Positions 1-64,000 of a stretch of 64,000 nucleotides of DNA are shown here, piece by piece. Source of the DNA: Alcaligenaceae bacterium CGII-47 (lineage in GTDB: Bacteria; Pseudomonadota; Gammaproteobacteria; Burkholderiales; Burkholderiaceae_B); NCBI GenBank assembly GCA_019166125.1, contig JAHTBO010000008.1:124001-188000 (forward strand), in the 5' to 3' direction. Made by a program: the position numbers and the translations under genes. Within the stretch, counting starts at the first letter, position 1; the number at the start of each line of letters is the position of its first letter. The notes below the pieces were generated by a model. It had not been told where the DNA came from and made no database searches. It was given only the letters and a program-made list of their open reading frames with translations.

Positions 1-26
1 CCGGGCTCGCAGCTGAATCCACCATG

Positions 27-260
27 TTATGCGTCGTTTTCAGTACTCGCAAACGATTCGAGCAACTTCCTGGCCAGCTCCACCTGCTCTGTCGCCACCA
101 TCAGGACCTGCTCGTTCAGACTGGTCGAAACTGTCCCCGGGTACATTGAACTGAACGCCCCGCCACGCATGTGAAATCTGATGTCATAGGCTTGCATCAG
201 CGCCGTCACGACGGCAGCCTCAGATTCAGACTGCGGGGAGTAGACCGGTACCATATCCAT
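27..260 (-). CDS. DUF2007-type small protein
   Basis: This 77-residue soluble protein matches the DUF2007 pattern: an N-terminal YSPQSESEAA stretch that reads like 'information from two sources', a central beta-rich part with MRGGAFSS, and a C-terminal helix with VELARKLLESF. The family is annotated as putative signal-transducing and its biochemical role is unknown. The ATG is preceded by GAGGTGA at good spacing. It faces away from the next gene, with about 230 bases between them that hold no gene I can see. Confidence 0.75.
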   Translation of the reverse strand: MDMVPVYSPQSESEAAVVTALMQAYDIRFHMRGGAFSSMYPGTVSTSLNEQVLMVATEQVELARKLLESFASTENDA

Positions 261-492
261 GATTCATCACCTCGGTATGCCGTTGGCGGATAGGCCAAGA
301 GTGGATTCCGCCCCACCTCCTACTATAGCCGCTCGGGCCTCAACACGCAGCGGCGAGCTCTCGTAGCAAGGCGACCAAACATGCCCTTAAATGGGTCTTC
401 GATGCTACACTCGGGCCGTCCGTCACGGACGAGACGACGCAGGCCGCACCCGCGCCGCCTGCAATGCCAAGTAAAACTAAAAAGGGACATCC

Positions 493-705
493 ATGGAGCA
501 GCTCTATCAGATTCTCGCAGCCATACTCATCGGCACCGCCTTTGGCGCGGTACTCAGTCGGCGCAATACGATGCTTACGGTCAGCTCTCTTGTCGCCGTG
601 GCGCTAGGCGTCTTGGCGATCATCATGAACTCGTGGGTGCCTATTGCAATTGGGCTTGTAATTTTTTTAGCCGCTCAGGTGGTTCAGCGCGACACGCCGG
701 CCTAA
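493..705 (+). CDS. small two-helix membrane protein
   Basis: The 70-residue product is almost entirely hydrophobic, with two predicted membrane segments (about residues 5-22 and 28-62, the second possibly broken near the NSW) and a short polar tail. An AAGGGA ribosome site lies six bases before the ATG. I do not recognise a family. It ends three bases before the stop of the convergent DUF2520 gene. A longer overlapping frame from 381 has no ribosome site and looks like a shadow. Confidence 0.55.
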   Translation: MEQLYQILAAILIGTAFGAVLSRRNTMLTVSSLVAVALGVLAIIMNSWVPIAIGLVIFLAAQVVQRDTPA

Positions 706-708
706 GTA

Positions 709-1620
709 TTAAGGCTCATCGAGCACCTGGCGCATCGCTTGCGCCTGGGCGTCTTGCAGCCGCCCCGCTCGTTGGGCCAGGGTAATACTGCGACGGCAGA
801 GCTGATCATATAGCTCACGCATTTCGGGATCCAGCTGCAGCAGAGCCCGACGGTGTTGTTGCACCGTCTCGCCATCACCACGCGAGATCGGCCCTGGCAT
901 GCCGGCTGCCACCCCACTGCGCGACAGAGATTCCAGCGTGCCGCGCAACAAGGGTAGCAAAGCGCTAAGCGCTTGCTCTTCGGTCGCTCCCCAGGACTGC
1001 CACAAACGCACTGCCTCGGCCATCAAGACATGAATATGTTGCGAAGCATAGCCTCCCGAGGCGTGATAGCGCACGCGCGCCTCGGGAGGCAGACTTAAGC
1101 CTACACACCCCATGCAATGAGCCAGCCCATGCAACAAAGTGCTAAGTGACGCGGTATCGGCCTCGATTGCGATAGTACAGCCGGGCAGGCTATCGACAGC
1201 GGCCTGAGTATCCGCACCAAAGGCCTGCATAGGATGGAACCCTCCTATTAGCGCCCCGACATCTGCTGCCGGCTGCAGCACGGTAACCGGCGTCGCCCCA
1301 CTGCAGTGCACGACCTGTTGACCCGACTTCCAGACCAGCGTCCGGGCAACCTCGGCAATTGCGGCATCCGGGGTGGTAATAAAAACCAAATCACAGCCGT
1401 CCACGAGTGACTGCAGCTCAACAGCCTGGCAGGCTTCGAGCTCCTGTGCCATGCGGCGAGCGCTCTCGATCTGACGGCTGGCAACCCGAGCGGCAGGTAT
1501 TCCTGCTTGCAGCAACGCCAATGCCAAGGCCCGAGCCAATCGTCCCGCTCCGATAAACCCCACGCAAGGTGTTGCCAGCGAATGCGTAGCGCGATTCTGC
1601 TGTGACCCGATCATTGCCAT
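709..1620 (-). CDS. Rossmann-like DUF2520 oxidoreductase
   Basis: The N-terminal half is a dinucleotide-binding Rossmann fold with GFIGAGRLARAL at about residues 22-33. The C-terminal half is an all-helical domain typical of DUF2520 proteins, which resemble pyrroline-5-carboxylate reductase and ketopantoate reductase. Substrate and reaction are not known for the family. The length (303 residues) is normal. A GGAGG site about nine bases before the ATG supports the start. It may form a unit with the channel gene upstream, which ends 82 bases away on the same strand. Confidence 0.75.
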   Translation of the reverse strand: MAMIGSQQNRATHSLATPCVGFIGAGRLARALALALLQAGIPAARVASRQIESARRMAQELEACQAVELQSLVDGCDLVFITTPDAAIAEVARTLVWKSGQQVVHCSGATPVTVLQPAADVGALIGGFHPMQAFGADTQAAVDSLPGCTIAIEADTASLSTLLHGLAHCMGCVGLSLPPEARVRYHASGGYASQHIHVLMAEAVRLWQSWGATEEQALSALLPLLRGTLESLSRSGVAAGMPGPISRGDGETVQQHRRALLQLDPEMRELYDQLCRRSITLAQRAGRLQDAQAQAMRQVLDEP

Positions 1621-1702
1621 GTCCAGTTACCTCCGGTGATCTGACAAATTTAATAACTCCATATATTGAGCCGACACCCCAAAAGCACATCACGCGTAGC
1701 AT

Positions 1703-2596
1703 CTAGTCTCGCTGGTACTCCGGCAACTTCACACCACACGCCTTGCAATAGTTGGCATCTGCATCAAGCCCTTCAGTCAGACACTCATGGCAGGTACGCG
1801 TTGTGACGGGTATGCGCATCGCGCTTTGAGCCGCGCTTAGCTCGAGGGTGACGATACCCGTTGGAACAGCAAGCACACCCCAACCCAGGAGCATCATCAC
1901 CGAAGCGATGAAACGACCCAGGCCTGTTTGAGGGGTAATATCCCCAAACCCGACCGTCGAGAGCGTGGTGATGGCCCAATAGACAGATGCTGGAATACTT
2001 GTAAAGCCTACTGCAGGCCCTTCGACAACGTACATAATCGTACCCATGACAAGCACGATAGAGAGCACCACAGACAGAAATACCAAAATTTTTCGAGCAC
2101 TGGCGCGCAGTGCGCGGCCGAGCATCACGTACTCATCGACGAATGCGACAAGTTTAAATACCCTAAAAATGCGCAATAAGCGCAGTACACGAACACCGAT
2201 CAAAAAGGTCAGGCTCGGCATCAACAATGCCGCATAAGTAGGTGCGATCGCCAGCAGATCGACCAGACCGTAGAAGCTCAACGCGTAACGCCATCGATTT
2301 TGTACGCAGATCAGGCGTATGACATATTCAACTGTGAATAATAAAGTGAAAATCCATTCAAAGATCTGAAACAAGGCATCGTATTGACTTGACAAGCTCT
2401 CGACGCTCGCAGCCATAATAACCATAAGGCTGAGTATGATCGCGATGATCAGAATCATGTCGAATCGCTTGCCCGCCTTCGTGTCAGCCTCGAAAATAAT
2501 GACATAGAGGGAATAGCGCCACCCTTGTGACGGCTTGCCAAAATCCTCAATGGCCCGCACTGGCCGAGATCGTTTTGGTCGATTATCCTGAATCAT
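1703..2596 (-). CDS. voltage-gated potassium channel with C-terminal zinc ribbon
   Basis: This 297-residue protein has six membrane segments. A charged S4-like helix (RVLRLLRIFRVFKL, about residues 136-149) is followed by a pore loop with the potassium selectivity filter TVGFGD and then S6. This is the Kv/Kch-like tetrameric channel architecture and predicts potassium flux across the inner membrane. The last 30 residues carry CHEC...CKAC, a four-cysteine zinc-ribbon signature attached to the cytoplasmic end, which is less usual and could be a regulatory or assembly module. The start ATG at 2596 is the only in-frame choice upstream of S1 that I can support. Confidence 0.85.
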   Translation of the reverse strand: MIQDNRPKRSRPVRAIEDFGKPSQGWRYSLYVIIFEADTKAGKRFDMILIIAIILSLMVIMAASVESLSSQYDALFQIFEWIFTLLFTVEYVIRLICVQNRWRYALSFYGLVDLLAIAPTYAALLMPSLTFLIGVRVLRLLRIFRVFKLVAFVDEYVMLGRALRASARKILVFLSVVLSIVLVMGTIMYVVEGPAVGFTSIPASVYWAITTLSTVGFGDITPQTGLGRFIASVMMLLGWGVLAVPTGIVTLELSAAQSAMRIPVTTRTCHECLTEGLDADANYCKACGVKLPEYQRD

Positions 2597-2738
2597 ATAG
2601 GCGGTCTCTAGAATTAAATATTAGGATGATCATTCGGGCAATTGCCAGCATGCCAACCACCCCTGCTCCTAAAAAATTCCAGAAACCAAGCGTTATCAAG
2701 AAATAGGGCATCTATTTATATGGCACAGCATCCAGGTT

Positions 2739-4340
2739 TTAATCCTTGGAGGGCTCCGAATTCAAACCATTGACCCGGATCGCACCCCCAGCCGGTGTGG
2801 ACTGGGCGCCAAGCACCTTGCCATTAATGATTTGGCCATACAGGTCCGTCTTGGCATTATGAAATTTTTTCTGGGTTTCCTCGACCGAACCGTTGAAACG
2901 AGGATCCTGTGGTCTTTCTTGAGCATTCATGTAATAAGCCACATCCCAGGCCTGTTGATCGCTTAGCGTATTGCCATTACCCAAAGGCATATTGGCTTTT
3001 ATAAAAGCGGCAGCGGTCGCGATACTATGCATGCCTGCGCCCCAGTTATAGGACTGGTCGCCCCAAAGAGCCGGAAACACCATATTGCCGCTTACGCTTT
3101 GACCGGCACCATCAGCGCCGTGGCATAACGCGCATTCCTGCTGAAACACTTGCTGACCGCGGATATAGTCGGCTTTTTGAGTTGGCTCAGATAAACGCTT
3201 GTAACCCTGACCCTCGAGTTTGACGCCGGTGGGGGCACCTTGCGCAAGCCAATACATATAACTTTCCAGTGCTACGATCGTGTCACTGTCGGCCGGCGGC
3301 TTGGCCCCATTCATGCTGTATTGAAAACAGCCCTGTATGCGCTCAGCCAAGGTATTGACGTGATTGTTTTTTGTCCGGTACGCGGGATACAGCACATACG
3401 CCGCCCATAAAGGCGACGCATTTGCGCGCCGTCCCGCATCTATATGGCAGTTGACACAGTTCATGGTATTGCCCACGAACTGACCTGCATAGGTACCCGT
3501 TTTCAGGAAGATATCCTGTCCTCTTTGAACGACTTTGCCGAACTCATCATCGGGAATGGCATCGGCATCAGGCGGCGTGAAGTCTGGGGCTGACGCTGTC
3601 GCCGCCGTCTTGCTGCGCACCGTCGCATTCGAACTGGCCACTTGCGCTGAATGATTCTGTGCTGAAACCGGAAGTGACGCAAAATAATCGGCGACGGCGG
3701 TTATTTGGGTGTCACTCAAGCGACCAGCAATATCGCCCATCAGAGTCAGTGGACCTGCTGCACGCTTTTTCTCTTTCCATGCAAGAAGCTGTTCACGCGT
3801 ATATTTGGGTGGCAACCCGACAATGGCGGGAAAGGATTCACCTACTCCTACGCCACCCGGCCCGTGGCATTGAATACAGGCTGGAATGTTGTTGCCCCAG
3901 TCCCCTCGGTTAGCCAGCCACGCGCCCATCGAGCCTTTGGTAGGATACGTGTCCAGGTGTGCACTTAGCGCCTTGATATCAAAAGGCGCTGGCAATTGTG
4001 AATAGTACGCGGAAACAGCCCTTATCTGCTTTGCGTTTAAAGCTTTGGCGATAGGCTCCATAATTGGATTACTGCGTTCGCCTTGGGCGAAGCCTTGCAG
4101 TTGAAGCGCCAGATAACCAGCACCCTGCCCCGCCAGATGTGGAAATCCCGCTGCCGCCATGCCTTCACCTTTTTCTCCGTGGCAGGTGACACAGGCCAGC
4201 GCAGCACCACTACCCGATAATGCGATTTTCTCACCCTGTTCCGTCGGTGAGTCTGCCCACGCAGGACAGCCCAGAAATAGAGCACCCGAGAAAAGAAAAC
4301 CAGACACCCAAGGGCCGCAAAAATAAAAGCGTAACGCCAT
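2739..4340 (-). CDS. tsdBA: TsdB-TsdA fusion, tetra-haem thiosulfate dehydrogenase
   Basis: This 533-residue exported cytochrome has four CxxCH haem sites (about C50, C155, C295 and C403) after a signal peptide ending PAWA. The first half resembles a di-haem c4/c553-type cytochrome such as TsdB. The second half matches TsdA, including CVNCHIDAG, PLWAAYVLYPAYR and RIQGCFQYSMNG. C338 lies 39 residues after the H of the third haem site, the spacing reported for the unusual axial Cys of the TsdA active haem. It should interconvert thiosulfate and tetrathionate in the periplasm with the N-terminal half as electron acceptor. The ATG at 4340 has AGGAGA nine bases upstream; longer frames lack one. 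Confidence 0.85.
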   Translation of the reverse strand: MALRFYFCGPWVSGFLFSGALFLGCPAWADSPTEQGEKIALSGSGAALACVTCHGEKGEGMAAAGFPHLAGQGAGYLALQLQGFAQGERSNPIMEPIAKALNAKQIRAVSAYYSQLPAPFDIKALSAHLDTYPTKGSMGAWLANRGDWGNNIPACIQCHGPGGVGVGESFPAIVGLPPKYTREQLLAWKEKKRAAGPLTLMGDIAGRLSDTQITAVADYFASLPVSAQNHSAQVASSNATVRSKTAATASAPDFTPPDADAIPDDEFGKVVQRGQDIFLKTGTYAGQFVGNTMNCVNCHIDAGRRANASPLWAAYVLYPAYRTKNNHVNTLAERIQGCFQYSMNGAKPPADSDTIVALESYMYWLAQGAPTGVKLEGQGYKRLSEPTQKADYIRGQQVFQQECALCHGADGAGQSVSGNMVFPALWGDQSYNWGAGMHSIATAAAFIKANMPLGNGNTLSDQQAWDVAYYMNAQERPQDPRFNGSVEETQKKFHNAKTDLYGQIINGKVLGAQSTPAGGAIRVNGLNSEPSKD

Positions 4341-4513
4341 ATCGACTGTCTCCTGTCTATACGATTGTAAAATCATCAAGCGCTAACAAACAATCACGCC
4401 ATCATCCCGCCCAAACCCTAGGGATCCGCTGATAACTTTAACATTTTCGCTGCCGCCTCCTGCTGCGAAATGTTTCTGCATCTATGTTAAGCGGCGTGCT
4501 GCCATGCCTATCC

Positions 4514-5488
4514 CTATATCGTCAGTATCACTGATCCTTGGCGATATCTGGATTCCATTTCATGATGCGCTTGCGCTGCCTCAGCGAGGCTGAATGCGGT
4601 AATAGGGCCAGGCTGCAAGATATCGTCGTTTAACGCTTTGAAAAGTGCAGTTGCTGCGGTTTGCAGTTTTTCGGTCGTCCTCAAGTGCTGAAACACATTT
4701 GGCCGGGACAGCGAATTGGACTTGGGGAATAGGATCGATACTTCAAACGGCGGCACCAGGCCCGATGCCTGCCCATAATTAGCCAAATGACCACATGGAG
4801 CCAGGCATTCCAGCGACCCTAGAAAAGTATCCTTGCCAACTGCATCGTATGCTACCTGCACCCCTTTGCCGTGCGTAATTTCCTTAACCTGAGCAACAAA
4901 ATTATCTCGTCGATATTCAATGACATGACGACACCCATGGTGCTGTGCCAGTTCAACTTTATGTTCCGACCCCACTGTGCCAATGACCCGTGCGCCCAAA
5001 TGGCTGGCCCATTGGCTCAGCAAGGAACCAACACCTCCAGCGGCTGCGTGGACCAGCACCCAGTCCCCGGGCTTGACGGCGTACACCTCATGCACGAGGA
5101 CTTGTGCAGTGAGACCCTTTAGCAAGGTCGCTGCAACCAGGCGATCATCGAGGCCAGCAGGTACCGGAATCGCCACGCTGGCAGGCAACGTTCGTTCCTC
5201 TGAATAAGCACCGTAGCCCAGGTAGATATATGCCACGCGGTCACCGAGGCTCAAGTGCTTAACTTCGCTTCCCAGTTCAGTGACGACTCCAATCCCTTCA
5301 ATACCTGGAATCCCTGGTAGCGTTAACGTTTGATACAGACCAGAACGGACATAAGTGTCGTGAAAATTAACGCCAATGGCGGTGTGCCTGAGTCGAATCT
5401 CGTCAGCTAAGGGGGTTTGAACGATGACAGGTTGAAGTTTTAGGTTCTCAGGGGGACCTGCTTGGTGCAGCACGATGGCTGAAGGCAT
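4514..5488 (-). CDS. quinone oxidoreductase, zeta-crystallin family
   Basis: This is a medium-chain dehydrogenase without the structural zinc loop. It has the N-terminal GroES-like fold with GVNFHDTYVRSGLY, then the NADPH-binding AAAGGVGSLLSQWA and the C-terminal strand SVILTI. These are diagnostic of Qor-type NADPH:quinone reductases, which are cytoplasmic enzymes that reduce quinones or alkenals. I start it at MPSAIVLH because family members begin just there; the frame extends 20 codons further upstream with non-conserved residues. It stands alone between tsdBA and the substrate-binding protein. Confidence 0.85.
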   Translation of the reverse strand: MPSAIVLHQAGPPENLKLQPVIVQTPLADEIRLRHTAIGVNFHDTYVRSGLYQTLTLPGIPGIEGIGVVTELGSEVKHLSLGDRVAYIYLGYGAYSEERTLPASVAIPVPAGLDDRLVAATLLKGLTAQVLVHEVYAVKPGDWVLVHAAAGGVGSLLSQWASHLGARVIGTVGSEHKVELAQHHGCRHVIEYRRDNFVAQVKEITHGKGVQVAYDAVGKDTFLGSLECLAPCGHLANYGQASGLVPPFEVSILFPKSNSLSRPNVFQHLRTTEKLQTAATALFKALNDDILQPGPITAFSLAEAAQAHHEMESRYRQGSVILTI

Positions 5489-5713
5489 GGCAATCCAATC
5501 TAATTTGTCGGACCCTTTATTAATAACATAAAAAATGACTTGAATCACATCGCTTGAGGCCGCCTGGCATTGCGCTCATGACGCCAGCAATGTCACCTAT
5601 AGCCTGTCGGACAATACGTAGCAAAGCGCAAAAAAAAGCTAGCATGGTGCCCGACATGATTTTTAGTATCACGAGCTGACAATGATGGATTTATTCTGCA
5701 ATCAGGAGACCCC

Positions 5714-6928
5714 ATGAATAAACAGGGATTAATCAGCGTGGCCAGCATATTGCTGGCGCTATCCTCATCCTCAGTTCTGGCCGACGGCATCTCTGATGAT
5801 GTTATCCGTATCGGCTTCATCACAGATATGTCGGGTGTCTACGCCGATGGTGATGGCCCAGGGGGTGCTGAAGCCATCCGTATGGCCATTGCCGATGTCG
5901 GTGGGGTTATTCTAGGTAAAAAAATCGAATTGCTTGTGGCCGATAGCCTCAATAAGCCTGACGTGTCATCAACGACGGCCAGAGACTGGTTTGACAACCA
6001 GCAGCTCGACTTGCTGATTGGCGGCACGAACTCTGCAGCCAGCCTGGCCATGTCCGCTGTGGCTGCAGCAAAGCATAAGCTGTTCATCACTTCGGGTGCG
6101 GGCGCCTCGGCCTTTACCAACGAACATTGCAACCCCTATACGATTCAGTACACCTATTCCACCAGTGGGCTGGCTAGGGGAACCGGATCAGCCATTGTCA
6201 AGAATGGGGGCACCTCTTGGTTTTTCATCACGACCGACTATACCTACGGTCATGATCTGGAGCGTGATGCCTCAACGGTCATCACAAAGGCGGGGGGCCA
6301 AGTCTTAGGCGCAGTACGCACTCCACTTGGCCTGTCCGATTTTTCATCATTTATGCTTCAGGCACAAGGCTCAGGGGCAAAGGTTTTGGCGCTCGCGAAT
6401 GCGGGGGGAGACTTCATCAACGCCATCAAAACAGCCGTCGAATTCGGCTTGACCAAGACCATGATCCCAGTCGGGTTGACCGCTACCTTGCCAGACATCC
6501 ACGCACTGGGGCTGGAAGTCACCCAAGGCATGTATTTCACCGTGCCATGGTACTGGAACCGGAACGACGCCTCAGAGGCTTGGTCCAATCGCTTCGAGAA
6601 CAAGATCGGACGCATGCCAACCTATAGCCAGGCCGGCGACTATTCCGCAGCGATGGCCTACCTGGATGCTATCAGGCAGACAGGAACTGACCAGGCAGAG
6701 ACGGTGATGGCATGGCTAAAGTCGCATCCTGTTAATGACTTTTTTGTCCAGAATGGCGTGATCCGTGAGGACGGCAGGATGATGAACGATCTGACGCTGC
6801 TTCAGGTAAAAAAGCCGACCGAGAGCACTGGGCCCTGGGACTATCATAAGGTCGTTGCCACGATTCCTGCCACAGAAGCCTATGGCCCATTAAATGAATC
6901 GACTTGCCCAATGGTAAAAGGCAGCTAA
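5714..6928 (+). CDS. ABC transporter substrate-binding protein, Leu/Ile/Val type
   Basis: A signal peptide (cleavage near SVLAD) precedes a type I periplasmic binding protein of 404 residues with the family's opening IRIGFITDMSG-like strand and YADGDGPGGAEAIRMA helix. This group binds branched-chain amino acids, amides or aromatic acids and delivers them to a Liv-type permease. No permease or ATPase gene is nearby, so it is an orphan in this window and its ligand is open. CAGGAGA lies in front of the ATG. Its stop codon overlaps that of the convergent gor by four bases. Confidence 0.85.
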   Translation: MNKQGLISVASILLALSSSSVLADGISDDVIRIGFITDMSGVYADGDGPGGAEAIRMAIADVGGVILGKKIELLVADSLNKPDVSSTTARDWFDNQQLDLLIGGTNSAASLAMSAVAAAKHKLFITSGAGASAFTNEHCNPYTIQYTYSTSGLARGTGSAIVKNGGTSWFFITTDYTYGHDLERDASTVITKAGGQVLGAVRTPLGLSDFSSFMLQAQGSGAKVLALANAGGDFINAIKTAVEFGLTKTMIPVGLTATLPDIHALGLEVTQGMYFTVPWYWNRNDASEAWSNRFENKIGRMPTYSQAGDYSAAMAYLDAIRQTGTDQAETVMAWLKSHPVNDFFVQNGVIREDGRMMNDLTLLQVKKPTESTGPWDYHKVVATIPATEAYGPLNESTCPMVKGS

Positions 6929-8304
6929 ATCGGCGTTCGCATGCTGACGAACTCTTCTGCCATGGTCGGATGGATACCGATGGTGGCATCAAATTGCGCC
7001 TTGGTCGCCCCACATTGCAGCGCAACAGCAAACCCCTGCACCAGTTCGCCCGCATCCGCGCCGACCATGTGCAGGCCCAACACCCGGTCACTATCGGCGT
7101 CTACCACCAGCTTCATGAAGGTGCGCTCGGACGATCCCGACAGCGTATGCTTGAGCATTCTGAATTCACTCTTGAAAATTTTCACTGTGCCGTAATTCTT
7201 GCGCGCGTCCTGCTCGGTCAACCCGACCGTGGCCACGTTCGGGTGACTGAAAACAGCAGTTGGTATGTTTTCATATGATAATCCGCGCTTGCCTTGCTCA
7301 CCTGTCTGGAATAAGTTGGCCGCCACCACCATCCCCTCGGCAAGCGCCACCGGCGTCAAGGCGACGCGGTCGATGACGTCACCAATCGCATAAATGGAAT
7401 CAATGCTGGTCTTGAATTGGGCATCGACGATGATGGAACCATTTTCACGTACGGTAACCCCGGCCTTTTCAAGTCCAAGATTCGCAGTATTAGCCTGGCG
7501 CCCAGTGGCAAACAACACACACTCCGCATCAATTTCGTGCTTATGACCGGATTGATTCAATTTTAGGTGCTTAACCTCATCGAGCTCGGCGCTGGCGGCA
7601 TGTATGGATTCGACAATGGTATCAAACCGGACATCAATGCCTTTTTTAACCATTTCGGCGGCCAGAAATGGTCCCAGATCGTGGTCCATCGTGCGTAGTA
7701 GGCGACTGCCCCGATAGATCAACGTAACCTTACTGCCCAGCCCGTTCAGGATGGATGCCAGTTCGACTGCAATGTAGCCGCCGCCGATGACGACTGCCCG
7801 CGCTGGCAATCGATCCAAGTGAAAGAAATCATCAGAGGTGATGCCATGCTCGCTGCCAGAAAAAACTGGCTGAGTTGGATAACCACCGGTGGCAACCAGG
7901 ATGAAACGCGCGCTGATACGCTGGCCATCAATGAGCACAGTATGTGCATCCTCAATCTGCGCATGACCATCGAGCACTTCGACTAAAGCGTGCTCTAGCG
8001 TTGTTCGATACACGCGGTTAAGTCGCTCGATTTCTCGGTCCTTATTAGCCATCAAGGTTGGCCAGTCGAATGTTGCTTGACCTAACTGCCAGCCAAATCC
8101 TTTTGCATCAGAAAAATCTTCGTGAAAATGAGCCGAATATGACATCAGTTTTTTTGGTATGCAGCCGAGATTGACACAGGTTCCGCCCAGATCGCTCTTT
8201 TCAGCCAGCGCAACCCGGGCACCGTACTGGGCCGCAAAGCGGCTGGCGCGCACCCCACCCGAGCCACCGCCTATAGTAAGCAGGTCGTAGTCGTACGTAG
8301 TCAT
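6925..8304 (-). CDS. gor: glutathione-disulfide reductase
   Basis: The 459-residue flavoprotein shows the FAD-binding GGGSGGVRASR, the redox-active GGTCVNLGCIPKKLM, an NADPH-binding GGGYIAVELAS, the ATGRQAN motif and the C-terminal HPTMAEE with its catalytic His-Glu pair. It regenerates glutathione with NADPH. It lies only 48 bases after the SulP gene in the same direction, so it may be the last cistron of the sulfide-detoxification operon, where glutathione is the sulfane-sulfur acceptor. Start chosen at the ATG that opens the FAD strand. Confidence 0.93.
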   Translation of the reverse strand: MTTYDYDLLTIGGGSGGVRASRFAAQYGARVALAEKSDLGGTCVNLGCIPKKLMSYSAHFHEDFSDAKGFGWQLGQATFDWPTLMANKDREIERLNRVYRTTLEHALVEVLDGHAQIEDAHTVLIDGQRISARFILVATGGYPTQPVFSGSEHGITSDDFFHLDRLPARAVVIGGGYIAVELASILNGLGSKVTLIYRGSRLLRTMDHDLGPFLAAEMVKKGIDVRFDTIVESIHAASAELDEVKHLKLNQSGHKHEIDAECVLFATGRQANTANLGLEKAGVTVRENGSIIVDAQFKTSIDSIYAIGDVIDRVALTPVALAEGMVVAANLFQTGEQGKRGLSYENIPTAVFSHPNVATVGLTEQDARKNYGTVKIFKSEFRMLKHTLSGSSERTFMKLVVDADSDRVLGLHMVGADAGELVQGFAVALQCGATKAQFDATIGIHPTMAEEFVSMRTPI

Positions 8305-8352
8305 ATAAATTTCCTGGTTATGATGGGTTGGATCGCATCAATCAATACTTTG

Positions 8353-10137
8353 CTATGGAAGATCACAACTTTGATCGCGTGCTACAAAATGAAGATCGGC
8401 AAATCCGTCTGGTGGATGATCGACCAAAGACGCGGATAAAGCGCTGACCGCCAAATGGTGTGACAAAAACACCTGGCCCGTTAGCACCGCCAGAAAATGG
8501 GATCGCTTCAACCGATCCATTACTGGCCCTTTGACTTCGCTAAGATGGAAGCTGACATTCTGGTCTCGAAGGCGCATATTGATCGCCTCCAGGCTCTCTA
8601 GCGCGCTCATATCAATTTCGTTCACTGCGGAACACATCAGAATGACGTGCCGCACGGCGGGCTGGCGAGCCACCATGTCATAGATGCAGTCCTCCAAAAA
8701 GCGCGCGTTGGCAAAATAGAGGCTTTCATCAACACGTAGCGAGATGATGTCGTCCCTCGTCTCGACTTTGTGGCGATTGACGTTTCGAAAATGTTCAGTG
8801 CCTGGTACGCGCCCGACCACCGCCATATGCGGTCGGGAGGATCGGTAAAGGTGAATCAGGACTGAAACCGCCACCCCGGCAGATACGCCGATCTCCACAC
8901 CCAACCCGAGCGTCAGGGCGATGGTAATAGACACCGCCGCGAAATCGGCTTTCGAATAGGTCCAAGTGCGTTTGATGATTGACAGATCGACCAAGGAAAG
9001 CACCGCGACAATGATGGTTGCTGCTAACGTCGCCTTGGGTAAAAAGTAAATTAAAGGCGTTAGAAATAGTGATGCAATCAGCAGGCCAACGGCTGTATAG
9101 GCCCCGGCGGCAGGCGTTTTCGCTCCGGCATCGTAGTTGACGACAGAGCGGGAGAATCCACCAGTGACTGGAAATCCGCCGCTAAGCGCTGCCCCAATAT
9201 TTGCTGCGCCCAAACCAATCAGTTCCTGATCGGGATCGATGCGTTGGCGCTTTTTGGCAGCCAGCGTCTGCGCGACCGAGATGGATTCGACGAAGCCGAT
9301 CACTGATATCAACAAGGCCGGCAGCAACAGCGTACCGAGGAGTTCCGGCGCGAGGCTTGGCAGCGTCAATGGAGGCAAACCCTGCGGCACCACCCCGACA
9401 ATCGCGACCCCGTTGTCGCCCAAGTCCAGTATCGCTGTTGCCGCAGTGGTGACAGCGATGGCAAGAACAGGCCCGGCTTTGGACAAGACATTAACCGCAC
9501 CCGCTGGCAAACCGGTTTTTTGCAAGAGCGGCATCAGCCCTTTGCGCACCCAGAACAGAAACGCCGTTGCACCAACACCGACTATCAGGGTTGGAATATT
9601 CAGATCAGCGATGTTACGCAACAGTGAGGTCAGCATTTCGGGTAAGGCATGACCGCCTCCGTCGATCCCCAGGATATAGCGCAACTGGCTGACGGCGATC
9701 AGGATCCCCGAGGCTGTGATAAAACCGGCAATCACCGGATGCGACAGGAAATTTGCCAGGAATCCCAGTCGAAAAACACCTAAAGCCAGCAGCATCCCGC
9801 CCGACAGGCCTGCTAGTGTCAGCGCAGCGACCGCATAGCCTGCAGTGCCAGTCTGAGCGACCTCTCCGACTGCAGCTGCCGTCATCAACGAGACCACAGC
9901 AACCGGGCCAACCGCTAACGCGCGGCTGGTTCCGAACAGCGCATAAAGGACGATCGGCACGATCGAGGCATAGATACCAGCTTCTGGCGGCAACCCAGCC
10001 AGCAACGCATAAGCTAACGATTGCGGAATCAGCATAATCGTCACAATAATTGCAGCGATCAGATCACCGCTCAGATCAGCGCGGCTATAACGCGCTCCCC
10101 AATCAAGGACGGGTAAGTATCTGGAGAGCTTGGGCAT
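8353..10137 (-). CDS. SulP-family anion permease with STAS domain
   Basis: About twelve membrane segments include the SulP signature IPQSLAYALLAGLPPEAGIYAS and GFVESISVAQ. They are followed by a cytoplasmic STAS domain (roughly the last 130 residues) with the conserved VNEIDMSALE loop. The family moves sulfate or other anions, often with Na+ or H+. In this operon it could import sulfate or export sulfite/sulfate made by persulfide oxidation; direction is inference. I prefer the ATG at 10137; an upstream TTG at 10185 would overlap the previous gene. An AAGGTGA stands 13 bases before the chosen start. Confidence 0.9.
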   Translation of the reverse strand: MPKLSRYLPVLDWGARYSRADLSGDLIAAIIVTIMLIPQSLAYALLAGLPPEAGIYASIVPIVLYALFGTSRALAVGPVAVVSLMTAAAVGEVAQTGTAGYAVAALTLAGLSGGMLLALGVFRLGFLANFLSHPVIAGFITASGILIAVSQLRYILGIDGGGHALPEMLTSLLRNIADLNIPTLIVGVGATAFLFWVRKGLMPLLQKTGLPAGAVNVLSKAGPVLAIAVTTAATAILDLGDNGVAIVGVVPQGLPPLTLPSLAPELLGTLLLPALLISVIGFVESISVAQTLAAKKRQRIDPDQELIGLGAANIGAALSGGFPVTGGFSRSVVNYDAGAKTPAAGAYTAVGLLIASLFLTPLIYFLPKATLAATIIVAVLSLVDLSIIKRTWTYSKADFAAVSITIALTLGLGVEIGVSAGVAVSVLIHLYRSSRPHMAVVGRVPGTEHFRNVNRHKVETRDDIISLRVDESLYFANARFLEDCIYDMVARQPAVRHVILMCSAVNEIDMSALESLEAINMRLRDQNVSFHLSEVKGPVMDRLKRSHFLAVLTGQVFLSHHLAVSALSASLVDHPPDGFADLHFVARDQSCDLP

Positions 10138-10171
10138 TATTGTGGAAAATTCACCTTCGAGCGGCGCGGAT

Positions 10172-10540
10172 TTAATGGGCCTCAATTGGGCTACGCTGCC
10201 TACCGCGCATCAGCGATTGAGCGGTATAAACCAAGATCGCAATCCCGACTGCCCCCGCGACCGCAATCGCCAGAAGCACGATGACATCAATGGGCCCGCC
10301 AATATCACCAAAGTCTGAATCAGTCACGGCCTGTACAAAGAGCACGGCTCCGATTGCCCCAAAAGGCATCGATAGCTGGGCAAGCAAAAATTTGCGCCAG
10401 TTCACCGAACGATCACGAAACAGGACATAGAGATAGGCGAGCGTGACGAGGACAGCGACGGCTACCATCGTCCAGAAAAGCCCTCGACCGAAGATCTCTT
10501 CGAGTACTGCGATGATGGTTCCGATTGTCAGGTCGTTCAT
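10172..10540 (-). CDS. DUF5368-like membrane protein
   Basis: The 122-residue protein has three predicted membrane helices and opens with MNDLTIGTIIAVLEEIFGRG, a pattern I associate with DUF5368, a family of unknown function. A strong GAGGAGG site precedes the ATG at 10540. It sits between sqr and the SulP permease with 13- and 34-base gaps, so it is almost certainly co-transcribed with them. A role in the sulfide pathway is inferred only from this position. Confidence 0.65.
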   Translation of the reverse strand: MNDLTIGTIIAVLEEIFGRGLFWTMVAVAVLVTLAYLYVLFRDRSVNWRKFLLAQLSMPFGAIGAVLFVQAVTDSDFGDIGGPIDVIVLLAIAVAGAVGIAILVYTAQSLMRGRQRSPIEAH

Positions 10541-10553
10541 TGTTTCGGCCTCC

Positions 10554-11858
10554 TCAGGCGCGCCCGCGCAGCATGGCATTGTAAGTCGCCTTGAGCGCGA
10601 CTTCCTTCATCAACCAAGTGATCCACAGCTCTTCGAGTGGCGCTATGACGCCAGGAAAAGACATGATCAGGTTGTTATGGTAGTCAAACTCCACCAGCAT
10701 CGCCCGTCCAACGCGGGTGATCATGGGGCACGAAGTGTAACCGTTATAGGTGGTGCTGCCAGTGCGTCCCTGGATCGCTGCGACGAGGTGATCTTCGACC
10801 ACGGGAACCTGGAACTTAACGCTGGCTGCGGTCTTGCCCTTGGGTACGCCCGCCACGTCACCGAGCGCGAAAACCTGGGGGTAACGGAGGTGGCGCAAAT
10901 TGTACATATCCACCTCAACCCAGCCCTGATCGGCCCAGCGGTCCGCCCAACTCAGGCCTGATTGCCGGATGAAATCCGGCGCGCGTTGTGGTGGAACGAC
11001 GTGAAGATAGTCATAATCCAACGCTCTATTGCCCTCGGGTGTCGCAAACGTTGCGACTTTCCGCTGCGCATCGACTGCCTTTAGAACGTGACTATAGGCA
11101 GGCAAAATACCTCGATCCTGAAACAACATCCGCACTTTTTCCGAAACAATCGGAACACCGAACAACGCATCATTATGGGCCGCATAGATAATTTCCACTT
11201 TGCCCCGGTTGCCGGCCCGCCGTGCAATGTCGTCGATCAGGAAGGTATGCTTGAGCGGCGCACCCGCGCATTTCATCTCTGTCGCAGGGCGGGTAAAGAT
11301 ACCCCGTCCACCGCTTTGCGTGAATTTTTCCGCGGCAGCCCATGTCCGTGCAGCGTATTCAGGCCCAGCATAGAGTGCACCGATCCCATTTTGCCCCACC
11401 ATCTCAAGGGAAAATCCCTCGATCGCGTCGTGATCCAGGACAAGGCCCGGAGCCAGGACAAGGAAGTCATAGCTTAGGGTTTGTCCACCAGTGGTCGCGA
11501 CTGTTTGAACTTCAGGGTCGACAGCGGCGACCGCCTCGGGAATCAGCATCACGCCTTTGGGGAGCCACTCGGTCGTTTTGGAAATAACGTAATCGGCTGG
11601 TTTTAATCCTGCGGCGACTAAGGACAGGCCAGGCTGATAAAGATGGTTTTGACTCGGATCGATAATCGTGATCGTTGCCCCATCAACCCTGCGTACCAGC
11701 CGATTAGCCAGCGACGCCCCAGCAGCCCCAGCACCTACGATGATGATTTTGGCATTGGTTTTAACCTGCTTAGGTGCCGCCGCCGTTGTTCGCGAGACCG
11801 TCAGTACCCCAGCGCCGCTGAGGGCAGCAAGAGAGAGGAATTGTCGCCGATCGAACAT
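10554..11858 (-). CDS. sulfide:quinone oxidoreductase, SQR type
   Basis: A twin-arginine-like leader (DRRQFLSLAALSGAG) precedes an FAD-binding VGAGAAGASLANRL. Conserved cysteine regions EMKCAGAPLKHTFL and TSCPMITRVG are typical of sulfide:quinone oxidoreductases of the type found beside persulfide dioxygenases. The enzyme would oxidise sulfide at or outside the inner membrane, put electrons into quinone, and form sulfane sulfur for the Blh enzyme encoded upstream. Length (434) is normal. The alternative is a flavocytochrome c sulfide dehydrogenase flavin subunit, but no cytochrome partner is adjacent. Confidence 0.8.
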   Translation of the reverse strand: MFDRRQFLSLAALSGAGVLTVSRTTAAAPKQVKTNAKIIIVGAGAAGASLANRLVRRVDGATITIIDPSQNHLYQPGLSLVAAGLKPADYVISKTTEWLPKGVMLIPEAVAAVDPEVQTVATTGGQTLSYDFLVLAPGLVLDHDAIEGFSLEMVGQNGIGALYAGPEYAARTWAAAEKFTQSGGRGIFTRPATEMKCAGAPLKHTFLIDDIARRAGNRGKVEIIYAAHNDALFGVPIVSEKVRMLFQDRGILPAYSHVLKAVDAQRKVATFATPEGNRALDYDYLHVVPPQRAPDFIRQSGLSWADRWADQGWVEVDMYNLRHLRYPQVFALGDVAGVPKGKTAASVKFQVPVVEDHLVAAIQGRTGSTTYNGYTSCPMITRVGRAMLVEFDYHNNLIMSFPGVIAPLEELWITWLMKEVALKATYNAMLRGRA

Positions 11859-11897
11859 CGGGTTGCTCCTTATTGGGCAGAAAGCGTCTGGATGGCG

Positions 11898-12092
11898 TCA
11901 AGCCCTGCTCTTTAGTGGACAGGTATTGATTCCTAGTAACTTATACGCAAAACATTTGCCCAACAAGCCAGTTGCCAGCGGCACGACCCCTATCCAGCCC
12001 CACACACCAATTTCGCCCATCAGCGCTGCAATAATCAGTGCCAACCCAACAATAATGCGCAGTGCGCGATCAATTCCACCTACGTTTTTCAT
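11898..12092 (-). CDS. DUF2892 YgaP-like membrane protein
   Basis: This 64-residue protein matches DUF2892: an MKNVGGIDRALRIIVG start, two hydrophobic helices with a GxxLI pattern, and a final LLGINTCPL. The same domain is fused to rhodanese in YgaP, where it anchors a sulfurtransferase in the membrane. Here it is a stand-alone cistron between trxC and sqr, 39 bases from sqr, consistent with sulfane-sulfur handling. The NTC cysteine near its end could accept sulfur; that is inference. Confidence 0.8.
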   Translation of the reverse strand: MKNVGGIDRALRIIVGLALIIAALMGEIGVWGWIGVVPLATGLLGKCFAYKLLGINTCPLKSRA

Positions 12093-12119
12093 GATACAAG
12101 CCCTTTAAAAAGATAACGA

Positions 12120-12554
12120 TTACTTGGATGCTATACCCAACAAAGAGCGAGCAAACCTGTCGAGCTCTGCTGGAGGCAAGGCGCCACTCATCCTTTGTAC
12201 TTCCTTGCCGTTAAAAAAAGCCACTAAGGTAGGGATGGAGCGAATGCCAAACTGGCCCCCCACCTGCTGTTCGGCTTCGGTATCAACTTTGGCCAATACC
12301 ATTACGCCCCCAAACTGCTTGGCGGCGGCACTGAACGTAGGGGCGAACGTGCGGCATGGACCACACCACGGCGCCCAGAAATCAACGAGCACCGGAATTG
12401 GACTATCTGCTATAAGTTCGGCCAGTGCAGCTTGACCCAGGGCGATGGGTGCACTCAGTAGCGGTTCGCCGCAGGCACCGCAATGTGCGCTTGAACCCAT
12501 TTTTTTTGCTGGTGCCCGATTGCGTTTAGCGCAGTGAGGACATTTGATTTCCAT
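12120..12554 (-). CDS. trxC: thioredoxin 2 with N-terminal zinc ribbon
   Basis: The N-terminus has two CxxC pairs (CPHCAKRN and CGACGEPL), forming the TrxC zinc ribbon. A thioredoxin fold follows with the active site WAPWCGPCR and the cis-proline SIPTL. This cytoplasmic reductase can release sulfide from persulfides or keep the pathway thiols reduced. The ATG at 12554 has AAGGAG seven bases upstream; a longer reading would overlap the preceding gene. It lies 23 bases downstream of the persulfide dioxygenase gene. Confidence 0.92.
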   Translation of the reverse strand: MEIKCPHCAKRNRAPAKKMGSSAHCGACGEPLLSAPIALGQAALAELIADSPIPVLVDFWAPWCGPCRTFAPTFSAAAKQFGGVMVLAKVDTEAEQQVGGQFGIRSIPTLVAFFNGKEVQRMSGALPPAELDRFARSLLGIASK

Positions 12555-12577
12555 TGTGACTCCTTGCTGACCTGCCA

Positions 12578-13438
12578 TCAAAGCAAATTAAGCGGAATTT
12601 TTAAATATATGGTGCCATTTGCCTCAGGTGGAGGCATTTTTCCAGCGCGCACATTGACCTGTACTGAAGGGAGGATGAGCGTGGGCATCTCAAGCGTTGC
12701 ATCGCGCTCGGTGCGCATCGCAACGAATTCGGTCTCGGTGACGCCATCATGAATATGTATATTGCTCTGTCGCTGAGCTGCCACCGTCGTCTCCCATTGG
12801 GCCTCACGCGTTTCAGGTGGGTAATCATGGCACATAAATAGTCGTGTTTCGGGCGGCAAATCAAGTAGCTTGCGTACGGAACGATATAGCGCATGCGCGC
12901 TACCGCCAGGAAAATCACACCGTGCCGTGCCGACATCAGGCATAAAAAGCGTATCCCCTATAAACACGACATCACCTACTTGATAGGCCATACAGGCAGG
13001 GGTGTGCCCAGGCACCGAAATTGCCCGCACCGGTAGTGCCCCTATTTGAAAAACCTCATTGTCTTCAAGCATGTGATCGAACTGCTGACCATCAGACTTA
13101 AATTCAGGTTCGAAATTGAAGATTTTTTTAAACGTTGCCTGCACATCGGTAATGCACGCACCGATAGCGATCTCACCCCCCAGTTGCGCTTGAAGGTAGG
13201 GTGCCGCCGATAAGTGATCGGCATGCGCATGTGTTTCAAGAATCCATTGCACCGTTAGATCATGCTCTTTGACGAACTCGATCACCGTATCAGCTGAATG
13301 CGTTTGCGTTCGACCCGCCTTGGGATCGTAATCAAGAACAGAATCAATGATGGCGCATTTGGAACCCCGCTTCTCGTAGACCACATAAGTAATGGTCCAG
13401 GTGGCCGGATCGAAAAAGCCTTTTACGACAGGATTCAT
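12578..13438 (-). CDS. blh: Blh-type persulfide dioxygenase, metallo-beta-lactamase fold
   Basis: The 286-residue hydrolase-fold protein has the metal motif ETHAHADHLSAAPYL, a further SVPGHTPACMAY histidine, GDTLFMPDVGTARCDFPGG and a late MCHDYPP histidine. This arrangement fits the Blh/ETHE1 group of non-haem iron persulfide dioxygenases, which convert glutathione persulfide to sulfite. It is the first gene of a leftward operon divergent from the BigR-like regulator, the known arrangement of the bigR-blh operon in Xylella and Agrobacterium. No rhodanese domain is fused. Confidence 0.87.
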   Translation of the reverse strand: MNPVVKGFFDPATWTITYVVYEKRGSKCAIIDSVLDYDPKAGRTQTHSADTVIEFVKEHDLTVQWILETHAHADHLSAAPYLQAQLGGEIAIGACITDVQATFKKIFNFEPEFKSDGQQFDHMLEDNEVFQIGALPVRAISVPGHTPACMAYQVGDVVFIGDTLFMPDVGTARCDFPGGSAHALYRSVRKLLDLPPETRLFMCHDYPPETREAQWETTVAAQRQSNIHIHDGVTETEFVAMRTERDATLEMPTLILPSVQVNVRAGKMPPPEANGTIYLKIPLNLL

Positions 13439-13469
13439 TCGACACTCCTTCAGTAGGCTGTGCGTACAA

Positions 13470-13550
13470 CAACTAAGACATATACATTATATTGATTTAT
13501 ATTATATATGCAAGTATAATCGATCGCATGCTGACCAAAAAAATCTAGCC
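13470..13550. promoter_or_regulatory. divergent bigR/blh promoter with AT-rich palindrome
   Basis: The 112-base gap between the divergent blh and bigR starts contains a strongly AT-rich, imperfectly palindromic stretch at about 13479-13515, with ATATACATTATAT facing ATATTATATATG across TGATTT. BigR proteins are known to bind an AT-rich palindrome in exactly this divergent position. The overlap with likely -10 sequences for both genes suggests that one dimer represses both directions and that sulfane sulfur relieves it. Confidence 0.6.
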
Positions 13551-13889
13551 ATGCAACTCACTCAAAGCGAAATCATTCTAGATATGCAAGCCATGCGCGC
13601 TTCGGCCACGCAAGCCTGCCGCATGATGAAGGCACTCTCGAACCCCGACCGTCTCCTACTATTGTGTCAAATGGCACAGGGGGAGGTATGCGTAAGCGAG
13701 CTTGAAGCCTTGGTCGGCATAGGCCAGCCCACGCTCTCTCAGCAATTGGGTGTTTTGCGCACGCAGGAGCTGGTCAGTACAAGGCGGGATGGCAAAAATA
13801 TTTATTATCAAATATCAAACCCTCAAGCACTCGCCATTATGGGCGTGCTCTACGAGCAGTTTTGTACTTATTACACGGAGCAGCCATGA
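13551..13889 (+). CDS. bigR: ArsR-family sulfane-sulfur sensor, BigR/SqrR type
   Basis: This is a 112-residue winged-helix repressor with the ArsR helix-turn-helix VSELEALVGIGQPTLSQQL followed by the wing TRRDGKNIYYQI. C39 and C105 are 66 residues apart, the same spacing as the redox pair C41/C107 of SqrR and C42/C108 of BigR, where persulfides drive a disulfide or polysulfide bridge and release DNA. The ATG at 13551 fits the family; an earlier in-frame start lacks support. Its stop overlaps the ATG of pmpA as ATGA, indicating co-transcription. Confidence 0.9.
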   Translation: MQLTQSEIILDMQAMRASATQACRMMKALSNPDRLLLLCQMAQGEVCVSELEALVGIGQPTLSQQLGVLRTQELVSTRRDGKNIYYQISNPQALAIMGVLYEQFCTYYTEQP

Positions 13890-14317
13890 CAATCGATTGG
13901 AATCAATTCACCCCATGGGCCTCCCTGTCTGGCGGCGTAATAATCGGATTGTCCGCTGCACTATTCATACTCGTGTTTGGACGCATACTAGGTATCAGCG
14001 GAATTGTCGGTGGCCTGCTGGGCGCACAGCGCAACGATTTGGCATGGCGCGTGGCATTTGTGGCAGGCCTGCTTGCCGCGCCCTGGGCATGGTATGTCTT
14101 TCTGCCCCCCGTACCTGTGCGTATTGATGCGGGTTGGATCACGTTGATTATTGCGGGATTTTTGGTGGGGATCGGCACGCGCTACGGATCGGGCTGCACC
14201 AGCGGGCATGGCGTTTGCGGCCTGGCCCGGCTTTCACTGCGTTCACTCGTGGCGACCCTATCATTCATGGGCGCCGGCTTTATCACGGTATACCTCGTGC
14301 GCCACGCACTCTCCTGA
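13886..14317 (+). CDS. pmpA: YeeE/YedE-type transporter subunit PmpA
   Basis: Four hydrophobic segments and the signature GIGTRYGSGCTSGHGVCGLARLS mark a half-size YeeE/YedE (DUF395) protein of 143 residues. The conserved cysteines in GSGCTSGHGVCG are those through which YeeE passes thiosulfate or sulfane sulfur. Paired half-size genes pmpA/pmpB accompany bigR in other bacteria. Translation is coupled to bigR by a 4-base overlap, and the second half-gene follows 29 bases later. Confidence 0.85.
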   Translation: MTIDWNQFTPWASLSGGVIIGLSAALFILVFGRILGISGIVGGLLGAQRNDLAWRVAFVAGLLAAPWAWYVFLPPVPVRIDAGWITLIIAGFLVGIGTRYGSGCTSGHGVCGLARLSLRSLVATLSFMGAGFITVYLVRHALS

Positions 14318-14346
14318 ACCCTATTAACGATCGTAGAGGCTTTGCC

Positions 14347-14823
14347 ATGCAACTCATTTCAATATTTTTGCTTGGACTCGTTTTCGGCTTGGGCTTGATT
14401 CTGTCCGGCATGACTGATCCCGGAAAGGTAATTGGTTTTCTGGACCTGGGCGGATCATGGGATCCATCGCTCGGCCTAGTGATGGGCGGCGCCGTAATTG
14501 TCAGCTTTATCGCCTTCCGGATGGCGCGCACACGGGGCGCCAGCTTGCTCGGTAAACCGTTAAAGCTCCCCGCCTCCACGACCATCGACCCACGCCTTGT
14601 CTTCGGAAGCCTTGCCTTTGGCGCAGGCTGGGGGCTAGCCGGATTTTGCCCAGGCCCCGCGATTGTGTCACTAGGGTCCGGCCAAGCCAAAGCCGCCATT
14701 TTTGTGATTGCCATGCTGGCAGGCATGCTCGTGTACGAAGTCATTAACCGCCGTCTGAATACTTCCAGGGATCCTGATCGGGTTGGGAAAAATACCTCAG
14801 TCGTCCGCCAAACGAACGATTAA
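14347..14823 (+). CDS. pmpB: YeeE/YedE-type transporter subunit PmpB (DUF6691)
   Basis: The second half-transporter has 158 residues with GLGLILSGMTDPGKVIGFLD near the N-terminus and GAGWGLAGFCPGPAIVSLG in the C-terminal part, the latter with the single cysteine typical of this half. Together with PmpA it would form a complete YeeE-like channel for a reduced sulfur compound in the inner membrane. The ATG at 14347 is chosen because upstream codons lie inside pmpA. The last 27 bases overlap the 3' end of the convergent reductase gene. Confidence 0.85.
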   Translation: MQLISIFLLGLVFGLGLILSGMTDPGKVIGFLDLGGSWDPSLGLVMGGAVIVSFIAFRMARTRGASLLGKPLKLPASTTIDPRLVFGSLAFGAGWGLAGFCPGPAIVSLGSGQAKAAIFVIAMLAGMLVYEVINRRLNTSRDPDRVGKNTSVVRQTND

Positions 14824-15831
14824 CTTGCCGAAATTCTTTCCTTTAAGCAAACCGATGAATGCTTGGGGTGCATTCTCCAGGCCATTGACGACATCCTCGC
14901 GAAACTTGATCTGCCCGGTGGCCAGCCATTCGCTCATCTGGACAAAGAACGCCTCATAACGCGGGCCGTAATAGTCAAAAATGATGAAGCCCTGCATTTT
15001 TAGACGCTTTGTGAGGATATTGCGAATCAGTAAACTCATGCGGTCAGGGCCATCTCGCAATGCGGTATCGTTGTAATGGGCGATCAGGCCACACACGGGA
15101 ATACGGGCGCCAACGTTGAGCAACGGAAGTACTGCGTCAAATACGGCGCCACCGACATTTTCAAAATAGATGTCAATGCCATCAGCACAGGCAGCAGTCA
15201 ACTGTTGTGGAAAATCGGTGGCTCGGTGGTCAATACAGGCATCAAAGCCCAGTTCCTCGACGACATATCGACATTTCTCATCGCCACCAGCAACACCCAC
15301 AACGCGGCAGCCTTTTAGCTTGGCAATTTGGCCAACGACCGAGCCCACAGCGCCACTGGCTGCAGCAACCACGACCGTATCATGGGCCTTTGGCTGGCCA
15401 ATATCGAGCAGGCCCATATAAGCAGTAAAACCAGGCATGCCAAGCACGCCCAGAGCGAGGGACGGTTGCGTCATCGCAGCGTCCAGCTTGGTGAGGTCTT
15501 TGCCATCAGAGATGGCATGACTTTGCCATCCACTTTGCCCAAGCACAAGGTCACCCGGCTTGAAGTCCGGATGTTGCGACGCGTCAACACGAGAAACCGT
15601 CCCACCGATCATGACCTCACCGGGCGCGACCGGTGTCGCATACGATGGGCCATCGCTCATACGACCACGCATATATGGATCAAGCGAAAGATATAAGGTG
15701 CGCAGCAGCACCTGTCCAGCAGCGGGTGGGGCAAGCGTGCTTTCCTCAAAGTGAAAATTAGCGCTTGTTGGGGCACCGACTGGGCGCGAAGCAAGGATAA
15801 TGCGACGATTCAAGGTTGTGCTATTTGACAT
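14797..15831 (-). CDS. CurA-like NADP-dependent MDR oxidoreductase
   Basis: This 344-residue reductase of the leukotriene B4 12-hydroxydehydrogenase/CurA group has the LYLSLDPYMRGRMSD opening, the NADPH-binding AASGAVGSVVGQIAKLKG and FENVGGAVFDAVLPLLN. It has no zinc ligands. The family reduces the C=C bond of alpha,beta-unsaturated ketones, including curcumin and stress-derived alkenals. Gene order suggests it is transcribed after the OsmC-YcaO gene, 80 bases downstream of it, though a shared function is not evident. Confidence 0.88.
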   Translation of the reverse strand: MSNSTTLNRRIILASRPVGAPTSANFHFEESTLAPPAAGQVLLRTLYLSLDPYMRGRMSDGPSYATPVAPGEVMIGGTVSRVDASQHPDFKPGDLVLGQSGWQSHAISDGKDLTKLDAAMTQPSLALGVLGMPGFTAYMGLLDIGQPKAHDTVVVAAASGAVGSVVGQIAKLKGCRVVGVAGGDEKCRYVVEELGFDACIDHRATDFPQQLTAACADGIDIYFENVGGAVFDAVLPLLNVGARIPVCGLIAHYNDTALRDGPDRMSLLIRNILTKRLKMQGFIIFDYYGPRYEAFFVQMSEWLATGQIKFREDVVNGLENAPQAFIGLLKGKNFGKLIVRLADD

Positions 15832-15911
15832 GAAACTTCCTTAGCTGAGAGACAAAAACGGTGGCAGCTTGATTGCAATTTTTTGAGTATGCGAAGAACA
15901 GCGAGCCTGCC

Positions 15912-18116
15912 TCAATTACCGATGGCCGCTACAGCAGCCCGGGCCTGATGCATCTTTTTATAGCTGTCGATCAGTCGGTGGTGCCTATCAAGGCCCTCTA
16001 GCCTCATACTCGTTGGCGTGAGCCCAAAGAAACGCACACTGCCGTCCACGGTCCCCATTACCGCGTCCATCCGGGCATTGCCAAACATCCTGCGAAAGTT
16101 GACCGTATAGTCATCAAGCTCCAGGTCGTCATCAAGCAGCACCTCCAGCACCACATTCAAAGCCTGGTAGAACAATCCGCGTTCAATCGTGTTGTCGTTG
16201 TACTGCAGGAAGGCGCCCAACAGCTCTTGCGCCGCCTCAAATTGTTGTAAAGCCAGATGGATCAGCAGCTTCAACTCGAGAACCGTGAGCTGACCCCAGT
16301 CTGTATTTTCGTCAAATTCGATGCCGATCAAACTGGCAATATCGGAATACTCATCGAGTTCGTTGTTATCCAAGCGATGGAGCAGTGCTGCCAGGCTGGC
16401 ATCGTCTAAGCGATGCAAGTTCAAAATATCGGAGCGAAACAATAGCGCTTTATTTGTGTTATCCCAAATCAAATCGTCAACCGGGTAAATTTCTGAATAG
16501 CCGGGCACCAAAACTCGACAAGCGGTAGCACCTAATTGATCATACACTGCCATGTAGACCTCTTTACCCATACTTTCAAGAATGCCCAACAACATTGCTG
16601 CTTGCTCGGCATTCGAGTTTTCACCTTGGCCAGAGAAATCCCACTCGACAAACTCAAAATCTGTTTTGGCACTGAAAAAGCGCCATGATACGACCCCGCT
16701 GGAGTCAATAAAATGCTCAACAAGGTTATTTGAATCTGTCACGACGCCGCTGACAAAAGTGGGCTGAGGTAAATCGTTCAGCCCTTCAAAACTACGCCCC
16801 TGCAGCAATTCTGTCAGACTGCGCTCCAGCGCTACCTCAAAGTTGGGATGCGCGCCGAACGACGCAAATACACCGCCCGTGCGCGGGTTCATCAAGGTGA
16901 CGCACATCACTGGATAGGCCCCACCCAGCGACGCGTCTTTCACCAGCACCGGAAAGCCCTGCTCTTCTAGTGCCTGAATGCCCGCTAAAATGCCAGGGTA
17001 TTTAGCCAGCACTTCGTGCGGCACATCAGGCAATGCGATTTCACGTTCCAGAATTTCGCGCTTTACCGCACGCTCAAAAATTTCTGACAAACATTGCACC
17101 TGCGCTTCGACCAGCGTATTGCCCGCGCTCATCCCATTGCTGACGAATAGATTTCCGATCAAGTTGGCTGGAAAATACACGACCTTGCCGTCAGACTGCC
17201 GCACATACGGCAGCGAACAGATGCCGCGCTGCGCATTACCGGAGTTGGTGTCGTACAGATGCGAACTATATAGCTCGTCATCTGGATTATAAATTTGCAA
17301 GCAGTACGCATCCAGAATCTCGGCAGGCAGCGCATCATCAGGGCCAGGCTTGAACCAGCGCTCGTTTGGGTAATGCACAAACGCCGCATTGGCGATGTCT
17401 TCGCCCCAAAATGCATCGCCAGCGAAATAATTGCAATTCAGGCGTTCGATAAATTCTCCTAAGGCCGATGCCAACGCACTTTCTTTGGTTGCGCCCTTGC
17501 CATTGGTAAAACACATCGGCGAATGCGCATCGCGGATATGCAGCGACCACACATTGGGAATGATATTGCGCCACGAAGCGATTTCAATCTTGATCCCCAA
17601 ACCCGCCAAAATGCCAGTCATATTGGTAATGGTCTGCTCCAGCGGCAGATCCTTGCCCGCAATATAGGTGCTGGCGTCAGCAGCCAGCTTTAACGCCAGC
17701 AAGGATTGCGCATCGGCATCTAGATTGTCCACCTCTTCAATGACAAACTCGGGTCCGGCTTGTACAACCTTTTTCACGGTGCAACGCTCGATAGAGCGCA
17801 AAATACCTCGGCGGTCTATTTCCAGGATATCAGGCGGCAATTCAACTTGAATCTTGAAAATCTGCTGGTAGCGGTTTTCCGGATCCACAATATTATTTTG
17901 TGACAAACGGATATTTTCGGTAGGAATGTTACGCGTCACGCAATACAGCTTCACAAAATAAGCGGCACACAAAGCCGATGAGGCTAGAAAATAATCGAAT
18001 GGCCCAGGCGCTGAGCCATCGCCTTTATAACGGATAGGCTGATCGGCCACCACCGTGAAGTCATCGAACTTAGCCTCGAGGCGAAGCTTATCGAGAAAGT
18101 TGACTTTAATTTCCAT
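15912..18116 (-). CDS. OsmC-YcaO fusion protein
   Basis: Residues 1 to about 150 form an OsmC-like domain (APGPFDYFLASSALCAAYFVKLYC, with the peroxidatic-type cysteine). The remaining ~580 residues form a YcaO domain with GKGATKESALASALGEFIERLN, ANLIGNLFVSNGMSAGNT and EIFERAVKREI, which hold the ATP/Mg ligands, followed by a helical C-terminal part. Stand-alone YcaO of E. coli assists RimO-dependent methylthiolation of ribosomal protein S12. The fused form is known in several proteobacteria, but what OsmC adds is not established. No RiPP precursor or RimO gene is adjacent. ATG at 18116 preferred over a TTG four codons upstream. Confidence 0.85.
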   Translation of the reverse strand: MEIKVNFLDKLRLEAKFDDFTVVADQPIRYKGDGSAPGPFDYFLASSALCAAYFVKLYCVTRNIPTENIRLSQNNIVDPENRYQQIFKIQVELPPDILEIDRRGILRSIERCTVKKVVQAGPEFVIEEVDNLDADAQSLLALKLAADASTYIAGKDLPLEQTITNMTGILAGLGIKIEIASWRNIIPNVWSLHIRDAHSPMCFTNGKGATKESALASALGEFIERLNCNYFAGDAFWGEDIANAAFVHYPNERWFKPGPDDALPAEILDAYCLQIYNPDDELYSSHLYDTNSGNAQRGICSLPYVRQSDGKVVYFPANLIGNLFVSNGMSAGNTLVEAQVQCLSEIFERAVKREILEREIALPDVPHEVLAKYPGILAGIQALEEQGFPVLVKDASLGGAYPVMCVTLMNPRTGGVFASFGAHPNFEVALERSLTELLQGRSFEGLNDLPQPTFVSGVVTDSNNLVEHFIDSSGVVSWRFFSAKTDFEFVEWDFSGQGENSNAEQAAMLLGILESMGKEVYMAVYDQLGATACRVLVPGYSEIYPVDDLIWDNTNKALLFRSDILNLHRLDDASLAALLHRLDNNELDEYSDIASLIGIEFDENTDWGQLTVLELKLLIHLALQQFEAAQELLGAFLQYNDNTIERGLFYQALNVVLEVLLDDDLELDDYTVNFRRMFGNARMDAVMGTVDGSVRFFGLTPTSMRLEGLDRHHRLIDSYKKMHQARAAVAAIGN

Positions 18117-18604
18117 GAAGAGGCTCAAAAAATAGTAGTGAAAACAACATAACCGTTATTATCGTCGCCAAATGAGCTTGCACCAAACTGAATCGCCATA
18201 AGCTCCGCCGGCATTCTCCAAAACCGGAGGTCATGCGTGTTCGCCAGGATGGGGTACGCGGGCAGGCGCTTACGATCCTTCTCTCGTAGCTGATGGATTT
18301 AATTAGACTTATCCTTAGATGCTTTTGCCAATACCAAGCAAAAATCCGTGCCTAAAGATTCGCTTGACTTTCCTGGCAATTGTCGCTGACCAGGCGTCGA
18401 TGATGACAGAGGCGGCCTAGTGATCTGTCGCACGCGCCCTATTAGCCAAACTCAAGCCATTTGGCATAATTATTTCGTATTGCTCGGTTACAATAAATTA
18501 AGAGTATCAGCTTTTTTAATTTCACTTTCGTCTGTCACTGTGATGTTGTCAACAGCCAAATACTCAGAGCTACTTGGCCTTGCTGGAACTAATCCTCTGA
18601 CTGA
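18117..18604. other. gene-free stretch before the hydrolase cluster
   Basis: About 490 bases separate the divergent OsmC-YcaO and GH2 genes. I find no convincing coding frame; the two short frames near 18420-18690 have no ribosome site and no family resemblance. The part near 18460-18540 is AT-rich and probably carries the promoter for the GH2 gene, with a TATTTCGTAT/TTACAATAAA stretch, but no confident -35/-10 pair. Confidence 0.4.
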
Positions 18605-18800
18605 TAGGGCCTGTTTTATCGAACCGAAAAAGCCAAATTGCCTTAATGCCAGAATTGGAGAAAAATCATGAAGCAGCGTCCAGCAACTCAAAACGTTTCT
18701 GTATCCCCTGAGGGGGATTCCTTATTAACAACTCGTCGGACTTTTCTGGCGGGCGGAGCAGCAGCCGCGTTTGGTCTAGCATTGACCGGGACCAGCGCCA
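18605..18800 (+). repeat. leader cassette copy 1 (5' region plus Tat leader)
   Basis: This copy covers the sequence just upstream of the GH2 gene and its first 40 or so codons. Shared blocks with the copies at about 21585 and 22895 include GAACCGAAAAAGCCAAA-like sequence, CCTTAATGCCAGAATTGGAG before the start codon, and the coding part for MKQ-PxTxxV-S-x-D-TTRR with the twin arginine at residues 23-24. It is the least similar copy in its untranslated part. Confidence 0.7.
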
Positions 18801-21553
18801 GCGCTCAGACAAGTAAAAACATCGTTGCTGATCGTAGCCCGGATGGAATTCGAACTTCGGTTGTTCCGATATCGCGGGGAAATTGGATCGAACTCTATGA
18901 CGGATGGCGCTTGATGCGTGACGACGAGGTAAAAGTGGGCGGTGCGCAGCTTTCAGGCACCAATGCGCCCACAAGCGGAATCGCAGTGAAGCGAATGCCC
19001 GCCACGATTCTTCGGGCGATGTCCGATGCGGGCCTGACCGGCGACCTGGCAGTGGGCGATGCTCTCACGCGAGTGGAACGCGACCTGTGGCAACACGACT
19101 GGTGGTACCAGGCTAGCTTTGATGTGCCCAAGGGCCATCGCCGGTACGCACTCGTCTTTGATGGCATCACCTATCGCGCCGAGTTGTGGGTCAATGGCCA
19201 ACGCATTGCAGGCACCGATGAACTGGTGGGCACTTACCGCCGCTTTGAGATTGATATCACCAAGGTCGTCAGGCCCGGCGAGAAAAATATGATGGCCGTG
19301 CGTGTCGTTCCTGAGCGCCGCACCCCGCCGCTGAACGTCGGTCAGGTGGTTCCCACAGAGGGCGACCCCGCAGGTTTGGATTTGGGCGACACCTGGGCCG
19401 ACTGGATCAACCTGGCTTTCCATGGCGAAGCCAAAACCCTAACCAGCTTCTTGCCGGACAAAAGCTCGGGCATCGTGCAAAAAGTGTGGCTTGCGCCCAG
19501 CGGCTCGGTGACCTTGCGCCACCCGTACGTGCGCAGCGACCTTCCGCTGCCACGCCTCAATCAGGCCGATCTGACCATTCATGTGAACGTCTCCAACACT
19601 GCAAGCACACCCGTTGCTGGCGTGTTGCGCGCGCGGATTACGCGCGATGGCATGGGGCCGATCGAGGTGACTGCCCAAGTGAGCCTCGCGTCCGGTGAGT
19701 CGCGCGAAATGAAGCTGTCGCCGCAGACACACGCCGCCCTGCGCGTCAACGATCCTGAGCTGTGGTGGCCGTATATCTGGGGCAAACCGACCCTGCACCA
19801 CCTCAGCCTTGAGTTCGAAACCTCCGAAGGCGTCTCAGATCAAGCCGAGTGCGACTTCGGCATCCGCATGATGACCGGCCACCGAGATGACACCGCGATG
19901 CGGCCCCAGTACAAGGATCCGAGCTCTTTTTACCTTAAGATAAACGGCCGAGATTATCTGATTCGGGGCGCTGGATATACCCCAGAGCTGCTGCTCACGC
20001 ACGACTATGAGCGGGCCCGTGCGACCCTGCGCTATTCGAAAGACATGGGCATTAACCTGATCCGCTGGGAAGGGCATTTTGTCGACGACGGTTTGCTGGA
20101 AATGTGCGACCGTGAAGGGATGCCCACCATGTTTGGCCTCATGTGCTGTGGGTCTTGGGAGCGCTGGGGCGAGTGGGACCAAGAAAATCACCGTGTCGCG
20201 CAAGCTTCTGTGCGCGACAGCCTTTATCGCTTGCGCTCGCACGCTTCCATCGCCATTTGGGGGCACGCCAGCGATGGCCTGCCGCCGCCCAAGGTACTGG
20301 CAGGTTACCAAGCCAGCCTAGAGCAGGCGTCTTGGCAGAACGCCGTGATTGAGACCGCTTCGACCGCCAGCCCCGACTACTGGAGTGGCGTACACATGAA
20401 TGGGCCCTATTCTTGGCGTTCGCCCGCGTTTTGGTTCGACCCTAACAACGTCAATGCCAAAGGGTCGGTGCTGGAAGAAGGCAACAACGAAATCATTCCC
20501 ATCCTCTCGACGATGGAAAAATTTCTACCAGAAGACTCGCGTTGGCCGTTTAACAAAGTGTGGGCGATGCACGCCGGCTCTGCCCCAGGCAACAATAAGT
20601 TGGAAGGTATTCACAAGGTTATTGCCAAGCGTTACGGCGGGGCGGACAACTTGGCCGATTTTGTGGGTAAAGCACAGTTGGCCCAGTACGAATCGACTCG
20701 GGCATTGTTCGAGGCCTACGGTGCGCTCGACTGGCGCACCCACAAAGTGACCATTTACTGGATGCTAAATACGTCCTGGCCCAGCTTCTTTGGGCAACTG
20801 TTTGATCACTACTTCGGCGCTGGTGGCACCTATTTTGGGGCGAAAAAGGGGCTGCGGCCGGTCAGTGCCGTGTTCGACAGCTTTGCCGTGGGCGACCGCA
20901 AGCAGGGGAAGGTCACGCTGGCCAATCATTCTCCTGAGTTGCTCCAAGACACTACCGTCACTGCGCGCGTCTATGCGCTGGACGGCACACTGCTTGACAG
21001 CTACAACGCGACCGTGGATTCGTGCACACCCGCCTCGATCCATCAAGTCCTGAGCATTCCTCGACCGGCGTCCAAGCACCCGGTCTTCTTTGTTCGGCTC
21101 ACCGCCACGGCACGCAACGGCCATCTGCTGGCCGAGAACACGTACTGGTGTTCCTCTGTAGACGATGTGCCAGATCTGGTCAAGCGCGAAGGCGATAATG
21201 CCTTGGTCGCGATGCAACTGCGTCAAACTCAGTGGGCCGACTTCACCGCGCTCGCCACGATGCCGCAGGTGACGTTGCAGGCTAAAGTCTCAGAAGTCCC
21301 TGCCAACTCCCAGAATAACGGGATGCGCAACTTCCGGATTGTTTTACGAAACCCAAGCAAACACATCGCGTTCTTTGTGCGAGCCGAGCTGCACGACGGC
21401 GGGGGGATGGAAATCCTGCCCATCACATACAGCGATAACTACGTCACCGTCTACCCCGGTGAAACGGTCGAGATAGATGCCGCATTCGAACGAGATCGTT
21501 ATCAAGGTACCACCACGTTGGCACTCGTCCCGGCGCTGCGTCCGGTCGTGTGA
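18668..21553 (+). CDS. exported GH2 glycosidase, exo-glucosaminidase-like
   Basis: A Tat leader (TTRRTFLAGGAAAAFGLALT, cleavage near SASA) precedes the GH2 sugar-binding jelly roll, the immunoglobulin-like domain (about residues 300-400) and a TIM barrel beginning near LIRGAGYTPELLLTHDYER. The barrel keeps INLIRWEGHFVDDGLLEMCD. It has IWGHASDGLPPP, where the Asp fits the acid/base Asp of exo-beta-D-glucosaminidases, and SVLEEGNNEIIPILS, where a Glu would be the nucleophile. At 961 residues it matches that subfamily's size. Beta-mannosidase is the main alternative. It would remove terminal sugars outside the cytoplasm. Confidence 0.78.
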   Translation: MKQRPATQNVSVSPEGDSLLTTRRTFLAGGAAAAFGLALTGTSASAQTSKNIVADRSPDGIRTSVVPISRGNWIELYDGWRLMRDDEVKVGGAQLSGTNAPTSGIAVKRMPATILRAMSDAGLTGDLAVGDALTRVERDLWQHDWWYQASFDVPKGHRRYALVFDGITYRAELWVNGQRIAGTDELVGTYRRFEIDITKVVRPGEKNMMAVRVVPERRTPPLNVGQVVPTEGDPAGLDLGDTWADWINLAFHGEAKTLTSFLPDKSSGIVQKVWLAPSGSVTLRHPYVRSDLPLPRLNQADLTIHVNVSNTASTPVAGVLRARITRDGMGPIEVTAQVSLASGESREMKLSPQTHAALRVNDPELWWPYIWGKPTLHHLSLEFETSEGVSDQAECDFGIRMMTGHRDDTAMRPQYKDPSSFYLKINGRDYLIRGAGYTPELLLTHDYERARATLRYSKDMGINLIRWEGHFVDDGLLEMCDREGMPTMFGLMCCGSWERWGEWDQENHRVAQASVRDSLYRLRSHASIAIWGHASDGLPPPKVLAGYQASLEQASWQNAVIETASTASPDYWSGVHMNGPYSWRSPAFWFDPNNVNAKGSVLEEGNNEIIPILSTMEKFLPEDSRWPFNKVWAMHAGSAPGNNKLEGIHKVIAKRYGGADNLADFVGKAQLAQYESTRALFEAYGALDWRTHKVTIYWMLNTSWPSFFGQLFDHYFGAGGTYFGAKKGLRPVSAVFDSFAVGDRKQGKVTLANHSPELLQDTTVTARVYALDGTLLDSYNATVDSCTPASIHQVLSIPRPASKHPVFFVRLTATARNGHLLAENTYWCSSVDDVPDLVKREGDNALVAMQLRQTQWADFTALATMPQVTLQAKVSEVPANSQNNGMRNFRIVLRNPSKHIAFFVRAELHDGGGMEILPITYSDNYVTVYPGETVEIDAAFERDRYQGTTTLALVPALRPVV

Positions 21554-21584
21554 ACTGAGTGAGCGCATGGTGCTGATAAAAGGA

Positions 21585-21790
21585 ACTGACCAATTTTTTT
21601 CACCGTCCCGGATTCTCCGGGCGGTTCAGGCGGTTGATGTTCGATGAGCCGAAAATGCGCAATTACCTGAATGCTAGAACTGGCAAAAAATGAAGCAAAT
21701 TCTGCCCACTAAAAATGTTTCTACATCCCCTGATGGGGATTTCATGTCAACAACTCGACGGTCTTCTCTGGCGAGCGGTGCGGCTAAAGC
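21585..21790 (+). repeat. leader cassette copy 2
   Basis: Blocks shared with copy 3 begin well upstream of the gene: ACTGACCAATTTTTTTCACCG, then GGGCGGTTCAGGCGGTTGATG, CGATGAGCCGAAAATGCGC and ACCTGAATGCTAGAACTGGC. They run into the coding sequence for the same N-terminus, again with the twin arginine at residues 23-24. After that the sequence diverges and a lipophilic anchor replaces the Tat h-region. Confidence 0.75.
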
Positions 21791-22811
21791 GCTATCCATT
21801 AGCGGATTGGTATTGTTGGTTGTTTTACTGGGTTGTTGGCTGATGGTTAGAAGCTGGACCGTGACGCCCTATGGAAAGCTTGATACGCGTACGGCCATCA
21901 TTCTCAAACTGGCCAATCTGACTGACAAGTCCGGACCGGTGTCGACGCCTGCGGAAATGCGTGCAACAGATGAAAAGCTCAATAAGTTATTGGGTGGCGA
22001 AAAGACGCCCGTGAACCGTGTCATCAACCAGGACATTCCGGGCCCGGCAGGAACTATTCCAGTGCGCATCTATGTGCCTGAAAGCAGCGGGCCACTTCCA
22101 GTCGTCCTCTATTTTCATGGCGGCGGCTGGGTGAATGGGAGTTTGGAAACACACGATAATACGTCCCGAAAAATTACACGATACGGTAATGTAATTGTCG
22201 TCGCCGTAGATTACCGGCGAGCACCGGAGCATCCATTTCCGGCACCAGTACAGGATTGCTATGCAGCGCTTGAGTGGGCGAGCCTGCATGCGGCCGATTT
22301 CGGCGGGGATGGAACAAGGCTGGGCGTTGCCGGCGACAGCGCTGGCGGAAATCTGGCCGCAGTCATTGCCTTAATGGCTCGCGACCGCAAGGGACCAAAG
22401 ATTTCCGCACAAGTCCTGATATACCCGGCTACTAACATCGCCACCATGGATACAGAATCGCATAAGAACTTTGCCACCGGCTATTTGCTAACTAGCGCAG
22501 AGCTGGAACGATTCCGCGATTTATACACTCTGAATCCGGAAGATCGAACCAAACCGGAAGTGTCGCCATTACTAGCCGAGGATTTGAGCGGGCTTCCGTC
22601 TGCGCTAGTCATAACTGCTGAATTCGATCCGCTACGGGATGAAGGCGAAGCTTATGCGGACCGGTTAGATAAAGCTGGTGTGAAAACAACTGCCAAACGT
22701 TATCCGGGAGTGGTACACGGATTTATCGCCGCACCGCGCTTACTGCCGCAGGCTGAACTAGGCACAGCCGAGGTTGGGGCGTTCCTGCAACAGGAATTGA
22801 AACAACCATAA
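21690..22811 (+). CDS. HSL-family alpha/beta hydrolase (esterase)
   Basis: Residues 1-30 copy the twin-arginine leader of its neighbours, but a long uncharged helix (about 37-52, LVLLVVLLGCWLM) follows, so the product is probably membrane-anchored with the catalytic domain outside. The domain is a family IV carboxylesterase: oxyanion motif FHGGGWVNG, nucleophile GDSAGGN, the acid in EFDPLRDEG and the histidine in VVHGF. It may deacylate acetylated carbohydrate or small esters. No strong ribosome site is visible before the ATG at 21690. Confidence 0.82.
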   Translation: MKQILPTKNVSTSPDGDFMSTTRRSSLASGAAKALSISGLVLLVVLLGCWLMVRSWTVTPYGKLDTRTAIILKLANLTDKSGPVSTPAEMRATDEKLNKLLGGEKTPVNRVINQDIPGPAGTIPVRIYVPESSGPLPVVLYFHGGGWVNGSLETHDNTSRKITRYGNVIVVAVDYRRAPEHPFPAPVQDCYAALEWASLHAADFGGDGTRLGVAGDSAGGNLAAVIALMARDRKGPKISAQVLIYPATNIATMDTESHKNFATGYLLTSAELERFRDLYTLNPEDRTKPEVSPLLAEDLSGLPSALVITAEFDPLRDEGEAYADRLDKAGVKTTAKRYPGVVHGFIAAPRLLPQAELGTAEVGAFLQQELKQP

Positions 22812-22894
22812 TGCTCTTTCCCCCCCGCTTCGGGCCGGCGCTCCATCCCAGCGGTGCGAGCCGAGAATACGCGTGGTGTCGACGCCGACAAGGA

Positions 22895-23130
22895 CTTGAC
22901 CAGTTCTTAACCGTCCAAATTCTGGGGATCAGTTCAGTTACCAGGGCGGTTAAGACGCTCGATATCCGACGAGCCAAAAGTACTCAATCACCTTAATGCA
23001 AGAATAGGAGACAAGTTATGAAACAGCTTCCGCCAACTCAAAGCGTTCTGGCATCCTCTGATAAGGATTCCCTTCTAACAACTCGACGCTCTTTTCTGGC
23101 GAGCGGAGCAGCCACAGCGCTTGGTCTTTC
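22895..23130 (+). repeat. leader cassette copy 3
   Basis: This copy begins ACTTGACCAGTTCTTAACCG and continues through CAGGGCGGTTAAGACGCTCG, CCGACGAGCCAAAAGTACTC and CCTTAATGCAAGAATAGGAG to the start codon and the coding part MKQLPPTQSV...TTRRSFLASG. Similarity to copy 2 spans both untranslated and coding DNA, showing a single duplicated unit. Confidence 0.75.
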
Positions 23131-24568
23131 CTTGACCGGCGCTAGCCCCAGCGCTGGAGCTAGCGTTCAACCAAGTAAAAATACACGCGCTCTGCTCACC
23201 TTTCCTGATGGCTTTTACTGGGGCGTTGCGCAAGCCGCCTATCAAATCGAAGGCTCGCCAAATGCAGATGGTAAGGGTCAGTCGATCTGGGACACCTATG
23301 CACACACGCCGGGAAAGATAAAAAATGGCGACACCGGTGATATCGCCACTGATCACTACCGACGTTACAAAGAAGATGTACAGCTAATGAAGGAAATGGG
23401 GGTAAAGGCCTATCGATTCTCGATCTCTTGGCCACGCATCTTCCCTAATGGCGATGGGCAAATTAACTTGAAGGGGCTAGATTTTTACAATCGGCTCGTC
23501 GATGAACTACTCAATGCGGATATCCAGCCTTTTGCCACACTTTACCATTGGGACTTGCCGCAGTCGTTGCAAGATCGCGGTGGCTGGCAGTCGCGCTATA
23601 TCTGTGAAACTTTTGCCAATTATGCGGGTAATGTGGCAAAACATTTAAGTGACCGGGTACGACATTTTTTCACTATTAACGAGTTTCAAAATTTCGTCGA
23701 AATGGGCCACCGTGGCATAGATATGGTGGTTCAAGGAAAACCGCTGCATATTGAAACGGCCCCCGGGCTCAAGCTTGAACAGGCAGCGCTTAATCAGGTT
23801 TCTCACCATGCAGTGCTCGCCCATGGAATGGCGGTGCAGGCCATTCGTGCGATGGGTAAACCAGGGACTAAGATCGGGCCTGCTGAGGTCATGTTTTGTG
23901 CGATTCCGGTGATAGAAACTCCGGAACATGTACGAGCCGCAGAGTTGGCAACGCGTCATTTAAATGCCCGCTTTCTGGATGTGATGCAGACGGGGAAATA
24001 CTCCGAGTCGTATCTAACAGATGCTGGTGCTGATGCACCCAAGTTCACAGATGAAGATATGCGTATTATTGCTTCACCGACAGATTTTCTGGGCATTAAT
24101 GTATACATACCAAAAATGTATGTAGTGGCCTCAGACGAAGCCCCCGGATATCGTGAATTGCCGATGAATGTATCGCACCCGAAAATGGGTTCACCATGGC
24201 ACACCTTTGCTCCTGAAGTGTTGTACTGGGCACCACGCCTAACACAAGCCCTCTGGAACCCGAAAGAGATATATATCACAGAAAATGGCTGTGCCACCAG
24301 CGATGAAGTAAGCGATGATGGGCAGGTCTACGATACCGATCGTGTCATGTATCTGCGCGCTGTAATGAGTCAGCTCCAGCGTGCAACCGACGAAGGCGTG
24401 CCTGTGAAGGGGAATTTTGCTTGGAGCTTAACGGACAATTTCGAATGGTCCGGTGGTTTCGGAACGCGCTTCGGATTGATTTATGTGGACTACAAAACAC
24501 TGAAACGCACACCAAAGTTAAGCGCTGCCTGGTTTAAAGAGGCGGCGAGACGAAATGCGGTCGTTTAA
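23018..24568 (+). CDS. exported GH1 beta-glucosidase
   Basis: The Tat leader has RR at residues 23-24 and cleavage near SPSAGA. The 450-residue GH1 barrel opens FPDGFYWGVAQAAYQIEGS and contains YRFSISWPRIFP, YHWDLPQSLQDRGGW, the acid/base region TINEF and the nucleophile motif YITENGCA, ending with the aglycone-site ENFAWSLTDNFEW-like strand. The usual NEP at the acid/base site is NEF here. Activity on beta-glucosides in the periplasm is expected. AATAGGAGA precedes the ATG. Confidence 0.88.
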   Translation: MKQLPPTQSVLASSDKDSLLTTRRSFLASGAATALGLSLTGASPSAGASVQPSKNTRALLTFPDGFYWGVAQAAYQIEGSPNADGKGQSIWDTYAHTPGKIKNGDTGDIATDHYRRYKEDVQLMKEMGVKAYRFSISWPRIFPNGDGQINLKGLDFYNRLVDELLNADIQPFATLYHWDLPQSLQDRGGWQSRYICETFANYAGNVAKHLSDRVRHFFTINEFQNFVEMGHRGIDMVVQGKPLHIETAPGLKLEQAALNQVSHHAVLAHGMAVQAIRAMGKPGTKIGPAEVMFCAIPVIETPEHVRAAELATRHLNARFLDVMQTGKYSESYLTDAGADAPKFTDEDMRIIASPTDFLGINVYIPKMYVVASDEAPGYRELPMNVSHPKMGSPWHTFAPEVLYWAPRLTQALWNPKEIYITENGCATSDEVSDDGQVYDTDRVMYLRAVMSQLQRATDEGVPVKGNFAWSLTDNFEWSGGFGTRFGLIYVDYKTLKRTPKLSAAWFKEAARRNAVV

Positions 24569-24652
24569 GGTTGCCGACACAATCTAAACACACCACAAAA
24601 AGTCTAACCAACGTACAACTCATCAACTATATTCATGCACCAGGGGATGGCT

Positions 24653-25465
24653 ATGGATTGGCTTGTAAAAATCAGGACCAAAAAAATCAAACAACGACTT
24701 GTCATTGTCCTAGGCATATTAGGCTTTAGCGTAAGCCAAACAGCCCGCTCAGTCGAAACGAATGCCTGGGAGTTTGAAGCCACGCCGTATTTGTTTGCCG
24801 CTGACCTAAATGGAAAGATTGGTGTTCGTGGTGTCTCTAGTGATATAAACACATCCTTCAGTGATGTTTTAAACAACTTGGATTATGGCTTCATGGGATT
24901 AGTCACGGCCAGAAAAGGCCCTTGGACCTATGGGCTAGAAACCGTCTACATAAAACTTTCTGACCAAATATCGAAAAGCGTTACCGGACTTTCCGGGCGC
25001 GGTGCAAACAACGCCGAATTAAATATCACAAGCAAAATGTCTATTTACCAGTGGTCGGTCGCTTACCAAGTACTAGACGAGGCCACGATCATCGATTTGC
25101 TTGGGGCACTACGCTACACGAAACTCGCTACTAGTGCCAGCATCACCATTACATCAGACACTGGCACGGTGTTTCCGGGCGGCAAAAAAAGCGCTAGTGG
25201 CTCTGCTAGCTGGACAGACGCCGTGATTGGGGTACGTGCAACGCAACGAATCTCGGATAAAGCAGCCTTGTTCACTTATGCCGATATCGGTGGTGGCGGT
25301 TCAGATCTTACCTATCAGTTCATGCTTGGTGCAAATTTGGATTTTGCTAAAAACTACAGTTTTAAAGTAGGTTACCGTCAACTTTATTGGGATTATAAAA
25401 AACAGGGGGATGTCTGGAATGTTAAGATACATGGCCCTTATCTAGGGCTAGGGATCCGTTTCTAA
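24653..25465 (+). CDS. outer-membrane beta-barrel protein, function unknown
   Basis: After a basic N-terminus and a hydrophobic signal segment (cleavage near TARSVE), the chain of about 270 residues alternates in the manner of transmembrane beta strands (EATPYLFAADLNGKIGV, YRQLYWDYK). It ends GPYLGLGIRF, with the C-terminal Phe recognised by the BAM complex. I cannot name a substrate. AGGGG six bases before the ATG at 24653 favours that start over two earlier in-frame ATGs. Its position after the exported glycosidases suggests, but does not show, a role in uptake. Confidence 0.65.
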   Translation: MDWLVKIRTKKIKQRLVIVLGILGFSVSQTARSVETNAWEFEATPYLFAADLNGKIGVRGVSSDINTSFSDVLNNLDYGFMGLVTARKGPWTYGLETVYIKLSDQISKSVTGLSGRGANNAELNITSKMSIYQWSVAYQVLDEATIIDLLGALRYTKLATSASITITSDTGTVFPGGKKSASGSASWTDAVIGVRATQRISDKAALFTYADIGGGGSDLTYQFMLGANLDFAKNYSFKVGYRQLYWDYKKQGDVWNVKIHGPYLGLGIRF

Positions 25466-25608
25466 GCTTCCGACTGCAGCAATAAAGACTTACCAAGCAG
25501 GAGTCGGCGTTACTCGTCTGACCTCCTGCCGGCAGCGGCTGTGGCTTCCCTCTATACAGGGAATAAAGCATGATTAAGTATGATTTCTCTACCCAAAGAT
25601 TCCCAACT

Positions 25609-25890
25609 ATGACCACGATCGAACGCCTGACAGTGACCATGCCTACGGAGATGGCTGCCACGCTCAAAAGCGCCGTAGAAATGGGCGAGTATGCATCGAC
25701 GAGCGAGGTCGTCCGCGAAGCACTTCGGGACTGGTCATTTAAACGCCAACTCATGCTCGACCAGTTGACCGCGCTCAAGCAAGATATTGACAAGGGCCTG
25801 GCCGATGTAGCTGCTGGCCGTACCAGAGAATTCGACACTCAGCGAATCGCCGAGCGAGGGAGAGCGCTATTAGCTGCACGCTCCACCTAA
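25609..25890 (+). CDS. parD: ParD-family antitoxin
   Basis: The protein opens IERLTVTMPTEMAATLKSAV, a ribbon-helix-helix beta strand and helix, then has GEYASTSEVVREALRDW, the family signature. The tail from about residue 55 would wrap the toxin. I start it at the ATG where family members begin; an upstream in-frame ATG at 25570 has an AGGGA site and cannot be excluded. The toxin gene that should follow is decayed, so the antitoxin is now an orphan. Confidence 0.85.
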   Translation: MTTIERLTVTMPTEMAATLKSAVEMGEYASTSEVVREALRDWSFKRQLMLDQLTALKQDIDKGLADVAAGRTREFDTQRIAERGRALLAARST

Positions 25891-26072
25891 CCGAAAATGC
25901 TGAAGCAGATCTGTCAGAGATATAGTCGTACATAGCCGAGGAATACTTCGGAAAAAGCCGCCCAGCAGCTTATTTCAAAACTGCAGGAAACGTGCCGCAA
26001 AGTACTGAGCTTCCGGGAAGGACAACCTGCCCGACCATTGATGTCATCCAATGCAAAGGCGGGTTTAACTGA
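25869..26072 (+). pseudogene. parE: decayed parE toxin
   Basis: Reading on after parD in the overlapping frame gives LTENAEADLSEI, then an in-frame TAG at about 25924, then SYIAEEYFGKSRPAAYF. After a shift of frame it gives QLISKLQETCRKVLSFREGQ. These are consecutive parts of the ParE fold. The expected start codon position reads ATT. A stop, a frameshift and a missing C-terminal third mean no active toxin. Confidence 0.75.
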
Positions 26073-26074
26073 CT

Positions 26075-26098
26075 AAGCTATGGCAATAGCCTTTTTTA
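26075..26098 (+). terminator. rho-independent terminator
   Basis: GCTAT-GGCA-ATAGC followed by CTTTTTT forms a short stem-loop with a T run directly downstream of the parDE remnant. Confidence 0.6.
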
Positions 26099-26215
26099 TG
26101 TACAAATGCAAATCCTGCCAAAAATTTGAACGGCAAGATCCTTTCTGACGTTGTATAGTGCTAATTGAGCCTTTGGCCCATTATTCTGTGAGTTCACTGG
26201 CTCCAGGGAGACCAC

Positions 26216-26398
26216 GTGACTACTTTGCAAAACAAACAACTTTTTGGATACTCGTTGGTAAAGAGGGAGAAAATAGTTCCCTCTAGCAAAGTGTCGTCTG
26301 CTCAGACCACTACACCCGCGACAGCTCAAGTCAAAGCCGCAGCCAAGAAGGTCATCAAAACTCATCGAGACGTCCTTATCGCCTTGCGAGATCGGTAA
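26216..26398 (+). CDS. antitoxin of a Doc-type module
   Basis: This 60-residue basic protein starts at GTG with GGGAGA upstream and ends directly before the TTG of the doc frame. Its C-terminal half, KAAAKKVIKTHRDVLIALRDR, is helical, as expected for a segment that docks on Doc. I know no precise family for it. The antitoxin call rests on size, order and contact with the doc gene. Confidence 0.6.
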   Translation: MTTLQNKQLFGYSLVKREKIVPSSKVSSAQTTTPATAQVKAAAKKVIKTHRDVLIALRDR

Positions 26399-26805
26399 TT
26401 GCTTGACCCCAACTTTGTCATTGCCGTTCACGATGAAATCATTGCTGAACTAGGCGGCTTGCCAGGATTGGGAGGCGGAGGCGTTGCTGCGGTAGAGGCT
26501 GCGCTATTCCGGGTTGAGATGCACGCCCAATACGCGGCTCTTAATGATGTATTCGGAATTGCGGGGCTATATGTCGAAGCAATTGCCAAGGGGCACGTAT
26601 TCACAATGACGCCAACAAACGAACAGCCCTGACCTGCGCGTTGACCTATCTGTATGGGGAAGGAATCGACATTCCTGATGTCCCCCAACTGGAGGAAGTT
26701 ATGGTTATGCTCGCATATGGCGACATAACTGGTGAGGAATTCGCTGACTTTCTCAGTGCCGTGTGGAACGCACACAAAAATCCGCCAGCCCCAATGCCAG
26801 ACTAA
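26399..26805 (+). pseudogene. doc: doc (death-on-curing) toxin with frameshift
   Basis: The first frame reads LDPNFVIAVHDEIIAELGGLPG and EAALFRVEMHAQY, the N-terminal part of Doc. It reaches HVF, where two extra bases (26603-26604) throw the frame off and give a stop at 26632. Skipping them restores HVFNDANKRTALTCALTYLY, exactly the HxFxDxNKR Fic/Doc motif, and the protein then continues to a stop at 26805. Doc AMPylates or phosphorylates EF-Tu in known systems. Either the toxin is inactivated or the shift is programmed or a sequencing error. Confidence 0.82.
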
Positions 26806-26865
26806 CATTGCAGGTATCTTGTGTCTGATTAGTCACCGCCGCCCACCCGCACAAAAATTCACCAC

Positions 26866-26942
26866 AACCAAGGCGCTCCTGACATAACTGGCGCCTGTGT
26901 TACGGGTGAGTCCCGGAGCCCCTATGTACAACAAACCTCTAT
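26866..26942 (+). repeat. copy 1 of the mobC-upstream element
   Basis: The sequence AAGGCGCTCCTGACATAACT through CGGGTGAGTCCCGGAGCCCC and an ATG matches, with few changes, the region directly in front of the mobC-like gene at 30610. The copied ATG opens a short reading MYNKPL that is the ghost of MSNEPL. Confidence 0.8.
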
Positions 26943-26944
26943 AA

Positions 26945-27235
26945 ATATCTTATAACTCACAATAATAAAGCAGTATAAATTATTGATCTATAAGAGATTT
27001 TTTAGTATTCCTACTCCCACTCAATTATCAATAGCCCAATAAAACCATTGATTTAATTGAGTTTATTTGACGACGCTACTGCCAATACCATCCAAAACAC
27101 CATACTCAGAAGTCTGCTTGGCGTTGCTCGCGATTGCTCGACGCTGCCAGGGTTTTGAGTGGATTACGCGTTTTCGAACATAAATGGTGGTTTTTGAGGC
27201 CAGATCGCTAGGTCGTGGTATTGAAGCACCTCTCA
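26945..27235. repeat. guaA-3'-end-like attachment repeat, copy 1
   Basis: About 290 bases resemble the stretch at 28110-28385. On the minus strand a short reading IIEWE-stop (core TCCCACTCAAT at 27015-27025) matches the conserved C-terminus TIEWE of GMP synthase, whose gene end is a common integration site for islands. No guaA body is present. The shared arm CAGAAGTCTGCTTGGC to CATAAATGGTGGTTTT lies on the far side of the core. Confidence 0.65.
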
Positions 27236-27366
27236 TCAACCCACACCGAAAAACCATAAAGTAAAATTAGCGACCAATCTGAATACTTGGCTCACACCAC
27301 CGAGTCGCTGACAAAATTGCCGTGGAAATTGAAATGGCTATTCAAGCCGAAGCCTACAATTTTTTC

Positions 27367-27395
27367 TTGCCATTTGATAACATATTTGTTATTAT
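27367..27395 (+). promoter_or_regulatory. higBA promoter with operator in the spacer
   Basis: TTGCCA, 17 bases and TATTAT give a good sigma-70 promoter. The spacer and -10 contain the perfect inverted repeat ATAACA-TATT-TGTTAT (27377-27392), the probable HigA operator. The -10 ends only six bases before the toxin ATG at 27402, so transcription should start at or next to the start codon and the mRNA would be nearly leaderless. Confidence 0.7.
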
Positions 27396-27401
27396 TACGA
27401 C

Positions 27402-27737
27402 ATGACCTACTCCATCCACTATTACAGTGAATCGGTGCAGGTCCAGATTCTTTCTCTGCCTAAGACCTTGCAAGCACGCTATGTGGCGTTGTCGTTACGG
27501 ATGGTGAGCAACGGCCCAAACCTGGGCGAGCCGCATACCAAAGCTTTTGGTGAAGGCCTATTCGAGTTGCGGTTAAAGGGAGCAGAAGGCATCGCCCGAG
27601 TGTTTTACTGCACCTTAGTTGACCGCCGTATTGTGATGCTTCACAGTTTCGTGAAGAAGACCGACAAGACGCCACTGACAGAGCGCAGGATTGCTGAAAC
27701 CCGACTGAAGGAGGTTAAACATGCTGACGCACGATGA
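27402..27737 (+). CDS. higB: HigB/RelE-like toxin (Gp49 family)
   Basis: The 111-residue product has the RelE-superfamily core SLPKTLQARYVALSLRM, KAFGEGLFELRLKG, ARVFYCTLVDRRIVMLHSFVKKT and a C-terminal helix with ETRLKEVKHAD. It matches phage-derived Gp49-like HigB toxins that cleave mRNA on the ribosome. Toxin-first order and a 17-base overlap with the antitoxin gene are typical of higBA. The module is intact, unlike its two neighbours. Confidence 0.88.
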   Translation: MTYSIHYYSESVQVQILSLPKTLQARYVALSLRMVSNGPNLGEPHTKAFGEGLFELRLKGAEGIARVFYCTLVDRRIVMLHSFVKKTDKTPLTERRIAETRLKEVKHADAR

Positions 27738-28008
27738 ATTGATCAAAAAAATGATGAAAGATCCAGCTGTACGTGCTGAGTACGAGCGCATCGAGCGCGA
27801 GGAAATGCCAATGCTGGACACTATCCTGAAGGCCAGGGCTGAAGCCGGGCTCACGCAGACCCAAGTAGCCGAACGCATGGGTACCAAGGCACCGGCTGTA
27901 GCGCGGCTGGAAAATGCCCTGGTCACTGGCAAGCATTCCCCATCAATTGCTACGCTTCAGAAGTATGCGGCCGCTCTTGGTAAGAAGCTGGAAGTGCGAT
28001 TCAGCTGA
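27721..28008 (+). CDS. higA: HigA antitoxin, XRE family
   Basis: This 95-residue protein has a Cro/C1 helix-turn-helix (ARAEAGLTQTQVAERMGTKAPAVARLE at about residues 38-64) and a C-terminal strand KLEVRFS. The N-terminal 35 residues should neutralise HigB and the DNA-binding part should repress at the palindrome in front of higB. GAAGGAGG-like sequence (AAGGAGG) within higB provides its ribosome site. Confidence 0.9.
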   Translation: MLTHDELIKKMMKDPAVRAEYERIEREEMPMLDTILKARAEAGLTQTQVAERMGTKAPAVARLENALVTGKHSPSIATLQKYAAALGKKLEVRFS

Positions 28009-28109
28009 TATGACCATAGCTGGAAAACGTACTGTTTTGTAGTGGGTATCGGCAGCTCAGCATTGGTCGCAAAAACAAAAGCACTTAGTCCCGCACCAGA
28101 ATCCGATAA

Positions 28110-28385
28110 ATTACTTTAATAAACTTATATAACTTATTGGTTTATAAGGAATTTTAAAGCACCCCTATTCCCACTCAATGGTCAATAGCCAGTTTATCGT
28201 ATTGATTTCATTGAGCTTATTTCCAACACCTATTGCCAATACCATCCAAAATACCATCCCCAGAAGTCTGCTTGGCATTGCTTGCGATTGCCTGATGCTG
28301 CCAGGTTTTTGAGCGAATTACACGTTTTCGGGCATAAATGGTGGTTTTAGGAGTAAATCCTTAAATCGTGGTATTGATAAAGCGC
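28110..28385. repeat. guaA-3'-end-like attachment repeat, copy 2
   Basis: This is the second copy of the arm-core-arm sequence. Here the minus-strand reading is LLTIEWE-stop (core at 28168-28180), a closer match to the guaA C-terminus than copy 1. Flanking arms (CCAATACCATCCAAAA, CAGAAGTCTGCTTGGC, CATAAATGGTGGTTTT) are shared with copy 1. The two copies bracket higBA as direct repeats. Confidence 0.65.
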
Positions 28386-28402
28386 TTTTTCATCATGGAG
28401 TG

Positions 28403-28431
28403 TTCCTATGCCACCGCAATGCGTGTATAAT
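28403..28431 (+). promoter_or_regulatory. promoter for the structured RNA
   Basis: A perfect TATAAT at 28426-28431, with TTCCTA 17 bases upstream as a weak -35, would start transcription at about 28438-28440, exactly where the folded RNA begins. Confidence 0.6.
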
Positions 28432-28439
28432 TGGGATAA

Positions 28440-28497
28440 CAAAACCCGCCAAGGCTATGCGCGAAAGCGAATCCTCAAACCGGCGGGTTACTTTTTT
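28440..28497 (+). ncRNA. structured RNA upstream of Abi gene (abiF-RNA-like)
   Basis: The segment folds into an outer stem AACCCGCC (28443-28450) with GGCGGGTT (28482-28489), an inner AGG/CCT pairing (28452-28454 with 28473-28475) and a tip CGC-GAAA-GCG (28460-28469) with a GNRA tetraloop. A T-rich TTACTTTTTT follows, so it can end as a terminator. It has its own promoter and lies 45 bases before the Abi_2 gene. Conserved structured RNAs in this position have been described for abiF-type genes; assignment to that class is by position and shape only. Confidence 0.7.
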
Positions 28498-28541
28498 CCA
28501 GGCCTGTACTCTAACTGCGCCAAATACGGCATGGGTTCATC

Positions 28542-29441
28542 ATGCCGATACTAAGACTTCCTTTTCCCAAGCCGGCAACAACCTATGCCGAGCAGGTTGC
28601 CATCCTTCAGCAGCGCGGCATGCGTGTTGATGACCCAGCCTCTGCAGAATTTTACCTGCAACACCTGAACTACTACCGCCTCAGTGCCTATTGGCTGCCT
28701 TTTGAAGCAAGCCATAATCCGCATGAATTTCAGCCAGGCACTCGGTTTGATGATGTACTGAACCTGTACGTATTTGACCGCAACCTTCGCCTGTTGGTTC
28801 TGGATGCCATCGAGCGCATAGAAGTCTCCGCTCGCAGCCAATGGGCTTACCATCTGGCACATCGTCATGGGCCTCATGCCCATCTGGACATTTCCCTGGC
28901 TGCCAGGCCCCATTTGTGGGAAACCAATATTGCCAAGTTGCGCAATGAGGTCGAGCGGTCAGATGAGGTTTTTATCAAACACCTCCTGAACAGTTATTCA
29001 GAGTCCTTGCCCCCAGTCTGGGCTGTATGTGAAGTACTATCGCTGGGCCTGCTCTCACGCTGGTATGGCAACCTCAAACCCATGCAAACACGTCGTGCCA
29101 TCGCATCGACATATGGCCTGGATCAAAAAGTATTGGAATCTTGGCTGCATCACTTGGCTCTGGTGCGCAATACATGTGCTCACCATAGCCGTTTATGGAA
29201 CCGGGAATTCACAATAACTCCGTTGCTGCCACGTAGTAAGCCCTCGTCATTGACATCGCAATTTCATGTCGGCTCTCGCAAACTGTACAACTCGCTGGTC
29301 ATTCTGTTGTACTGCATGGACATCGTGGCTCCTCAGCATAGCTGGAGGCGGAGGCTACAAGACCTGATCAATCAGCACAAAATCCCCGTTTCCGCGATGG
29401 GCTTCCCGCCTCAGTGGCATCAGTTGCCAATCTGGCAGTAG
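28542..29441 (+). CDS. Abi_2/AbiF-like HEPN abortive-infection protein
   Basis: The 299-residue protein carries the Abi_2 hallmarks [12 protein letters not shown] (about 43-54), [21 protein letters not shown] (about 78-98) and the HEPN catalytic motif R209-NTCA-H214 within [19 protein letters not shown] proteins of this kind are RNases that arrest growth on phage infection. It is preceded by a promoter and a compact structured RNA, suggesting an RNA-antitoxin or RNA-cofactor arrangement. The ATG at 28542 lacks a strong ribosome site, so leaky read-through from the RNA may keep levels low. Confidence 0.85.
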
Positions 29442-29488
29442 ACGGCATAAGTTTCAACCGACCGAACTGAATACTGGTTCTGCATCAG

Positions 29489-29508
29489 CATGCCCCCTAA
29501 TGGGCATG
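29489..29508 (+). terminator. hairpin after the Abi gene
   Basis: CATGCCC-CCTAAT-GGGCATG is a perfect 7-bp stem 48 bases after the Abi stop. The following ATTTC is only weakly T-rich, so termination may be partial. Confidence 0.45.
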
Positions 29509-29544
29509 GATTTCACCATTCCGCATCACTAATTAAAGCCCACA

Positions 29545-29630
29545 AACCACGGCGCTCCAGATATTAATGACTGTGCTACGGGCGCACGTCGGAGCACCCA
29601 TGCTCAGCTCCAGTGAACCTCTATCTGAGG
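29545..29630 (+). repeat. copy 2 of the mobC-upstream element (degenerate)
   Basis: ACGGCGCTCCAGATATTAAT, TGTGCTACGGGCGC and GAACCTCTATCTGAGGGCAT match in order the sequence before and inside the start of the mobC-like gene at 30610, with small gaps. The copied coding start is destroyed. It separates the Abi module from the repeat-protein/DUF1643 pair. Confidence 0.7.
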
Positions 29631-29728
29631 GCATACGTATTCGCCCGCCAGCGGCAGCTTGACGAGCCTTGATGAACTCAGTAGGATGTAACAAAATACA
29701 TCTGACTCAGCTTAGAAAGGGATAAGAA

Positions 29729-30013
29729 ATGGCTCTCGTTGTGAAGGTTTCTAATGGTCGCGTGCAAGAATACGAAAACGGTAGCCAAAGACGCTCGTAC
29801 GGTAGCAACGTTGTCGCCGCAAGCACAGACGGCACGCTAGTCGCTACGGTCGATAAAACTGGTCGCGTACACGAGTATGTAAATGGATCTATGAAACGTA
29901 GCTATGGAAGCAAAGCGTTGAATGTGCAAGTTTCTGGCGGAACTGTGGCCGTAACTCTAACTGATGGCAGAACGCAAGAATATGTAAACGGCTCTCTTCG
30001 ACGCTCTTACTGA
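29729..30013 (+). CDS. 94-residue protein of three 35-residue repeats
   Basis: Residues 10-26, 45-61 and 80-94 are near-identical copies of GRVQEYENGSQRRSYGS, with a period of exactly 35 residues. The linkers (NVVAASTDGTLVATVDKT and the like) read as beta strands. The whole may form a small beta-sheet or propeller-like assembly. I do not recognise the family. AAAGGG precedes the ATG and the DUF1643 gene follows after 13 bases, so the two are probably co-expressed cargo. Confidence 0.6.
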   Translation: MALVVKVSNGRVQEYENGSQRRSYGSNVVAASTDGTLVATVDKTGRVHEYVNGSMKRSYGSKALNVQVSGGTVAVTLTDGRTQEYVNGSLRRSY

Positions 30014-30026
30014 AAAACCGGACAAA

Positions 30027-30557
30027 ATGATAAACACAGGCGTAATACATAGATCAGCCGTAATCTCGGAAGACGGCCAGTTTCGATACGCCTTACGTCG
30101 AGTTTGGGATGAATCGGCGCCCCTTGTATTATTTGTTGGTCTTAACCCTTCTTTTGCTGATGCAGATTTAGACGACAACACATCAACTATATGTATCAAT
30201 TACGCAAAACGATGGGGGTATGGCGGCCTACTTCTCGGTAATCTATTCGCCTACCGATCCACGGATCCAGCAAGGCTATACGAAACGTCAGATCCAGTAG
30301 GGCAAGAAAATGATCACTGGCTAAAGGATTTACAAGCCCAATCAAAACTCGTAGTTTGTGCCTGGGGTGCTGGAGGATGCTACCAAAATCGTGACACTAC
30401 AGTCCTATCTTTCCTGCAAAATCCCCACTGCCTAACTATCCTTAAAAAAGGCTACCCAGGACATCCTCTATACAAGCGAGCAGATTTAAAACCAATGCGG
30501 TACACGTTCGCTCCCCTGCGAGATCCCGCACCACTACCCTCACTACCTACCAACTAA
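30027..30557 (+). CDS. DUF1643 protein
   Basis: This 176-residue protein has the DUF1643 features LFVGLNPSFADADLDDNTS, NYAKRWGYGGLLLGNLFAYRSTDP and VCAWGAGG. The family fold is reminiscent of uracil-DNA-glycosylase-like proteins, and no enzymatic activity is established to my knowledge. It is common on phages and mobile elements. Here it ends within the third copy of the mobC-upstream element, at the inner edge of the conjugation region. Confidence 0.85.
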   Translation: MINTGVIHRSAVISEDGQFRYALRRVWDESAPLVLFVGLNPSFADADLDDNTSTICINYAKRWGYGGLLLGNLFAYRSTDPARLYETSDPVGQENDHWLKDLQAQSKLVVCAWGAGGCYQNRDTTVLSFLQNPHCLTILKKGYPGHPLYKRADLKPMRYTFAPLRDPAPLPSLPTN

Positions 30558-30628
30558 GGCGCTCCCGACATAACTGGTGCCTGTGCTACGGGCGCGTCCC
30601 GGAGCCTTTATGTCCAACGAACCCCTAT
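30551..30628 (+). promoter_or_regulatory. copy 3 (native) of the mobC-upstream element
   Basis: This is the copy that still leads into an intact gene. It has GGCGCTCC near the left end and GGAGCC just before the ATG, able to pair with bulges, and an internal GGTGCC-loop-GGGCGC hairpin. It holds the ribosome site of the mobC-like gene and may also be a promoter or relaxosome-binding region; which, I cannot tell. Confidence 0.55.
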
Positions 30629-30924
30629 CAGAGATCATGCGCATTCGCCTGACCTCTGGCCAGCATCGGCGTCTTTCTGAAGCCGCCGCCCTATCTGGCC
30701 TGAACCTGTCAGATTACGTACGCCGACGGCTGACCGCCGCCGATACCCTGGCCGAAGAGCTTGACGCCTTGCGCCAGGCCGTGCGGCATCTGAGCCAAAT
30801 TTCTGAAACCCACGCCGCCGCACTTGAAACGGCATTTCTGATCCGAGCCACGGCACGGCCTGAGCAAATCGCCATTGCCCAAGCGGCTATGCGTCGTCGC
30901 GGCATAGAACATCTTTCAGATTAA
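30610..30924 (+). CDS. MobC-like relaxosome accessory protein
   Basis: The 104-residue protein starts MRIRLTSGQHRRLSEAAALSGLNLSDYVRRRL after nine residues, the ribbon-helix-helix arrangement of MobC/TraY-like DNA-binding proteins, followed by a long helix LAEELDALRQAVRHLSQISE. Such proteins bind oriT and help the relaxase nick. GGAG six bases before the ATG at 30610 decides the start. It is the first gene of the rightward conjugation block. Confidence 0.65.
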   Translation: MSNEPLSEIMRIRLTSGQHRRLSEAAALSGLNLSDYVRRRLTAADTLAEELDALRQAVRHLSQISETHAAALETAFLIRATARPEQIAIAQAAMRRRGIEHLSD

Positions 30925-31031
30925 ACGGGTTCACAACCCGCTCTAATTTCGACCCATACAGGCCCTACCCGCCTGCGTCACTCTTGCCAGGCATCGTCTG
31001 GCACCCTCCAGAAAAATACCGGAGAACATCC

Positions 31032-31703
31032 ATGAAGCACCTTCCCGCTGCGGTTGGCGTGCTGGCGTTCGCCTGCGCGTCCATCCCTGCCCTGGCCCAA
31101 TCATCGGGCGAGCCATCCAACGATCTGCTAAGCGGCACAACGCGTCTGGCCTGCGAAGCGATTCTATGCTTATCCAGCAGTTTGCAACCCGGTGAATGCG
31201 CACCATCACTCAACCACTACTTTGATATCAAAATTTTTCGTAAAGGACGGTTGGACTGGAGCAAAACAGTCAACGCCCGCCGCACCTTCCTCGGGACGTG
31301 TCCAGTATCTTCATCAACCGAGATGCCTGCCCGACTGGACGCCATATCCAGGGGTGCGGGAAAGTGCACCGCAGACTACCTGAACAGCGCCTATGCGAGC
31401 ACAAGCTATCGCTACAAGCGGCGCAAAACATCCTGGAACGGTGAGGATTACACCCAGGCTTTTAACGTGCACCCCATCAAAACCGTAACCCTGGACACGT
31501 TGCCGTCCTATTGCGTGGCCTACAACGATCATGAATGGACGTATGAGCTTGGCATCAAGTATGTCGGCGAATCGCTCAAAGGCGGGTACTGGGTCAAAGC
31601 GGCGAATTACGACACGGCACAGGCCAAATGGCAGGCAGATCACAGTGGAAGCTGGGCCAAGGGCTGGACGTTTTCTTGGGTCAACCCGAATACCGCCCCT
31701 TAA
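31032..31703 (+). CDS. trbM: TrbM-family conjugation protein
   Basis: A signal peptide (MKHLPAAVGVLAFACASIPALAQ) precedes the TrbM core ACEAILCLSSSLQPGECAPSL, with its paired cysteines. The rest of the 223-residue protein has several more cysteines likely to be oxidised in the periplasm. TrbM/MpfK proteins accompany type IV secretion loci; their molecular job is unclear. GGAG lies before the ATG at 31032. Confidence 0.8.
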   Translation: MKHLPAAVGVLAFACASIPALAQSSGEPSNDLLSGTTRLACEAILCLSSSLQPGECAPSLNHYFDIKIFRKGRLDWSKTVNARRTFLGTCPVSSSTEMPARLDAISRGAGKCTADYLNSAYASTSYRYKRRKTSWNGEDYTQAFNVHPIKTVTLDTLPSYCVAYNDHEWTYELGIKYVGESLKGGYWVKAANYDTAQAKWQADHSGSWAKGWTFSWVNPNTAP

Positions 31704-31714
31704 TGGAGAAACGT

Positions 31715-32050
31715 ATGCAGACTAGCTCAATGCGCCGTACCCATACTGTCAGCGCACCCTCTAACCACGGCCTATCCGCAGACCTGGCCACTCGGTTCGC
31801 CCAAGACGCCCAACGGGATCCTGTCGATGCGTTTCATGATGCACAAACGCTGTACCTGATCCTGCACGACATTCACCAGCTCGTAAACGACCCGACAACC
31901 CGCTATGTACTGACTGCTCGAATTCGGGAAGACCTGGCCCGCTGCGACTTGGCGGCGGCGCTAGCCGAAGCACAGCAACTGCTGCAGTTCAACGAACGCC
32001 GTTGCAATACATTTGCATCCGCAGTCCGGGACCGACCTGATGATTGCTGA
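31715..32050 (+). CDS. conjugation-locus protein of unknown function
   Basis: The 111-residue product is soluble and largely helical, with AFHDAQTLYLILHDIHQL and EDLARCDLAAALAEAQQLL. I do not recognise it. The ATG at 31715 is preceded by ATGGAGAAACGT, a good ribosome site; an ATG four codons upstream is possible. Its 3' end overlaps the virB1 start by 11 bases, so it belongs to the operon. Confidence 0.55.
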   Translation: MQTSSMRRTHTVSAPSNHGLSADLATRFAQDAQRDPVDAFHDAQTLYLILHDIHQLVNDPTTRYVLTARIREDLARCDLAAALAEAQQLLQFNERRCNTFASAVRDRPDDC

Positions 32051-32684
32051 ACTTGCCGCCCTAATGCTGACGTGCGCCCCGAACGTCCATCCGGTGACGC
32101 TAAAGGCGGTTATTCGGCATGAATCCCGCCTAAACCCTTACGCCATTGGCGTAAACAACAAGGAACATCGACTAAAAAGCCAACCAGGCACCTTAGGCGA
32201 CGCACAGGAAATTGTTCAAGACCTGATCAAACTAGGCATAGACTTTGACGCCGGATTGGGCCAAATCAACGTTCACAACTGGCAGTGGCTGGGTCTAACG
32301 CCAAAAACAGTATTCGACCCTTGCACTAACCTGCAAGCCGCCCAGGCGGTGCTGACTGATTGTTATGCACGGGCAAGTCGCCAGTTCAAGGCGCAACAAA
32401 TGGCGCTTCGGGCCGCTCTGTCCTGCTACAACACAGGAAATTTCCAGCGGGGCTTTGGCAACGGCTACGTAAGCAAAATCCTGACCCAGGCGGGCATCAA
32501 GGTCCCCGCCATTGAGGCTACGCCCAGCGACAGCCAACCATCAGACGCCAGACAGACCACCACCAAGCAGGCCACTGCAAAACCACCCAGCGGCGACCCG
32601 GATGGTTTTACCGCACACCCAATCCCCGACGGCTTCACCCCACCTCAGTCGCCCGCCACCGAAACCACGCAAGCCAGTACGTAG
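32040..32684 (+). CDS. virB1: VirB1-like lytic transglycosylase
   Basis: The SLT fold is clear: VIRHESRLNPYAIGVN contains the catalytic Glu, and DFDAGLGQINVHNW and AALSCYNTGNFQRGFGNGYV follow. The C-terminal 50 residues are a Pro/Thr-rich linker. It opens peptidoglycan for the secretion channel. No clear signal peptide is seen, only a short hydrophobic start (MIAELAALMLTCAP). Confidence 0.88.
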   Translation: MIAELAALMLTCAPNVHPVTLKAVIRHESRLNPYAIGVNNKEHRLKSQPGTLGDAQEIVQDLIKLGIDFDAGLGQINVHNWQWLGLTPKTVFDPCTNLQAAQAVLTDCYARASRQFKAQQMALRAALSCYNTGNFQRGFGNGYVSKILTQAGIKVPAIEATPSDSQPSDARQTTTKQATAKPPSGDPDGFTAHPIPDGFTPPQSPATETTQAST

Positions 32685-32750
32685 ATAGCTGGCCTTCCCT
32701 TTTTTTAATCAACGCCTCTGCGACCAAAACGGATCCCAGGGGCTGGAGCC

Positions 32751-33089
32751 ATGACAATGTCATTTTTACCGTCGCTACCCGATTCACGCTTGAGCATCCT
32801 GACCCGCCTCCGCGCTGGGATCCCCTTAATAACAGCGCTTGCCCTGGCCGGAGCCTCCCGCGCCGCACTTGCCCAAAGTACAGGCGGGCTGGCAAAAGCC
32901 CAGACCACGCTGACCATCATCAAAGACAACCTTCTGATCATCCTGCCAATTGCCGCCATCATCATCGGCCTGATCATCGTCGTGCTGTATATGGCCGAGA
33001 TCATGCGCAAGGATGACATGGTGCGCTGGCTGATCGGCTTGGTAGTGGCCGGTTCCATCGCGGAAATTGTCGCGCTGCTCTGGAAGTAA
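32751..33089 (+). CDS. virB2: VirB2 pilin
   Basis: A long signal region cleaved near RAALAQS is followed by a 70-residue mature part with two hydrophobic helices (LLIILPIAAIIIGLIIVVLYM and WLIGLVVAGSIAEIVALLW) separated by a short charged loop. This is the TrbC/VirB2 layout, and it would be the major subunit of the conjugative pilus. Virtually every following gene abuts or overlaps the next. Confidence 0.9.
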   Translation: MTMSFLPSLPDSRLSILTRLRAGIPLITALALAGASRAALAQSTGGLAKAQTTLTIIKDNLLIILPIAAIIIGLIIVVLYMAEIMRKDDMVRWLIGLVVAGSIAEIVALLWK

Positions 33090-33094
33090 CGACT

Positions 33095-33463
33095 ATGAGC
33101 ATGATTTCCGACACGGCGGCAGAAAAGCCAACCAGCACCACCTACCCCGTATTCAAGGGCCTTGGGCGTAAACCCACTTTTTTTGGCGTACCCACCACCT
33201 TGCTATTTGGTGCCTTCATGGTGGTCGCGGTAATCGCCATGCTTGCCGGTCTGGCGTGGTGGGGGCTGTTGCTTGTCATCCTGCCCACCATTGCCATCGT
33301 CACCCGCCACGACGACAAGGCGTTTGATGTCCTCTGGCTGGAGGCCAAGACACGGGCCAGAAATCGCAACAAACGTTTCTGGAACGGTTCCAGCTATTCG
33401 CCGTTGACCTATCACCGACGCCGCCCCTGGCGCACCCTTGTTAACCGGAGAACTCAGCCATGA
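33095..33463 (+). CDS. virB3: VirB3
   Basis: This is a 122-residue inner-membrane protein with the VirB3 motif YPVFKGLGRKPTFFGVP before a hairpin of two hydrophobic helices, then a basic tail. Its stop overlaps the VirB4 ATG (ATGA). Confidence 0.92.
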   Translation: MSMISDTAAEKPTSTTYPVFKGLGRKPTFFGVPTTLLFGAFMVVAVIAMLAGLAWWGLLLVILPTIAIVTRHDDKAFDVLWLEAKTRARNRNKRFWNGSSYSPLTYHRRRPWRTLVNRRTQP

Positions 33464-35880
33464 CTGCTGCCCTGGCCATAGATGAACGGCTGGTATCCCG
33501 TTACCTGCCGTACTCACACCACGTTACCGAACAAATTATTGCCTGCGACAACCAGGAATACATGGCTGTTATCAAGGTGGCTGGCCGTGTACCGGATGCC
33601 CACAGCCTGGACGAACAAAAGGAATGGATCGAGGCACTGCATAACGTCATACGTGGCATGCAGCTGGGCACCATCGGCCTGTACTCACATATCGTGCGCC
33701 GCCGCGTCAATGAATACCCACAGAGCGATTTTCCGCAAGCCTTTGCCGCCCAGTTCGACAATGCCTACCGGCGAACCTTTGATACCCGTGGCCTGATGGT
33801 CAACGATTTGTACCTGACCGTGCTGGTTCATCCTGTGGCCGACCCGGTCATGGGCACGTTTGCCAGCCTGGAAAAAGCTGATGGGGCCCGCCTGGCGCTG
33901 TGGCAGGCGGAATCCATAGACCGTTTGCAGAACACCCTACGCGCATTAAAAGCTGGCCTGCATCGCTACGACCCTGTAGTCCTGGAGATCGTGCATCGTA
34001 ATGGACACGCTTTCAGCGAACCGGCTTCGTTTCTGGGATACCTCATATCAGGATCATGGCAAAGCGTACCCGTCACACGCTCACGCTTGCGCGACACACT
34101 GCCTGATGCACGGCCCATCTTTTCCCGATTCGGAGAGATCGGGGAGCTACGCAGCATTCAATCATCGCGGATTTTCGGCATGCTGGAGTTGCGTGATTAC
34201 CCGGAAAACACCAAGCCTGGCCACATGGACAAGCTGCTGGCCTTGCCTTACGAATATGTGCTGACGCAATCGTGGGGCAGCTTTACCGGTGCGGCGGCAA
34301 AGGGGATGGTTAAGCGGCACCGTAAATTGCTGGTTGATTCCGGTGACGACTCAGTTAGCCAGGTGACGCAGCTTGATCAAATCATGGACGAGCTGACATC
34401 AGGACGTTTAGGACTGGGTGATCACCATGCCACGCTGCTAATTTATGGCGACACGCCCGCAGCGGTACGCCAGGCCATAGCCAATACAGCCAGCCTGCTG
34501 GCCGAGGAAGCCATTGTTGCCAAACCGCTGGAACGCGCCCTGGAAGCGGGGTACTGGGCGCAACTGCCAGGCAACTGGCATTGGCGACCACGCCCAGTAC
34601 CGATCACCTCGTACAACTTTCTATGTCTGTCTAGTCTGCATAATCAGTTAACCGGCAAACCGGCAGGTAATCCATGGGGCCCAGCGGTAACCATGCTCAA
34701 AACGCATACCGGCTCACCCTTTTTCTTCAGCTTTCATGCTTCGACGGAGGATTTAGACGACACCGGCAAGCGCCGCCCAGGCAACACGATGATCATAGGC
34801 ATGACCGGCACCGGGAAAACCGTGCTGCAAGGAGTGCTGCTTACCCAGGCTCAGAAATTCGGTGCCACCTGCGTAGTCTGGGACAAGGATCAAGGTATGC
34901 AGGTCTTGATCATGGCGCTGGGTGGCCGGTACTTCAACTTGCGCCAGGGAACACCCACGGGCTGGAATCCGTTTCAAATGGAACCCACCAAAGGCAATGT
35001 CGCTTTCATGCGGCGTCTGGTTGTACACCTGGCATCACTACGCGGCGAAGCCGTCACCACACGTCAGCGTGATGAAATCGCCAAAGCCATCGAGCAAATG
35101 ACAACGCTGATTGATCGTAAAAGCCGGGGTCTTTCCACCCTTAATACCTTGCTGCCCAATCCATTTTCCGAAGAAGGAGTCAGCACCGTACACGCCCGTT
35201 TGGCTGCCTGGTGTCAGGACGGCGAATACGGCTGGGTATTCGACAATCCAGAAGATAGGCTGGATCTGGATAGCGATGGCCAACAGCCCCCCATCTTTGG
35301 GTTTGATCTGACCGAGCTGCTGGATGATGACGACGTACGCGGCGCTGCCACGATGTATCTACGTCATCGCGTCAACGCACTGCATAACGGGCAACGCATC
35401 ATCAACCTGTTCGATGAATGCCAGCACCCGCTGAAAGATCGGCACTTTCAGGAGGACATGCAAGATGCCAGTCGCACGATACGCAAGAAGAACGGCGTCC
35501 TGGCTTTTGCCACACAGGAACCTGGGGCGATATCGGAGAACCCAGTGGGGCCGTCGCTTATCCAGCAGGCGGCAACCCTGATCTTTCTGCCCAACCCAAG
35601 GGCCAAGGCCAAGGACTACATCACTGGCTTTGGGCTAACTCCCAGCGAATTTGAACTGCTCAAATCCCTGGGTGAGGCCAGCCGCAAGTTCCTGATCAAG
35701 CAAGGCAGCAATGTCACCGTTGCCCAACTCGACTTAAACGGGTGCGAGGATGAGTTGCTGGTTTTCTCGGGCAGCCCAGATATGGCCGCTCTGGCCGAAT
35801 CAGCCGTACAGCAGGCGGGGCCAAACCCGGCTGACTGGTTGCCTGTGTATCTGAACTCTGTCAAAGGTGTACGGCAGTAA
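33460..35880 (+). CDS. virB4: VirB4 ATPase
   Basis: The 806-residue protein has the N-terminal VirB4 domain (SRYLPYSHHVTEQII; GMQLGTIGLYSHIVRRR) and a RecA-like motor with Walker A GMTGTGKTVL at about residue 445 and Walker B IINLFDECQ near 647, then the arginine-bearing DASRTIRKKNGV. It powers pilus assembly and substrate transfer at the inner membrane. Length is normal for the family. Confidence 0.96.
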   Translation: MTAALAIDERLVSRYLPYSHHVTEQIIACDNQEYMAVIKVAGRVPDAHSLDEQKEWIEALHNVIRGMQLGTIGLYSHIVRRRVNEYPQSDFPQAFAAQFDNAYRRTFDTRGLMVNDLYLTVLVHPVADPVMGTFASLEKADGARLALWQAESIDRLQNTLRALKAGLHRYDPVVLEIVHRNGHAFSEPASFLGYLISGSWQSVPVTRSRLRDTLPDARPIFSRFGEIGELRSIQSSRIFGMLELRDYPENTKPGHMDKLLALPYEYVLTQSWGSFTGAAAKGMVKRHRKLLVDSGDDSVSQVTQLDQIMDELTSGRLGLGDHHATLLIYGDTPAAVRQAIANTASLLAEEAIVAKPLERALEAGYWAQLPGNWHWRPRPVPITSYNFLCLSSLHNQLTGKPAGNPWGPAVTMLKTHTGSPFFFSFHASTEDLDDTGKRRPGNTMIIGMTGTGKTVLQGVLLTQAQKFGATCVVWDKDQGMQVLIMALGGRYFNLRQGTPTGWNPFQMEPTKGNVAFMRRLVVHLASLRGEAVTTRQRDEIAKAIEQMTTLIDRKSRGLSTLNTLLPNPFSEEGVSTVHARLAAWCQDGEYGWVFDNPEDRLDLDSDGQQPPIFGFDLTELLDDDDVRGAATMYLRHRVNALHNGQRIINLFDECQHPLKDRHFQEDMQDASRTIRKKNGVLAFATQEPGAISENPVGPSLIQQAATLIFLPNPRAKAKDYITGFGLTPSEFELLKSLGEASRKFLIKQGSNVTVAQLDLNGCEDELLVFSGSPDMAALAESAVQQAGPNPADWLPVYLNSVKGVRQ

Positions 35881-35949
35881 CTTGACTCGCCCCTAACCCG
35901 CAAGCACACCATACTCAAAGCTTTTTATGCCCAACATGAGGACGCAACC

Positions 35950-36321
35950 ATGAATCGACGACAGTTTTTGATGGCCGCAAGTGCCGCAACACTCACCACA
36001 CTGGCCGGATGCCTGGACGATTCAGGTACAAAGTTTGCGGGGTATTGGAAAGAAGAACTATCAGGCGACAAGAAATTCCCAGCGTTTATGCAGATACAGC
36101 CCAACGATTCGACCTATCTGATTACCGTACGCCTGCGTGACCGGGTTTTTGCCAAATACAAGACCTTCACCAAGCCAGGCAACGTCCAGGACAACATCAT
36201 GATGGTCGATGGCAAGTCCATGATCTCGTACACGAAGGCCTCCGACACTGTTCAGGTTGGCAACGAGCGCTACACCCGCATCACCGAGTCTGAATACAAA
36301 CAGACCATCGGCACAGACTAA
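35950..36321 (+). CDS. small lipoprotein between virB4 and virB5
   Basis: The leader MNRRQFLMAASAATLTTLAG-C has both a Tat-like RRQF and a lipobox LAGC, so the 123-residue product is likely a lipoprotein with about 100 residues of beta-rich periplasmic domain (FAGYWKEELSGDKKFPAFMQI). The position suits an entry-exclusion (Eex-like) protein, but I see no diagnostic motif. Its 3' end lies 25 bases before the virB5 ATG. Confidence 0.6.
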   Translation: MNRRQFLMAASAATLTTLAGCLDDSGTKFAGYWKEELSGDKKFPAFMQIQPNDSTYLITVRLRDRVFAKYKTFTKPGNVQDNIMMVDGKSMISYTKASDTVQVGNERYTRITESEYKQTIGTD

Positions 36322-36346
36322 CCTCCCTTCCCCTTTGGAGTCTCTT

Positions 36347-37027
36347 ATGAAGCGCAGCAAAATTCTTGCTGCCAGCTTACTGCTGGCCGCAACCTTTACA
36401 TCGTCCGTCTATGCCAGCGGCATTCCAACGCTGGACGTGAACTCAATCGCCCAACTGAAAGTCCTCCAAGATCAAGTCCAGACGGCAATGCAGCAGCTCA
36501 ATCAGGCCAAAGCCCAGCTTGCCGCGCTGACGCAATCAAGCGGCTTTGGATACGTCCTCAATAACCCCGGTGTGCGAGAGCAACTGCGCAGTGCTTTGCC
36601 CGCTGACGCAAACGCCTTGCTTGATCGGATGGAAAACGACAACTCGGGCATGTCCAGTGCTGTCGATGACATTATCAGCGACGTGAATGCGCCAGTAAAT
36701 TTTTCCGAGGATCGAGCCAAGCTTGCCGAACGGAAATTAAAAATCGACGCTACGGCCAAAGCCCTTTCCCAGCGTGCCTACGACTCTATGACCAAGCGGC
36801 TGGAAGTTCTGGACGGCTTACAAGCCAAGATCAACGAAACCACGAATCCCAAAGAAATTGCAGAATTGCAAGCGCGTATCGCGATTGAGCAGGCCAATGT
36901 ACAAACCGACCAAACCCGGATCGAGCTGGCCAGACAGCAGCTAGACGCCGAACGCGCCTTACTCAACGCCCGCGCTGAACGCGTCCACGGCAGCTGGTTT
37001 GGCAACAACAGACAACAATCTAACTGA
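36347..37027 (+). CDS. virB5: VirB5 minor pilus subunit
   Basis: A signal peptide (cleavage near SVYASG) precedes about 200 residues of long helices with a high Gln/Ala/Leu content (LKVLQDQVQTAMQQLNQAKAQL), as in VirB5/TrbJ-like proteins at the pilus tip. GGAG nine bases before the ATG at 36347 defines the start. Confidence 0.85.
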   Translation: MKRSKILAASLLLAATFTSSVYASGIPTLDVNSIAQLKVLQDQVQTAMQQLNQAKAQLAALTQSSGFGYVLNNPGVREQLRSALPADANALLDRMENDNSGMSSAVDDIISDVNAPVNFSEDRAKLAERKLKIDATAKALSQRAYDSMTKRLEVLDGLQAKINETTNPKEIAELQARIAIEQANVQTDQTRIELARQQLDAERALLNARAERVHGSWFGNNRQQSN

Positions 37028-37040
37028 ACAGGAGAATCTT

Positions 37041-38009
37041 ATGGCCGGTGGATTCAATACCGCCACAGTCACGGCCCCACCCGACTCGGTCAGCATTGCC
37101 CAGTGGATTACCAACCAAACCGACGCGGTGTTGCAATCGGCCGTGGCGCAGCCAATTGAACAATTGACGACGGCCCTGCTGCCTATCATTACCATGGGCT
37201 TGACCTTACAGTTTCTGGCCTACGCGTTTGCCATCATGCATGGTCAGGGCGGCATGACGGTGACCGAGTTTTTCAAGAAAGCCATCATGGTGGCCATCAT
37301 CGCTATGGTGGCAACCGCTGGAGGTCTGTATCAGACGGACATCTCCAAAACCATGCTGTCGCTACCCGATGATTTAACCGCCGTCGTAACCGGCAACACC
37401 ACGGTTGCCGCCGAGGTGGACAAGCTGCAGCAGAAAACAACCGCTGCCACGGATCGGATGGGTTCAGCAGGCGGAGAGTCCAACAGTTGGTACAGCGTGC
37501 TACCCAGTACCAAGGAGGTCTTTGTAGGGATCCTGACGTTTGCCGTCACCATCAATTCAGCCGTTGTCGGTGCGGCAATCGCCGTCATTATGGTGGTCAT
37601 CAAGGTGGGTATGGCACTTGTCGTCGCCACAGGCCCTTTGTTCATCGCGGGTCTGTTATTTGAACCAACCAAAAAGCTTTTCGATAGCTGGGTAGCGCAA
37701 GCCTTGAACTTCATTTTTCTGGCGCTTCTCGCGGGCCTGATCTTCGCTATCCTGCTTCAAATGAACTTGCAGTTCATCGAGGCCATGGCGAAATTCATCG
37801 ACGAAGGCGAAACCAATCTGCTCGCGCTTCTTGCGGGACAACTTCTGGTCGGCATTGCCAGCATCGCCATCATGCTGATGCTGCCTGGCCTGGCAGCCGG
37901 TCTATCGGGCGGCTTCGGCGCTCAGATGGGGATCGGTGCAGCCGGTCGCGGCGCATTCACTGCCATGCGCATTTCCAGAATGCTTCCTCGCATGCCCAAG
38001 GGCAAATAG
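37041..38009 (+). CDS. virB6: VirB6 polytopic membrane protein
   Basis: The 322-residue product has about six to eight membrane segments, the TrbL/VirB6 core VGMALVVATGPLFIAGLLFEPTKKLFDSWVAQALNF and a Gly-rich C-terminus (GLAAGLSGGFGAQMGIGAAGRG). It lines the translocation path across the inner membrane. The ATG at 37041 has AGGAGAA in front. Confidence 0.93.
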   Translation: MAGGFNTATVTAPPDSVSIAQWITNQTDAVLQSAVAQPIEQLTTALLPIITMGLTLQFLAYAFAIMHGQGGMTVTEFFKKAIMVAIIAMVATAGGLYQTDISKTMLSLPDDLTAVVTGNTTVAAEVDKLQQKTTAATDRMGSAGGESNSWYSVLPSTKEVFVGILTFAVTINSAVVGAAIAVIMVVIKVGMALVVATGPLFIAGLLFEPTKKLFDSWVAQALNFIFLALLAGLIFAILLQMNLQFIEAMAKFIDEGETNLLALLAGQLLVGIASIAIMLMLPGLAAGLSGGFGAQMGIGAAGRGAFTAMRISRMLPRMPKGK

Positions 38010-38079
38010 CCCGTCTTTTCCCTTTTTACCTTCAACGCCTGCCGATGCCTTTGCACTGCGGGCCAGGAGTCTTTTACCT

Positions 38080-38217
38080 ATGAAAACCTTGATTACCGCT
38101 CTAGTGCTGGCTGGAATGCTTTCGGCTTGCGCATTTCATGCGCCACAAGCGCCTCAACCTGCTGACTCGCCACGCCTGCCTGTGAACGCGACCGCGCCTT
38201 ATGCCCAAGGAGCCTGA
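38080..38217 (+). CDS. virB7: VirB7-like lipoprotein
   Basis: A 45-residue lipoprotein has lipobox LSAC at residues 14-17 and a Pro-rich tail. Size, lipobox and position just before virB8 identify the VirB7 that stabilises VirB9 in the outer-membrane core. GGGCCAGGAGT precedes the ATG at 38080. It is too short for many gene finders. Confidence 0.8.
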   Translation: MKTLITALVLAGMLSACAFHAPQAPQPADSPRLPVNATAPYAQGA

Positions 38218-38220
38218 ATT

Positions 38221-38907
38221 GTGAAAGATCAAATCAAGTCAGAAGACTTGGCCGCACACCTGGAAAGGTCGCGCGGCCTGGAACGCGACTACTTGGGCGA
38301 ACTGGTCACAAGCCGCCGACGTGCTTGGCGCATCGCCACGGCAGCGGGTGTGCTGGCCTTTGCCGCCGTAGGCGCTGTAGCTGGTTTAACCCCACTGAAG
38401 GCACCGCCAGAAATGTATGTCGTACGCGTCGATAACGCGACCGGCTCCATCGAACACGTCAGCACGCTCGGCGAACCGATGGACGATTATGGCAATCGGA
38501 TCGCCAAATACTTTCTAAACACCTACGTCCTGAACTGCGAGGGCTATAGCTGGCAAACGATCCAAGAGCAGTTTGATACTTGCGCCCTGCTTTCATCTCC
38601 GCCTATGCAAACCCGCTATGGCAAACGTTACGAGGGACCAGACGCACCCACTACCCGCCTGCGCGACCTGGGTGCAATAGATGTACAGGTGCACTCAATC
38701 ACCTTGGGAGCAAACCAATCGGCCACGGTACGGTTCACGACAATCGAACACGAAGTAGCCAGCGGTCAAACCCAAAGCACGCGTCACTTAATTGCCACGA
38801 TGGCTTACGAATACGTCAATGTCCCATTGACCGAAAACGTGGCTCGTCGCAATCCCCTGGGGTTTCAGGTCGTGCGCTACGACCTGGCCTCTGATCTATC
38901 GCGCTAA
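38221..38907 (+). CDS. virB8: VirB8
   Basis: A GTG start (GAGCC upstream) opens a 228-residue protein: a cytoplasmic N-terminus, one membrane helix (WRIATAAGVLAFAAVGAVAGL) and a periplasmic NTF2-like domain with EMYVVRVDNATGSIEHV. It is the assembly hub of the inner-membrane complex. Confidence 0.93.
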   Translation: MKDQIKSEDLAAHLERSRGLERDYLGELVTSRRRAWRIATAAGVLAFAAVGAVAGLTPLKAPPEMYVVRVDNATGSIEHVSTLGEPMDDYGNRIAKYFLNTYVLNCEGYSWQTIQEQFDTCALLSSPPMQTRYGKRYEGPDAPTTRLRDLGAIDVQVHSITLGANQSATVRFTTIEHEVASGQTQSTRHLIATMAYEYVNVPLTENVARRNPLGFQVVRYDLASDLSR

Positions 38908-38918
38908 AAGGAATACGC

Positions 38919-39764
38919 ATGCTGCACAAGCTCATTACCCGCCACGCTGTCGTACTGGCGCTAGCCTGCATCTTGCCAGGCCCCGTATCAGCGCTGGACT
39001 TGCCCAAGCATTCCCGCGCTGACTCCAGAATTCGCTATGCCAACTACAACCCAGCTGATGTAATCCAGCTTGATGCCGTCATCGGTGTGGCCACCCATAT
39101 CGTCCTGGAAGAAAACGAGGAGTATGTTTACCACGTCTTTGGTGACTCGGAGGCCTATGCATTCACACACAAGGCCAATCACCTGTTTTTCAAGCCCGTC
39201 GCTGACGATGCCGACACCAACCTGATTGTCGTCACCAACCGGCGCAATTACACCTTTCGAATCAGCTACAGCCCAAACCCCAAGGCGCGCGCCTTGTACA
39301 AACTGGTGCTTCGCTACCCCGACACCGAAGCACAGCGCACCCATAAGGCGGCTGAGAAAAGCGCCATAAAAACCGCCTTTCAACAAGCCGGGCCCATCAA
39401 TTGGCAGTCATACAGCAAAAGCGGCGACATGAGCCTTGCGCCCGTCCACGCCTGGGACGATGGCCGACAAACCTGGATGCAGTTTTCCCAAACGGCAGAT
39501 ATCCCCGCCGTATACCGCGTCACTGCTGACGGGCAAGAGGTTATTACGAACTACCACATGGCCGACGAGCGCACGATGGTACTGCACCGCACAGCCTCCA
39601 AATGGCACATACGCTTGGGCAGTCAGGTTGCCGCCATCCACAACGCGAGCGCTGGCTTGGCTCCTGAAGTGGGTCACACCGGCACGACCTCTCCTAACGT
39701 TAGGCGTGTCATCCAAGGTTCTGATGCTAATAAATCCAGCCTAACAATCTCTAAAGAGCGATAA
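38919..39764 (+). CDS. virB9: VirB9
   Basis: A signal peptide (ILPGPVSALDL) precedes 281 residues with the family's DSRIRYANYNPADVIQLDAV, the beta-rich NLIVVTNRRNYTFRISY and a C-terminal domain with RTASKWHIRLG. It forms the outer-membrane core with VirB7 and VirB10. Confidence 0.94.
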   Translation: MLHKLITRHAVVLALACILPGPVSALDLPKHSRADSRIRYANYNPADVIQLDAVIGVATHIVLEENEEYVYHVFGDSEAYAFTHKANHLFFKPVADDADTNLIVVTNRRNYTFRISYSPNPKARALYKLVLRYPDTEAQRTHKAAEKSAIKTAFQQAGPINWQSYSKSGDMSLAPVHAWDDGRQTWMQFSQTADIPAVYRVTADGQEVITNYHMADERTMVLHRTASKWHIRLGSQVAAIHNASAGLAPEVGHTGTTSPNVRRVIQGSDANKSSLTISKER

Positions 39765-39767
39765 ACC

Positions 39768-40886
39768 ATGACGGAACACATCAATGAACCGGGCGTTACC
39801 GATCTGGACGCGGAGCGCGGCCCGGCCCAGCTGGACGATACAAAACGCACCGTACCGCGCGGCGCACGCGCATTCTTATGGATCACGGGCCTTGCAGCGG
39901 TCGCTGTCACGGCGGGTGTATTCATCAGCACATTAGACAGGCAAGCCACACAGGAATCGCAGACCCTGGAGGCCACGCGTAGCGGGATCACAAATAGGCT
40001 GGCAGCCCCCCAAGTGCGACGTACGCCGCCTCAAGGCAACACTGCCCCTACTGCGCCCGCACCCGAACCGACACCAGCCGCCGTTCCGGTCATTATCAAT
40101 AGCGGCCTTGCGCTACCGGACAACACCACGGCAAGACGCTTGCGCAGTCCGCTAAGAGCCGAAAGCGAGCCATCCGCCGAAATCGCTGCAAACACCGGCG
40201 CAACGGCAAGCGGCCCAATGCGCGATTCTGGCCCTCTGGCCGACAAGCTACGTCCGCTGGAGCTGGCACCTTCCGTCGCCGGGCAGTTGGGGAATCGCAA
40301 TTTCCTGATTACCCAAGGCACCATGATCGACTGCACTTTGCAAACACGATTGGTCAGTACCCATGCTGGCTTACTGACCTGCCTAGCCACGCACGACATC
40401 ATGAGCGCAAACGGCAAGGTCAAACTGATTGATCGGGGAACAAAGTTCACCGGCTACCAGTCAGGCGGCATAGTTCAAGGTCAGGCCCGCGCGTTTATTA
40501 CCTGGAACCGCCTTGAAACGCCTACAGGGGTCATTCTGAACCTGGCTTCGCCGGGCACTGGGCCACTAGGCGAGGCAGGCGTCGATGGCGACGTCGATAA
40601 CCATTTTTGGGATCGGTTCGGTAACGCGATTCTACTAAGTCTTATCGGCGACCTGGGCAACTGGGCAAGCAGCCAAGGCCAGCAAGGGGATAACAACATC
40701 CGGTTCGATTCCACACGCGAAGGTGGGCAGGAAGTCATTGCCAAGATACTGGAGCATTCGCTGGATATTCCCCCAACCCTTTACAAAAACCAGGGCGAAC
40801 GCATCGGCATCATGGTCGCCCGCGATCTGGATTTCAGCCACGTCTATGACCTTAAACCCATCTCAAACTACCATTCCCTTCGATAG
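39768..40886 (+). CDS. virB10: VirB10
   Basis: A short cytoplasmic part and one membrane helix (FLWITGLAAVAVTAGVFIS) are followed by a Pro-rich periplasmic linker and the TrbI/VirB10 beta-barrel with ITQGTMIDCTLQTRLVSTHAG and the antenna-helix region HFWDRFGNAILLSLIGDLGN. Its 3' end overlaps virB11 by 41 bases. Confidence 0.95.
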   Translation: MTEHINEPGVTDLDAERGPAQLDDTKRTVPRGARAFLWITGLAAVAVTAGVFISTLDRQATQESQTLEATRSGITNRLAAPQVRRTPPQGNTAPTAPAPEPTPAAVPVIINSGLALPDNTTARRLRSPLRAESEPSAEIAANTGATASGPMRDSGPLADKLRPLELAPSVAGQLGNRNFLITQGTMIDCTLQTRLVSTHAGLLTCLATHDIMSANGKVKLIDRGTKFTGYQSGGIVQGQARAFITWNRLETPTGVILNLASPGTGPLGEAGVDGDVDNHFWDRFGNAILLSLIGDLGNWASSQGQQGDNNIRFDSTREGGQEVIAKILEHSLDIPPTLYKNQGERIGIMVARDLDFSHVYDLKPISNYHSLR

Positions 40887-41892
40887 GGCCATTTCAGCGC
40901 GCACGTTCTTGCGTCCCATCGCGCCGTACCTGAACGATCCTGCCATCACCGAGCTGGCCATCGTGCGCCCTGCCGAGCTTTTCACCCGACAGGCCGGGGC
41001 CTGGCATCGCCAACAATGCCCCGCCTTAACCTACGATCACCTGGCAGCCTTGGCCAATGCCCTGACTGTCTACAACAAGCTGGGTACAACACCCATCCTG
41101 TCAGTTGTTCTGCCCGACGGTGAACGCGGGCAGATCATCCAGCCACCAGCCTGCCTGGACGGCACCATCGCCATGAATATCCGTAAACATACCCTGGTGG
41201 TCAAAACCCTGGACGACCTGGATACGGACGGCGCTTTTAATCATGTTCACGATAGCGTCAACGAAATTTGTACTGATGGCCTTATGCCAACGGATCGCCG
41301 GTTACTAGCTCTTAAAAATGCCGGGCGTATGGTCGAGTTTCTGCATGAGGCTGTGCAAGCACGGCGCAACATCGTTATTGCCGGTGCTACGGGATCAGGA
41401 AAAACCACCTTTGCCCGTTCGCTCATTGAACGGGTTCCGATCAACGAACGCCTGATCACCATAGAAGACGTTCACGAACTGGTGCTGCCTAATCACCCCA
41501 ACCGGGTCCACATGATGTACGGCGGCACCCGTGGCCGCGTCACGGCTACGGACTGTATTGCGGCCTGCATGCGCCTGACACCTGATCGAATTTTTTTGGC
41601 GGAACTACGCGGCTCGGAGGCCTGGGAGTACCTGGCAGCATTGAATACCGGCCATCCCGGTTCCATTACAACAACACACGCCAATAGCGCCGCCGACACC
41701 TACGACCGGCTGGTTACGCTGATTAAGCAATCACCTACGGGCGGGCAGCTTGATCTGAATACCATTCGAGATTTTTTGACCCATACGGTGGACATCGTGC
41801 TGTATTACGAGCACTACCGTCTCACCCAGGTCTGGTATGAACCGCAGCGACACTCGGTGAAGGTCACAAATCAAGGAAACGTCTATGGCTGA
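40846..41892 (+). CDS. virB11: VirB11 traffic ATPase
   Basis: This 348-residue secretion ATPase has Walker A GATGSGKTTFARS, the Asp box TIEDVHEL, the Walker B-like RIFLAELRG and the His box GHPGSITTTHANS. The ATG at 40846 inside virB10 starts a conserved N-terminal domain; longer readings are nonsense in virB10's other frame. Confidence 0.95.
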   Translation: MTLNPSQTTIPFDRAISARTFLRPIAPYLNDPAITELAIVRPAELFTRQAGAWHRQQCPALTYDHLAALANALTVYNKLGTTPILSVVLPDGERGQIIQPPACLDGTIAMNIRKHTLVVKTLDDLDTDGAFNHVHDSVNEICTDGLMPTDRRLLALKNAGRMVEFLHEAVQARRNIVIAGATGSGKTTFARSLIERVPINERLITIEDVHELVLPNHPNRVHMMYGGTRGRVTATDCIAACMRLTPDRIFLAELRGSEAWEYLAALNTGHPGSITTTHANSAADTYDRLVTLIKQSPTGGQLDLNTIRDFLTHTVDIVLYYEHYRLTQVWYEPQRHSVKVTNQGNVYG

Positions 41893-42157
41893 GCCACACG
41901 AAGGCATCGGCTTTCGCGCGATTGCCTATAGCGTGATGCAAAAAACGTATAACGAAGGCATGGCTCAACACAAAACCTCCGTTGAAATTGCCGCCGACAT
42001 TGATGCCGCCTATCCGTGGGAGATTCCACGCCAAGGGCACCGGTATAAATGCTGGAAGGTAGTACGTCGCGAGTTCTTCAAACGCCACAATCTGCCAGGG
42101 CTACGTCCTGCAAAGCCCATTCAGCAGATCGCCCAGAAGCTGCTAAGAAGTAGCTGA
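41885..42157 (+). CDS. small conjugation-locus protein of unknown function
   Basis: The 90-residue soluble basic protein overlaps the 3' end of virB11 by eight bases and is therefore the last gene of the virB operon. It has PWEIPRQGHRYKCWKVVRREFFKRHNLPG, a Trp- and Arg-rich stretch that could bind nucleic acid. I know no family for it. The 190 bases after it hold no gene. Confidence 0.6.
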   Translation: MAEPHEGIGFRAIAYSVMQKTYNEGMAQHKTSVEIAADIDAAYPWEIPRQGHRYKCWKVVRREFFKRHNLPGLRPAKPIQQIAQKLLRSS

Positions 42158-42348
42158 TATACCGCAGCAAAGCGGCAATCCGGCCAGCCAGGCCATTGCT
42201 GCTCTACCTATCCCATTGATCAGACACACGCTGCACCGCTGATGCTTGTCACCATCTGTGCAGCACGTCCTTTCACGCGTAACAAGGGATAGGCGGCGCG
42301 AGTACTGGCGCGGGCTTATCCCTGCGCACCTGCACGGAATCATCGCGC

Positions 42349-43263
42349 ATGAGTAATCCACACCTACCCTTTCCAAGAGCCACAAACCTGCATCGTCTAT
42401 CCACGGCCTTGGAGTTTGCCCATAAAAAAGCAGCGGAATCACTTGCCGCAGCCGCCGAAAAGGAAGCCAACACGCCGGTTCCCCTAGTCCTACCCGGACT
42501 CTCTGAAAATGTGCGGGCCATACCCAACTACATTGCTCGCAGCGCAATCTTCGCACCAGTTCGTAGGGGCTGGCGGCCACTCCACGATGAAACGGTCTTC
42601 CTTACCGGGAACAACATTCTGCTCAAAGGCTCCGGCAAACAGCTATCTGAAGATCATGCCGATATCTGGATGCACGCCATGTTTCTACAAACCACAACCC
42701 TACTGGGTGGCCAACCCGTCATCAACCGAGCAGATTTTCTGCGTGGCATGGGAAGAAACACTAGTGGAGCCAGTTATGAATGGCTGCATCAAGGCATGAA
42801 AGACTTGGCCCGGTTCGTCATCAGCATCGAGGCGAAAAGACGGGACGGCACCGTCAAATACAGCTATGGCAATCATCCTTCCGCTCGGGTTCTGGCCATG
42901 ATTGGCGGCTTTGACTACGACGAAAATTCCGGCATCTACACACTGCATATAGACCCGCGCTGGGCGCAGATATTCAGCAACCGCGAGTACGCGTTAGTAG
43001 ACTGGGAAAAGCGCCTGAAAATGCGTCACGATCTATCCAAAAGCCTGCAACGACTTATTGGCACATCCGCCGATGAAATCCAAAAATACAGCCTGGATAT
43101 CCTCAAAGACCGGGCCCAATACACCGGTCGAACACGAGATTTTCGAGCGTCTCTGGAACGGGCTCTACTAGAGCTTGAAAAGCTTGAAATCATCGCTAAC
43201 CCACGCATCGAAAGCAGTAGTAAAAACCAGTTGCAGGCAGTCTGGATGCGTCGAAATCGGTGA
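42349..43263 (+). CDS. trfA: TrfA-like replication initiator
   Basis: The 304-residue protein matches TrfA of IncP plasmids: LPGLSENVRAIPNYIARSAIFAP, then TGKQLSEDHADIW-like winged-helix sequence, FLRGMGRNTSGASYEWLHQ, and WEKRLKMRHDLSKSLQRLIG. It would bind the iterons located 50 bases downstream and load the helicase. This shows the transfer block came from a plasmid. No clear ribosome site is visible before the ATG. Confidence 0.88.
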   Translation: MSNPHLPFPRATNLHRLSTALEFAHKKAAESLAAAAEKEANTPVPLVLPGLSENVRAIPNYIARSAIFAPVRRGWRPLHDETVFLTGNNILLKGSGKQLSEDHADIWMHAMFLQTTTLLGGQPVINRADFLRGMGRNTSGASYEWLHQGMKDLARFVISIEAKRRDGTVKYSYGNHPSARVLAMIGGFDYDENSGIYTLHIDPRWAQIFSNREYALVDWEKRLKMRHDLSKSLQRLIGTSADEIQKYSLDILKDRAQYTGRTRDFRASLERALLELEKLEIIANPRIESSSKNQLQAVWMRRNR

Positions 43264-43289
43264 ATAAAACACCCTCAAAAACGTCAATC

Positions 43290-43500
43290 ACAAGCTGTGG
43301 ATAACTCGACTTACCCATCGTAATAGCATCGCGCCCGCATCGTAACAACATCGCGGCTTATCGTAATAGCATCGCGCTTTATCGTAATAGCATCGCGCAA
43401 AAAATTCTAAAACCCGCATAAACAGGTGGTTTCAAGCGATCAGCCAGCCCTCTATCTTTCTTCTACCTTTCCTCTACCCCAAAGGCTTGTGGATAACACA
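43290..43500. other. replication origin (oriV)
   Basis: The region is bounded by two perfect DnaA boxes, TGTGGATAA at 43296-43304 and at 43488-43496. It contains four iterons and then an AT-rich stretch (AAAAAATTCTAAAA). This is the standard layout of a TrfA-type vegetative origin: initiator gene, DnaA box, iterons, AT-rich melting zone, DnaA box. Confidence 0.8.
43317..43398 (+). repeat. four iterons of 18 bases
   Basis: ATCGTAATAGCATCGCGC occurs at 43317, 43360 and 43381, with a variant (ATCGTAACAACATCGCGG) at 43339. The spacings of 22, 21 and 21 bases place the repeats on about two helical turns, as expected for TrfA binding sites. Confidence 0.88.
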
Positions 43501-43658
43501 ACAGCCTAAAGTCAAAAATTACATTTCAGTAACAAGCATAGGTAGCCCGCCACCGGGCCTAAAAACAATCGCCTGTCTACGTATTGAAATGCACGACCCC
43601 AAACTCGCACCAGACCCGCTCATGCGGGTTTTGGTTCGGCAATAAAAGGAGCTTTTAC

Positions 43659-43922
43659 ATGCACTCCATTCTTTCAAAAGTTCACGATGCTGCAAACGGA
43701 AATCTTGATGTTTTGTCCACGGGTGAAGCATTAATTGCTGCCCTGGTCCTGAACCGTACCGACTGGATCACCGACATGGGCTACACCGTCACCCAGGCAC
43801 TGGAGCGCATCGGTCCAAAATGGTCAGCATTAATTCCAGAAATTTCCCGCGCATATGGTCGGCAGAAGGCGTCCGTAAATATGGATTCTGAGCTACTCCG
43901 TGAACCCGGCGAGCAGGTATGA
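43659..43922 (+). CDS. small plasmid-maintenance protein of unknown function
   Basis: This 87-residue protein starts at an ATG with AAAGGAG upstream. The helical sequence includes LSTGEALIAALVLNRTDWITDMGYTVTQALERIG. Its stop overlaps the start of the next gene (ATGA), making it the first gene of a stb-like operon. I do not recognise a family; a regulator of the operon is conceivable. Confidence 0.6.
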   Translation: MHSILSKVHDAANGNLDVLSTGEALIAALVLNRTDWITDMGYTVTQALERIGPKWSALIPEISRAYGRQKASVNMDSELLREPGEQV

Positions 43923-44389
43923 AGCTAGACCGCTACGTTGCCGAGTTCCGGGCAACACTCGACCGCACCGATCCTCGTGCCAGCCTATCCGCCCGATTAC
44001 GGCCTTTACTTCCACGTATCCACGAACGCATCAACGCCGGATCGCCGTACTCAGCCGTCCTCGACGATCTGGAAGGCGCAGGCCTGGTCGTTAAACACCG
44101 CATGCTCGAATCCGCCCTGTACCGCTGGCGCAAGGCACAGGCCACCCCAGCCGTGACCTCACCAGCGCCCGTACTGCATCAACCCACAACCACCAAAGCG
44201 CTGCCATCTCCTGAGACACAGGCAGTCACGGGACGACCAGACCGCATCGAAACGCCCGCTGATCTGCGCAAGATCAGAGACATGAAAATCGACCTCGACG
44301 CCTTACGCCGAGAAGGCGAAGCCAGTCGAAAACTCAAGCGTGAACAGCACGCACCCCACACCAACAACCCGCAACAAAACCAGGAGTAA
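43919..44389 (+). CDS. StbA-position DNA-binding-like protein
   Basis: The 156-residue protein has an N-terminal helical part, LLPRIHERINAGSPYSAVLDDLEGAGLVVKHRMLESALYRWRK. This reads like the helix-turn-helix seen in TraK/StbA-type plasmid proteins, where a helix follows an 'alpha-alpha with G-S-x-x-A-V' turn. A disordered Thr/Pro stretch and a charged helix follow. It sits directly upstream of stbB as StbA does in R388. The family call is tentative. Confidence 0.5.
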   Translation: MKLDRYVAEFRATLDRTDPRASLSARLRPLLPRIHERINAGSPYSAVLDDLEGAGLVVKHRMLESALYRWRKAQATPAVTSPAPVLHQPTTTKALPSPETQAVTGRPDRIETPADLRKIRDMKIDLDALRREGEASRKLKREQHAPHTNNPQQNQE

Positions 44390-44395
44390 TACCCC

Positions 44396-45139
44396 ATGAA
44401 AGTCGCTGTTTTGAACTACACAGGATCGGTCGGCAAGACCGTCGTCGCCTCTCACCTGCTGGCTCCCCGCATGAACAACGCTCGCATTTTTGCCATTGAA
44501 TCCACCAACGAAACCGCCGCTGATCTGGGGCTGGATATCGACCAGCTGCGCGGCGAACAGTTTGGCAAGCTGTTTCGTGAACTGCTGATGCTGCAAGATG
44601 CCATCGTTGATGTCGGCGCAAGCAACATTGAGGATTTTCTGGCCCACATGAATCGCTACGAAGATGCCTACGAAGAGCTGGATTACTTCGCTCTGCCCGT
44701 TATCAATACCGGCAAGGCACAGCGGGAAACCATCAAAACGGTTGCAGCACTGGCCGAACTCGGGGTCGCGCCAGATCGTATTCGGGTGCTGTTCAACCGC
44801 GTAGACAGCAACGTCGAAGACGAATTCTTACCCATCATCGCGTATGCCGAAAAGACCGGCGACTTCACTGTGAACCCCCGCGCGGCGATCTACGAAAACG
44901 AGGTATTCGAGCTGCTAGCCAATGCACGCTGCACGATTTCCGATGTGCTGGCGGATCAGACTGACTACCGCACGCTGCTACGCCAGGTTGATCCAACAGA
45001 CCAGGATCGCATTGCACAACTTAGCAATATGCACGCGCTCCGCGCCTTAGCTCGCCCGGTAGACAGGCAACTAAACGCCGCATTCACTGCCCTGTTTGAC
45101 GGTGCCACCTCAGTACACAAGGGCCCCACCCATGACTGA
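44396..45139 (+). CDS. stbB: StbB-like ParA-type ATPase
   Basis: The 247-residue protein starts MKVAVLNYTGSVGKTVVASHLL, a deviant Walker A typical of StbB rather than classical ParA, then VGASNIEDFLAHM and PVINTGKAQRETIKTVAAL. In R388 StbB acts with StbA on plasmid positioning and conjugation. AGGAG lies before the ATG, and its end overlaps the next gene by eight bases. Confidence 0.82.
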   Translation: MKVAVLNYTGSVGKTVVASHLLAPRMNNARIFAIESTNETAADLGLDIDQLRGEQFGKLFRELLMLQDAIVDVGASNIEDFLAHMNRYEDAYEELDYFALPVINTGKAQRETIKTVAALAELGVAPDRIRVLFNRVDSNVEDEFLPIIAYAEKTGDFTVNPRAAIYENEVFELLANARCTISDVLADQTDYRTLLRQVDPTDQDRIAQLSNMHALRALARPVDRQLNAAFTALFDGATSVHKGPTHD

Positions 45140-45581
45140 AGAACGCAACCCGACGCGCACCAAACTGGACTTTCTGTACCACGAGGTGCTGGGCGAGGTG
45201 GCGGGACTGACCACCCGCATCGAACAAGTTACCGCCACTCAGGCCACCACGGCCACACAACTATTGGAAGCCAGCGCCCAGGCCGATTCCATGGTCAAAG
45301 CTTGCGCAAATCTGCCCGTCGCTCTGGACAAGCAACTGCAAGCAACGATGGAACATACCGGCAAGCAGCTGAACGCGGATGCGGCACACGCCACAACCGT
45401 CGCCATGGCTGATCTTCAAAAGCCGCTACACAGCCTTGCCGAATCCAGTGCGCGCTATGCGCATATCGCCCATTTATCGGTACGCAAAATGGCCCTCATC
45501 GCCGTGATGGTGGGGGCTGCATCAGGCATGGTCGGCGGCCTGCTCGCCGGGATCGCACTAGGTCGGTACTGGGGATATTGA
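45132..45581 (+). CDS. stbC: StbC-like coiled-coil membrane protein
   Basis: A 149-residue product of helical, low-complexity sequence (ATQATTATQLLEASAQADSM...) ends in one membrane helix MALIAVMVGAASGMVGGLLAGIAL. Position after stbB and the architecture suit StbC, whose function is poorly known. Confidence 0.6.
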   Translation: MTEERNPTRTKLDFLYHEVLGEVAGLTTRIEQVTATQATTATQLLEASAQADSMVKACANLPVALDKQLQATMEHTGKQLNADAAHATTVAMADLQKPLHSLAESSARYAHIAHLSVRKMALIAVMVGAASGMVGGLLAGIALGRYWGY

Positions 45582-45623
45582 CTTTCACACGCCTCGTTCA
45601 CCTTCATTAACAAGGGATCATCC

Positions 45624-47201
45624 ATGTCACCCATCACCAAGCGGCGGCTCGCCGCCCTATTTCTTTTCATCTTCCCAGCTGGATTTTGGGCGTTGACCGC
45701 AAGCTGGCAAAGCGGCCTAGCCCTGAACCACTGGGATTGGGCCGCCACTTGGTATTTCATCACCGTGACGCCGCGCTACGCCGCCCTGTATATCGCACTG
45801 GGTGCAGGTTTGGTGACGGCATTGGCCCTGATTGTGTATATCGGTCGAGCCATACACACCGACGGGTTTGACGGTGCAGGTTACAAGCGGTTTATCCGGG
45901 GCACCCGGTCAGTGACTGCTGCCAAGCTCACTCGCTTGTGCAGTGAAGTCGGTCGCTACCAGGCCAACATCGCAGGCATCCCCATGCCCACCCGCCTGGA
46001 AAGCCTGCACCTGATGATCGGCGGCGCAACAGGCTCGGGCAAGTCGGTCCTGCTACGCGGCCTGGTTGCCTCGGTACGCAAGCGCACCGACCGCATGATT
46101 GTCATCGACCCCAATGGCGACATGCTTAGCAAGTTCTGGGAGCCCGGCGACATCATTCTGAATCCGTACGACTCGCGCAGCCAGGGGTGGAGTTTCTTCA
46201 ATGAAATCCGCGCCGAATATGACTGGAAGCGATTGGCACATTCCATGGTGCCGATGAGCCAGGACAAGGTCTCCGAAGAATGGAACGACTTTGGCCGACT
46301 GCTTTTACGTGAAACGGCCCGCAAACTCTATTCCGTTGATCCTGCACGAGCAAGCGTCATGGATTTGTTTCGCCTATGCACCATCGAAGACCCAATAGTG
46401 CTGAAACAATTCCTGGAAGGCACGCTGGCTGAATCTCTTTTCACCGGATCAAGCGAGGCCAGCAAAGCCTTATCGTCGGCCCGATTCGTGTTATCAAACA
46501 AGCTATCGGAGCACACCAGCATGAAAACTGGCCAATTTTCGATTCGCGATTGGCTGGATGACCCTGATGGCGGCAACCTGTACATCAACTGGCGCGAAGA
46601 TATGGCCAGCGCCATGAAACCGCTAGTCTCATCCTGGGCCGACGTTTTCATCACAGCCATATTGTCGATGCGCGAGGATCCCAACCGGCGCTGGTGGCTG
46701 TTCATTGACGAACTGGCCAGCCTGGAAGCCTTGCCCTCTCTGGAGGCAGGGCTTACCAAAGGACGAAAAAACGGGCTTCGCATTGTCGCAGGCCTGCAAA
46801 GCACGTCTCAACTGGAATACATCTATGGGCGCACGATGGCACAAACCATCCGCGCCTCCTTTCGCAACCTGGTCGTACTGGGCGGCTCCAGAACCGACCC
46901 TCAGACCGCTGAAGACATGAGCAAAAGCCTGGGCGAACACGAAGTAGAACGCCCGGAATACAGCGTTTCACGCTCAGTAGATCACCGCAACACCTCGGAC
47001 CGCGTCAATCGCACCGTCGAGCGTGTCGTCACACCATCTGAAATACAGTCGTTTGAAGAATTGACAGGCTACGTCGCTTTCGCTGGCGACCATCCCATCG
47101 CCAAAGTAGCCATGCAGTACCAGTCCTTCCCCCAGCGTACCGAACCATTTTGCGAATCGGCCCAATTGCAACGCATCACTCCACCTCGGAACATACCATG
47201 A
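45624..47201 (+). CDS. trwB: TrwB/VirD4 coupling protein
   Basis: Two N-terminal membrane helices precede the motor domain with Walker A GGATGSGKSVLLRG (about residue 132), MIVIDPNGDM, the Walker B WWLFIDELASLE and LRIVAGLQSTSQLEYIYG. At 525 residues it matches TrwB of R388. It links the relaxosome to the VirB channel and pumps DNA. The last bases overlap the relaxase ATG (ATGA). Confidence 0.95.
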   Translation: MSPITKRRLAALFLFIFPAGFWALTASWQSGLALNHWDWAATWYFITVTPRYAALYIALGAGLVTALALIVYIGRAIHTDGFDGAGYKRFIRGTRSVTAAKLTRLCSEVGRYQANIAGIPMPTRLESLHLMIGGATGSGKSVLLRGLVASVRKRTDRMIVIDPNGDMLSKFWEPGDIILNPYDSRSQGWSFFNEIRAEYDWKRLAHSMVPMSQDKVSEEWNDFGRLLLRETARKLYSVDPARASVMDLFRLCTIEDPIVLKQFLEGTLAESLFTGSSEASKALSSARFVLSNKLSEHTSMKTGQFSIRDWLDDPDGGNLYINWREDMASAMKPLVSSWADVFITAILSMREDPNRRWWLFIDELASLEALPSLEAGLTKGRKNGLRIVAGLQSTSQLEYIYGRTMAQTIRASFRNLVVLGGSRTDPQTAEDMSKSLGEHEVERPEYSVSRSVDHRNTSDRVNRTVERVVTPSEIQSFEELTGYVAFAGDHPIAKVAMQYQSFPQRTEPFCESAQLQRITPPRNIP

Positions 47202-50077
47202 TCACATACAGCATTCTGCATCGTGCCGAGGCCGACCGCAGCACCCACTACTACGGAGAACAAGCCGACGACTATTACAGCCGCGAAGGTGGCGCAGCCA
47301 TGTGGCACGGCACCGGCGCTAAGCAGCTGGGTGCTGTTGGCGAAGTAGACATTAAACGCTTTCACGCCATGCTGCGTGGTGAGTTTGGTAAAGGGGTGGT
47401 GGCTGGGCGCTCAATCCGCAAAGATTCAAAGGCCCGCGCGGGCATTGATCTGACCATCAGCGCCCCAAAAAGCATCACACTGCAAGCGCTCGTAGGCGGC
47501 GATAGCCGCCTGATCGACGTCCACGACCAGGCTGTGGCCTACACGCTAGATTACATCGAAAAGCACCTGACGCGGGCCCGCCAGAAGGAAGGCGGTAAGA
47601 CTCGTACCGAGCAGACCACCAACCTTATCATTGCCAAGTTCCGCCACGAAACCGCTCGGCCTACACCTACCGCCCCGCCTGATCCCAACCTGCATACACA
47701 CGCCGTCATCATGAATGCAACGCAACGAGCTGATGGCAGTTGGGCAGCACTGTCCAACGAGCAAATCGTGGGTTTACGCAAACTCCAGGATGCTGTTTAT
47801 ATGTCGCGGCTGGATTACCTGGTCAAAAAGCTGGGCTACGACGTGCGATACGAGAAGAACCATATCGAACTCGCCCATATCAGTCGCGCCCACATTGAAG
47901 TGTTCAGCAAACGTAGCGGCCAGGTCGAGTCCGCGCTTACGTCTCGTGGCCTGAATCGGGAAACCTCCAGCCATGCACAAAAGCAGATGCTCACGCTGGC
48001 CACGCGGCAGCAAAAGACCAAAGACTTCACCCGTGATGAGTTGCATCACAACTGGACCGCACAAGCCCGCGAAGCGGGAATCAATTTTTCACCCGAATTA
48101 TCAACATCACACCGGAAAATTGACAGCGGCCCCACTCAGCAGCGCGTCGCGGAGGCCGCACTTACCTGGGCCATTGGGCACTTATCTGAACGGGAAACCG
48201 TCATGCGCCGATCCGATCTACTGGCAACCGCTATTTCACACGCTGAAGGTGTCATTCCACCGGATGCCATCTATGACGCACTGACCCGCAGACTGGACCA
48301 GGGTCAATTATTAAGCAATCCCGCCCGCTACCACAGCACCGACAACATGTTGGCCGAACCCCGCACCCGAAAAGCGTGGGCGCAAGAAGTAGCTACCCTA
48401 CGTGGCAACGACATCAGTGCCGCCTGGCCGGTAATAGATCGGGCCATCAGCGAAGGTCGGCTTGTATTCGCCGAGCCCAGCTACGCCACCACCAAGGCGC
48501 TAGAGCAAGAACAGCGCATTATTGCGTTGGAAAAGGCGGGACGCGACAGCATGGATGCCATTATGAAACCGATACAACTCACTCCCATGCTGAACGGAAC
48601 CACACTGACCTCGGGACAGCGCGATGCCGTTGCATTGATGCTTACCAGCCGCGACCAGATTGTCGGTATCCAAGGCTTAGCCGGAACAGGCAAATCCTTC
48701 GCACTACAAAGTACCCAGCGCATCCTGAACGAGCATGGCTATTCCATGGTTGCGCTCGCGCCCTATGGGAGCCAGATCAACAATCTACGCAAAGACGGCA
48801 TTGACGCCAATACGGTCGCGTCATTTCTGACAGCCAGCGACAAGCGGCGCTTCACCGAAACGATGAGTGATAAAACAGTGGTGGTGATTGATGAAGCCGG
48901 GGCGATTCCCGTACGTCAGATGGAAAAGCTACTGACAAAAATACACGCGACTGGCGCAAAAATCGTTACCTTGGGCGATACCGCCCAGACCAAGGCCGTT
49001 GAAGCAGGCCGCGCCTTCGCGCTACTGCAAGAGCACGGTATGAAAACCGTCATCATGGGCGACATCCAGCGCCAGAAGTCCGAACGCCTGCGCCGAGCGG
49101 TAGAACTGGCGGCAACCGGTCAGGCCAGTCAATCCCTTGCACTTGTCGATCAGGTCGCCTGCATTCCCGACACCTTCACAAAAGACGAGCACGGGCAAAA
49201 GCTGCGTGACAGTTCCGCCCGTTACGACATCATCGCCCGCGAATACATCGCGCTGTCCGCTTCCGACCAGGTTGAAACGCTGATTGTGACTGGCACCAAC
49301 GCATCCCGTAAAACCATCAACACCATGATTCACCAGCATCGAGGCCTATCCGGGAAGGGTCACGCCTTTCGTCTGCTAACACGCCACGACACGACGAAAA
49401 TGCAGCGCCGCTGCGCAAAATACTATACCGTGGGCGATATCATTCAGCCCGAGCGGGATTACAAATGCGGTCTGCATCGCGGCGAGCTATACCGGGTTGT
49501 GGAGTGTGAGCGCAGCGCCGACCGCATATCGGTCATGCCGCTGCACGACCGCGCGGCCACGCCCATCGAAATCCTGCCCAAGACGATGAGCAAGTTATCC
49601 GTTTATCACACGCACGAAGCGGAACTGTCTGTAGGCGACCGCGTACGGGTCACGCGCAACAATGCGGACCTGGACCTGGTGAACGGCCAGCGCTGCGAAG
49701 TCGTCGCCGTAACGCCGCAGGCCGTCACGCTGGGAATTGGCGACCGACGAATTAACCTACCCGCCGACACACCCCTGCACCTGGATCACGCCTACGCCAC
49801 CACAGCACACAGCGCCCAAGGCATGACCTGCGACCGTGTGTTCTATAACGCTGAAAGCTTCAGCCGCACTACCGGCCAGGATACGTACTACGTCAGCATT
49901 TCGCGTGAACGCCATGCCGTTACCGTGTTTACCGACGATGTGCAGGCGCTGCCGAAGGCGGTGGATCGGGTTCCGTACAAGGGACTGGCTCATGATCTGG
50001 TCGGCCCTGCGGTAACTGGGCAGGCACATGAGGCTCAGACACTAAATCGTGAGAACGAGCATGCGATGGAACTTTGA
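47198..50077 (+). CDS. trwC: TrwC-type MobF relaxase-helicase
   Basis: The 959-residue protein has catalytic tyrosines in THYYGEQADDYYSREG, a histidine triad in PDPNLHTHAVIMN, and a C-terminal superfamily I helicase with Walker A GLAGTGKSFALQ, VVVIDEAGAI and, near the end, HLDHAYATTAHSAQGMT and YVSISRERH. It nicks oriT, stays attached to the 5' end of the T-strand and unwinds it. The start at 47198 is fixed by the coupling with trwB. Confidence 0.96.
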   Translation: MITYSILHRAEADRSTHYYGEQADDYYSREGGAAMWHGTGAKQLGAVGEVDIKRFHAMLRGEFGKGVVAGRSIRKDSKARAGIDLTISAPKSITLQALVGGDSRLIDVHDQAVAYTLDYIEKHLTRARQKEGGKTRTEQTTNLIIAKFRHETARPTPTAPPDPNLHTHAVIMNATQRADGSWAALSNEQIVGLRKLQDAVYMSRLDYLVKKLGYDVRYEKNHIELAHISRAHIEVFSKRSGQVESALTSRGLNRETSSHAQKQMLTLATRQQKTKDFTRDELHHNWTAQAREAGINFSPELSTSHRKIDSGPTQQRVAEAALTWAIGHLSERETVMRRSDLLATAISHAEGVIPPDAIYDALTRRLDQGQLLSNPARYHSTDNMLAEPRTRKAWAQEVATLRGNDISAAWPVIDRAISEGRLVFAEPSYATTKALEQEQRIIALEKAGRDSMDAIMKPIQLTPMLNGTTLTSGQRDAVALMLTSRDQIVGIQGLAGTGKSFALQSTQRILNEHGYSMVALAPYGSQINNLRKDGIDANTVASFLTASDKRRFTETMSDKTVVVIDEAGAIPVRQMEKLLTKIHATGAKIVTLGDTAQTKAVEAGRAFALLQEHGMKTVIMGDIQRQKSERLRRAVELAATGQASQSLALVDQVACIPDTFTKDEHGQKLRDSSARYDIIAREYIALSASDQVETLIVTGTNASRKTINTMIHQHRGLSGKGHAFRLLTRHDTTKMQRRCAKYYTVGDIIQPERDYKCGLHRGELYRVVECERSADRISVMPLHDRAATPIEILPKTMSKLSVYHTHEAELSVGDRVRVTRNNADLDLVNGQRCEVVAVTPQAVTLGIGDRRINLPADTPLHLDHAYATTAHSAQGMTCDRVFYNAESFSRTTGQDTYYVSISRERHAVTVFTDDVQALPKAVDRVPYKGLAHDLVGPAVTGQAHEAQTLNRENEHAMEL

Positions 50078-50554
50078 AAGCTCCATGGAGTGCTATGCAT
50101 GTATTACTGATGCATTGACGCTGTATCGGTGATGTCCGTTTACGGTCATTACGGCGTAAACATAGCGTACTGCCAATGTGTTTTTGGCGTATGGATGGTG
50201 TATCACGGATGGCCCTCGGGAATTTCGATGCAGCCTACATACATAAAGGCTACCGCTGTAGTACAAGTCTTCAAGCTATGTCACGCTTTTCAGCCATTTT
50301 GTAGCATCAGACGTAGCACTGACCGTATTTCTGGCAGTGCGTGCAAAGCCGCATGATGCAAAGATTTGCAAACCCCGAAAGGGTGCGTCATGTGTGGCAC
50401 TTTTAAGGCCACAAATGAGCGACAGCGAATTTGGGGATTTATAAGTGCCAGCCAGATCGAAGACTGGCAACGTCATCAATCAGGGACCCATCGAAGATGG
50501 GACACCAACCCTACTCAGTTGATAGCCTAGACATGGGTTCTGTCACAATAAAGC
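50078..50554. other. candidate oriT region downstream of the relaxase
   Basis: This 477-base non-coding stretch separates the transfer genes from a leading-region-like block. It has a hairpin GCACTG/CAGTGC (50316-50321 with 50335-50340) whose loop reads ACCGTATTTCTGG, faintly like the GCGTATTGTCT nic region of R388. Several GTA/TAC short palindromes lie upstream. Assignment as oriT rests on position and this weak likeness. A 46-codon frame starting MCGT at 50390 is not convincing. Confidence 0.4.
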
Positions 50555-51244
50555 ATGTGCAATCGCTATGTGACACCGACCCAGGCCGAAACTGAGAGAT
50601 TTTGGCATATTGGAAACGGGCACCAGCCTCAAGGATGGGAAGCCGCCGTTCACCCTCGTGCTGTCGGCCCATTTGTCCGAGCGCACGACATCGGGCGTGA
50701 GCTGGTAGTTGGCCAGTGGGCGCTTATCCCACACTTTGCCAAGTCGGCGAAGCTGACATATCAAACAAATAACGCTCGTTCAGAAGAATTGGCCAGCAAG
50801 GCAAGCTATCGCCAACCCTGGCAGCGCTGTATTATCCCGGCGATGTCTTTCGATGAGCCTTGCTGGGAAACCGGCCGCAATGAGTGGTGGCAATTCCGGC
50901 GGTCAGACGGTACCCCTTGGGGACTGGCCGGTCTATGGAATACTTGGACCGATCCGGCAACGGGCGAAGTACTGGAAAGCTACACGATGCTCACGATCAA
51001 TGCCGATGCACATCCGTTGATGCGTCGGATGCATAAGCCTGACCCAAATAAGTCAGCCACTGCCCAAGACAAGCGCTCAGTCATTCCAATCGAAGTGAGT
51101 GATGTCGATTGCTGGCTGACAGGCTCGGCTGAGGAGGCTAGCAGCCTCTTGCGCTTGGCGCCGGAACATATTTTCGATGCCAAGCCCTTCGAAGCGCCTT
51201 CGCTGGGCGATGCCAACGCCATCACCCAACAGGCGCTGTGGTAG
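50555..51244 (+). CDS. SRAP-domain (YedK/HMCES-like) protein
   Basis: The 229-residue protein begins MCNRY with the catalytic Cys2 and has TNNARSEEL with the Asn, FDEPCWETGRNEWW with the active Glu and MLTINADAHPLMRRMHKPDP, then KRSVIPIE. SRAP proteins crosslink to abasic sites in single-stranded DNA and protect it. This plasmid-type branch has the MHKPDP loop in place of the usual HDRMP. In the leading region it could shield incoming ssDNA. No clear ribosome site is seen. Confidence 0.85.
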   Translation: MCNRYVTPTQAETERFWHIGNGHQPQGWEAAVHPRAVGPFVRAHDIGRELVVGQWALIPHFAKSAKLTYQTNNARSEELASKASYRQPWQRCIIPAMSFDEPCWETGRNEWWQFRRSDGTPWGLAGLWNTWTDPATGEVLESYTMLTINADAHPLMRRMHKPDPNKSATAQDKRSVIPIEVSDVDCWLTGSAEEASSLLRLAPEHIFDAKPFEAPSLGDANAITQQALW

Positions 51245-51442
51245 CTACTCCGACATTTTTAACAATAGCTTTACGGTCTGAGACGCTATCATTCCGTCGT
51301 CCCAGGCAGACGCCAGCACGTCGTTACTCTGTACTTCCTGTGCTTCTATCATCGCCTGAGCATCTGACCATGTCATATTGCCCTGCTCACTCAACGCGTC
51401 ATATACAGCGCTTTCCCAATCGTTTCGTGGTTCGGATGGCAT
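51245..51442 (-). CDS. small acidic protein of unknown function
   Basis: This 65-residue acidic protein begins MPSEPRNDWESAVYDALSEQGNMTWSDAQAMIEAQ. The ATG has GGGAG about eight bases upstream. Its stop is immediately next to that of the convergent SRAP gene. It follows ssb on the same strand 52 bases later, so it may belong to that leading-region transcript. It is small enough to be an anti-defence protein, but there is no motif to show it. Confidence 0.5.
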   Translation of the reverse strand: MPSEPRNDWESAVYDALSEQGNMTWSDAQAMIEAQEVQSNDVLASAWDDGMIASQTVKLLLKMSE

Positions 51443-51494
51443 TCTGCTCTCCCGTCTTAATTGATGCCCCGGGCTAAAGCCGGGGCTGACCTAC

Positions 51495-51974
51495 TTACAC
51501 GCACATCCAGCTGCGTCCCGAACCGGCCAGATTGAACGGAATATCATCGGCCACGACAGCACCACCAGCCGTGGATGCAGGGGCTGCTGTCGTCTTATGC
51601 GCTGCAGGCTTAGCTGACGGGGTCTGACCATCTCTACCACGACCTCCAAGCATCTGCATTTGCTCCGCTACTATCTCGGTACTGTAACGGTCAGCGCCCG
51701 TTTCCTTATCCTGCCATTTCCTGGTCTTCAATCTTCCTTCTACATAGACCGCACTACCTTGGCGCAGGTACTCACCGGCAATTTCTGCCAAGCGGTTATA
51801 GAACACGATCCGATGCCATTCGGTTTCTTCTCGCTTTTCGCCGGTCGCCTTGTCTTTCGAGCTGGTCGAGGTGGCAACGGAACCGGTGCAGATCGCGGCT
51901 CCATCCGCGCTATAGCGGATCTCTGGATCACGGCCCAAGTTGCCGATGAGGATGACTTTGTTGACTGATGCCAT
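51495..51974 (-). CDS. ssb: single-stranded DNA-binding protein
   Basis: The OB fold is complete: [50 protein letters not shown] linker follows, then DDIPF, normally the extreme C-terminal tip that recruits partner proteins. Here 12 more residues ([12 protein letters not shown]) follow it, which would bury or modify the tip. Plasmid ssb genes sit in leading regions and are expressed early after transfer. Confidence 0.95.
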
Positions 51975-52052
51975 GCTGTTGCTCCTGATAGTGGTTCGGC
52001 GTAATTTCGCCGAGAAATTGCCCAGACCGATAAACCGGCCTGGGCTTGCGGT

Positions 52053-52853
52053 TTAGCTATCGCTTGATTGGTTCAGAATCTGCATAACAGCTTTTGCCTG
52101 CCAGATGGCAGCGTTATTCAACTGCCGCATCCATGCGCCGCGCGTTGGGCTCCAGCGAAAGCCGTGGCGTTTTAGAATTTCGCGCGTGGCTTTTTCCGGC
52201 TTTCCGTCGAACGTGAACATCACACGGTTTTCTTCCACGTCCTCGGCGTAGGCGTATCCCGTCCCCTGCACGCTGACCGGCACACGCTCCTGGTTGGCCT
52301 GTAATTGTTTGATCCGCTGCTGGATACGGCGAATATTCGCGTTATTGTTGGTCAAGGCATACGACGGGAAACCCAGACGCCCTGCATAATCCGGCGTGGT
52401 CAGCTTCTGTGCGCTGTCTTCCGAGTAGCCCAGATCAAGCAAAGCACCGCGTTGACCCTCTGAATCGTCCTTATGCTTACGGATTACCTGATTGATTTTC
52501 TTCATGCGGTCCTGATTCACGGTGAGCTGCTCCAGCTCGCGCGTGAGTTTGGTGATGGCATCCGGATCGTCACTGGATATGCCCCCCTTGCCAACTGATG
52601 CGGCCTTATCGGCGTAGTGCTCCGCCTTTTTCTGTAGATCAAAGGCTTTGCCATAGGTGTTATGAATCCGCTCCCTGTACTTACGGTCGCGCCCTTCGCT
52701 ATGGTGGCCGACCAAGATTGGCTGACCAAAAGGGATGGCCTCGCCCATTTCTCGTGCCTGGCCATAGGTGGCTGCGGCCTGCGTCTCGGCCTGCTGCGCC
52801 CGTGTCTCCAGTTTGGCCTTACGTTCTGCCTGCTTTTGTTCGTAATGGTTCAT
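52053..52853 (-). CDS. DUF3560 protein
   Basis: The N-terminus is a charged coiled coil followed by GQPILVGHHSEGRDRKYRERIHNT, the DUF3560 signature, and then AEHYADKAASV. The C-terminal part has FTFDGKPEKATREILKRHGFRWSPTRGAWMRQL, a compact domain found in plasmid anti-restriction-type proteins. The role is not established. It is preceded by a long conserved leader and AAGGAGCAG. Confidence 0.85.
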   Translation of the reverse strand: MNHYEQKQAERKAKLETRAQQAETQAAATYGQAREMGEAIPFGQPILVGHHSEGRDRKYRERIHNTYGKAFDLQKKAEHYADKAASVGKGGISSDDPDAITKLTRELEQLTVNQDRMKKINQVIRKHKDDSEGQRGALLDLGYSEDSAQKLTTPDYAGRLGFPSYALTNNNANIRRIQQRIKQLQANQERVPVSVQGTGYAYAEDVEENRVMFTFDGKPEKATREILKRHGFRWSPTRGAWMRQLNNAAIWQAKAVMQILNQSSDS

Positions 52854-53230
52854 GTCGCTGCTCCTTCAAATATGCGCGGTGGCGCGGTAGTGATTGCTGA
52901 CCGGGCCTGAAGATTCTTGAGCCCGTTTGTAGATTTCTGCTGCCGGGTTGTGCGCTGTGTCCATCGCGTTCTGCCGCCAGTCCTGTGAGTTCCATCGCCC
53001 TTGCCGTGCTGAATCACGCAATGACTAGTGGAAAGGGGGAAGGTTTGTAAAAGTCGCGTAGCTGCTTTTATGAACACCCCCTTGAAGCGCCGGAACGTAG
53101 TGATACAGTCGGCGTTTTAGGGCGATGGAACTATCAGGACTAGGCTTGCGGTGTCACCACGCACAACCCGGCAACAGCCCGCGCGGCGAGCGCCACCATC
53201 ACCAAGCTGGTGATCTAAATTGAAGGTAGT
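52854..53230 (-). promoter_or_regulatory. leading-region leader A (candidate ssDNA promoter)
   Basis: This 377-base non-coding leader of the DUF3560 gene is homologous to that of radC (53948-54330). Shared blocks in order are TGCTGACCGGG + GAAGATTC (52895-52918), GAGTT..CGCCCTTGCCGTGCTGAA (52986-53012), ACAGTCGGCGTTTT (53105-53118), GCCCGCGCGGCGAGCGCC (53177-53194) and the hairpin ATCACCA-AGC-TGGTGAT (53198-53214). Long structured leaders before early plasmid genes act as single-strand promoters (Frpo type) in F. Confidence 0.6.
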
Positions 53231-53413
53231 TACGCACCCGTATCCAGATTGCGCCAGCAAGCCGCTATGCCCGTCACGGCACACCGGGACGGGTTGCTTT
53301 TGTTGAAAAGGAAAAAGCGGATAACTACTTGTGCAGCAGCACAAGTCCAACTTGGCGCCGCAAAGCACGGCGACTTTGCAGGCAGGCGGGTTCTCGCCCG
53401 CCCAGCCCCAGCC
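53231..53413. other. gap between leader A and radC
   Basis: About 180 bases with no gene of either strand that I can support. It contains GCCGTGCT-like fragments and a possible weak terminator for radC, but no T run. Confidence 0.3.
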
Positions 53414-53947
53414 TTACACCTGACCTCGTTCCGCTAACGAAGTCGTGTTCTGCCCTGTCACGATGATGTGATCCAGCAAACGAACATCAACCAGCGCCAA
53501 AGCATGTTTTAAATGCCGAGTCAGCGCCAGATCGGCTTCACTGGGTTCAGGTATGCCGCTGGGGTGGTTATGCGCCATGATGATTGCAGCCGCATCCAGG
53601 CGTAGCGCGGTTTTGACGATTTCGCGGGGGTATACGCTGGCCTGCGTCAACGTGCCATGGCTCATTTCCATGTAACGGATCACCTTAAACTGGCTGTTCA
53701 GATACAGCACAGCGGCGACTTCGTGCCCCATACCGGACAATTTCGCCTGAAAATACCGTTTGACGGCGTTCGGATTTCCCATGTCTGCCCGATCACCGAT
53801 CAAGCTTTCGGCGGCGATCCGCGCGGCGGCCAATACGTGCGAATCGGTCGCGGCACGATACCGGCCTGACGGGCTGCGCACATACAGCGTTTGCCCTGCG
53901 TTCATGTTGTCATAGCCCAAAGCTGCATTGTCGTTAACGTGTTCCAT
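53414..53947 (-). CDS. radC: RadC-like JAB-domain protein
   Basis: The 177-residue protein has the RadC/MPN+ metalloprotease-like core: VAAVLYLNSQFKVIRY, the zinc motif MAHNHPSGIPEPSEADL and a terminal LLDHIIVTG. It lacks the helix-hairpin-helix part of chromosomal RadC, as mobile-element versions do. Its function is unknown despite the name. It is preceded by the second copy of the long conserved leader. Confidence 0.9.
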   Translation of the reverse strand: MEHVNDNAALGYDNMNAGQTLYVRSPSGRYRAATDSHVLAAARIAAESLIGDRADMGNPNAVKRYFQAKLSGMGHEVAAVLYLNSQFKVIRYMEMSHGTLTQASVYPREIVKTALRLDAAAIIMAHNHPSGIPEPSEADLALTRHLKHALALVDVRLLDHIIVTGQNTTSLAERGQV

Positions 53948-54330
53948 GTTCCTGTTCCTTCAAAAGCCGGTTTGTTTTCCTGCTGACCGGGGCCGAAGAT
54001 TCCGAGCCTGATCGTAGGTTTTCGGCGTTCGCAGTAATACGGTTCCTGCGGGGTTGCCGCCGTTGCCGTGAGTTCGTCGCCTTGCCGTGCTGAACTGCTG
54101 GCCGAGGCTGATGAACAGGAACGTGGAATATATGGAGGGGACCCGCCTGGCGGGGAGGAAGCCGTTTATGCCGCGAAAGCCAGGGCAGCAGACACGGATG
54201 GCGGTACAGTCGGTGTTTTGGGCGGCGCACTCATGGCAACGGGAACGACAGCCCGATATGCACTGATTGCGAATGCTGGCCCGCGCGGCGAGCGCCACCA
54301 TCGCCCGTTGGGCGATCTGATTTAATGCTG
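53948..54330 (-). promoter_or_regulatory. leading-region leader B (candidate ssDNA promoter)
   Basis: This leader of radC shares all blocks of leader A: TGCTGACCGGG (53981-53991), GTGAGTTCG (54068-54076) with CGCCTTGCCGTGCTGAA, ACAGTCGGTGTTTT (54205-54218), GCCCGCGCGGCGAGCGCC (54279-54296) and the hairpin ATCGCCC-GTT-GGGCGAT (54300-54316). The stem sequence differs from leader A at two base pairs on both arms, so pairing has been conserved rather than sequence. Confidence 0.6.
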
Positions 54331-54401
54331 TGTTATTGGCTAATCAGTGCTAGTAATCACGTTTACGATTGAAATAGCTTATGTCCACCCTGGCGAGCCA
54401 C

Positions 54402-54417
54402 ATGACAAAAATGTAAT
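54402..54417. promoter_or_regulatory. cop-box-like palindrome before the P-type ATPase gene
   Basis: ATGACA-AAAA-TGTAAT, an imperfect palindrome of the type bound by copper-responsive two-component regulators, stands 145 bases before the ATPase start. Similar sites recur at 62711 and 63398. Confidence 0.55.
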
Positions 54418-54561
54418 GCGCCAGAAGACGGGTTAATGCCTGGAAACGCATGGGTATATGGCATTATAGAATTTGCCCTGTTGCGCTCTCTCTGGGCGCT
54501 GAGAATATCTTCCCGTACAGGGCTCGACTTATTGCCCACTCTTCGAAAGGTGCGTATCGCC

Positions 54562-56898
54562 ATGGCACAGACCAAGTTCGAACATTCCCATCAGCACAAC
54601 GTGAAACATGCGAACTCGGACTCCCAACTCACCGATCCCGTGTGCGGTATGCAGGTAACAGAAGACTCTCCTCACCACCTTGAACGTGAGGGTAAACCTG
54701 TCTATTTTTGCAGTGCAAAGTGCTTGGAAGCATTCGGGCATGATCCTGAAAAATTCACCGCCCAACAAAACAAGGACAAAGCGGCCATGGAGCAGACAGC
54801 TCCTGGCACGATTTATACCTGTCCGATGCACCCTGAGATTCGACAGGATCATCCGGGAAGCTGTCCGAAGTGTGGCATGGCGCTTGAGCCGCTGATGCCC
54901 AGCCTGGAAGATGACAATCCAGAATTGAAGGATTTCACGCGCAGATTCTGGTGGACGTTGCCCTTCACCATCATTGTCACCATGCTGGCCATGTTCGGTC
55001 ACCAGTTGGGCTGGTTCAACATGACCGCCCAAACTTGGATTGAGCTGGTGCTATCGATACCCGTAGTACTGTGGGCCGGCCAGCCATTTTTTGTCCGGGG
55101 CTGGCAGTCGGTTATCAACCGCAGCCCCAATATGTGGACGCTCATCGGTCTGGGTACAGCCGCTGCATTCATCTATAGCGTCGTCGCCACAGTGGCCCCA
55201 GGGGTTTTTCCTGATACGTTCGTGTCCATGGGCCGGATCGCCGTCTACTTTGAAGCCGCTGTAGTCATCATTTCCTTGACCCTGTTTGGCCAGATCCTGG
55301 AGCTGCGGGCGCGGTCGCAAACTTCGGCTGCAATCAAATCACTGTTGGGACTCGCACCCAAAACAGCCCGCCGTATCAACAAGGACGGTACAGAGGAAGA
55401 TGTGCCGCTGACGCATGTCCATGAAGGTGATCGCTTGCGTGTGCGCCCCGGCGAGAAAGTGCCTGTCGATGGGGTTGTGGAAGACGGTGCCAGTTCCCTG
55501 GATGAATCCATGCTCACGGGCGAACCTCTGCCCGTGAGCAAGCGCCCTGGCGACAAGGTGATCGGCGCGACGATGAACACATCCGGCTCGCTAGTGATTC
55601 AAGCTGAAAAGGTCGGCTCAGCCACAGTGCTCTCGCAAATCGTCCAACTCGTCGCGCAAGCGCAGCGTTCTCGCGCACCCATGCAACGCATGGCGGATCA
55701 GGTCGCGGGTTATTTTGTTATGGCGGTCGTAGCCATTGCTATCGTCACCTTATTCATTTGGGGCATCTTTGGCCCGCAACCGAGTTGGGTGTACGGCTTG
55801 ATCAACGCTGTGGCCGTGCTGATCATCGCTTGCCCATGTGCGCTGGGCTTGGCCACGCCCATGTCCATCATGGTGGCCACCGGTCGTGGCGCCACCCAAG
55901 GAGTGCTGTTTCGCGATGCGGCAGCCATCGAGAACTTTCGCAAAGTCGATACCCTCATCGTTGATAAGACGGGTACTTTGACGGAAGGCCGGCCCGCGTT
56001 CGAACAAGCCATTCCTGTCGGTGACACAGAAGCAGACGAAGTACTGCGTCTGGCGGCAAGCCTTGATCAGGGCAGCGAGCATCCCCTGGCAGACGCCATT
56101 GTCAACGCAGCCCGTGACCGAGGCTTCGACCTCAGTGCAGTCAGCGACTTTGAGTCGGGGAGCGGTATCGGGGTGCGTGGTCAGGTCGACGGGAAAGCCC
56201 TAGCATTGGGCAATACCGCCCTGATGGACCAAGAGAGCGTTGACGTTACGATCCTGGCCAGCACCGCCGAATCGTTGCGCACCAAGGGTGCGAGCGTCAT
56301 GTATTTAGCAACAGACGGTCAATTGACAGGCTTGCTGGCCGTCTCTGACCCGATCAAGAAAAGTACGCCCGAAGCCGTCAAGGACCTCAAGGCGGCTGGA
56401 ATCCGCGTCATCATGGCAACGGGCGACGGCGTTTCGACGGCTAAAGCTGTGGCGAAACAATTACGAATTGACGAGGTTCATGGTGAAGTGAAGCCGGCCG
56501 ACAAGCTGGATTTGGTCAGCAAGCTTCAAGCGGAAGGCCGAGTTGTCGCGATGGCTGGCGACGGGATTAATGACGCCCCTGCGCTGGCTAAAGCGGATGT
56601 CGGCATTGCGATGGGTACAGGAACCGACGTCGCGATGAACAGCGCGCAGGTCACCCTAGTGAAGGGAGATTTGCGTGGGATCTCCATTGCTCGCCACCTG
56701 TCGGACGCAACAATCGCTAATATGAAGCAAAACCTAGGCTTCGCATTCATTTATAACGCACTGGGCGTGCCATTAGCTGCCGGGGTCTTGTACCCGTTTA
56801 TGGGCCTGCTGCTTTCACCCATGTTCGCCGCATTGGCGATGAGCTTGAGCTCAGCCTCGGTTGTTTTCAACGCCCTGAGACTGCGCAAGTCGGTGTGA
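54562..56898 (+). CDS. copF: copper-translocating P1B-type ATPase
   Basis: Its 778 residues hold a His-rich start and a YHS metal-binding domain (DPVCGMQV, residues 25-32, CSAKC at 50-54). A heavy-metal-binding YTCPMHPEI...CPKCGM (85-106) follows, then eight membrane helices with the CPC motif [11 protein letters not shown], the phosphorylation site [12 protein letters not shown] and [11 protein letters not shown]. This layout is that of SilP/CopF-type Cu(I) exporters to the periplasm. The ATG at 54562 has GAAAGGTG upstream. Confidence 0.95.
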
Positions 56899-57072
56899 AA
56901 TCCATAGGCCGACTATGCTGATTTGAGCCTTAACGTTTGGGTTAGATTCAACGTTTAATTCAGGCCAACGATGGAGCGACCGCCACCATGGTGAAGGCCG
57001 TATGAGCGGCTTGAGGGCATCGTGCTTGCTGGCGAATAGCGTACCGTCAATACCGACTCACTTTCCTGAAAA

Positions 57073-57510
57073 ATGATCATGCACATTCAATCGAAACTAG
57101 CGCGCCGTGTGAGCACCGGCGCGTTGCGCCGCTTATTCCCATTGCTACTGGGAGCCAGCATGGCAGCCATCTCTTTTTCAGCGCCTGCTCAAACAACAAC
57201 GACTCAATCGAATCCACCCGCCATGAATTCGGAAGCCGCCAAGAGTGGCATGTCTACGGATATGCGAGGCTCCATGATGGAAATGCGCAAAAGCATGGAT
57301 GCCATGAAGCCCTCAGGTGATATTGATTATGACTTTGCCGCCATGATGCGGGTTCACCACGAGGGCGCTGTAGACATGGCCGAGCTAGAGCTGAAAAAAG
57401 GTCAAGATCCCGAGATGAAACAGATGGCCAAAGAAATCATCGCAGCCCAGAAAAAAGAAATCGCGAAGTTCGATGAGTGGCTCGCAGCCCATCCAAAGCC
57501 ATCGAAATAG
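57073..57510 (+). CDS. exported DUF305 protein
   Basis: A signal peptide (FSAPAQ) precedes a Met-rich stretch (MRGSMMEMRKSMDAMK) and the DUF305 core FAAMMRVHHEGAVDMAELELKKG..EMKQMAKEII, a helical ferritin-like metal-binding domain found with copper genes (CopM group). It probably binds copper in the periplasm. The start at 57073 or the Met two codons later are both possible. The region 56899-57072 carries no other gene. Confidence 0.85.
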   Translation: MIMHIQSKLARRVSTGALRRLFPLLLGASMAAISFSAPAQTTTTQSNPPAMNSEAAKSGMSTDMRGSMMEMRKSMDAMKPSGDIDYDFAAMMRVHHEGAVDMAELELKKGQDPEMKQMAKEIIAAQKKEIAKFDEWLAAHPKPSK

Positions 57511-57547
57511 CTTTCTTGATACGTCTATGGGCTGAACTCAAGTTTCG

Positions 57548-57907
57548 TTATTGAGGCGATGACGGCACCTCAAGCTTGTCGGCATACTTAATCATGATGT
57601 CGCCCATGGCACGCATCATCTCGCCATGCATCTGCATCATCACTTTGCTATTGGCGCCGCTATTAGCGCCCATCATAGGACAGCTGCCCATCATCTCCAT
57701 CATACCGCCGCCCATCATGCCGTGATCTTGCATCCTTTTTGGCTTCATCTGGCCCATTTGGGCCCCGGCACCATTCTCCATCATCATGCCTGATCCATGC
57801 TTCGTGCCTGTAGCGCCATCACTACTGGTAGTCGCTGCCATGCCTGCGCCGCCTACACCCAATAACAGCGCCGTAATGGGTGCAATCAACAATACTTTCA
57901 TATTCAT
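57548..57907 (-). CDS. Met-rich periplasmic protein
   Basis: After a signal peptide (GAGMAA) the mature ~95 residues contain about twenty methionines in clusters such as GMMGGGMMEMMGSCPMMG and VMMQMHGEMMRAMG. Met clusters bind Cu(I). It is the last gene of the leftward cop operon. I know no named family, but functional kinship with Met-rich copper carriers is likely. Confidence 0.7.
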   Translation of the reverse strand: MNMKVLLIAPITALLLGVGGAGMAATTSSDGATGTKHGSGMMMENGAGAQMGQMKPKRMQDHGMMGGGMMEMMGSCPMMGANSGANSKVMMQMHGEMMRAMGDIMIKYADKLEVPSSPQ

Positions 57908-58005
57908 TTGTATCTCCCGAATTCAAAAAAATTCTTCACAAACCAGCTTGAACTTCTGATGCAAAAAAGATGTAGGTATGGCGGCTCGAGGCGTCCCTGT
58001 AAATT

Positions 58006-58422
58006 TTAATCCTTGGAAAACGGTTTACCGTTAAAGTCCACAGTAACTAGATTGCCGTCCAGGTCTCCCATGCCTGGCGCATTCAACGGCATGCCAGGCG
58101 CCGACACGCCCTTCATCGACAAGTCAGCGAGCAACTTGTTGACGGCCTTGGCCGGCACATGCCCTTCTATGATCTGGCCGGTGGCGTTTACCACGCCCGT
58201 ATGGCACGACCCAAGCTTTGGTGGCACGCCCAATTTTTGCTTGACCGAAGCCATGTCGGCCGTCTTGATAGCTGTAACGTCGAAGCCGGATTCCTGCATA
58301 TGCTTGATCCACCCGGTGCAGCAACCGCAATTGGGATCCTGATATACGGTTATGGCCGTGCCGGCGGCATGGGCGAAGGATGATGCGGCTGCCAGGGCAG
58401 CCGCTGCTAGCCATAATTTCAT
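58006..58422 (-). CDS. copG: DUF411 copper protein, CopG-like
   Basis: A signal peptide precedes the 120-residue DUF411 domain: TVYQDPNCGCCTGWIKHM, with a CxCC-type cluster, then KLGSCHTGVV and EGHVPAKAVNKLL. CopG-type proteins bind copper and may be redox-active partners in the periplasm. It lies 70 bases beyond the cytochrome gene, in the same direction. Confidence 0.87.
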   Translation of the reverse strand: MKLWLAAAALAAASSFAHAAGTAITVYQDPNCGCCTGWIKHMQESGFDVTAIKTADMASVKQKLGVPPKLGSCHTGVVNATGQIIEGHVPAKAVNKLLADLSMKGVSAPGMPLNAPGMGDLDGNLVTVDFNGKPFSKD

Positions 58423-58492
58423 GAAACCTGCTTCAGCGAAAATGTAAATCTTGAATGATTCATAGCATAGATAAAGACCACACTCGGACAGC

Positions 58493-58966
58493 TTAGTTCT
58501 GTCGTTGTAAAGTAACTTCTTTTTGTGCCTCCAGGACCTTGGGCGGCCAGCTACTCTTGATATAAGTCAGTACCGCAATGATCTCCTTGTCGCTGAGGAT
58601 GTCGCGATACGGGGGCATGTCGCTGACATAGCCTGGAGGCGCTGTCTTCCCAGGGACTAGGCCATTTTTCACCATATCCACCAACATCCCATCGGGATGG
58701 TGCCAGGTATGGCCCGTCTTGTCGTGCGGCGGTGCGGGTAACTTGCCATTGGGCATACGCTCCCGCCAGTTCGGCTGCCCTTGCAAGGACTCGCCATGGC
58801 ACGCCGCGCAATTGTTCGCATAGATCGCCTTGCCCTGAACCACAAGGGACTGATCCGCAGGGTCGATGAATGCCGGGCCTGAATGCCGCATCGCGCTGTA
58901 AAGGATGGCGGCGACACCAACTATGGCGACGCCGATCACCCCAAAGATCAACTTTCTTTGTGACAT
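58493..58966 (-). CDS. membrane-anchored cytochrome c
   Basis: One N-terminal helix (LIFGVIGVAIVGVAAILYS) anchors a mono-haem class I cytochrome: CAACHGESLQG, the distal Met in SDMPPYRDILSDKEI and the final helix VLTYIKSSWPP. It may take electrons from the copper oxidases, a link often seen in cop operons. The ATG at 58966 is nine bases from the cupredoxin stop; upstream readings overlap that gene. Confidence 0.85.
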   Translation of the reverse strand: MSQRKLIFGVIGVAIVGVAAILYSAMRHSGPAFIDPADQSLVVQGKAIYANNCAACHGESLQGQPNWRERMPNGKLPAPPHDKTGHTWHHPDGMLVDMVKNGLVPGKTAPPGYVSDMPPYRDILSDKEIIAVLTYIKSSWPPKVLEAQKEVTLQRQN

Positions 58967-58974
58967 GTGATAGA

Positions 58975-59484
58975 TCAGCTCACCTTTACCTTGCCGACCA
59001 TCCCGGCCTCCATGTGACCCGGAATGAGGCAAGCGAAATCGACGGTGCCCGCCTGATCGAACTGCCACACCAAGCCGCCAATCTTACCTGGGCCCAATGT
59101 AATCATATTCGGTTCTGCATGCTGCATCCCCGGCATTTTCTGCATTTCGGCCGCATGGGCCTTCAGATCGGCAATAGACCCGATCACCATTTCATGGGAG
59201 ATTTTCCCCGTATTCTTGATGAAGAAACGAACGGCCTCGCCAGCGCGGACCTGGATGTCGCCTGGCGTAAACCGCATGGTGTCGTCCATGGTCAGTTCAA
59301 TCGTGCGCGTAACTTTAGCCGGATCGCCAGGCTGACCAGTTGGCGAAGGTGCATTCGACATGGTGGACATATCGTGTCCGGGCATGCCATGCGCCGGTGC
59401 GCCATGCCCCCCGCCATGGTTGCCGGCAGCCAATGCGAGGGTCGGAAGTACGCTCAAAGCCAGAATAGAAAGGGTTTTTTTCAT
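58975..59484 (-). CDS. copI: cupredoxin (CopI-like)
   Basis: Its 169 residues have a signal peptide, a His/Met-rich linker (NHGGGHGAPAHGMPGHDMS) and a plastocyanin-type fold with ligands in NTGKISHEMVI (His) and DFACLIPGHMEAGM (Cys, His, Met). CopI proteins are periplasmic copper-tolerance factors in proteobacteria. Confidence 0.88.
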   Translation of the reverse strand: MKKTLSILALSVLPTLALAAGNHGGGHGAPAHGMPGHDMSTMSNAPSPTGQPGDPAKVTRTIELTMDDTMRFTPGDIQVRAGEAVRFFIKNTGKISHEMVIGSIADLKAHAAEMQKMPGMQHAEPNMITLGPGKIGGLVWQFDQAGTVDFACLIPGHMEAGMVGKVKVS

Positions 59485-59558
59485 ATCAATACTCTCTTAA
59501 GATTTGCTTTAGCAGGCTGCCTTTTCAAGCCGCCCATGTAAAAAGGTGAAAGGCGACT

Positions 59559-60755
59559 TCAAAAACGAAAGCTCAAACCGGCCACAAAGCGGGTTTCCTG
59601 CTTGGAGTCGCCGGCTGCGCGCGCGTAATCCGCCGTTTCTCCGAATTTGCTGGACCATTCAACGCCAATGTAGGGAACAAACTGACGGCTGACTTCGTAC
59701 TTGAGGCGCAAGCCTGCGGTACCGTCTGTCAAGCCGCTGCCGATACCCCAACGTTCATCGTCCTTGCCATAGAAATTCACTTCGACGCTCGGTTGAAGGT
59801 AGAGCCTTTGGGTCAGCAAAATGTCGTATTCGGCCTTCAGCCCCAGAGCGGTGCGTCCGCTGGGTCCGACATAGGCAGTGGCGTCCACCTCAGACCAGTA
59901 AGGCGCTAGCCCTTTAACACCAAATGCCAGCCATTCCCGGTTCGGTGCGTCTTGGCCGTGGTCGAATCGAACGCCTAGTTCCGTATCCCAGAATGTTGAA
60001 ACCGCATGACGCCAAAGCAGTTGCGTCTCGGATTCCTGCAGTTTTCCACTTGCTATTTCGCCTTCAGCCTTGATCACGGCGCGGTTATAGGTGCTGCCAT
60101 ACCAGGCTTCCCCTTCATAGGCCACCCATTCCTCGCCTCGAACTCTGACGTACTCGAGTCGGTCAAAATTGACGGAACCGAAGTTGTGCATGTCCGACAT
60201 GATTAGCGCATCTGATGGTGGCAGTGCGTACTTGCCCGCATTACGCACGTAGCCACCCGAATAGGCATCCGGATCGCGGGCATCTGGCGGGGCCGAGCCG
60301 CCCTGCATCTGCATATCGCCATGATACATTTCGCCGTCGCCATGGTCCATGGCACCCATATTTTGCTCAGAGGCTGGCGCATTAGTATTGGACTGACCAT
60401 GCGTCATTCCGGGCATGGCGGGGGCACTTTTACCAGGACCGGCCTGCTTCATAGGCATGCTCATGGCGTCATGCCCCTGAGCTGCAGCCTTCTCCGAACC
60501 ATGGTTCATACCGGACATGTCCATCGAACCGTGGTCCATACCTGACATACCCACGGAGCCATGATTCATGCCTGAAGCCGTCGCCGGCGCGCTTGTCGTG
60601 GGCGGCGACGGGGTGTGGCCGGCGTGGCCCGCATGCGCCTGTGCATAAGCAAACACGGGCATCGCCCCTGCTGTTGCGATGGTTGCGGCAAGGAGTTTCT
60701 TTTTCAATTGATTGCTCATGACCAGGCTGCCTAACGTATCGTTCAATGTCTTCAT
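59559..60755 (-). CDS. copB: CopB outer-membrane copper protein
   Basis: A signal peptide (AMPVFAYAQAHA) precedes a Met/His-rich region with repeats such as GMDHGSMDMSGMNHG. A ~230-residue beta-barrel follows (EWVAYEGEAWYGSTYNRAVIKAEGE; YDILLTQRLYLQPSVEVNFYGKDD) and ends in GLSFRF. The start at 60755 overlaps the copA stop (ATGA); a start at 60719 (MSNQLKKK) would give a cleaner signal peptide. The copA-copB order is canonical. Confidence 0.93.
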   Translation of the reverse strand: MKTLNDTLGSLVMSNQLKKKLLAATIATAGAMPVFAYAQAHAGHAGHTPSPPTTSAPATASGMNHGSVGMSGMDHGSMDMSGMNHGSEKAAAQGHDAMSMPMKQAGPGKSAPAMPGMTHGQSNTNAPASEQNMGAMDHGDGEMYHGDMQMQGGSAPPDARDPDAYSGGYVRNAGKYALPPSDALIMSDMHNFGSVNFDRLEYVRVRGEEWVAYEGEAWYGSTYNRAVIKAEGEIASGKLQESETQLLWRHAVSTFWDTELGVRFDHGQDAPNREWLAFGVKGLAPYWSEVDATAYVGPSGRTALGLKAEYDILLTQRLYLQPSVEVNFYGKDDERWGIGSGLTDGTAGLRLKYEVSRQFVPYIGVEWSSKFGETADYARAAGDSKQETRFVAGLSFRF

Positions 60756-62596
60756 GCCACCACCACTTCGCGAAACATCCCCGCATCCATATGCAGCATC
60801 AGGTGGCAATGCCAGGCCCAGCGCCCAAGCGCATCGGCGGTTACAAGAAAGCTGATACGCTGAGCGGGCTGCACCGGGATGGTGTGGCGCCGGGCCTGGA
60901 ATTGGCCGTCCGGCGTTTCCAGTTCACTCCACATTCCGTGCAAATGCATGGGGTGCGTCATCATGGTGTCGTTGTGCAAGATGACCCTGATGCGTTCGCC
61001 GTAACGGAAATGAACCGGCGTCGATTTACCGAACTCCACACCATCGAAGGACCAGGCATAGCGTTCCATGTTGCCGGTGAGGTGCAGCTCGATTTCGCGC
61101 TCTGCGCCGCGCGGGTCCATCGCACCGCCCACGGTGTGCAGATCCGAGAGCGTGAGCACGCGCCGTCCGGTATTACGCAACCCAATGCCGGGATCATCCA
61201 GATTGGTACGCGGCATGTCTACCCGCATATCGGTGCTAGCAGCGTACTCCGTTCTGGCATGGCGCACCTGGGCACTAGCGCCAGCTGCGGACATCGCGCC
61301 GTGGTCCATGCCAGCCATGCCTGCATGATTCATGCCCTGCATGCTGCCATGGTTCATCCCTGCCATACCGCCACCATGGTCCATGCCGCCCATCGAAGAT
61401 TGGCTGGCCGCGCCATGGCTCATTCCTGCCATGCCCCCACCCATTGAACCCATCATGTCCGCCATGGTTAGCCATTGCGCAGGATCAAGCGCGGGCACAG
61501 GCGCTTCGAGCCCGGCACGTGTGGCCAGCGTCCCGCGTGCATATCCCGTGCGATCCATGGCTTGCGCATAAACGGTGTAAGCATCGTCTTTGGGCTGCAC
61601 CAAAACATCATAGGTTTCCCCGGGCCCGAACCGGAACTCATCGACGGTCACTGGCTCGACATTTACACCATCGGCTTGAACCACGGTCAACTGAAGGCCC
61701 GGAATACGTACATCGTAGAAGCTGTTGGCCGCGCCATTGATAAAGCGCAGCCGAACACGTTCGCCTGGGCGAAATAGCCCGGTCCAGTTGCCGGCAGGCG
61801 TTGTGCCGTTCATCAGATAGGTTAAGACGTTCGCAGACAGATCGGCTAAGTCCGTGGGGCTCATGCGCATCTCATTCCACATTTTGCGCTTGTCGATGGC
61901 CGCTTTCACGCCCATCTGAGACGCATCCTGGAAGAAATCCACGGCGGTGGGCTGGTTATAGTTGTAGTAGTCGCCTTGCATCTTGAGCTTGGCCAGGACC
62001 CGCATCGGATCTTCGTCGGTCCAGTCCGAGAGTTGAACGACGTACTCGCGATCGGCCCGTATGGGGTCGGCTTGCGCCGGATCAATAATGATCGCGCCAT
62101 AGACACCCGTGGCCTCCTGCATGCCCGAGTGCGAGTGATACCAATACGTGCCGCTTTGCTGCACTTTGAACCGATACGTGAACGTTTCGCCCGGCGGGAT
62201 TCCCGTAAAGCTGATCCCGGGCACTCCGTCCATCTGAAACGGCAAAATGATGCCGTGCCAATGGATCGAGGTGGTTTCGCTCAGGCGATTCTTGACGCGG
62301 ATGGTGACGGTATCGCCCTCGCGCCAACGCAATGTGGGCGCCGGCAGCGAGCCATTGACCGTCGTCGCCATACGAGGACTACCCGTGAAATTGACTGGCG
62401 ACTCACCGATCTCCAGATTGAATTCGCTCCCACTGAGCACCGCCGCTGAGCCAGTACTCGTTCTGTCCGACTGCATTCCAGCAGCACGGACAAATGGCGA
62501 GAGGCCCAGCAGTACGCCACCGGCCGCAAGGCCTTGGACAAAACGGCGACGGGGTAAGACTGGGAGAGGAACGGCTAGCGTAGTTGGGCGTTTCAC
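60752..62596 (-). CDS. copA: CopA multicopper oxidase
   Basis: A Tat leader (LPRRRFVQGLAAGGVLLG) is followed by three cupredoxin domains with the copper ligands HWHG, WYHSHSGMQ, HPMHLHG and HCHLMLHMDAGM. Between about residues 380 and 435 is a Met/His-rich stretch (MDHGGGMAGMNHGSMQGMNH) able to hold Cu(I). The enzyme oxidises Cu(I) in the periplasm. At 614 residues it matches PcoA/CopA. Confidence 0.96.
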   Translation of the reverse strand: MKRPTTLAVPLPVLPRRRFVQGLAAGGVLLGLSPFVRAAGMQSDRTSTGSAAVLSGSEFNLEIGESPVNFTGSPRMATTVNGSLPAPTLRWREGDTVTIRVKNRLSETTSIHWHGIILPFQMDGVPGISFTGIPPGETFTYRFKVQQSGTYWYHSHSGMQEATGVYGAIIIDPAQADPIRADREYVVQLSDWTDEDPMRVLAKLKMQGDYYNYNQPTAVDFFQDASQMGVKAAIDKRKMWNEMRMSPTDLADLSANVLTYLMNGTTPAGNWTGLFRPGERVRLRFINGAANSFYDVRIPGLQLTVVQADGVNVEPVTVDEFRFGPGETYDVLVQPKDDAYTVYAQAMDRTGYARGTLATRAGLEAPVPALDPAQWLTMADMMGSMGGGMAGMSHGAASQSSMGGMDHGGGMAGMNHGSMQGMNHAGMAGMDHGAMSAAGASAQVRHARTEYAASTDMRVDMPRTNLDDPGIGLRNTGRRVLTLSDLHTVGGAMDPRGAEREIELHLTGNMERYAWSFDGVEFGKSTPVHFRYGERIRVILHNDTMMTHPMHLHGMWSELETPDGQFQARRHTIPVQPAQRISFLVTADALGRWAWHCHLMLHMDAGMFREVVVA

Positions 62597-62710
62597 GAGG
62601 GCATATCCTGTTAATTACGTAATTTCGTCGCCCAGCCTTGAAACTGACCAAAACATTGAGCGATTATTCGCACTTTAACGAAGTGCATCTGTCGCATCGA
62701 TGACCTGGAA

Positions 62711-62726
62711 ATTACATTTTTGTAAT
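62711..62726. promoter_or_regulatory. cop-box-like palindrome before copA
   Basis: ATTACA-TTTT-TGTAAT is a perfect inverted repeat 115 bases before the copA ATG, beyond the end of the 46-residue gene. It would give copA its own regulated promoter inside the operon. Confidence 0.65.
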
Positions 62727-62742
62727 GTGGTGGACATTGGTT

Positions 62743-62883
62743 CTAGTTGGTCGAAAAAGCAGCGACCGACGCCGTAATAGTCGTGGAGCTGGCCGGTACT
62801 TCGGCAGGTTGTGCGGAGCTAACGCCAGGTAGCCACGCCAGTGTCAACACAAGCATAGCGATCAATAAACGGATAAATTTCAC
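62743..62883 (-). CDS. 46-residue exported protein
   Basis: A GTG start gives MKFIRLLIAMLVLTLAWLPG-VSSAQ, a clean signal peptide, and then a mature part of about 22 residues (PAEVPASSTTITASVAAFSTN, without cysteine or methionine). It begins one base after the stop of the preceding small gene, so translation is probably coupled. I know no family. It is small and easily missed in annotation. Confidence 0.55.
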   Translation of the reverse strand: MKFIRLLIAMLVLTLAWLPGVSSAQPAEVPASSTTITASVAAFSTN

Positions 62884-62884
62884 T

Positions 62885-62998
62885 TCAACTACTCATCATC
62901 CAGAACATCATGACGCCCATAAAAACGAACGCCAATACAGCCAGCAGCCCAATTACGGCCAGCGCAAGAACAGCTATTCGTGTGAAATTGATTCCCAT
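62885..62998 (-). CDS. 37-residue Met-rich membrane peptide
   Basis: MGINFTRIAVLALAVIGLLA... is one long membrane helix ending GVMMFWMMSS. The GAGTAGG before the ATG at 62998 is a weak ribosome site. It lies between the DUF2933 gene and the small exported gene with gaps of 14 and 1 bases. Short Met-terminated membrane peptides in copper clusters could bind or sense Cu(I); that is inference. Confidence 0.6.
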   Translation of the reverse strand: MGINFTRIAVLALAVIGLLAVLAFVFMGVMMFWMMSS

Positions 62999-63012
62999 GG
63001 CCTACTCAAGCA

Positions 63013-63297
63013 TCAAAGCGCTTTCTTGTGCTCTAGTGGACGTGGATGGTCCTCGGTATTAGACCCTTCCGGCCTTGGCATTTGCGCGGATTCACTCTTC
63101 TTTGGATCGTTATCGTTGTGGCACGACTGCATGCCTTTCATCATGAAAACCATCATCAGCGGACAGATCAAGAAGAATAAGAACGGGCTTACTGCGGTAA
63201 TCCATTCCCGGGCAGCAGGCAACGCTGCATAGGTCGCAGCAATCACCACGGCTAGCCCAAGACCGGCTTTGAGCATTGTCTTCATATCGCATTTCAT
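63013..63297 (-). CDS. DUF2933 membrane protein
   Basis: The 94-residue product has two membrane segments (LGLAVVIAATYAALPA and FLFFLICPLMMVFMMKGM) followed by SCHND, the DUF2933 pattern seen in copper and silver loci. It is the first gene of the leftward cop operon. The ATG at 63297 has AAGGAGAG upstream; earlier in-frame codons lack one. Confidence 0.82.
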   Translation of the reverse strand: MKCDMKTMLKAGLGLAVVIAATYAALPAAREWITAVSPFLFFLICPLMMVFMMKGMQSCHNDNDPKKSESAQMPRPEGSNTEDHPRPLEHKKAL

Positions 63298-63397
63298 TTT
63301 CGGCTCTCCTTGCAACTGAATTCGCTAGCGCTTCATGCACGAATCCAGTGATGAGCCTACTGTACCGATTCCTTGCTGTCAGGCTGATTGCCTGAGC

Positions 63398-63413
63398 ATT
63401 ACATCTCCGTCAT
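63398..63413. promoter_or_regulatory. cop-box-like site before the DUF2933 gene
   Basis: ATTACA-TCTC-CGTCAT, read on the minus strand as ATGACGGAGATGTAAT, is close to the site before copF and stands about 100 bases before the operon's first start. Confidence 0.5.
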
Positions 63414-63617
63414 CTCTGGAGAAAGGGCTCGGGAAGCAAGAGATTTGTTGCCTTATGTACAAAGGGCTCGCTTGCTTCACTGGCACCATCCTGCCTGAGA
63501 CAAAATGCTTTTCCTTTACAACGGGCGGCAAAAAGCACCGTATCGGTTGACATTGCCATTATGGGAACGTTTAACTTGCAGTTATTCGATTTGATGAGTA
63601 ACGAAGAGAGGAAAGCA

Positions 63618-63818
63618 ATGCTTCAGTTTGAAGTGAACGATATGACCTGTGGGCACTGCGTCGGTGCTATCAGTGCGGCCGTCAAGAAGGCTGCGCCGGA
63701 CGCTGTTGTTGCTATTGACTTGCCCCAGCATGCCGTGCGCGTGGAAGGCGTTTGCGACGCAGGGGCCGCAGAACTGGCGATCCGCGAGGCGGGCTACAGT
63801 CCGAAGCGCAAAGCTTAA
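63618..63818 (+). CDS. copZ: CopZ-like copper chaperone (HMA domain)
   Basis: The 66-residue ferredoxin-like HMA domain has the metal motif MTCGHCVGAI and the C-terminal IREAGYSPKR. It would pass Cu(I) to the P-type ATPase. GAGAGGA precedes the ATG at 63618. Upstream codons in frame lack homology. Confidence 0.92.
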   Translation: MLQFEVNDMTCGHCVGAISAAVKKAAPDAVVAIDLPQHAVRVEGVCDAGAAELAIREAGYSPKRKA

Positions 63819-63819
63819 A

Positions 63820-63846
63820 AGGCCAGGTGCATTGCTACACGCTGGC
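63820..63846 (+). terminator. hairpin after copZ
   Basis: GGCCAG and CTGGCC pair across a loop containing GTG...CAC, right after the copZ stop. No strong T run follows on the plus strand, so it could act on either side or serve only as a stabilising stem. Confidence 0.4.
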
Positions 63847-63896
63847 CCTGATTGATCGTTTGCCCATTCTATAGAGCAGAAGTTCTGTCGGGCTGC

Positions 63897-64000
63897 TTAA
63901 GCCGTTTGCGCCATCCGCCTGCACTCTTCGGCACACTTGCGGCAAGCCTCGGCGCAACGCTGGCAATGATCCATTTGATGCTTGGCGCATTCATCTCCGC
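63897..64000 (-). CDS. copper storage protein (Csp/DUF326-like), 5' end missing
   Basis: The minus-strand reading at the window end gives DECAKHQMDHCQRCAEACRKCAEECRRMAQTA-stop. Its CxxCxxxCxxC-like helix is characteristic of four-helix-bundle copper storage proteins, which hold Cu(I) on many cysteines. The remaining three helices lie beyond the window, so only the C-terminal part is visible. Confidence 0.75.
   Translation of the reverse strand, partial: GDECAKHQMDHCQRCAEACRKCAEECRRMAQTA

Follow-up and report, generated by a model that had tools for sequence, protein, structure and literature searches.

Candidate folded single-strand promoters ahead of DUF3560-ssb and radC-like genes in a conjugative element of an Alcaligenaceae bacterium

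Introduction

The closest described counterparts of the leaders analyzed here are the Frpo sites of plasmid F and the ssi site of ColIb-P9. Masai and Arai 1997 (as cited in PMC11541004, PMC9849209, and PMC7690428) described Frpo as a single-strand promoter that folds and acts in vitro. According to PMC9849209, F has two Frpo copies, and Frpo acts both in vitro and in vivo, F genes depending on it for their early expression in recipients; the same paper cites expression of ColIb ssb, psiB, and ardA soon after entry. Frpo promoters are described as having been found by BLAST from known and candidate sequences (PMC11541004, PMC12826799). In the account of Samuel et al. 2024 (PMC11541004), Frpo-homologous and Frpo-like single-strand promoters are general in leading regions, as would hold for the present family; the promoters of that study stem from BLAST searches with five known sequences and from candidates newly identified in four islands, which were then sought across all of its leading regions. 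Sequence overlap between those candidates and the present family is possible. Within the literature covered, single-strand promoters are detailed only for F and ColIb-type plasmids. Titles and abstract openings among the best-matching literature on Frpo, leading regions, and ICEs (preprints, most subscription journals, and supplements falling outside this coverage) contained no description of the leader family reported below.

A conjugative element with a predicted TrwC-type oriT

The window, i.e., the whole 64,000-nucleotide stretch analyzed from Alcaligenaceae bacterium CGII-47 (contig JAHTBO010000008.1), carries a conjugative element, with VirB-type genes at ∼32–42 kb (VirB names partly read from translations) and the following features.

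45624–47201: TraD-type coupling protein
47150–50077, + strand: MOBF (TrwC-type) relaxase-helicase gene (Pfam TrwC, E = 1e-70; PDB 1omh TrwC, E = 9e-77)
50372–50420, + strand: predicted oriT, hairpin ACCCCGAAAGGGT, then GCGTCATGTGT^GGCAC; a conserved noncoding block behind the MOBF relaxase gene
51495–51974, − strand: ssb (Pfam SSB), a leading-region gene
52053–52853, − strand: DUF3560 gene (Pfam DUF3560), the first behind leader 1
53414–53947, − strand: radC-like JAB-domain gene (Pfam RadC)

Among solved structures, R388 TrwC is the nearest to the relaxase of the window. Past the relaxase gene the order is SRAP (+), ssb (−), DUF3560 (−), and radC (−); a gap of 78 nt separates ssb from DUF3560, and the two genes probably share one transcript. 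The SRAP (HMCES-like) gene (50555–51244) is the first after the predicted nic and lies on the strand opposite to ssb, DUF3560, and radC; SRAP genes also occur near leader copies in two other loci (L076 and L095). Close relatives of radC with both leaders occur in genomes of Alcaligenaceae, where several of them lie on contigs of very large size, and the element is therefore probably an integrative one that resides in many hosts.

The oriT-like block is conserved in 15 sequences including the window (two of them identical) and reads hairpin, GCGTCWTGTGT, GGSAC. The window block thus has the hairpin, GCGT-N7, and predicted nic of a MOBF (TrwC-type) oriT, beside a MOBF relaxase gene. The exact R388-type nic string had no match in the window, and oriT was found via the conserved block instead; plasmids searched with that block gave no match. 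The R388 oriT sequence, present identically in NC_028464, has the same layout as the window block, and by this analogy nic is predicted between 50395 and 50396. For the MOBF relaxase of F, PMC9868005 describes a hairpin 5′ of nic. In R388 the strand continuing past nic leads to stbB, ssb, and DUF3560, and according to PMC7213743 the leading region is where the sector for maintenance and establishment lies. Because the R388 oriT shares both layout and polarity, the T-strand of the element is, by analogy, the + strand from 50396 to higher coordinates, and as such it is the template for ssb, DUF3560, and radC. All 27 leader copies, and all 15 loci holding both the oriT block and a leader (a few of these loci being near-identical), had the expected side and strand, such that the T-strand, as set by the predicted nic, is the template of the next gene. 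A 46-codon frame (MCGTFK..., 50390–50530) overlaps the predicted nic; since its start varies between ATG and TTG in relatives, some of which carry 1-nt indels, it is probably noncoding.

Two homologous leaders and their family

52854–53221, − strand (the predicted transcript direction): leader 1, candidate folded single-strand promoter for DUF3560-ssb; family-model match 53221–52849
53948–54323, − strand (the predicted transcript direction): leader 2, candidate folded single-strand promoter for radC; family-model match 54323–53943
54118–54181, + strand: apex block of leader 2, matched alone in Xanthomonas plasmids
52896–52916, + strand: conserved motif GCTGACCGG..GAAGATTC of leader 1, near the DUF3560 gene start
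53982–54002, + strand: conserved motif GCTGACCGG..GAAGATTC of leader 2

The initial annotation had described the sequences ahead of DUF3560 and radC as homologous leaders sharing at least five blocks in order. Five such blocks were found (25 nt, 80%; 22 nt, 91%; 15 nt, 100%; 18 nt, 89%; and 45 nt, 80%), and the observation is confirmed as real and larger than reported. Against the 3.45-Mb genome, the DUF3560 leader had no match besides itself other than two parts of the radC leader (E = 4e-5 and 2.6e-4). A nucleotide profile built up from both leaders gave 64 matches in the loci then under study; 58 distinct leader copies (eight duplicate loci omitted and identical copies merged) cover >60% of the profile at E < 1e-6 and reduce to 13 representatives at 82% identity. 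The further copies in related plasmids that the annotation had proposed to look for exist, with 13 on the Paraburkholderia plasmid pOLGA2 and more on other plasmids. A 46-nt leader piece used as query gave no match, and Rfam gave none in the window at the gathering threshold. Few parts of the family are as well conserved as the GCTGACCGG..GAAGATTC motif, which separates the hairpin from the start codon. Leader peptides were considered, as short ORFs cross both leaders, and were rejected because 1-nt indels between copies in the conserved motif break any common reading frame.

The 13 copies on pOLGA2, a MOBF plasmid, lie at 9.6–43.3 kb (9641–43274), all on one strand, and 12 of them have an annotated start codon, on the same strand as the copies, no more than 45 nt from their end. 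No further place in the 137 kb of pOLGA2 matched at E ≤ 1e-3. A profile of the pOLGA2 copies also matches the reverse complement of each copy, as expected of a long inverted repeat. Three matches to a nic-like string (5.2, 53.3, and 111.9 kb) were not convincing, and oriT was not found in this plasmid. Eight of the 13 copies are 75–90% alike, a likeness which suggests that promoter cassettes may have spread, or been gene-converted, within pOLGA2.

Nested long-range arms of the leaders

52937–52959, + strand: leader 1 outer arm A, pairs with 53155–53177
52979–53001, + strand: leader 1 core arm A (template arm), holding the TGAGTTC core, pairs with 53119–53141
53119–53141, + strand: leader 1 core arm B (non-template arm)
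53155–53177, + strand: leader 1 outer arm B
54059–54081, + strand: leader 2 core arm A, of which 54060–54081 pairs with 54221–54242
54221–54242, + strand: leader 2 core arm B

The main structure, absent from the initial annotation, consists of nested long-range arms. The nested 23-nt arms of leader 1 are 87 and 91% complementary, and the 22-nt pair of leader 2 is 86% complementary. Folding of the plus strand as single-stranded DNA, which had been proposed as a check, gave a clear result for leader 1 (z −6.7, equaled by 0 of 100 shuffles) and a weak one for leader 2 (z −1.3, 10 of 100). Across 18 copies, each with 20 shuffles, the mean z of DNA folds was −4.2 for the T-strand (range −8.4 to −0.2, leader 2 being among the weak at −0.9) and −3.4 for the complement, with −0.6 for 24 control segments of the window; the same test gave −6.6 for F Frpo2 and −10.5 for the ColIb site. 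As the complement folds well too, folding alone cannot choose the strand.

Conservation of pairing was assessed for 41 named pairs in an alignment of 44 chosen copies (A2), where 89.0% of cells retain the pairing, versus 33–43% with one side slid by 1–3 columns. Cells changed on both sides numbered 118, versus a shuffled mean of 41 (reached in 0 of 500 shuffles), and the covariation score was 0.244, versus 0.149 (0 of 500). The number of pairs with both-side changes was not above chance (10 versus 9.0 in shuffles, of which 166 of 500 reached 10). The change largely splits two subfamilies and thus reflects fewer events than cells. Subfamily arms are Watson-Crick with their own partner at 88 and 80% and, when crossed between subfamilies, at 38 and 47%; seven of the 58 copies, in which anchors failed, were dropped before this analysis. 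RNAalifold gave almost no structure on a sequence-only alignment of the 13 representatives and recovered part of the stem on the 13 pOLGA2 copies.

A σ70-like site in the 3′ arm

53082–53087, + strand: −35-like TTGAAG of leader 1, on the arm B side of the T-strand
53104–53109, + strand: −10-like TACAGT of leader 1, 16 nt past the −35
53001–53002, − strand: predicted RNA start of leader 1, template TT facing the unpaired GTTTTA of the other arm
54182–54187, + strand: poor −35-like AGGGCA (3/6) of leader 2, 17 nt ahead of the −10
54205–54210, + strand: −10-like TACAGT of leader 2

A TTGNNN-N15/16-TANNNT site was present on the T-strand in 18 of 24 representative copies and on the complement in none. 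This set comprised the 13 representatives, six pOLGA2 copies, three from other plasmids, and the two leaders of the window. The −10 of the 18 has the form TACNNT, with one TAAGTT; the copies without a site are L029, L012, L038, L041, L014, and leader 2, whose AGGGCA-type poor −35 is common to its close relatives. Among all 74 copies (58 + 13 + 3), the site occurs on the T-strand in 43 and on the complement in one, and the TTG-type site is absent from 31; the background in the window is 0.05–0.07 per kb. These counts are no independent tests, because the copies are homologous and the pattern was defined after inspecting them. Where the spacer is 16 nt long (13 copies), identity is 80% in the boxes and 40% in the spacers; this comparison used 17 picked copies, without L012, L038, L041, and L014, which have no TTG site, so that the count over 24 copies is the one to rely on. 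Conserved boxes with free spacers are the pattern expected for a constrained promoter.

In unconstrained minimum-energy folds the site sits in the 3′ arm. The second −10 base (A−11), which σ70 flips out on promoter opening, is predicted to be unpaired in 20 of the 24 copies and in 33 of the 43; it is paired in L050, L023, L010, and leader 2, and it is unpaired in five of the six copies lacking a −35, i.e., all but leader 2. Over the 43 copies, the predicted unpaired fraction was 0.12 at −12, 0.77 at −11, 0.07–0.19 at −10 to −8, 0.00–0.07 at −6 to −3, 0.74–0.91 at −1 to +3 (a bubble), and 0.00–0.14 at +5 to +8. A firmly duplex −35 is found mainly among the copies of pOLGA2 and ICE type, whereas leader 1 and its relatives have one that is only partly paired. 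The stem presents the boxes in leader 1, with this partly paired −35, and does so in part in leader 2, where the −35 is poor and the fold weak. As modeled, this anatomy is that of a part-melted σ70-type promoter formed by the self-folded T-strand.

The small covarying hairpin

53198–53214, unstranded: leader 1 small hairpin ATCACCA-AGC-TGGTGAT, 7 bp with a 3-nt loop, covarying
54300–54316, unstranded: leader 2 small hairpin ATCGCCC-GTT-GGGCGAT, 7 bp with a 3-nt loop, covarying
53179–53194, + strand: GC block CCGCGCGGCGAGCGCC of leader 1, conserved in most aligned copies
54281–54296, + strand: GC block of leader 2

The hairpin singled out by the initial annotation reads in each leader exactly as quoted there. 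Its arms have changed together as claimed, over a dozen stem sequences occurring at the same family position, and several family copies have there no perfect stem of at least 4 bp or one of only 4–6 bp. Over 34 unique hairpins (full-length 17-mers only, cut at a fixed distance from the neighboring GC block), 180 of 238 pair cells are Watson-Crick, versus a column-shuffled mean of 145 (reached in 0 of 2000). This hairpin is not itself the promoter; it is a neighboring element past the stem base, and ∼110 nt of the strand separate it from the −35. The covarying small hairpin is real but accessory.

Comparison with F, ColIb-P9, and R388

No homology to the Frpo sequence family (F, ColIb-P9) was detected. 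The combined family profile had no match at E ≤ 10 in the F stretch (L079), and its best E in the ColIb stretch (L080) was 5, i.e., no sequence relation. The likeness is one of layout. As in the window, Frpo1 and Frpo2 of F are leading-region T-strand hairpins upstream of ssb and further entry genes, with the T-strand as template, repeated within the element; in our reading of the F stretch, a GC-rich block is likewise flanked by a 7-bp hairpin with a 3-nt loop, both lying on the same stem side as in the leaders. Unlike pOLGA2 with its 13 copies, F has two, and the boxes that we assign there (TTGTGG-17-GACAGT) are weaker and lack the −11 gap. The ColIb-P9 ssi site likewise is a folded sequence before ssb with a GC block and a small hairpin, of which the cut stretch shows at least 6 bp, whereas its assignable boxes differ and lack the −11 gap. 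The small hairpin and GC-rich block beside the F and ColIb sites hint, by analogy, at a shared need. R388 shares with the element a TrwC-type oriT, the same polarity, and ssb-DUF3560 on the same relative strand; despite this same gene order it has no leader copy, the combined profile giving no match at E ≤ 10.

A proposed mechanism and its alternatives

We consider it very likely that each leader is a single-strand promoter active on entry into a new cell. According to this model, the T-strand would enter 5′ end first from nic (50395/50396) and fold in vivo at each leader into a long imperfect hairpin, whose 3′ arm would be the non-template strand with the σ70-like site and whose 5′ arm the template. 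The unpaired A−11 and the open start-site bubble would offer RNA polymerase a ready-made promoter, already part-melted when found. RNA copied from the 5′ arm would leave via the base of the hairpin into DUF3560-ssb (leader 1) or radC (leader 2). The boxes being on the T-strand itself, the promoter would face the gene only when folded. Second-strand synthesis would straighten the hairpin, and the boxes, then paired with their exact complement, would face away from the gene, such that expression would stop. The same RNA may also prime second-strand synthesis.

The initial annotation had offered two readings, transcription from folded T-strand DNA or structured 5′ UTRs. The former fared well: its predictions of oriT side and polarity, of copies in one orientation before leading-region genes, and of a site in the stem (a conserved σ70-like one on the T-strand, with unpaired bases at −11 and at the start site) could have failed and held, in sequence and in folding models, which supports the interpretation; the latter became the less likely of the two.

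The strongest alternative, which we regard as unlikely though deserving of attention, is that the leaders are mainly ssi/sso sites at which RNA primes the second strand in the recipient, gene expression being secondary. PMC7690428 and PMC7736820 describe priming by Frpo RNA in vitro, the structure fits both uses, and an element with many copies would be supplied with as many primers. The position of the copies just before start codons (12 of 13 within 45 nt on pOLGA2) and their uniform coding orientation (27 of 27) would be unnecessary for sites that serve priming alone.

That the leaders are ordinary double-strand promoters or operators copied with their genes is improbable. The sole − strand match in a promoter scan, GTGACA-16-GATAGT in leader 1, was rejected as not above chance (1.9 expected), the conserved boxes face away from the gene in double-stranded form, and long inverted arms with fixed unpaired positions would be superfluous.

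Structured 5′ UTRs or riboregulators, transcribed from an upstream double-strand promoter, would account for the good folding of the transcript strand (leader 1 RNA, z −9.0; mean z of complement DNA as given above). We hold them to be quite improbable, as leader 2 RNA folds no better than shuffles (z +0.4), Rfam is without a match, and the σ70-like site strongly prefers the T-strand to the transcript strand (43 versus 1 of 74). At 20 core positions of radC-leader-type copies, moreover, T-strand G·T occupies 12.1% of cells versus 0.5% for A·C, which is not the bias of RNA G·U pairing; leader-1-type copies show no G·T bias (2.5 versus 2.9%), and mutation bias could be the cause of the G·T excess. 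Finally, the leaders could lack any promoter role and be a recombination site or a repeat that spreads (REP-like or cassette). This would fit the likeness of eight pOLGA2 copies but is highly improbable given the strict orientation, the place before start codons, and the conserved boxes with free spacers.

Occurrence on plasmids and in genomes

Beyond pOLGA2, five copies were found in the 16 kb read of Burkholderia pBMUL01, two in 18 kb of a Bordetella pseudohinzii plasmid, and one in 11 kb of a Salmonella plasmid. A pOLGA2 copy used as query matched 188 plasmid records, including large plasmids of Enterobacter, Citrobacter, Klebsiella, and Pseudomonas. In the two of these that were read, one from Enterobacter (L096 4950–5290) and one from Citrobacter (L097 4950–5285), a copy carrying TTGACG-16-TACGGT stands ahead of DUF932 and ParB genes, in a module that in our reading resembles a Tn4371-family ICE. 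Leader 2 matches 46 of 200 genomes of the window’s family at E ≤ 1e-3, some via the apex block alone.

We tentatively propose, at somewhat below even confidence, that these sequences form a large family of single-strand promoters that serves conjugative elements of Burkholderiales and has no detectable sequence kinship to Frpo, marked by a σ70-like site in the 3′ arm, an unpaired A−11, and a start bubble, in which the state of the DNA would flip the direction of transcription. The 13 pOLGA2 copies would then constitute an entry regulon read before the second strand is made. The same tentative reading includes copies in ICE-like modules of enterobacterial plasmids and, by record matches alone, in Pseudomonas plasmids. 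If true, a second, sequence-unrelated family with a precise anatomy would make it testable which bases turn a hairpin into a promoter, and the anatomy could detect promoters in elements that BLAST with Frpo misses. The genes behind the hairpins (DUF3560, ssb, radC, DUF932, ParB-like, and others) would be candidate early-entry or anti-defense genes.

In Xanthomonas, 46 plasmid records match leader 2, and the 14 matches listed hit the apex block only; in one locus (L094 4680–4798) the block lies within a 31-bp perfect inverted repeat. The Xanthomonas matches were rejected as family members, given that the matches listed cover the apex block only and the one locus read is without promoter motifs. 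On a Salmonella plasmid (L004 2975–8728), two IS26 copies flank a radC gene with a family leader, and genes for fosfomycin and aminoglycoside resistance are its neighbors.
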